Shown here one piece after another: positions 1 through 22,858 of a DNA stretch of 22,858 nt; position 1 is the first letter of the stretch; each line of letters starts with the position of its first letter. The notes under the pieces were generated by a model. That model did not search any database and was not told the origin of the DNA. It worked only from the letters and a program-made list of their open reading frames with translations. The position numbers and the translations under genes are program-made. This DNA is from a virus. The stretch spans positions 1 to 22,858 of IMG/VR virus record IMGVR_UViG_3300005529_000103; one strand, given 5' to 3'.

Positions 1-577
1 CGGCTCGGTCCTGACGACGACGAACGGCACTTGGACGGACGACGGCTCCCCGACGTTCACGCGTCAGTGGCAGCGTGACAACCACGGCGGCGGGACGTAC
101 TCGAACATCCCCGGCGCGACCGCGAGCACGTACACGCTGGTCGATGCCGATGACGGGTGCAAGATCCGCTGCGTCGTCACTGACACAGACGGCTTCGGCT
201 CGACGCCCGCGAACTCGAACGTCACGGCGACGATCACGGAGCCCGCTCCGACGAACGTCACAGCGCCGACCGTCTCCGGTCCGACGCCCGCCGGCTCTGT
301 GCTCGCGGTCTCGAACGGGACCTGGACGAGCATGACCGGATTCAACCCGACGTTCACCTACCAGTGGACGAAGGGCGGCGTGAACATCTCGGGCGCGACG
401 AGCGCGAACTACACGACGCAGGCGGGTGACGTCGGCGCGGCCATTGGCTGCACCGTCACCGCGACCAACTCAGGGGGCAACGCCTCCCTGGCGTCGTCGA
501 ACAGCATCACCGTGACAGGCGCGGGCGCGGGGTTCAACCCCGCAGTTCTCGCTACGCGCCATCACCACCACCACTAG
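1..577 (+). CDS. Ig-like domain virion surface protein (5' truncated)
   Basis: This gene runs in from the left edge; the visible 191 residues are read in the frame starting at base 2. It shows two tandem Ig-like beta-sandwich repeats, each with a GTWT strand, a central (R/Y)QW core tryptophan, a GAT..(T/N)YT strand and a conserved D(D/V)G....C.VT(D/A)T end. The first covers about bases 2-235 and the second about 265-530. Such modules are common in tail fibres and surface proteins of phages, where they act as spacers or weak carbohydrate binders. The C-terminus is FNPAVLATR followed by five histidines, a natural His run next to the stop. A similar FNPAV ending occurs in the repeat protein at 2852. 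The genes that follow are also virion-surface types, which supports a role in the tail or capsid decoration. The N-terminal anchoring domain lies outside the window, so attachment is unknown. Confidence 0.75.
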   Translation, partial: GSVLTTTNGTWTDDGSPTFTRQWQRDNHGGGTYSNIPGATASTYTLVDADDGCKIRCVVTDTDGFGSTPANSNVTATITEPAPTNVTAPTVSGPTPAGSVLAVSNGTWTSMTGFNPTFTYQWTKGGVNISGATSANYTTQAGDVGAAIGCTVTATNSGGNASLASSNSITVTGAGAGFNPAVLATRHHHHH

Positions 578-593
578 ACCCGAAAGGGGGGCT

Positions 594-809
594 ATGGGCC
601 TTCTAAGCATGTTCCGGCGCGGACCGGTGAGCCGTGTGCGGATGATCGCCTCGGTCGACGAGTTCGTCGCGGGCGAGCAGTACGACATCCCGGTCGAGGT
701 TGCGGACCGCTTCATCGTCCGGGGCTACGCGGAAGGGCAGCTCTCGCGCGAGTACAGCGCGGAAGAGCATGCAGCGCTCCACTCGAACCATCAGGTGGTG
801 ACGCTCTAA
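594..809 (+). CDS. small conserved-type phage protein, unknown function
   Basis: A 71-residue basic-then-acidic protein starting MGLLSMFRRGP. The ATG at 594 follows a purine-rich SD (GAAAGGGGGG, 582-591) at short spacing. It has no signal peptide or membrane segment. The middle (about residues 17-50) reads like a small folded unit with alternating hydrophobic residues (VDEFVAGEQYDIPVEVADRF), and the end is Glu/His-rich. Its stop TAA directly abuts the ATG of the next gene, so the two are probably translated together. Its place between virion surface genes suggests a minor structural or assembly role, but no family is recognised and the function is unassigned. Confidence 0.8.
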   Translation: MGLLSMFRRGPVSRVRMIASVDEFVAGEQYDIPVEVADRFIVRGYAEGQLSREYSAEEHAALHSNHQVVTL

Positions 810-1226
810 ATGGCCTCCGCGCACTACAACCTCGCGCTCCAGGAGTTCTGGAAGGCATCTCTCGGCGACATCACGTCGGCGGGCACGACCGTGAAGGTCC
901 GCCTCGTCCGCACGAGTGCGTACACCTTCGCGCAGTCGCACCAGTTCGCCAGCTCGCTGCCGGCGGCCATCGTCACCGACGTCACGCTCGGCTCGAAGGC
1001 GGCGAATGGTGCCGGCTCCGACCCCGGCTGCTTCGACGCCGCGGACGCGGTGTTCACTGCCGTTACGGCCGGCGCAGCCATCGACGCCCTCGTCGTCTTC
1101 AAGGACACGGGCTCAGCTGCAACGTCGCCGCTCCTGTTCTACATCGACGGCTTCTCTGTCACGCCGAATGGTGGCGACATCACCATCCAGTGGCAGAACT
1201 CGAACCCGTTCATCGCGAAGCTCTAG
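810..1226 (+). CDS. small phage structural protein (head/tail decoration type)
   Basis: A 138-residue protein of a pattern seen often in phage structural regions. It has an N-terminal helix (about residues 4-18, YNLALQEFWKASLGDI), a Lys/Arg-Val strand (VKVRLVRTSAYTF), a core of short strands, then VVFKDTGSAATSPLLFYID and a C-terminal VTPNGGDITIQW before the stop. The order 'VF.DTGSAATS.L..YID....TPNGGDI.IQW' is, from memory, characteristic of a small virion protein family in many unrelated phages whose exact place on the particle is not settled. The ATG at 810 directly follows the stop of the previous gene, so translation is probably coupled. It has no transmembrane segment. Confidence that it is a virion protein is good; its location is inference. 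Confidence 0.85.
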   Translation: MASAHYNLALQEFWKASLGDITSAGTTVKVRLVRTSAYTFAQSHQFASSLPAAIVTDVTLGSKAANGAGSDPGCFDAADAVFTAVTAGAAIDALVVFKDTGSAATSPLLFYIDGFSVTPNGGDITIQWQNSNPFIAKL

Positions 1227-1235
1227 GCAGCCGGC

Positions 1236-1970
1236 ATGGCCCGGCTGTTCAACGGCACGAGCGACAAGCTCACGGCGACGCTGGACCTGTCCGGTGCGTC
1301 CATCGTGACTGTCGCGCTGTGGAACTGGTGGGACTCGTTCACGCCTCTCAACGGCGCGGGGATGCTCAACTACGGCGACATCGACCACAGTAGTTCGTTC
1401 CTCGTCCAGCCGCAGAACAACACGCCCGCGGCCCCATTCGGGATCGCAATGGCCGTGAACATCACCGGCACGCAGCACTACTGGTTCGATTCGTTCGCCA
1501 CCCCGTCGGCCGCAGCGTGGCATCACTACTGCTTCGTCTTCGACAGGGCGACACCGCAGCTCACCTACTACCTGGACGGCGCGGTTCAGACGCCAGTGCA
1601 GAACTTCCGCGAGGCCGTCACGTACGGCAACTTCGCGAACGATGCGCTGACGCTTATGCAGGAACCGCACACGTCTCTGTCGTTCGGAGCAGGAAGGTGT
1701 GCGGACGTTGGCCTGTGGACTGTCGGACTGAGCAGCTCGGATGCGGCTGCACTCGCGCGCGGGGCATCCCCGCCGAGCGTGCACCCGTCGAACCTCCTGG
1801 CGTATTGGCGGCTCGTCGGTTCGGACTCTCCCGAACCTGACAGCACGGTCACGAACGCCGACCTGACGCTGACAGGCACGTCGTACACGGCTGACCCTGC
1901 CGCGCTCGCTGGCATCGCGAGCAAGAACCAGGACTTCTCGCAGTTCCCGAACCCCGCGCTGAGGAGGTGA
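1236..1970 (+). CDS. LamG/concanavalin A-like jelly-roll virion protein
   Basis: A 244-residue protein with the signature of a LamG-like jelly-roll. It opens with LFNGTSDKLTA, has a WNWWDS strand, then AAAWHHYCFVFD (residues about 88-99) followed by TYYLDGAVQ, and later GAGRCADVGLWTVGLSSSDAAALARG and LLAYWRLVG. The last part is typical of LamG domains that end with 'evriynraLs..ei..L..g' and 'l.ayW.l'. These domains bind carbohydrate or protein ligands, and in phages they sit on tail fibres or capsid decorations. The ATG at 1236 has only a weak upstream SD. The protein ends FPNPALRR, similar in form to the FNPAV endings of two neighbours. The SD for the next gene (GAGGAGGTGA) overlaps its stop codon. 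It is a likely host-contact protein; the ligand is unknown. Confidence 0.85.
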   Translation: MARLFNGTSDKLTATLDLSGASIVTVALWNWWDSFTPLNGAGMLNYGDIDHSSSFLVQPQNNTPAAPFGIAMAVNITGTQHYWFDSFATPSAAAWHHYCFVFDRATPQLTYYLDGAVQTPVQNFREAVTYGNFANDALTLMQEPHTSLSFGAGRCADVGLWTVGLSSSDAAALARGASPPSVHPSNLLAYWRLVGSDSPEPDSTVTNADLTLTGTSYTADPAALAGIASKNQDFSQFPNPALRR

Positions 1971-1976
1971 TAGCGA

Positions 1977-2852
1977 GTGATCAACCTTGCGCTCACGACG
2001 GACAAGCTGCAGCTCATCACGAGCAGCACCGCGACCGTGGACGTGCACGCCTCCTACGCTGATCGTGACAACTCGACTGGCGCGGTCACCCCTGACAAAC
2101 AGAACACCGCGATCTCGGCGGCGACCACGACTGACATCCTCGGCTCGCCGGCCTCCGGCAAGGTCCGCAACCTCAAGACGATGACGGTGCGCAACCGTGA
2201 TGCGGCGACCTCGTGTGATGTGACCGTGCAGTACAACGCGAACGGCACCGTCTACCAGCTGCACAAGGCCACGCTCGCGCCGGGCGACATGCTGGAGTTC
2301 ACCGAGAGCACCGGCTTCTTCAAGGTGGCCAGCCTCGTCTCCACGGCGCTAGCGAATGCGAGCACCGCCGACCAGACCGGCTTCGCGGCGGACACGTACC
2401 TTGCCGGCTCCAGCCTCACGATCCCGTCGAGCTGGCTCATGGTCGGCACGACCTACGAGATGGTCTTCGACATCACGAAGACCGCGGCGGGTACGGCCAC
2501 GCCAATCATCAACATCCGACTCGGCACGGCAGGCACCACTGCAGACACCGCGCGCAACACGTTCACGTTCGCAGCAGGTACGGCAGCGGCGGACACGGGG
2601 GACGTGCTGCTGAAGGTTTCCTTCCGCTCCGTCGGGTCGGGGACCTCGGCCGTCCTCGCGGGCTTCTCCGTCTTCAAGCACAACCTCGCCTCTACCGGTC
2701 TGCACTCGAACGGCACGCTGGGGTACCAGATGCTGACGTCCGTCTCGGCTGGTTTCGACTCCACCACGCCGACGGTGATTGGCGCGAGCTACAACGGCGG
2801 CACGTCCGCCTCGCACACGATCAAGCTCGTCCGCGCGACCCTGACTAGGTAA
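1977..2852 (+). CDS. beta-rich phage virion protein (tail/decoration)
   Basis: A 291-residue protein starting at GTG 1977, six bases after the GAGGAGGTGA SD at 1961-1970. Residues 1-115 carry a pattern I associate with phage surface proteins: TDKLQLITSSTATVDVHASY, then TPDKQNTAISAATTTDILG, then RNLKTMTVRNRDAATSCDVTVQ and a LAPGDMLEF strand. This looks like a small beta sandwich. Residues about 120-291 form a second beta-rich domain (ADTYLAGSSLTIP, YEMVFDITKTAAGTATP, then VSFRSVGSGTSAVLAGFSV), also typical of phage tail or head fibres. There is no enzyme motif and no membrane segment. The stop and the ATG of the next gene overlap as TAATG (2850-2854). The structural role is inferred from domain style and neighbours. 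Confidence 0.8.
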   Translation: MINLALTTDKLQLITSSTATVDVHASYADRDNSTGAVTPDKQNTAISAATTTDILGSPASGKVRNLKTMTVRNRDAATSCDVTVQYNANGTVYQLHKATLAPGDMLEFTESTGFFKVASLVSTALANASTADQTGFAADTYLAGSSLTIPSSWLMVGTTYEMVFDITKTAAGTATPIINIRLGTAGTTADTARNTFTFAAGTAAADTGDVLLKVSFRSVGSGTSAVLAGFSVFKHNLASTGLHSNGTLGYQMLTSVSAGFDSTTPTVIGASYNGGTSASHTIKLVRATLTR

Positions 2853-3817
2853 TGGCCGGACCACTCGGCTGGTTCGACGCCGAGCTGGTCAGCGACGCCT
2901 GGTTCGACCCTGAGATGCTCTCGGCTGCGTGGTTCGACCGCGAGTTCGCGGACACGACCACCGGGCCGCAGACCATCGCAGTCGGCAGCGTCTCTTCCGC
3001 CCAGGCCTTCGGCACCATCACCCCCGTCCCTGGCGGCGTCACTGTCGCCGTCGGCGGGGTCAGCAGCGCTCAGGCGTTCGGCACGATCAAGGCGAACATC
3101 GCCTTCGGTGTCGGTGGCGTCGCAAGCGCGCAGGCCTTCGGCACACCGACGATCCTCGCAACGATCACGAAGGCCGTCAACGGCGTCACGTCGGCGCAAG
3201 CCTTCGGCACGGTCACCATCGTCCCCGGTCCTGTCACCAAGAGCGTGACGGGGCTCGGTTCGGCGCAAGCCTTCGGCTCGCCGACGATCAAGACTGCGAT
3301 CACGAAGGCCGTCAACGGCGTGCCTTCGGCGCAAGCGTTCGGATCCCCGAGCGCGCTGCCCGGCAGTGTCACGGTTGCGATCACGGGACTGGCATCCGAG
3401 CAGGCGTTCGCCGCGCCGCGCATGAACATCGCGTTCACTGTCGTCGGCGTCTCGTCCGCGCAGGCGTTCGGCAGCCCCACCGTCACCACGACGGGCGGCG
3501 GTCAAGCGGTGAGCGTGACGGGCCTCGGCTCCGCGCAGTCGTTCGGTACGCCGACACCGCTGCCGGGCAACCGCACCGTCTCCGTGACGGGCCTCGGGTC
3601 CGCGCAGCTGTTCGCGGTGCCGCAGGGCAACCAGCGCTTCACTGTGAGCGGCGTGCTCTCGGCGCAGGCGTTCGGCACCATCACGATCATCCCCGGCCCG
3701 ACGGTCGTGCAGATCAACGGCGTGCCGTCGGCGCAAGCCTTCGGCGGGGCAACTCCGCAGGGAGGCGTTGCTCCCACGTTCAACCCCGCTGTCCACGGCG
3801 GACGACACTACATCTAG
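2852..3817 (+). CDS. SAQAFG-repeat virion protein with WFD-repeat N-terminus
   Basis: A 321-residue, almost wholly repetitive protein. The N-terminus has three WFD motifs at residues 7, 17 and 27 (WFDAE, WFDPE, WFDRE), spaced exactly ten residues apart. Residues about 41-298 hold twelve copies of a unit with core G(V/L)xSAQAFG(T/S), degenerate in copies 7 (SEQAFA), 9 (SAQSFG) and 10 (SAQLFA). The C-terminus is FNPAVHGGRHYI. Similar repeats are, to my knowledge, found in minor tail or surface proteins of phages of high-GC hosts, where they probably make an extended beta fibre. The start ATG overlaps the previous stop as TAATG, so translation is coupled. A surface or fibre role is likely; partner and ligand are unknown. 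Confidence 0.8.
   Translation: MAGPLGWFDAELVSDAWFDPEMLSAAWFDREFADTTTGPQTIAVGSVSSAQAFGTITPVPGGVTVAVGGVSSAQAFGTIKANIAFGVGGVASAQAFGTPTILATITKAVNGVTSAQAFGTVTIVPGPVTKSVTGLGSAQAFGSPTIKTAITKAVNGVPSAQAFGSPSALPGSVTVAITGLASEQAFAAPRMNIAFTVVGVSSAQAFGSPTVTTTGGGQAVSVTGLGSAQSFGTPTPLPGNRTVSVTGLGSAQLFAVPQGNQRFTVSGVLSAQAFGTITIIPGPTVVQINGVPSAQAFGGATPQGGVAPTFNPAVHGGRHYI
2975..3745 (+). repeat. twelve tandem SAQAFG coding repeats in alternating pairs
   Basis: In-frame coding repeats inside the gene at 2852. The core encodes G(V/L)xSAQAFG. Linkers alternate for much of the array between a form with a Pro-Gly turn (for example VPGG, VPGP, LPGS, LPGN, IPGP) and a shorter form without it, so the practical period is often two units (about 45 residues, 135 bases). 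At DNA level one 18-base core recurs exactly near 3193, 3258 and 3727, and a stretch of about 25 bases (around CACGAAGGCCGTCAACGG) recurs near 3163 and 3298, 135 bases apart. This suggests growth by duplication of pairs. Confidence 0.9.
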
Positions 3818-3821
3818 GAGG
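3816..3821 (+). promoter_or_regulatory. Shine-Dalgarno site fixing the start at 3827
   Basis: AGGAGG lies at 3816-3821, five bases before ATG 3827. An in-frame GTG at 3821 overlaps this SD and so cannot be served by it, which makes the ATG the likely start of the following gene. The SD also overlaps the stop codon of the repeat-protein gene. Confidence 0.75.
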
Positions 3822-3826
3822 TGAGC

Positions 3827-4213
3827 ATGTACGAACTGATCCCGCTGACTGCGTCTGCGCAGACCGGCAACAACACGCACGCGGGCGTGCAGATCAACTC
3901 CTACAACGCGATTGCGTTCCAACTCGTCGCGGAGGCGGTCGGCGCGACTCCCACGATCACCTGGAAGATCCAGGCGTCCGTGGACGATCTGTCCGTCTCC
4001 GACGGCAACGCTCGCTGGTTCGACGTCGGCTACATCACCGACGCGAGCGACACGATCTCGACCACGACTCGCACGTTCGGTTCGCCGAGCGCGGGGCAGT
4101 CGCAGGTCAGCTTCCTGTCGAACCCGGTGGCGCGCAAGTACCGGCGCTGGCGCGTCGTCACGAGCGCGAACACGAACGTCACGTACCGCGTCGAGGCCTA
4201 CCGGATCAGCTAG
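3827..4213 (+). CDS. small beta-rich virion protein, unknown function
   Basis: A 128-residue protein starting MYELIPLTASAQTG, with the ATG chosen because AGGAGG ends five bases upstream. It is rich in beta-forming residues and Thr/Ser. Visible strands include YNAIAFQLVAEAV, TITWKIQASVDD, RWFDVGYITDASDTI and a C-terminal YRRWRVVTSANTNVTYRVEAYRI. This layout (an outer sandwich with an 'I.WK.QAS.D...W.D....' core) resembles small phage proteins that decorate heads or tails, but I do not recognise a named family. It is the last gene of the surface-protein block; after it come two tiny zinc-motif ORFs and the terminase gene. It has no membrane segment, signal peptide or catalytic motif. Confidence 0.75.
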   Translation: MYELIPLTASAQTGNNTHAGVQINSYNAIAFQLVAEAVGATPTITWKIQASVDDLSVSDGNARWFDVGYITDASDTISTTTRTFGSPSAGQSQVSFLSNPVARKYRRWRVVTSANTNVTYRVEAYRIS

Positions 4214-4215
4214 CT

Positions 4216-4362
4216 GTGCAAGTCAACGTCAAGGACGGAACCCGCGCTGGGTGGCGCAAGATCGCCCAGGCTGTCCGCAAGGACTGGAGGTGCCCGAGCT
4301 GCGGCTCCCGCCTCCGGTACTACTGGCTCTCCTGCCCGAATGACGGTCACCCCCGGCCCTAA
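4216..4362 (+). CDS. zinc-ribbon microprotein (48 residues)
   Basis: A short gene read from GTG 4216, giving 48 residues. The N-terminal half is basic and helical (KDGTRAGWRKIAQAVRKDW). The C-terminal half has C26-P-S-C29, then C40 and H45, a C-x2-C-x10-C-x4-H pattern fit for one zinc ion. A small basic zinc-ribbon protein could bind nucleic acid or act as an adaptor in packaging or transcription, but that is inference. The start is uncertain: no clear SD precedes GTG 4216, and the frame is open further upstream inside the neighbouring genes. It begins three bases after the stop of the preceding gene and overlaps the next microprotein by 23 bases, consistent with coupled translation. It lies directly upstream of terL. 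Confidence 0.5.
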   Translation: MQVNVKDGTRAGWRKIAQAVRKDWRCPSCGSRLRYYWLSCPNDGHPRP

Positions 4363-4498
4363 GTGCCGGTACTGCCGCGAACACGAGCAGACGCCTGACC
4401 ACCTGATGACGTGCGCGAAAGCGCCGTGGAACAGTCAGTTGGGCTGGGCAGTGGCTCGCCCTGAAGGGGGTGATGCCTCTGAACCCTTCGTTCCCTAA
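4340..4498 (+). CDS. CCHC zinc-finger-like microprotein (52 residues)
   Basis: Reads from ATG 4340, inside the end of the previous microprotein in another frame, to TAA at 4496-4498. The N-terminal half holds C9-R-Y-C12, H21 and C25 (C-x2-C-x8-H-x3-C), a plausible single zinc site, followed by APWNSQLGWAVARPEGG and a short acidic tail ending FVP. No SD is obvious, so reinitiation or coupling from the upstream ORF would be needed. It is too long-spaced for a retroviral zinc knuckle (C-x2-C-x4-H-x4-C) and I recognise no family. Two consecutive Cys/His motif ORFs in the roughly 330-base stretch between the surface genes and terL make chance less likely, but both could also be remnants of a degraded zinc protein such as an HNH enzyme. 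Confidence 0.5.
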   Translation: MTVTPGPKCRYCREHEQTPDHLMTCAKAPWNSQLGWAVARPEGGDASEPFVP

Positions 4499-4537
4499 CG
4501 GAATCCCGACGGCTCCTGTGTAGCTGAGCCCTCGTCG

Positions 4538-4543
4538 AGGAGG
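4538..4543 (+). promoter_or_regulatory. Shine-Dalgarno site for terL
   Basis: AGGAGG (4538-4543), within a longer near-perfect anti-SD match AGGAGGTGAT. In-frame GTG 4543 and ATG 4546 overlap or crowd it, while GTG 4552 sits eight bases downstream, so 4552 is the better start for the terminase gene. The difference is only three residues. Confidence 0.65.
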
Positions 4544-4551
4544 TGATGCGC

Positions 4552-6102
4552 GTGATTCGCGTGCGCTCGACCCTCGCCGGGGGCTCTGACACTGCAGACA
4601 ACGTCGCTAAGGAGTGGTTCCCACGCTTCGCGCGTGACTTCCCCGTCAAGCTGTACTGGTTCCTCTCGAAGGGCTACCGCCCGCATGAGTGGCAGGCCGT
4701 CTTCCACGCGGCCAGTGACGAGTACGACGGCCTCCGCAAGCTCGTCCGCTTCCGCCACCTTGTGGCCGGCCGGCGAGGAGGTAAGACGCACAGCGCCGCG
4801 TGGGAGGTTCTCTTCTACGCGCTGCACCCGCGCGAGTTCCACCGGGACGCGCACGGCGAGGACAGCGAGAGGCCGCTCTGGATCTACCTGCTCGCGAAGG
4901 ACCACAAGCTCGGTCGCCCGCAGCTCTCCAAGTTCCTGGAGGTCATCAACGAGGCGGGGCTGATCAAGGGCAAGGACTACGACTACAACAAGACCGAGAA
5001 GCTCTTCACGTTCTTCGCACCCGACGGCACGACGACGTCGACCGTTGAAGTGCGCTCGGCCGACGACCCGCAGAGCCTCCGCGGCGCAGGCCTCGACATC
5101 CTCTGGATCGACGAGTCCGCCATGCTGCCGAACAACGAGGCGTGGAACGTCGTCCGGCCGGCACTGTCGGACAAGCTCGGCCTCCTGATCACCACCACGA
5201 CGCCGCAGGGCCGCAACTGGTTCTACGACGTCTTCTGGTCGGCGAAGGCGCTTGTCGACGTGCACCAGATGCGCGTGGAGTACACGAGCATCGACAACCC
5301 GTACTTCCCTCGTTACGAGTGGGACTACGCGCGCGAGAACCTACACCCCGTCGTGTTCGCGCAGGAGTACCTCGCGAGCTTCGACGCGATGACCGGCCTG
5401 ACGCTGCTCGGTGAGTGGCTGAAGTACTACACGCTCGGCAAGAAGTTCGACCCGAACGTCGACATGATCGGCGTCCCGAAGGACAAGGACGGCCGGCTCG
5501 CGCTGCGCATGTTCATGGGTGTCGACCCCGCGATCTCGCAGAAGGAGACGGCGGATCACTTCGCCATGGCGCTCATCGGGATCACGAAGGACGGGTCGCA
5601 GGCGTTCCTGCTCGACACGTTCGTCGGCCGGCTGCCGTTCCCGGACCAGCTCGACAAGATCCAGGAGTGGTTCCTGAAGTACCGGCCGGAAGGCATCGGC
5701 ATCGAGGCGCAGGCGTACCAGCGTGCGCTGGCCGACATGGCCGCGCGACTGGAGGGGCTGCCGCCCGTGGTGCCCGTCTTCTCGAAGGGCAAGAAGAACG
5801 ACCGCATCATCGCGATGTCGCCGCTCTTCAAGATCGGCAAGGTCCGCATCCACCAGACGCAGCACGACTTCATCGAGCAGTGGATCAACTTCGACGGCGC
5901 GAAGACTGACCAGGAGGACGACCTCCTCGACGCCGTAGAGATCGCACTCGGGCGCGCGGGGGTGCTGCTCCCGACGCTGCCACACGCGTCCCACTTCAAC
6001 GACGACAACACCCCGTCCTCCGTTCAGGAGGAGGCCCGCCTGCAGCTGATCGCGATGCGCGACCGCCAGGCGTACCACCCGGTGCTCGGGTCGGAGGCCT
6101 AA
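4552..6102 (+). CDS. terL: terminase large subunit (ATPase and nuclease)
   Basis: The DNA-packaging motor of the phage: an N-terminal ATPase drives DNA through the portal and a C-terminal RNase H-like nuclease cuts it. Counting from GTG 4552 (516 residues), Walker A is VAGRRGGKT (about 71-79) and Walker B is ILWIDE (about 183-188, with the catalytic Glu last). A coupling-type TTTTPQGRNWFYDVF follows at about 214-228. The nuclease acidic residues are Asp in MGVDPA (about 325), Glu in GIGIEAQAYQ (about 385) and Asp in DDLLDAVEIA (about 460). Length is normal for TerL. In-frame starts at 4543 and 4546 are possible, but the strong SD favours 4552. The gene sits upstream of portal and head genes as usual, though the genes just before it are surface proteins and zinc microproteins rather than a classical small subunit. 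Confidence 0.96.
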   Translation: MIRVRSTLAGGSDTADNVAKEWFPRFARDFPVKLYWFLSKGYRPHEWQAVFHAASDEYDGLRKLVRFRHLVAGRRGGKTHSAAWEVLFYALHPREFHRDAHGEDSERPLWIYLLAKDHKLGRPQLSKFLEVINEAGLIKGKDYDYNKTEKLFTFFAPDGTTTSTVEVRSADDPQSLRGAGLDILWIDESAMLPNNEAWNVVRPALSDKLGLLITTTTPQGRNWFYDVFWSAKALVDVHQMRVEYTSIDNPYFPRYEWDYARENLHPVVFAQEYLASFDAMTGLTLLGEWLKYYTLGKKFDPNVDMIGVPKDKDGRLALRMFMGVDPAISQKETADHFAMALIGITKDGSQAFLLDTFVGRLPFPDQLDKIQEWFLKYRPEGIGIEAQAYQRALADMAARLEGLPPVVPVFSKGKKNDRIIAMSPLFKIGKVRIHQTQHDFIEQWINFDGAKTDQEDDLLDAVEIALGRAGVLLPTLPHASHFNDDNTPSSVQEEARLQLIAMRDRQAYHPVLGSEA

Positions 6103-6115
6103 CGAAAGGAGGCCC

Positions 6116-6313
6116 ATGGCCATCAGCTCGCAGATGGACAACCATCTGAAGAACAACCACGGCGCAACGGCGTACACGGTGAGCGGCGCTCAGGCCACGG
6201 TCCCGTCGGCGAACCTCTCGCAGCTGGAGCTGCAGCGCATCATGGATGTCGCCGCGGCCTCCGGCTACCAAGTCGTGCTCGCTGCCGGCGTTCTCACGAT
6301 CAAGCCGCGGTAG
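6116..6313 (+). CDS. small unknown protein between terL and portal
   Basis: A 65-residue protein from ATG 6116, with a strong AAAGGAGG SD just upstream. The N-terminus is polar (MAISSQMDNHLKNNHG). The C-terminal part, LSQLELQRIMDVAAASGYQ followed by VVLAAGVLTIKPR, predicts a helix and a beta hairpin. It has no membrane segment and no recognised motif. The stop TAG overlaps the GTG start of the next gene (TAGTG, 6311-6315), so the pair is translationally coupled. Small proteins between terminase and portal genes are common and often dispensable; no function can be given. Confidence 0.75.
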   Translation: MAISSQMDNHLKNNHGATAYTVSGAQATVPSANLSQLELQRIMDVAAASGYQVVLAAGVLTIKPR

Positions 6314-6624
6314 TGCTCTTCGACGTCCGCAAGGTGTACGAGGCGCGCATCGCTGACCTCAAAGAGGCACACGCGCGCGAAGTCGACGCTCTGAAGATGA
6401 GCGTCCTGCAGCTCGTAGAGCAGATCGAGTACCTGCGCATGACGGGTGGTGTGAAGCCGCTGCCGGCAGTGCCGGCGCAGGGGCACCCTAATCAGCCCGT
6501 CATCGCGAACATCCCGCCGTTCATGGACGAAGAGGAAGAGGACGTGCGCGCGATGCACGACAACGGCCTCATCGACGTGCACGAGCTGGAAGCAGCTCTC
6601 CGAGAACTTCACGGCGACCACTAA
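6313..6624 (+). CDS. small coiled-coil protein upstream of portal
   Basis: A 103-residue protein starting at GTG 6313 within the TAGTG overlap. Residues about 8-44 are strongly heptad-like and charged (EARIADLKEAHAREVDALK, then VLQLVEQIEYLR), a likely coiled coil. A Pro-rich linker (GVKPLPAVPAQGHPNQP) follows, then an acidic segment FMDEEEEDVRAMHDNG and a C-terminal helix HELEAALRELHG. The stop is shortly before the portal SD. Coiled-coil proteins here may help assemble the portal or terminase, but this is inference and no family is recognised. Confidence 0.75.
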   Translation: MLFDVRKVYEARIADLKEAHAREVDALKMSVLQLVEQIEYLRMTGGVKPLPAVPAQGHPNQPVIANIPPFMDEEEEDVRAMHDNGLIDVHELEAALRELHGDH

Positions 6625-6635
6625 GGAGGTGAGAC

Positions 6636-9101
6636 GTGGATCAGGCGTACCAGCAGCGGTACAGCGACGGCTCTGAGTCGTCGAAGGCGAAGAACATCGC
6701 GCTGTCCTCAGTGATCAAGAGCGCGAGCAGCCTCAAGGAGCGGCGCAAGGCCGACGAGCTGATTCGCGTCGATGACACGCGCGAGTGGGCGCAGAACGTC
6801 GAGTTCTACAAGGGCAACCAGTGGGTGTTCTGGAACCGGCAGACGAACCGCGTCGAGTCGCTACCTGTCCAAGACGGTGAGAAGCCGCGCTACAAGGTGC
6901 GGCTCAAGCAGAACAAGATCCGCAAGGGCGTCCATCGCTGGATCGCTCAGATGACGAAGAACAAGCCGACGATCTACGCGACGCCGGACTCGGCGAGCGA
7001 CAACGATCACAAGGCGGCTCAGCTGGCCGAGGGGCTCTACGAGCACCTCTGGCGCGAGCTTGACCTGACGTCTGAGCTGCAGCGCTCGCTGCTCTTCTCG
7101 TCCCTGTCGCAGGGGTACTGGGAGATCACGTACGACCCGTTCGCCGGCAAGCCGATGCGGCACGTGCTCGACCCGAACACCGGAGCGCCCATCGAGGGAC
7201 CGCTCGCGGAGCTGGTGGTCGAGGAAGTGATGGAGGCCGCGAAGCAGCACGGCGTCGCGCCGGACATGGCCCTGCAGCACGTCGTGAAGACGACGTACGA
7301 GGGCGAGATCTCGGTGAAGGCGCTGCCCGGCAGCAACGTGCTCATCGACCCCGCCGCCGAGAGCTTCAACGAGGCGAAGTACGCGATCATCACGCACAAC
7401 CTCACGCCGGACGAGATCAAGGCGCGCTGGGGCAAGGACACGAGCCCCGACGCCATCCCGATCTCAGGCCAGCCGGCGCTCATGTACCAGAAGATGACGG
7501 ACAAGCGGCCGAAGACGGTCCGCCGCGTCTTCTGCGGGTACTTCCGCCCGCAGCCGGCGATGCCGCGGGGGCGCTACGTCGTCTGGACCGAGGATCCCGA
7601 CGAGATCCTCTACGAGGGCGACTGGCCGTTCCCGTTCAACGAGCTGCCGCTCGTGAAGTTCCCCGGGCACGAGTCGACCGAGGGTCCGCTCGACCTGCCG
7701 CCGACGACCGAAGCGCGCTCGCTCCAGCTGGAGCTGAACCGCTCGATCTCGCAGCTCGTCGAGTGGAAGGACCTCACGCTCCGTCCGCAGGTCGACGCGC
7801 CGGTCGGTTCACTCCGGCAGCGCATGACCGCAGAGCCGGGGCGCGTCAACGAGTACGTGCCCATCGCGGGCCTCAAGCCGGAATGGCGGCAGGTGCCGAA
7901 CCTTCCGAGCTGGGCCTTCGAGCACATCGCGCAGATCTCTCAGGCCATCGACGAGATCTACAACACCCTGCCGACGCAGCGGGACAAGCTCCCCGCGCGC
8001 ATCGACAGCGGTGAGGGCATCGACCTGATCCAGGAGACCGCGTCCGACGACATGCTCCCGCCGATCCGCCGGCTGGAGGAGGCACTCGTGCGCGCCGGTT
8101 CGCTCATCGCGCAGCTCGCGCAGCAGTACTACACCGAGCCGCGTCTCATCAGGATCAAGGGGGCCAACGGCTCCCTCTCCGCGCGGAAGTTCCTGGCCGC
8201 GGACCTGAAGGGCGGATTCTCCTTCCACGCTGTCGCCGGGTCGGGGCTTCCGCGCACTCGCGCTGGCATGCAGGCCCGGATCGAGTTCCTGCTGGAGCAC
8301 GGACTGATCGACGGGCAGGCGGCGCTGAAGTTCCTCGACATGGCCGACATGAACAGCGTCATGACGCGCATCGAGGCCGACGAGGACCACGCGCTCCGCG
8401 AGCACGACATGCTCATTCAGGGGCAGCCGATCAACGTGTTCGCGATTGAGCAGGCCAAGGCCGCAGTCGCGGATCCGAATGCGGATCCCAACGGCGACGG
8501 CCTGCCGGACCGGGTGACTGACCCCGCGCACTTCCTGCAGTGGGCGCAGCAGCAGGTCGCACAGGCCGCGCTGCAGCCGCTCGCGTTCGAGAACGCGGAG
8601 GTTCACGAGCGCGTGCACCGCGAGTACATGGTGAGCGAGGAGTTCCAGCAGCTCCCGTTCGACGCGCAGCAGCGCTTCTTCGAGCACTACAACGCGACGT
8701 ACGACAGGCTCATACAGCTGCGTATGCAGACGCCGGCAGAGCCGCCGAAGGTCTCCATGAACCTGAAGGCGACGACGTCGGTGCCCGTCGCAGGCGAGGT
8801 ACTGCGCAAGGCCGGCATCCAGGTGACGGACGAAGAGGTGGCAATGCCGCCGCTCGACACGTGGGTCACGGACGACGTGACGAAGCCCGCCGCGCAGGAG
8901 ACCGCGAACACGCACCTCGACGACGCCACGCGCATGCAGCAGATGGCGCACGCCGAGGAGCAGCACCAGATGGCGATGGCTAAGGCCGCGCACGAGACGG
9001 CGCTCGCTGCCTCGAAGGTCCAGCAGACCAACGAGCATCACCAGGAGCGCCTGAAGCAGATGCGTGCGCCGCAGCCGAAGGCGGCGAAGAGTGGCAGCTA
9101 G
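6636..9101 (+). CDS. portal protein (podovirus, P22-type size)
   Basis: The portal is the dodecameric ring at the capsid vertex through which DNA enters and leaves. The start is GTG 6636 after AAGGAGGTG. The 821 residues give a long portal of the P22-like kind. Recognisable parts are the N-terminal arm WAQNVEFYKGNQW (about 51-63), LKQNKIRKGVHRWIAQMTKNKP (about 90-111), the central wing/stem region, ELNRSISQLVEWKDLTLRP (about 367-385) and the long helical IAQISQAIDEIYNTLP region (about 431-446). The tail is Gln/Ala/His-rich and helical (DATRMQQMAHAEEQHQMAMAKAAHE, about 769-793), fit for a barrel-like extension. An unusual DPNADPNGDGLPD stretch (613-625) matches an EF-hand-like DxNxDGxxD loop. 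The final bases overlap the following GTG start at 9091. The call rests on segment order, length and position after terL. Confidence 0.88.
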   Translation: MDQAYQQRYSDGSESSKAKNIALSSVIKSASSLKERRKADELIRVDDTREWAQNVEFYKGNQWVFWNRQTNRVESLPVQDGEKPRYKVRLKQNKIRKGVHRWIAQMTKNKPTIYATPDSASDNDHKAAQLAEGLYEHLWRELDLTSELQRSLLFSSLSQGYWEITYDPFAGKPMRHVLDPNTGAPIEGPLAELVVEEVMEAAKQHGVAPDMALQHVVKTTYEGEISVKALPGSNVLIDPAAESFNEAKYAIITHNLTPDEIKARWGKDTSPDAIPISGQPALMYQKMTDKRPKTVRRVFCGYFRPQPAMPRGRYVVWTEDPDEILYEGDWPFPFNELPLVKFPGHESTEGPLDLPPTTEARSLQLELNRSISQLVEWKDLTLRPQVDAPVGSLRQRMTAEPGRVNEYVPIAGLKPEWRQVPNLPSWAFEHIAQISQAIDEIYNTLPTQRDKLPARIDSGEGIDLIQETASDDMLPPIRRLEEALVRAGSLIAQLAQQYYTEPRLIRIKGANGSLSARKFLAADLKGGFSFHAVAGSGLPRTRAGMQARIEFLLEHGLIDGQAALKFLDMADMNSVMTRIEADEDHALREHDMLIQGQPINVFAIEQAKAAVADPNADPNGDGLPDRVTDPAHFLQWAQQQVAQAALQPLAFENAEVHERVHREYMVSEEFQQLPFDAQQRFFEHYNATYDRLIQLRMQTPAEPPKVSMNLKATTSVPVAGEVLRKAGIQVTDEEVAMPPLDTWVTDDVTKPAAQETANTHLDDATRMQQMAHAEEQHQMAMAKAAHETALAASKVQQTNEHHQERLKQMRAPQPKAAKSGS

Positions 9102-9609
9102 GGCGACGTACAGCGACGAGGATAGGGCTCGCGCGTACGTCGTCCTGACTGCGAACGACGGGAACGTCAAGCGCACCGCGCGCGAGGCTCAGATCCCGGA
9201 GAACACACTCCGTCGCTGGCGTGATGAGTGGGCGAAGAACGGACCGCCCTCCGTCGAGGAAGTCGCCGAAGCCGCGTCCGCGTTCGTGGACGAGGCGCAA
9301 GAGATCCGAGGGATGGCGCTCGACGTCATCCGACAGAAGCTGATCCTGCTCAAGCAGGACGCGAAGGGCGCGAAGATCGCCGAGCTAACCACGCTGGTCG
9401 GAGTCCTCACGGACAAGCTCGACCGCGCGGCGGGGCTCGACAAGGGGAACCGCGTGGATCACTACCACCACCTCCCCGCACCTGAAGAGCTTCGCGCTCT
9501 CATGACCGAGTACGTCGATGGCTCCATCAAGCTGGCCGAGCGCCGGGCTGCGGAGATCATCGACGCCGACATCGTGGAGCAGGCTGCACTGCCACCCGGC
9601 AGGGCGTAA
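9091..9609 (+). CDS. HTH protein, possible terminase small subunit
   Basis: The likely start is GTG 9091, inside the portal gene's last codons (11-base overlap), giving 172 residues beginning MAARATYSDEDRARAY. A longer read from 9064 adds only an Arg-rich stretch that is out-of-frame portal sequence and is rejected. Residues about 8-45 form a helix-turn-helix of the type found in small terminases and some transposases (DNGNVKRTAREAQIPENTLRRWRDEW). The rest is largely helical (AEAASAFVDEAQEIRGMALDVIRQ; LTTLVGVLTDKLDRAAG) and could oligomerise. TerS binds pac or cos DNA and hands it to TerL. Position after portal rather than before terL is less usual, so TerS is a working label; a regulator is the alternative. 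No strong SD is visible, suggesting coupling with portal translation. Confidence 0.7.
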   Translation: MAARATYSDEDRARAYVVLTANDGNVKRTAREAQIPENTLRRWRDEWAKNGPPSVEEVAEAASAFVDEAQEIRGMALDVIRQKLILLKQDAKGAKIAELTTLVGVLTDKLDRAAGLDKGNRVDHYHHLPAPEELRALMTEYVDGSIKLAERRAAEIIDADIVEQAALPPGRA

Positions 9610-9623
9610 GCACTCCACCAATC

Positions 9624-9629
9624 AAGGAG
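9624..9629 (+). promoter_or_regulatory. Shine-Dalgarno site for scaffold gene; start ambiguous
   Basis: AAGGAG lies at 9624-9629. ATG 9645 is fifteen bases downstream, which is long, whereas an in-frame CTG at 9636 is six bases downstream, the usual distance. Initiation may be at the rare CTG codon (adding three residues) or at the ATG with poor spacing. Confidence 0.5.
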
Positions 9630-9644
9630 ATACCACTGTCCGAA

Positions 9645-10616
9645 ATGACGTTCGAGAGCGCAGTGGAAGCACTCGAAGCGGCTCAAGCAGAAGACGCAGC
9701 GGCTGAGGCGGCAACGCCCAGTCTCTTCGCTCCTGCGCCGGCCGTCGAGCAGGCTGCCGCGCCCTCAGCTCCCCAGGGGGAGAGCAACGAGTCCAGTGCA
9801 GCCCCGCAGGCTCCCGAAGCGCCGGCACCGCCGGTTGCTCCTGAGACCCCGGTGGACACTTTCGACGATGGCATGTTCAACCCCGATTCTCTCCCGGCCG
9901 AGCTTCGTCCGGCGTGGCAGCAGCTTCAGGCTGCGTTCACGCGCAAGACGCAGACGCTGGCCGCGGAGAAGAAGCAGCTCGAAGGCCTTGGTGAGGTCGA
10001 CAACCTCCAGGAGGCCGTACAGCTGTACCGGCAGATCCAGGATCCGAACAACTGGGCGCAGCTCCATCGCGAGCTGAGCGACCTGATGCAGCAGCGGGGG
10101 CTCAACCCGACTGCACCGGTCGCCCCCGCCGCGCCGAGCGCGCCGGCAGTTCCGAACCTGGAAGAGCTGTCCGACTACCCCGAGCTTGCCCCGTTCGTCG
10201 AGCACCAGAAGGCCCTCCAGGCCCGGCTCGATCAGATGGAGCAGTCCTTCGCGCAGCGCGTGGAGGCGTTCCAGCGGGAGCAGCACGAGGCTGCAGTTGC
10301 GGGCGAGTTCGCCCGGCAGGAGGCAGTCCTTCTCGCGCAGGGTCGTTCCGACGAGGAACTGAAGGAGATCACCGATCTCTCCCTCGCGCACAGCGGGAAC
10401 CTCCTCGCCGCGGCGGGCGCTTACGACGCAATGAAGCAGCGTGTGCTCTCGGCGTACCTCGCCTCCAAGCAGGAGGCCGAGCGCTCGCCGGTCGCCCCCA
10501 TCGCGGGTGGCGCGCACACGAGTCAGGTACCGCACAAGCCGAAGAACCTCGAAGAGGCGACTGACATCGCCATGGAGGCTCTCCGCGCCGCGGGCATGGA
10601 CACGCTCGACATCTAG
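9645..10616 (+). CDS. capsid scaffolding protein
   Basis: A 323-residue acidic, Ala/Glu/Gln/Pro-rich protein immediately before the coat gene, the standard place for scaffold. Residues about 1-70 are low-complexity Ala/Pro/Glu (EALEAAQAEDAAAEAATP). Long helical parts follow: LQAAFTRKTQTLAAEKKQLEG (about 93-113), EEL..YPELAPFVEHQKALQARL (about 173-197) and LDQMEQSFAQRVEAFQREQ. A Pro/Ala linker lies at about 151-167, and the protein ends EEATDIAMEALRAAGMDTLDI. Scaffolds direct procapsid assembly and leave or are degraded later. Its size is close to the P22 scaffold (303 residues), but unlike that protein its C-terminus is acidic rather than a basic hairpin. The start may be CTG 9636 (see SD entry). 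Confidence 0.82.
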   Translation: MTFESAVEALEAAQAEDAAAEAATPSLFAPAPAVEQAAAPSAPQGESNESSAAPQAPEAPAPPVAPETPVDTFDDGMFNPDSLPAELRPAWQQLQAAFTRKTQTLAAEKKQLEGLGEVDNLQEAVQLYRQIQDPNNWAQLHRELSDLMQQRGLNPTAPVAPAAPSAPAVPNLEELSDYPELAPFVEHQKALQARLDQMEQSFAQRVEAFQREQHEAAVAGEFARQEAVLLAQGRSDEELKEITDLSLAHSGNLLAAAGAYDAMKQRVLSAYLASKQEAERSPVAPIAGGAHTSQVPHKPKNLEEATDIAMEALRAAGMDTLDI

Positions 10617-10628
10617 CCGGTAGCTCCT

Positions 10629-10650
10629 CCCCGCAATCCGCCGAGCGGGG
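10629..10650 (+). other. GC hairpin in leader of capsid gene
   Basis: Six perfect base pairs (CCCCGC at 10629-10634 with GCGGGG at 10645-10650) around a 10-base loop, in the 77-base gap between scaffold and capsid genes. No T-run follows, so it is not a classic intrinsic terminator. It could be an mRNA stability or processing element that sets capsid expression apart from scaffold, or have no role. Confidence 0.4.
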
Positions 10651-10693
10651 GCGTTCCTGTCCACCCTCGTTCCTCTGAGGAGCAACCACACTC

Positions 10694-11926
10694 ATGGCAT
10701 CCAACGGTGCAGTGCTGAGCGTGCTCACCGACGTCCTGAAGAACCTTTACCTCGGGACCGTCAACGAGCAGCTCAACAACGAGGTTCTGGTGACGCAGAT
10801 CCTTCAGCTCGACAGCAAGCACGTCGACCTCGAAGGCCTCCAGGCAGTCATCGCCCTCCACACCGGTCGCAGCTCGGGTATCGGCTCGCGCGACGAGCTT
10901 GACAACCTGCCGGCGACCGGCAACCAGGTCTACAAGAAGGCCGTCTACGACCTCAAGTACCACTACGCGACCATCCAGGTCTCGGGTCAGGCCCTCCAGA
11001 AGACCAAGAGCAACGTCGGCTCGTTCCTTCGCGCGTACGAAGCCGAGCTGAGCGGCATCAAGAACGACGTCGCGATGGACTTCGCCCGCCAGATCTACGG
11101 CTCGGGCGACGGCGTCATCGCCACCATCCCGACCGGCGCTGCGTCTGCGAACCAGACGCTCGCGTCCGCTGAGGCCGTCATCAAGGGCTTCATCTACCCC
11201 GGCATGGTGGTCGACATCGGCACGACTGCGAACCCGACGGCTTCGGCCTCGGCCGCTACCGTGCAGGACGTCAACGACTCGACTGGTGTTGTCACGTTCA
11301 CGGCGTCGGTGACGACGTCGAACGGCGACAAGATCTCCCGCTCGGGCAACAACAAGGCGAGCGCGACCAAGGAAATGGACGCGGGTCTTCAGAACCTCGT
11401 GTCCACCTCGGCGAACACCATCGGGGGCATCGACGCGTCCACCAACTCGATCTGGCTGAACCAGGTCGACTCGTCTGGTGGCGCGATCTCGCTGTCGAAC
11501 CTGATGATCGACGTCAACAAGGTCGCGAACAAGGGCGTGAAGCCGGGCCAGCTCCTGGCGCTCACGACCCCCGGCATCGCCCGCCGGCTGTTCGAGACCG
11601 CGGAGTTCAAGTCGAACGTCCGCTTCGTCGACACCGTCAACCTCGGCGCTGGCTTCGAGCAGCTCTCGTTCAGCCAGGGTGCCGGCAAGGTCACGCTGAC
11701 GACCGACCGCCTCGCCCCGTGGGGCAAGGTCTTCCTGATCCCGACGGAGAACTTCCGCATGTTCACGCCGGGCGACTGGGACTTCCTCGCGAAGGACGGT
11801 CAGGCTGTGAAGTGGGTCCAGAACAAGGACGCCTTCCAGTCGATCCTGTACCGGTACGCCAACATGGGTACCAACCGTCGGAACAACTCGCTCGTCATGA
11901 GCGGGCTCACCGACACCGGCTTCTAA
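10694..11926 (+). CDS. major capsid protein (HK97-fold)
   Basis: The main shell protein, 410 residues, following scaffold in the classic order. The start ATG 10694 has an AGGAG SD at 10678-10682. Recognisable parts are an N-terminal arm (SVLTDVLKNLYLGTVNEQL), DLKYHYATIQVSGQALQKTK (about 86-105), a long spine-type helix SFLRAYEAELSGIKNDVAMD (about 110-129), and VKPGQLLALTTPGIARRLFE and NLGAGFEQLSFSQG further on. Residues about 170-218 (GMVVDIG... to GDKISRSGN) read like an inserted beta-barrel domain, as in the I-domain of P22-like coats and other short-tailed phages. The C-terminal segment WDFLAKDGQAVKWVQNKDAF is typical of the family. It has its own leader hairpin and a strong terminator, as expected for a highly expressed gene. 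Confidence 0.9.
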   Translation: MASNGAVLSVLTDVLKNLYLGTVNEQLNNEVLVTQILQLDSKHVDLEGLQAVIALHTGRSSGIGSRDELDNLPATGNQVYKKAVYDLKYHYATIQVSGQALQKTKSNVGSFLRAYEAELSGIKNDVAMDFARQIYGSGDGVIATIPTGAASANQTLASAEAVIKGFIYPGMVVDIGTTANPTASASAATVQDVNDSTGVVTFTASVTTSNGDKISRSGNNKASATKEMDAGLQNLVSTSANTIGGIDASTNSIWLNQVDSSGGAISLSNLMIDVNKVANKGVKPGQLLALTTPGIARRLFETAEFKSNVRFVDTVNLGAGFEQLSFSQGAGKVTLTTDRLAPWGKVFLIPTENFRMFTPGDWDFLAKDGQAVKWVQNKDAFQSILYRYANMGTNRRNNSLVMSGLTDTGF

Positions 11927-11941
11927 GCCGCTGCAGCATCC

Positions 11942-11980
11942 GGCCCCGGCTGGCCTATTCGGTCGGCCGGGGCCTTCTTT
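11942..11980 (+). terminator. strong intrinsic terminator after capsid gene
   Basis: A stem-loop with 14-base arms (11942-11955 and 11961-11974) and a 5-base loop TATTC. Nine outer pairs are perfect GGCCCCGGC/GCCGGGGCC, and the inner part has two G-T wobble pairs. A TTCTTT run (11975-11980) follows. This is a textbook Rho-independent terminator that ends the packaging-head transcript after the capsid gene. Read-through or an unseen promoter must serve the downstream tail genes. Confidence 0.9.
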
Positions 11981-12007
11981 CACATCGTCCGTAGAAGGAG
12001 GTCCTTC

Positions 12008-12427
12008 TTGTTCCAGCCGGTACACGCCGACCGCATCTTCCTGCCCAACGGCAACAGCTACAGCGTGCGTGAGATCCAGGCCGCACGTGCGGTCGAGGAG
12101 TACGACGGCTCGCTGGTGCTCGGGCAACTCGACGGGCAGTGGACGGTCTTCCTCCGCAACGGCCCCGAGGGCAACCCCTTCCCCGTGCTCGGGCTCGGCT
12201 ACGAACTGCCGGCCCCCGAGGCGATCAAGAAGCGCATGTACGAAGCCGACACGAAGCGGCACGGGGGCCAGATCGCGCAGCGCGTCGACCGTCAGAACGA
12301 AGCGCGCAAGCGCGCATTCCGCAAGCACGCAGATGACGGGGTCGGCGCAGCCGTCGAGGCCTTCGACTTCGGCCTCCGCAAGCAGGGCGCGCATCCCTTC
12401 CCACGCATCTTCGTCCCAGGCAAGTAG
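12008..12427 (+). CDS. unknown protein between capsid and head-tail adaptor
   Basis: A 139-residue protein starting at TTG 12008. AGGAGG at 11996-12001 is six bases upstream, which makes this rare start credible. The N-terminal half is beta-rich with Gly turns (IFLPNGNSYSVREIQ, GSLVLGQLDGQWTVFLRNG). The middle is a basic helix (PEAIKKRMYEADTKRHGGQ, then RVDRQNEARKRAFRKHADDG), and the end is KQGAHPFPRIFVPGK. It has no membrane segment or known motif. It is the first gene after the terminator and may be a head-completion or cementing protein by position, but that is inference. Confidence 0.75.
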   Translation: MFQPVHADRIFLPNGNSYSVREIQAARAVEEYDGSLVLGQLDGQWTVFLRNGPEGNPFPVLGLGYELPAPEAIKKRMYEADTKRHGGQIAQRVDRQNEARKRAFRKHADDGVGAAVEAFDFGLRKQGAHPFPRIFVPGK

Positions 12428-12443
12428 TCAGGAGGTGGAGTAG

Positions 12444-13091
12444 TTGCAGAACACCGCGGACATCGTGTCCGTGATCAACGACTACGGCTTCGAGGACACC
12501 AGCTCCAACACGAAGCTCGCGATGCTGAACGACACGATCAGTGAGTTCTGCGCGCTGGAACCGTGGCCGTTCCTTGAGTCGGACGTGACGCTCACCTTCA
12601 GCGGTTCGAGCGCCGTGCCGACGAACATCCCGAGCGACTTCCGCGCGTCCCTCGTGATCGTCGACCCCGTGACCGGGCGCAACATCCGGCCCGAGCGGCT
12701 CGACACGCTGGAGAAGAGCGCGGCCGGCCTACTCACGCAGAGTGGCGACCCGCTGTTCTACTACTTCGAGGGCGGGCAGCTGCGGTTCGCGGGGGTTCCC
12801 ACCGCGTCCTTCACCGCGCGCATGCGGTACCTGCGCCTGCACCCGACCGTCACGGTGGACACCACGTCGTCCGGCTACCTGATCCCGGTGCGGCACTGGT
12901 GGGTGCTGATCTTCGGCACGCTCGCCAAGCTCTACGACCTCGACGACGACCCCGAAATGAGCGACCGCATGGAAGCTCACTACGACAAGAAGGTCGCGAA
13001 GATCCGCTCCGAACTGTGGAAGACGCAGTACGACGAGCCGGACTACGTCGTCGTCACCGACCCGGACTACATCATCGACTTCCCAGTCTAA
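12444..13091 (+). CDS. head-tail adaptor (P22 gp4/SU10 adaptor-like)
   Basis: A 215-residue protein read from TTG 12444, eight bases after AGGAGG (12430-12435). The motif EPWPFLE (residues 39-45) after a helical N-terminus (ADIVSVINDYGFED, KLAMLNDTISEFCAL) matches the start of many podovirus portal-adaptor proteins. A beta stretch follows (VTLTFSGSSAVPTNIPSDF, PLFYYFEGGQLRFAGVP, MRYLRLHPTVTV). Then come the helical RHWWVLIFGTLAKLYDLDDD and MSDRMEAHYDKKVAKIRSEL. Adaptors form the ring under the portal and join head to tail. The name is inferred from motif, length and position between capsid and tail genes. Confidence 0.75.
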   Translation: MQNTADIVSVINDYGFEDTSSNTKLAMLNDTISEFCALEPWPFLESDVTLTFSGSSAVPTNIPSDFRASLVIVDPVTGRNIRPERLDTLEKSAAGLLTQSGDPLFYYFEGGQLRFAGVPTASFTARMRYLRLHPTVTVDTTSSGYLIPVRHWWVLIFGTLAKLYDLDDDPEMSDRMEAHYDKKVAKIRSELWKTQYDEPDYVVVTDPDYIIDFPV

Positions 13092-13103
13092 GGGGGTGAG
13101 GCC

Positions 13104-15248
13104 ATGGCCAGTCGTCTCGAAACGGAGACGATCCCCGGCTCTCCCGACGGGATGAACGTCGCGCTGCCGGCGAACGCGATCAAGGACACCGAGGCGCAGT
13201 ACATCCAGGACGCGCTCCTGGACTACCCGGCGCTCACCCGCAGGCGGGGGCCGGTGCGTGTCGTCGCTGGCATCGCGCAGCCGACGCTTCCCGTCAGCGG
13301 CATCGCGGCCACGCTCGATCCGCAGGGGACGACGCGCGTCGGAATCCTGCAGGGCGACGCGACGAACGGCACGTTCAAGGCGTACTCGAACGATCAGCTC
13401 TCGCTCGCCGACATCGGCTGGGCGTTCAACCTGCCGACGGCTCCGTACTACGTCACCGACATCAAGCCGGGCCTGAAGGGCGGCGCGATGATCGGAGCCA
13501 GCTCGAAGTACGACACGGGCGCGACGCAGGCGCTGACGTGGTGGGCCGGCGGCAACAAGCCGAACTACAACACGGGCACCGTCAGTATCTCGCGCGGCTT
13601 CACCACGGTCACGGGCTCGGGGACGGCCTGGCTCAGCAACATCTCGCCGGGCATGTGGCTCTTCGCCAACACGGACGATCCGTACACGTCGACGCTCATC
13701 GGCATGGTGCAGCGAATCGACTCCGACACGCAGCTGCAGCTCTCAACGCCCGCGCCGTACAACTCGACGGCGAAGGCGTACACGATCCAGTCGCTGCGCG
13801 GCATCTACCCGCGCGTGAACAAGGGTCGCATCACCTGCGACACGACGGGCACCGCCGTCAACGGCGGGAACACAAAGTTCAAGCTGCAGGGGCTCGACAC
13901 CGGGAGCTGGAACCTGTACCGCGCGAACGACTGGAAGTGGATCGGCAAGGTGGCGTCCGTCCAGTCCGACAGCGCGCTCACGCTCGCGGCGAACGCGGCG
14001 ATCTCGATGGCGGACGACGCGTACATCGCGCTCCGCGCAGACGGGGACTGGAACTACGGCGTCGGGGCGTTCGAGCCGGGGTGGATCACCTCGTCGTACG
14101 CCGGCCGGCAGTTCTACCTGAACAACGGCACGAAGACGCACGAGGACACGTACACGCTCGCGTGGTCGGACACCGATGACCCTGAAGCCATCGACCTCTC
14201 TGTCGATGGCGACTGGACTCCCATCGGCTCGCAGAGCAACGTTCAGGAGAGCGCACGCGGGATGATGGCTGCGTACAACGCGCTGATCATCGCGAAGGAG
14301 AACGAGACGTACGGCCTCTTCGGCTCGTCACCGAGTCAGTTCGAGGTCCACAAGATCGCAGACGACGGCGCACTCTCCGGCATGTCGATGCAGAGCTACG
14401 CCGGGGGCGTCATTTGGGCGGGCCGCGAGGGGATTCACTTCTACGACGGCGTCCAGGTGAACAACCTGATGGCGAACAAGTTCGGCCAGGTCTGGCGCGA
14501 CTCGATGCGGACGTTCGACCCGATCAACCATCGCATGTGGTCGATGCTGGACCGCGACCACTACGTGCTCTTCATCGAGCTGCTCGACCCGACCATCCAG
14601 CCCGTCAAGGGCGCGGTGGCGGAAGTCGTGACGCAGTGGGTCGTCGTGATCAACATGACCACGCTCGCCCCCGTGCTGTGGACGAACGTCGGCGTGCGGG
14701 GTGCAGTTGTCCTGCCGGCGTCCGGCGGCCACAAGGTCTGGTACGTCGTCAACGACGCCAGTCACGGCTACGTCTGCGACGGCGACGCGCTCTTCGACAC
14801 GGAGGCGCTCGACGACTTCGCCACGGCCGGCGGTGTCGCTGGCCCTGACTTCTTCTACGAGTCGAAGAAGTTCGACGCTGGGGATGCGCTCCTCAAGAAG
14901 AAGTTCAAGCTGCTCGCGATGCACTACCTCGCACAGGGCGGGGCACTCAAGATCGACGTCGTGCTCGGACTCAACGAGTTCGGCCAGACGATCACGAGCA
15001 CCTTCCCCGCGAGCGTGTTCACGTGGGACACGCTGCGTGCGTCGTTCCACACGTGGAACGCGCTCAAGGCGCAGTTCAGCAGCTGGAACGAGATCATCCA
15101 GGGCGTCCTCCTGCCGAAGCGCGTGAAGTTCCAGAAGGCCTCGCAGCTCTTCAGCTTCCGCGTGTACCAGGAGAACCTCACGATGCCGCGCGTGAAGATG
15201 GGGCCGTACCAGATCGGCTTCAAGCGCATGCGGGCGGGGAGGGTCTAG
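13104..15248 (+). CDS. large beta-rich tail protein (nozzle/hub candidate)
   Basis: A 714-residue protein following the adaptor, where podoviruses carry the tail nozzle or the P22 gp10-like DNA-stabilisation protein. The start ATG 13128 is not needed, as ATG 13104 follows the GGGGGTGAGG SD. Two similar small beta modules lie at about residues 158-232 (VTGSGTAWLS...SDTQLQL) and 241-310 (VNGGNTKFKL...SDSALTL); such 'SD.LTL' modules are widespread in phage tails. The later part (about 330-590) has the strand and turn pattern of a beta-propeller. The end carries three Trp-based ten-residue repeats (W641, W651, W661) before KRVKFQKASQLFSF. The stop overlaps the next start as TAGTG. It probably closes the particle; the exact class is inferred. 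Confidence 0.72.
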   Translation: MASRLETETIPGSPDGMNVALPANAIKDTEAQYIQDALLDYPALTRRRGPVRVVAGIAQPTLPVSGIAATLDPQGTTRVGILQGDATNGTFKAYSNDQLSLADIGWAFNLPTAPYYVTDIKPGLKGGAMIGASSKYDTGATQALTWWAGGNKPNYNTGTVSISRGFTTVTGSGTAWLSNISPGMWLFANTDDPYTSTLIGMVQRIDSDTQLQLSTPAPYNSTAKAYTIQSLRGIYPRVNKGRITCDTTGTAVNGGNTKFKLQGLDTGSWNLYRANDWKWIGKVASVQSDSALTLAANAAISMADDAYIALRADGDWNYGVGAFEPGWITSSYAGRQFYLNNGTKTHEDTYTLAWSDTDDPEAIDLSVDGDWTPIGSQSNVQESARGMMAAYNALIIAKENETYGLFGSSPSQFEVHKIADDGALSGMSMQSYAGGVIWAGREGIHFYDGVQVNNLMANKFGQVWRDSMRTFDPINHRMWSMLDRDHYVLFIELLDPTIQPVKGAVAEVVTQWVVVINMTTLAPVLWTNVGVRGAVVLPASGGHKVWYVVNDASHGYVCDGDALFDTEALDDFATAGGVAGPDFFYESKKFDAGDALLKKKFKLLAMHYLAQGGALKIDVVLGLNEFGQTITSTFPASVFTWDTLRASFHTWNALKAQFSSWNEIIQGVLLPKRVKFQKASQLFSFRVYQENLTMPRVKMGPYQIGFKRMRAGRV

Positions 15249-15673
15249 TGATCCCGCACGTTCCCGGCGTCGACACGACGCTGATCGCGAAGGTGATTCG
15301 GGACGTCCTGCGCACGGATCCTCTGCCGGTTCCGGCGACCGTGCCAGTAGGGGAAGCCCTCGAACTTTCCCCCGCTGCGCTGACTGACCTGAAGAAGCAG
15401 CTCGCGCCCTTCCCCGCCATCGCCGGCATCATCGACAGCGCGGGGAACGTGTTCCGAGGGCGCGGCTTCACGGTCACGCACCCGAGCGCCGGCAACTACA
15501 CGATCAAGCTGAACGTCGGCATCCCGCATGCCGTGGCACACGTCACTCCTGCTGTGCAGTCCGTTGTTGGCGGCATCAACATCGCGTCCGCGACCGTCTT
15601 CAACGTCTACATGACTACGCCGGCAGCCTGGGTGGACTCGGCGTTCCACTTCGTCATCTACGACCTCGGATAG
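15248..15673 (+). CDS. small beta-rich tail protein, unknown function
   Basis: A 141-residue protein from GTG 15248 in the TAGTG overlap with the gene before it. The N-terminal third has helices (DTTLIAKVIRDVLRTDPLP, SPAALTDLKKQLAPFPAIA). From about residue 57 the protein is beta-rich (GIIDSAGNVFRGRGFTVTHPSAGNYTIKL), with a C-terminal AWVDSAFHFVIYDLG. The pattern 'I...G....G.GF.V.....G.Y.I.....' resembles the C-terminal tip domains of phage tail fibres, where such modules fold as small beta units, so a fibre or tip role is plausible. The fibre-like gene at 15681 starts eight bases downstream, which supports this. No enzyme motif is seen. Confidence 0.75.
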   Translation: MIPHVPGVDTTLIAKVIRDVLRTDPLPVPATVPVGEALELSPAALTDLKKQLAPFPAIAGIIDSAGNVFRGRGFTVTHPSAGNYTIKLNVGIPHAVAHVTPAVQSVVGGINIASATVFNVYMTTPAAWVDSAFHFVIYDLG

Positions 15674-15680
15674 GGGGTGC

Positions 15681-16331
15681 ATGGCCACTGACGCGACCGG
15701 GACGCCGACAGTCAACCTGTCGATCCCGAAGTACGACACGAACGTCGATGCGCCGTCCGGGCTCGGCTTCAACGCCGCCATGGACGTCATCGACGGTCTC
15801 ATCAACACCGCCAACAAGCTCCCCGTCAAGAAAGGCGGCACGCTGATCGGAACGCGCCGCAACCTGAACCTGATCCAGGGCTCGGGGATCACGCTCACCG
15901 TCACGGACAACTCCGGCAGCGACCAAGTAGACGTCACGGTTGCGGCGACGGGAAGTGACCCCCCGATGGGCGGCGATCTCTCGGGCACGGCCTCTAACGC
16001 GCAGATCAATGCGGACGCCGTCGGCTCCGCTGAGATCGCGAACGGGGCGGTGGGCTTCACCGAGCTGGCCACGAAGGTCCAGGGCGCGGTGGTCAACATC
16101 ACGTCCGACGGCTCCGGTCAGTTCACGATCAACTTCGGCACTGCGTTCCCCACCGCGTGCGCTGCAGTTGTGGCGAACGCGGCCACCGACAGCACCAAGC
16201 CGCTCGTCGTGCAGATCGTCAGCAAGTCCACCACGGGCTTCGTCGGCGTCCTCACGAACGGCGGGCCGGGCTTCGCGGGCGCAGTGACTGGCAAGACCGT
16301 GGACGTTCACTACGTCGCACTCGGGACGTAA
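15681..16331 (+). CDS. tail fibre-like protein
   Basis: A 216-residue protein from ATG 15681 with a GGGGGTG SD. Residues about 1-55 are an N-terminal attachment region (TVNLSIPKYDTNVDAPSGLG, FNAAMDVIDGLINTANKLP). The middle has the fibre-type segment GDLSGTASNAQINADAVGSA (about 98-117), continuing as EIANGAVGFTELATKVQG, a pattern that recurs in trimeric phage fibres. The C-terminal domain (about 135-216) is beta-rich (INFGTAFPTACAAVVANA, KTVDVHYVALGT) and could be a small receptor-binding tip. Position after the nozzle candidate and another tail gene supports a fibre role. Trimerisation and the receptor are inferred. Confidence 0.8.
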   Translation: MATDATGTPTVNLSIPKYDTNVDAPSGLGFNAAMDVIDGLINTANKLPVKKGGTLIGTRRNLNLIQGSGITLTVTDNSGSDQVDVTVAATGSDPPMGGDLSGTASNAQINADAVGSAEIANGAVGFTELATKVQGAVVNITSDGSGQFTINFGTAFPTACAAVVANAATDSTKPLVVQIVSKSTTGFVGVLTNGGPGFAGAVTGKTVDVHYVALGT

Positions 16332-16334
16332 GCC

Positions 16335-17021
16335 GTGAGCACATACGAGACGCCGATCCCCGGCGCGGACATCTACCTGCAGTCCGAGCTGGCGGCCAAG
16401 ACCGGCTACCAGAACGCAGTCGCGCGGCTGAATCAGCAGCGCCTTGACACGCTCCGGCAGTCCGGCTACCTCGCGGACATCGACCCCACCTCGGGGGCGC
16501 TGTCGAACCTCCGCGTCGACCCGAGCAACCCGTACGGCACGTACCAGCAGCTCCTCCGCGGCAGCGCCATCGACGCGCAGAACGCGCACGAGGCGGCTGC
16601 GGCGCGGGGCATCGGCGGCGGCCTCGCGGCGCAGGGCGAGACCCAGGCGAAGTACCAGTTCGGCCAGGGCTCGTTCCAGCTGGGCACGGGCCTCCAGGGC
16701 GCGCTGCACGGCTACGACGCGACGCAGACGGGGGCCGAGACGTCCATGAACCAGTCCATCCTCCAGTCGAAGATGCAGGCCCTGCAGGCCGCACTGCAGG
16801 CGCAGCTCATGTCGCAGCAGTCGGTCGGCTACGGCCAGGCCGGCGGCGGGGACTCGGGCGGCACGGTGGATGCACCCGCCTCGCCGTACGGATCCTCGGC
16901 GACGCCGACCAACTCGACCGTGAACAAGCCGACCCCGGCGACGTACGGCATCACGTACGGCCCGGCGGCCGGCCAGCGCGCGTCCGCGAACAAGAAGCAG
17001 GGCGTCTACACCATCCACTAG
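16335..17021 (+). CDS. internal virion protein candidate, Gln/Ala-rich
   Basis: A 228-residue protein from GTG 16335. It is rich in Gln, Ala and Gly. Residues about 8-60 are helical (LQSELAAKTGYQNAVARLNQ). A middle part (about 72-170) alternates helix with Gly turns (AQNAHEAAAARGIGGGLAAQ), and LQSKMQALQAALQAQLMSQQ (about 143-162) looks like a coiled coil. The last 60 residues are Ser/Thr/Pro/Gly-rich and disordered. It has no enzyme motif. It is first of three consecutive large low-complexity genes after the tail genes, the usual site of podovirus ejection proteins, which are packed in the head and released into the cell with the DNA. The assignment is by composition and place only. Confidence 0.65.
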   Translation: MSTYETPIPGADIYLQSELAAKTGYQNAVARLNQQRLDTLRQSGYLADIDPTSGALSNLRVDPSNPYGTYQQLLRGSAIDAQNAHEAAAARGIGGGLAAQGETQAKYQFGQGSFQLGTGLQGALHGYDATQTGAETSMNQSILQSKMQALQAALQAQLMSQQSVGYGQAGGGDSGGTVDAPASPYGSSATPTNSTVNKPTPATYGITYGPAAGQRASANKKQGVYTIH

Positions 17022-17034
17022 AGAGGAGGCCAGC

Positions 17035-18621
17035 ATGGCTTCACAGCTGAAGATCGGCCCCGCGCCGAAGGCCAGCGTGCCGGCGACGACGAAGGGCGGC
17101 TACACGCTGCTCCCGACGTCGCTCGTGAACCAGGGCGCGCAGCTCCTGCCGACCTCCCTCGCGAACAGGGGCGCGCAGCTCATCAACCCCTCGGTGGCGG
17201 GGACGCTCGCAAGTACGCAGTACGACCAGGCCATCGCCGACGCGCAGGCCGCGCTCAAGCAGCAGCAGTCCGACAACGCGCAGATGCTCGCGAACGTCGG
17301 CAACTGGTACCAGCAGGTGCTGGACTCGCAGGGCCGGGCGGCGCAGGCGGACTCGAACACGTTCAAGGCAGTCCAGGGATCCGAGCGTGACGCGAACGCG
17401 GCCATCCTCGCGAGCCTCGGCGGCGGGGCCAATGCGGCGGCCCCGGCCGTTGCTGCAGCGGGCGCGGACAACGTCGGCACGCTGGGTGCCCTCGGAGCGA
17501 TCCAGGACGCCTACAACGCGGACATCGTCCCGATCCTGAACCTGGGTAAGGCCGGGGCGCTCAACTCGCAGCAGGCGGCCAATGCGCGCCTCCTGGCGGG
17601 TGCTTTCCAGAACGTGCAGGACCTGACTGCGCAGAAGGGCGCGGCCGAGGCGCAGTACGGCTACGACATCCTCGGCCAGAACAACCAGATCCGGGACGCG
17701 CAGGCGAACCGGCTGCTCCAGATCCTGGGCGCGAACAACGACGTCCGCGGCAACCGCGTGTCCCAGCTCGCGAGCATCGTCGGCGCGAACAACAGCGTGA
17801 TCGGCCAGCAGAAGGGTGACGCGCGTGCGAACGCGCAGCTCGGGCTCGACAGGCGGCAGCTCGCGGACAGCGAGTCGCAGAACAAGATCCTCGCGATTCT
17901 GTCGGCGACGTACGACCCGCAGACCGGGGGCCTCACCCCGGAGGGCCGGACGCTGCTCGGGAAGTACCTCAAGGTCGACCCGAACGCGCTCACCGGCACC
18001 GACGCGGCGAACGCAGCCCGCATCATCGGCGACCGCACCTCCGCGGCCGTCTCTGCTGCCGGGCTCGCCGAGCGCAGGCGGCACGACCAGGTCCTGGAGG
18101 ACCAGGGGGCCACGCGCAACGCGATCTCGAAGCAGCGCGCGGACGCCACGGTCAAGAAGGCCACGACGCCGAAGGCGATCTCCGACAAGGACGCGGCGAA
18201 CCTCGTGTCGACCTGGAAGGCCGGCAAGTCCGCGATCACGTCCGAGGCCGAACCGAACCCCGACCGCAACGGCAACCCGGTCTACCGGAGCGTGCGCAAG
18301 CAGACGGGCCAGGTCTCCTACCAGGACGCGATCAAGCGCGCGAACGCGCTCTCGCCGGACAACCGCAAGAAGGTCATCGCGCAGATCAACGCGCAGTACG
18401 CGCCGGGCGAGAACGGCCGGCCGTGGGGCGCGCTGGCAGGGCCGCATGCCATCGAGACGGCGAAGGTGGCGTTCCAGGCGGGCCTCTCGGTGCAGGACGC
18501 GCGGGCGAAGATGCTCGCGGCGGGCCTACCGAAGGCGGCCGTCGACAACGCCATCACGCAGATCTACTACACGGGCAGCCCGTACAGCCCGATCAACGGC
18601 GTTCCTCCGAAGGCGCAGTAG
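17035..18621 (+). CDS. internal virion (ejection) protein candidate with repeats
   Basis: A 528-residue protein from ATG 17035 with a GAGAGGAGG SD. It is Gln/Asn/Ala-rich and mostly helical. A 12-residue tandem duplication lies near the N-terminus (LLPTSLVNQGAQ, LLPTSLANRGAQ at 25-48). Three 18-residue repeats lie at 212-265, opening ILGQNNQ, ILGANND and IVGANNS. Helices at about 60-110 (YDQAIADAQAALKQQQSDNA) suggest coiled coil. The C-terminal third is basic and more mixed (AISKQRADATVKKATTPKAI; VSYQDAIKRANALSPDNRKK). No catalytic motif is visible, so it is not an obvious transglycosylase. The repeat-helical form fits ejection proteins that build a channel through the cell wall, but this is inference. 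Confidence 0.68.
   Translation: MASQLKIGPAPKASVPATTKGGYTLLPTSLVNQGAQLLPTSLANRGAQLINPSVAGTLASTQYDQAIADAQAALKQQQSDNAQMLANVGNWYQQVLDSQGRAAQADSNTFKAVQGSERDANAAILASLGGGANAAAPAVAAAGADNVGTLGALGAIQDAYNADIVPILNLGKAGALNSQQAANARLLAGAFQNVQDLTAQKGAAEAQYGYDILGQNNQIRDAQANRLLQILGANNDVRGNRVSQLASIVGANNSVIGQQKGDARANAQLGLDRRQLADSESQNKILAILSATYDPQTGGLTPEGRTLLGKYLKVDPNALTGTDAANAARIIGDRTSAAVSAAGLAERRRHDQVLEDQGATRNAISKQRADATVKKATTPKAISDKDAANLVSTWKAGKSAITSEAEPNPDRNGNPVYRSVRKQTGQVSYQDAIKRANALSPDNRKKVIAQINAQYAPGENGRPWGALAGPHAIETAKVAFQAGLSVQDARAKMLAAGLPKAAVDNAITQIYYTGSPYSPINGVPPKAQ
17107..17178 (+). repeat. tandem 36-base coding duplication
   Basis: Two adjacent 36-base units encode LLPTSLVNQGAQ and LLPTSLANRGAQ (residues 25-48). 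They differ by two residues and several silent bases, so the duplication is not recent. A partial third unit may follow (LINPSVAGT). Confidence 0.85.
17668..17829 (+). repeat. three 54-base coding repeats (18 residues)
   Basis: Residues 212-229, 230-247 and 248-265 each begin I(L/V)G(Q/A)NN and continue with Asn/Gln/Arg-rich sequence. The exact 18-residue spacing, about five helical turns, suggests a stacked helical repeat. The third copy is weaker at its end. Confidence 0.8.
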
Positions 18622-18622
18622 C

Positions 18623-21379
18623 ATGGCCGCACCGTCCCCGCAGGAGATCCTCGGGCTCGGCGGGTCGAGCAGCTCCGGCACGCCAACGCCGGAGGACATC
18701 CTCGGCCTGAGCAACCGGCCGAAGACGCAAGCGCCGAAGAAGTCCGGCGGCCACGGCTTCCTTCACTTCGTGAAGAAGACGGTCGTGACGCCGGCCGAGA
18801 ACCTCGGCAAGGACATCGGTCAAACCGCCGTCGGCATCGCGCCCGGCCTGTACGAGATCGGCAAGGCGACCGTGCTCGACGAGGTGGACTCGCTGCACGG
18901 CAAGAACGGGCACCGGCTGACGAACATCGGCAAGGGCATCGTGAAGCAGTACCGGGACTACTACGGGCACGACGTCGGCAGCCACCTCTACAACCACCCG
19001 CTCCAGCCCATCGTGGACGCCCTGACGGTCGTCGGCGGCGGCGCGGGGGCGGCGGGCAAGCTCGGCGAGGCCACCGGCAGCGCCAAGCTCGCGAGCATCA
19101 CCGAGCGCGGCTCGGTCGTCACTCGCTCCCCGCGCAGGGCAGCCACCGGGAAGGGGCCGCAGCACGTCGACCTGACGTCGACGGCCCCGATCACGAAGGG
19201 CGTGCAGAAGGTGGCCGAGGCGGCGAGGCGCAAGGCACCGGAGGGCGTACGCGTCCCCGGCACGCAGAAGCGCATCGGCGGCGAGATGAAGGCGTACGGC
19301 AAGCAGATCCAGCAGCACGCGACGCAGACCGCGCTCGGCAAGGCGACGGCCATCGAGCCGTACGTCAAGGCGACGAAGCGGCTGCGGCCGGACGAGTGGG
19401 CGGCGCTGCACATCCGGGCCGCCGACATCCACCCCGACGATCTCGCCGACCTGTGGCGCGGCACGCGCAACGAAGCGACGCTGACGCCGAAGGTCCGCGA
19501 CCTCGTGCTCAACCCGTCGAAGCGCATGCAGATCGCCGAGCCGGCGATTCGGCAGCTCTCGGAGGAGGGGGCGAAGCTCTTCAAGGAGCAGGGCCGCCTG
19601 TCCGACGAGGCCGAGCTGTTCCGGCCGGACCTCACCAAGCAGCACGTCGCCGAGGCGCTTGGGCGCAAGCCGAAGGAGATCACGGGCGACCCGTACTACT
19701 TCCCGCACAAGCCGGAGGAGGTCCGGGCCAAGAGCCCGTTCGCCGCCGAGGGCGGGGGCAAGGGCGTGCCGCGCAAGCCGGGCACCGCCAAGAAGAACAC
19801 CGGCTTCCTGTTCACGCACGGCAAGGTGCACCTCCGCACCGATCTGCTCGGGCCGGAGTTCCTGCGGCGCGTGACACTCGGGAAGTACGACGAGGTGCAC
19901 AACGCGCTCGTGCGCGGCTCGATGCCGGTCACTCGCGACTACCTCGAAATGGTGCACGGCGGTCAGCTGCCGCAGGGCTGGGAGTTCGTCCGCCCGAAGG
20001 CGTCGACCAAGATCCCCGGCGACCTCCGCTCGGAGGGAGTCGCGCACACGCCGCTGGATCAGCTCGTGCCGAACGCGCACAACCTGCAGAACAGTCCGCT
20101 CGCCGCGCAGGGCTTCACGACGACCGACATCAACCAGGCGCTCACGACGGGCAAGAAGTACTTCATCGTCCCGAAGAGCACGTCGAAGGCGGCCACGGGC
20201 GAGTTCACGAAGTCGAACGAGTTCGTGCACACGTTCCTGAAGAAGCCGCTCGCCGTGTGGCGGGCTGCAGTGCTCGGCCTGCGTGTCGGCTTCCTGACGA
20301 ACAACCTCGTCGGCAACTCGATCATGTACTCCGTCCGCACGGGCGGCCAGGGGGCGCTGCGCGACCTGTTCGGCGCGATCCTGGAGACGCACGGCCGCGA
20401 GGCGGGCCTGAAGGTGCTCAACTCGAAGGCCACCCCGCCGGAGCTGCGCCGGGACCTCTACAAGGAGTTCTTCCCGGAGCAGACGCACGGCACGTTCGGC
20501 CTCACCCAGTCGCCGGCCACTGAGCGCACGGTGGGCGGGAAGGTCACCAACGTCGCCAAGCGGACGACGGGGGCGCTGCCGAAGCTGACGTCCAAGCTCG
20601 CCGAGGAATACCCGCGGCGGGCGCTGGTGCGTCACTTCATCCGCAAGAGCCCCGAGTTCAAGGCCGTGTACGCGCAGATGCCGCGTGACACGCGCACGTT
20701 CGAGGCGGCGGCGCGCAAGCTCCTCGAAGGCAAGGGCGGCAAGGTGTACCAGCGGGCGATCTCGAAGCAGGTCAACCGCGCGCTCGGGGACTACCTCGGG
20801 CTCTCGCCGTTCGAGCGCAACGTTCTGCGCAACACGCTCCCCTTCTACGCCTGGTACAAGGCCATCGTCACCACGACGGCGCACCTGGCGACGGATGCCC
20901 CGCTCCGCGCGAACATCCTCGGCCAGATCGGCGCTATCGGGAACGAGAAGGAGAACCTGGAGCTGGGCGATGTTCCGTCGTTCCTGCGCGGGGCCATCGG
21001 CCTCGGCCAGGGCAAGGACGGCACGATCCGCGTGCTCAGCACGCAGGGCGCGAACCCGTACGCCACGCTGGAGCAGCTGCGGCGCGGGGGCACCGAGGAC
21101 CTTCAGAGCCTCGGACTGAACCCGTTCGTCGCCGGCCTACTCGACGCGTACGCGAAGGGCAGCCAGAACAGCGGCCAGGTCGGCCCCGGCTCGGTGGTCG
21201 CGAAGACGCTGGCCTCCATGATGGAGAACCTGCCGATCTCCCGCGTCGCGAAGCCGAAGAAGCCGTCTCGGCTCTACCCGAACCGCGACCGGACCGCAGA
21301 GGCGCTCTCGTTCCTCGGCGTGCCGATCAAAGAGTACGACCCGCACGAAGCGGCCTACCAGAAGAGCCTGGGCCGCTAG
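18623..21379 (+). CDS. large internal virion/ejection-type protein (918 residues)
   Basis: Starts at ATG 18623, two bases after the previous stop; the same frame is open further upstream but that part overlaps the 17035 gene and is Arg/Ser-rich shadow. The N-terminus repeats a short motif, PSPQEILGLGG (4-14) and PTPEDILGLSN (21-31). A basic segment (KTQAPKKSGGHG) and a Gly/Ala-rich hydrophobic stretch (about 131-150) follow. The C-terminal third has amphipathic and hydrophobic segments at about 545-575 (VWRAAVLGLRVGFLTNNLVG) and 730-750 (FERNVLRNTLPFYAWYKAIV). The end is FLGVPIKEYDPHEAAYQK. Large proteins of this form near lysin genes are usually internal virion proteins. No peptidase, transglycosylase or polymerase motif is recognised. 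Confidence 0.65.
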   Translation: MAAPSPQEILGLGGSSSSGTPTPEDILGLSNRPKTQAPKKSGGHGFLHFVKKTVVTPAENLGKDIGQTAVGIAPGLYEIGKATVLDEVDSLHGKNGHRLTNIGKGIVKQYRDYYGHDVGSHLYNHPLQPIVDALTVVGGGAGAAGKLGEATGSAKLASITERGSVVTRSPRRAATGKGPQHVDLTSTAPITKGVQKVAEAARRKAPEGVRVPGTQKRIGGEMKAYGKQIQQHATQTALGKATAIEPYVKATKRLRPDEWAALHIRAADIHPDDLADLWRGTRNEATLTPKVRDLVLNPSKRMQIAEPAIRQLSEEGAKLFKEQGRLSDEAELFRPDLTKQHVAEALGRKPKEITGDPYYFPHKPEEVRAKSPFAAEGGGKGVPRKPGTAKKNTGFLFTHGKVHLRTDLLGPEFLRRVTLGKYDEVHNALVRGSMPVTRDYLEMVHGGQLPQGWEFVRPKASTKIPGDLRSEGVAHTPLDQLVPNAHNLQNSPLAAQGFTTTDINQALTTGKKYFIVPKSTSKAATGEFTKSNEFVHTFLKKPLAVWRAAVLGLRVGFLTNNLVGNSIMYSVRTGGQGALRDLFGAILETHGREAGLKVLNSKATPPELRRDLYKEFFPEQTHGTFGLTQSPATERTVGGKVTNVAKRTTGALPKLTSKLAEEYPRRALVRHFIRKSPEFKAVYAQMPRDTRTFEAAARKLLEGKGGKVYQRAISKQVNRALGDYLGLSPFERNVLRNTLPFYAWYKAIVTTTAHLATDAPLRANILGQIGAIGNEKENLELGDVPSFLRGAIGLGQGKDGTIRVLSTQGANPYATLEQLRRGGTEDLQSLGLNPFVAGLLDAYAKGSQNSGQVGPGSVVAKTLASMMENLPISRVAKPKKPSRLYPNRDRTAEALSFLGVPIKEYDPHEAAYQKSLGR

Positions 21380-21585
21380 TGCAGCGCGTGCAGCAGGCCT
21401 GACGCGAGCAGCACCGCGACCCCGACCGCCAGCAGTCCGAGGAGGATGCCGGCCGGCACGAGGAACGCGATGTGCGGCTTGCTCAGGCCGCTGCCTGCGC
21501 TCGTGCGCGGAACGCGCTCGAACCAGTCCTCAGCGGGCAGCTGCTCGCGTTTCACGACGTCAACGTACCAGAGGAGGTTGCCCAT
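21376..21585 (-). CDS. possible minus-strand single-pass membrane protein
   Basis: The only credible minus-strand ORF. Read from ATG 21585 it gives 69 residues: a polar N-terminus (VVKREQLPAEDWFERVPRT), then one strong hydrophobic helix at about 38-66 (AFLVPAGILLGLLAVGVAVL) and a short His-ending tail. A GTG at 21555 is another start (59 residues, VKREQLP onward). It fills the 204-base gap between plus-strand genes that are otherwise nearly touching. Its start overlaps the lysin start in CCATGG, and its stop overlaps the upstream stop in CTAG. Codons look like those of the real genes (GC-rich third positions). Against it: no clear SD or promoter is seen, and antisense ORFs are common in GC-rich DNA. 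A membrane protein beside a lysin could be a holin, antiholin or exclusion protein (inference). Confidence 0.45.
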   Translation of the reverse strand: MGNLLWYVDVVKREQLPAEDWFERVPRTSAGSGLSKPHIAFLVPAGILLGLLAVGVAVLLASGLLHALH

Positions 21586-22570
21586 GGCGAACCCCAGGGC
21601 CGAGCTGATCGCCCGCATGGCGCGACAGCGTGGGCTCGATCCCAACGCGGTGCTCGCCATCGCCTCCGTGGAGGGCGGCTTCAACGGAGCCGTCGGCGAC
21701 AACGGCACCTCGTTCGGACCGTTCCAGCTCCACAAGGGCGGGGCGCTCCCGAGCGTGGCCAACCCGCAGCAGTTCGCCAACAGTCCGCAGGGCTACGCGT
21801 ACGCGCTCGACGCCATCCAGAAGGTCGCGGGCGGGCTCAAGGGGCAGAAGGCCATCGCGGCCATCGCCTCGAAGTTCGAGCGGCCCGCCGACGTCCAGGG
21901 CGAGATCGCCAAGGCCTCCTCCCGCTACGGCGGCGCTGTCGGCTCCGGCCTACCCGTTGGCGGCGGGGTGCCGGCGCTCTCTCCGCAGGGAGGTAGCGCT
22001 CCCGTCGCGTCGCCGGTCCTCGGCCTACTGCAGGCCATGGGGCAGACCGTGCAGGGGCAGCAGAACCCGCTCCTGCAGCTCGCCCTCTCGCGCTTCCAGC
22101 TCCAGGCCGCAACGTCTCAGTTCGGCGCGCAGCCGAGCACGGGCAGCAAGCTCACACCGCAGGGGCCGAGCGTCGACCCCGGCTTCCAGGCCCCGCTGCT
22201 CCAGGGAGCGAAGGTCGACCCGGGCTTCTTCACCGGAACGCCGACGAAGGGCGAGGACGCCGGCTTCCTGACCAAGCTCGCGCAGGCCTCGCAGGCCGCG
22301 GGGGCCACGAAGATCCGCGTCACCTCCGGCCGCCGCTCTGCGGAGCACAACTCGGCCGTGGGCGGCGTGCAGAACTCGAACCACCTGACCGGCCACGCCC
22401 TCGACGGCGAGGCCTACGTGCCCGGCCGCGGCTGGGTGCCCCTCGGGACGCTGCTGAAGAAGGTCGCCCCGCGCTACGGGCTGCGCTCCGGCGATCAGCC
22501 CGGCTTCTTCAACGGCGGCACCGACCCTGTTCATGTCGACGACGGATTCAACCTGCGGGGGTCTGCGTAG
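21584..22570 (+). CDS. two-domain peptidoglycan-degrading enzyme (transglycosylase-like plus M15 peptidase)
   Basis: The ATG at 21584 follows GAGGAGG closely; a longer upstream read is Arg/Ser-rich and rejected. The 328 residues have an N-terminal lysozyme/transglycosylase-like domain (about 1-118) with E30 in IASVEGGFNGAVGDNG and the substrate-loop pattern GTSFGPFQLHKGGALP. A Gln/Pro/Gly-rich linker (about 119-225) follows. The C-terminal M15-type zinc D,D-/L,D-peptidase domain (about 226-328) has SGRRSAEHN, SNHLTGHALD and DPVHVDDG, with likely zinc ligands H267, D274 and H317. One domain would cut glycan chains and the other peptide cross-links. Its place after ejection-type genes and before a holin candidate fits either an endolysin or a virion lysin used at entry. 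It has no signal peptide. Confidence 0.85.
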   Translation: MANPRAELIARMARQRGLDPNAVLAIASVEGGFNGAVGDNGTSFGPFQLHKGGALPSVANPQQFANSPQGYAYALDAIQKVAGGLKGQKAIAAIASKFERPADVQGEIAKASSRYGGAVGSGLPVGGGVPALSPQGGSAPVASPVLGLLQAMGQTVQGQQNPLLQLALSRFQLQAATSQFGAQPSTGSKLTPQGPSVDPGFQAPLLQGAKVDPGFFTGTPTKGEDAGFLTKLAQASQAAGATKIRVTSGRRSAEHNSAVGGVQNSNHLTGHALDGEAYVPGRGWVPLGTLLKKVAPRYGLRSGDQPGFFNGGTDPVHVDDGFNLRGSA

Positions 22571-22770
22571 TGGCATCTGCACTGGAAATGCTCGTCGAGG
22601 TCTCTGAGCGCACGGCGCGCATTGAGGAGAAGCTCGACTCCCTCGGTCACATGGTCGAGGACCACGAGGAGCGCATCCGCTCCAACGAGCGCTGGCGCTG
22701 GGGCATCCCCGGTGCTGGCCTGCTGGCCCTGATCTCAGCCGTCCTCGGCGGCGCTGGGCACAGCGGCTAA
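22570..22770 (+). CDS. XhlA-like holin candidate
   Basis: A 66-residue protein from GTG 22570 in the TAGTG overlap with the lysin gene. Residues about 7-44 are a charged coiled coil (VSERTARIEEKLDSLGHMVE, then DHEERIRSNERWRW), followed by one hydrophobic segment GIPGAGLLALISAVLGGAG (about 45-63) and a short tail. This coiled-coil-plus-single-helix layout is that of XhlA-type phage membrane proteins that work with lysins in host lysis. Coupled translation with the lysin supports a lysis role. Whether it forms holes alone or needs the next gene is unknown. Confidence 0.75.
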   Translation: MASALEMLVEVSERTARIEEKLDSLGHMVEDHEERIRSNERWRWGIPGAGLLALISAVLGGAGHSG

Positions 22771-22799
22771 CCGTCCCACCAACTGAAAGGAGTCCCACC

Positions 22800-22858
22800 T
22801 TGGCCAAGGTGAAGTCTGCTCTGCGCGCGCTTGGTCACGCCCTCGGCGTGGTCGCGCA
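22800..22858 (+). CDS. start of another gene, truncated by window edge
   Basis: A TTG at 22800 lies seven bases after AAAGGAG (22786-22792) and opens a frame reading MAKVKSALRALGHALGVVA up to the edge. Only 19 complete codons are visible. The basic N-terminus followed by Ala/Leu/Val-rich sequence may begin a membrane segment, and by position it could be a second holin-type protein. Too little is present to name it. Confidence 0.55.
   Translation, partial: MAKVKSALRALGHALGVVA

Follow-up and report, generated by a model that had tools for sequence, protein, structure and literature searches.

Gene order from the late virion gene to the lysin

The stretch analysed here (the window) is a whole virus entry of 22,858 bp, in which the called genes all lie on the plus strand with the exception of one minus-strand ORF at 21376–21585, as the original prediction had stated (Table 1). 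The portal encoded in the window matches the P22_portal family, no tRNA gene was found within the window, and no integrase was seen in the record, which is incomplete. Between the stop codon of a 918-aa gene (21379) and the ATG of the lysin gene (21584) lie 204 bp that hold no plausible plus-strand gene. This opening is the only such gap from the putative ejection-protein gene to the lysin gene, and the minus-strand frame, open from 21585 to 21376, fills it, so that the gap and its occupant were found as originally described. The 918-aa protein had no match in PHROG or Pfam and is presumed to act as an ejection or internal virion protein.

The lysin ATG is preceded by the Shine–Dalgarno sequence AGGAGGT (21572–21578). 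An N-terminal extension of the lysin into the gap, by the plus-strand ORF beginning at 21446, was considered and rejected because of its coding score of −0.34 and the good Shine–Dalgarno sequence ahead of ATG 21584. Compared with the lysin of a related contig (L024:17241–18263), the N-terminal part of the window lysin is approximately 60% identical and the catalytic C-terminal parts are swapped, peptidase M15 in the window corresponding to a part that appears by eye to be NlpC/P60-like in L024. An 11-nt near-repeat, TACCAGA[AG]GAG, occurs on either side of the opening (21356–21366 and 21566–21576, spacing 210); it could be the trace of an insertion or a product of chance.

Table 1. Features at the junction of the late virion and lysin genes (window coordinates)
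Feature	Position	Strand	Remarks
Late virion gene of 918 aa, presumed to encode an ejection or internal virion protein	18623–21379	+	Position and family conserved in relatives
Weak terminator-like hairpin	21334–21346	−	Downstream of the minus-strand gene, inside the plus-strand gene; 1 found versus 0.5 expected by chance
Maximal ATG-started ORF, 69 aa (P0001)	21376–21585	−	Fills the gap; gene-like in codon score and in GC at each codon position; no homologue found
Probable coding sequence from GTG 21555, 59 aa	21376–21555	−	Exactly 6 nt separate TACGTT from this in-frame GTG
Opening of 204 bp	21380–21583		From ejection-type gene to lysin gene; closed in most relatives
Coding region of the single transmembrane helix	21391–21471	−	About residues 39–65 of P0001; hydropathy up to 2.68
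Extended −10 promoter-like site, TGGTACGTT	21562–21570	−	TGNTANNNT occurs nowhere else on either strand of the window
Lysin, transglycosylase-like N-part and peptidase M15 C-part	21584–22570	+	PF08291, PHROG endolysin
Holin-like small membrane protein (XhlA-like)	22570–22770	+	phrog_5225 and phrog_689 holin, E 2e-4

Coding signal, start and product of the minus-strand ORF

The openness of the minus frame is by itself no evidence for a gene, since an open frame was found in 96% of random (Markov) 204-mers of the same composition. The codon score of the ORF (0.31) was reached by none of 40,000 Markov random sequences, and it exceeded both the best value among 104 other non-gene ORFs (0.18) and the values of all 850 windows obtained from real genes in the five incorrect frames. 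It fell inside the range of 207-base windows taken from real genes, 76% of which scored higher. GC content by codon position was 0.76/0.41/0.90, versus 0.63/0.47/0.91 in the phage genes, and the overall GC of the gap (0.70) was not unlike that of the window (0.67). The native-looking codons noted in the original prediction were thus confirmed by the score, while its argument from the edges of the ORF was abandoned: the overlaps CTAG and CCATGG are both palindromic and carry little weight. A minus-strand TAG beneath a plus-strand gene ending in CTAG arises automatically, which removes the stop overlap as support, and the start overlap had rightly been called weak from the outset. We consider it very probable that the ORF is a genuine protein gene.

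The start was revised. Neither ATG 21585, the start initially assumed, nor ATG 21618 has a Shine–Dalgarno sequence or a −10 box at the right distance, and the GTG at 21555, in the same frame, is a better candidate. Judging from the sequence, GTG 21555 is the likely start, giving a product of 59 aa, and the gene probably has its own bacterial-type promoter. Of the 1190 [AG]TG codons on both strands of the window, GTG 21555 is the only one with TANNNT at a 6-nt spacing; a sigma70 −35/−10 scan found nothing. This GTG was picked among a few in-frame starts after the promoter-like site had been seen, so the window case has less weight of its own. In Mycobacterium tuberculosis, promoters carry TANNNT centred 7–12 bp before the start site, a quarter of the genes are leaderless, and leaderless mRNAs start with ATG or GTG (PMC3898074). 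The TANNNT box ahead of GTG 21555 lies within this range of distances, and no Shine–Dalgarno sequence precedes the GTG.

P0001 has a short charged N-terminal part followed by a C-terminal helix, which makes it a small one-helix membrane protein adjoining the lysin gene. The strong membrane helix that had been predicted was recovered both by hydropathy, with a Kyte–Doolittle maximum of 2.68, the highest among non-gene ORFs, and by the AlphaFold model, in which residues 37–68 form a helix (pLDDT about 86–95); this model, made from the single sequence, consisted of helices only (pTM 0.36). Comparison with phage proteins, which had been proposed as a check, yielded no homologue and named neither of the two suggested functions, antiholin and superinfection exclusion. 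Homologues of the 69-aa product were likewise not found in plasmids, IMG/VR contigs and GTDB genomes, and it had no match in PHROGs, Pfam, NCBIfam, PADLOC or PDB, including the holin families of PHROG and Pfam. The motif FxRYPxEAxxFNK of SieA types A–C does not occur in the 69 aa, and no similarity to SieA was found.

The same junction in related phages

Approximately 40 contigs of relatives were collected by portal, ejection-type and lysin searches. No relative turned up when GTDB genomes were searched for prophages by means of the ejection-protein alignment. About 30 of the relatives have a closed junction, in which the ejection-type gene is followed by another plus-strand gene at a distance of no more than 34 bp and frequently of 9 bp. 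Wider junctions are filled by plus-strand genes in L038, L043 and L047 (small genes) and in L156, with no minus-strand gene called; the ORF in L156 (6605–7017, plus strand) looks secreted and, by eye, CAP/SCP-like. Relatives with the same gene order to the left and right of the junction lack the extra minus-strand gene. Since the junction is that short or plus-filled in about 30 relatives, the gap in the window was interpreted as an insertion. Openings without a plus-strand gene were found in the window, L138, L141, L057, L062/063/064 and L068, and a minus-strand membrane ORF was present in every one of them. The comparison with related phages that the original prediction had pointed to came out in its favour where the junction is open, by way of unrelated minus-strand membrane ORFs; the junction is mostly closed or plus-filled, and no homologue of the frame itself was found in the relatives.

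L138 and L141 each carry a lone minus-strand single-helix ORF, and these are sequence-unrelated. The L138 ORF (47 aa) has a coding score that beats 5000 nulls. The L141 ORF, whose frame extends past the gap, is weaker (0.4% of nulls on score alone, 0 when the helix is included). Their starts had been fixed beforehand from the coding scores, and TACCGT and TACACT, respectively, lie exactly 6 nt upstream. TANNNT at exactly this distance from a start-like codon occurs once per locus (1/1190 in the window, 1/649 in L138, and 1/558 in L141), and the single occurrence falls each time at the lone minus-strand gene. The joint chance for the L138 and L141 starts is approximately 3 in a million at the exact spacing and somewhat higher with neighbouring spacings counted in. 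When 33 loci (864 kb) were scanned blindly for TANNNT–N6–start, 20 ORFs were returned, of which only four had a hydropathy of at least 2.5, namely those of the window, L138, L141 and L143, all of them lone minus-strand ORFs in a late-operon gap. The L143 ORF (3939–4079, 46 aa, single helix) has TGGTACGGT six bases before its GTG and fills a 167-bp gap that lies a slot further upstream: the virion gene before the gap ends in CTAG (3942), and the ejection-type gene follows it (ATG 4110). Of the six frames, that of the L143 ORF has the best codon score, which is nonetheless neutral. An integrase is present in the records of L138, L141 and L143. Elsewhere, a segment shared by two contigs (L161:10694–11127, minus strand; L025:10489–10922, plus strand) holds two overlapping ORFs near an integrase, both with TANNNT six bases before the start.

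The remaining openings (L057, L062/063/064 and L068) contain a homologous minus-strand cassette with a two-helix protein that is unlike P0001. The two-helix gene is under purifying selection, as 14 of the 15 codon differences between L062 and L063 are synonymous (L064 is identical to L062 there). In G010, a gene on the plus strand behind the lysin (L026:8214–8429) encodes a homologous product (29/68 identities) with faint similarity to a holin family (phrog_443, E 0.05); the copy at the junction looks as if a lysis-type gene had been moved and flipped. Integrases were not detected in the records with these lysis-like genes. In L057 the junction between ejection-type gene and lysin also holds 22 tRNA genes (2046–3904, minus strand), followed by three minus-strand protein genes.

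Possible functions and comparison with known systems

It is quite likely that the minus-strand gene is an autonomously expressed moron. The predicted moron-like gene is well supported by its coding signal, its promoter-like site, its absence from most relatives and the analogous minus-strand genes elsewhere; its edge overlaps no longer count as evidence, and the ATG is probably not its start. For expression, timing, function and the lysogeny of the window phage we infer the following course. An insertion would have brought a moron, in minus-strand orientation, into the junction of the late virion gene with the lysin gene. The host RNA polymerase would start at the extended −10 TGGTACGTT, just upstream of the lysin ribosome-binding region, producing a leaderless mRNA that begins at or beside GTG 21555 and is translated into a single-pass membrane protein of 59 aa. 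Expression would take place while the late operon is silent, in the lysogen or early in infection, and convergent late plus-strand transcription would shut the gene off. The product would most likely alter the host envelope to the benefit of the prophage, and might block DNA entry of related phages, as SieA of P22 does. Superinfection exclusion, proposed by analogy, is favoured because of position, orientation, temperate relatives and the apparent own promoter, for which P22 sieA is the precedent; as a function it is tentative, and it is the leading single guess ahead of lysis control and other lysogenic functions. For the reading as a whole, a leaderless minus-strand moron between late virion and lysin genes with exclusion as its leading function, we see about even chances.

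The protein might instead serve lysogenic conversion in another way, as a toxin-like, host-physiology or envelope-altering protein or as a defence against unrelated phages, with no block of DNA entry. Diverse cargo of this kind predicts sequence-unrelated proteins in the slot across phages, as found, and leaderless mRNAs are over-represented in the toxin–antitoxin modules of M. tuberculosis (PMC3898074), but no match in PADLOC, NCBIfam, Pfam or PHROG and nothing else positive speaks for a specific activity, and we regard this explanation as somewhat unlikely. Lysis control, with an antiholin or small holin beside the lysin timing lysis from the opposite strand, would fit the adjoining lysin gene, the selected two-helix protein at the same junction in five relatives and its homologue downstream of the G010 lysin with the faint holin match. 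Nevertheless, P0001 has one helix and resembles neither the two-helix proteins nor any holin family, the plus strand already provides a holin-like gene, a host-type promoter and a lone position are unlike a lysis cassette, and integrases accompany the lone leaderless genes rather than the lysis-like ones; a lysis role is a serious alternative, though rather improbable. It is very improbable that the minus promoter matters and not the protein, through antisense RNA or through interference with transcription between the virion and lysis genes: the site, which is directed opposite to the late operon, adjoins the ribosome-binding region of the lysin, and the plus strand of the gap folds more stably than shuffled sequence (z −2.5), but no Rfam match was found, and the codon signature and membrane helix would be left unexplained. 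Least probable of all is a chance open frame in a high-GC spacer, for which the ease of open frames in GC-rich random sequence, the palindromic edges and the missing homologue might be cited, against a codon score unreached at random and a promoter-like geometry common to independent relatives.

Returning to the moron with a possible exclusion function, the pattern in L138, L141 and L143 suggests a slot for add-on genes, for example, ones that stop the entry of rival phages. The broader notion of a widespread, unrecognised class of mini-morons is speculative and on balance doubtful. Such a class would comprise lone leaderless minus-strand genes of 45–60 codons for single-helix proteins, filling opened late-operon gaps of temperate phages with P22-type portals, with sequence-unrelated proteins swapped in the same design and excluding relatives whose ejection-protein genes are the immediate neighbours. 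Very short leaderless genes opposite a late operon are easily overlooked by annotation; if the class is real, a search rule of TANNNT, six bases, a start codon and one membrane helix in a late-operon gap would lead to uncharacterised prophage cargo.

Morons of temperate phages are extra genes in a tightly packed late operon, absent from relatives and equipped with their own promoter; a base composition unlike that of the surrounding genome is common among them and not required. The window gene resembles them in being extra in a packed late operon, absent from relatives and apparently served by its own promoter, and differs in that it shows no compositional difference and has a weak terminator, while expression in the lysogen is presumed. 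With the two-helix, holin-like genes of the relatives it shares the junction, the strand and a small membrane product; those genes are non-homologous, belong to a multi-gene minus-strand cassette and start without the leaderless geometry. TANNNT with a 6-nt spacer, the GTG start and the lack of a Shine–Dalgarno sequence are as in actinobacterial leaderless genes (PMC3898074); use of the signal by the host of the window phage is presumed.

The closest parallel is sieA of P22, a phage with the same portal type. This gene, too, encodes a membrane protein on the minus strand and, within the late operon, follows immediately on the last of the ejection-protein genes. The window gene lies on the minus strand immediately after the ejection-type gene, whose ejection role is putative. 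P22 sieA has its own promoter and sits in a variable slot (gene 16–gene 9 region), where it is absent or different in relatives, and escape mutants have been mapped to gp16 and gp20, both ejection proteins (PMC10883804). The two systems differ in that SieA has 162–164 aa and three predicted helices versus one helix in the window protein, with no sequence similarity, and in that the next late gene is the tailspike in P22 and the lysin in the window; SieA excludes related phages, and for the window protein exclusion is a candidate function. If the proposed reading is true, the sieA arrangement extends to unrelated phages that have not been cultured.
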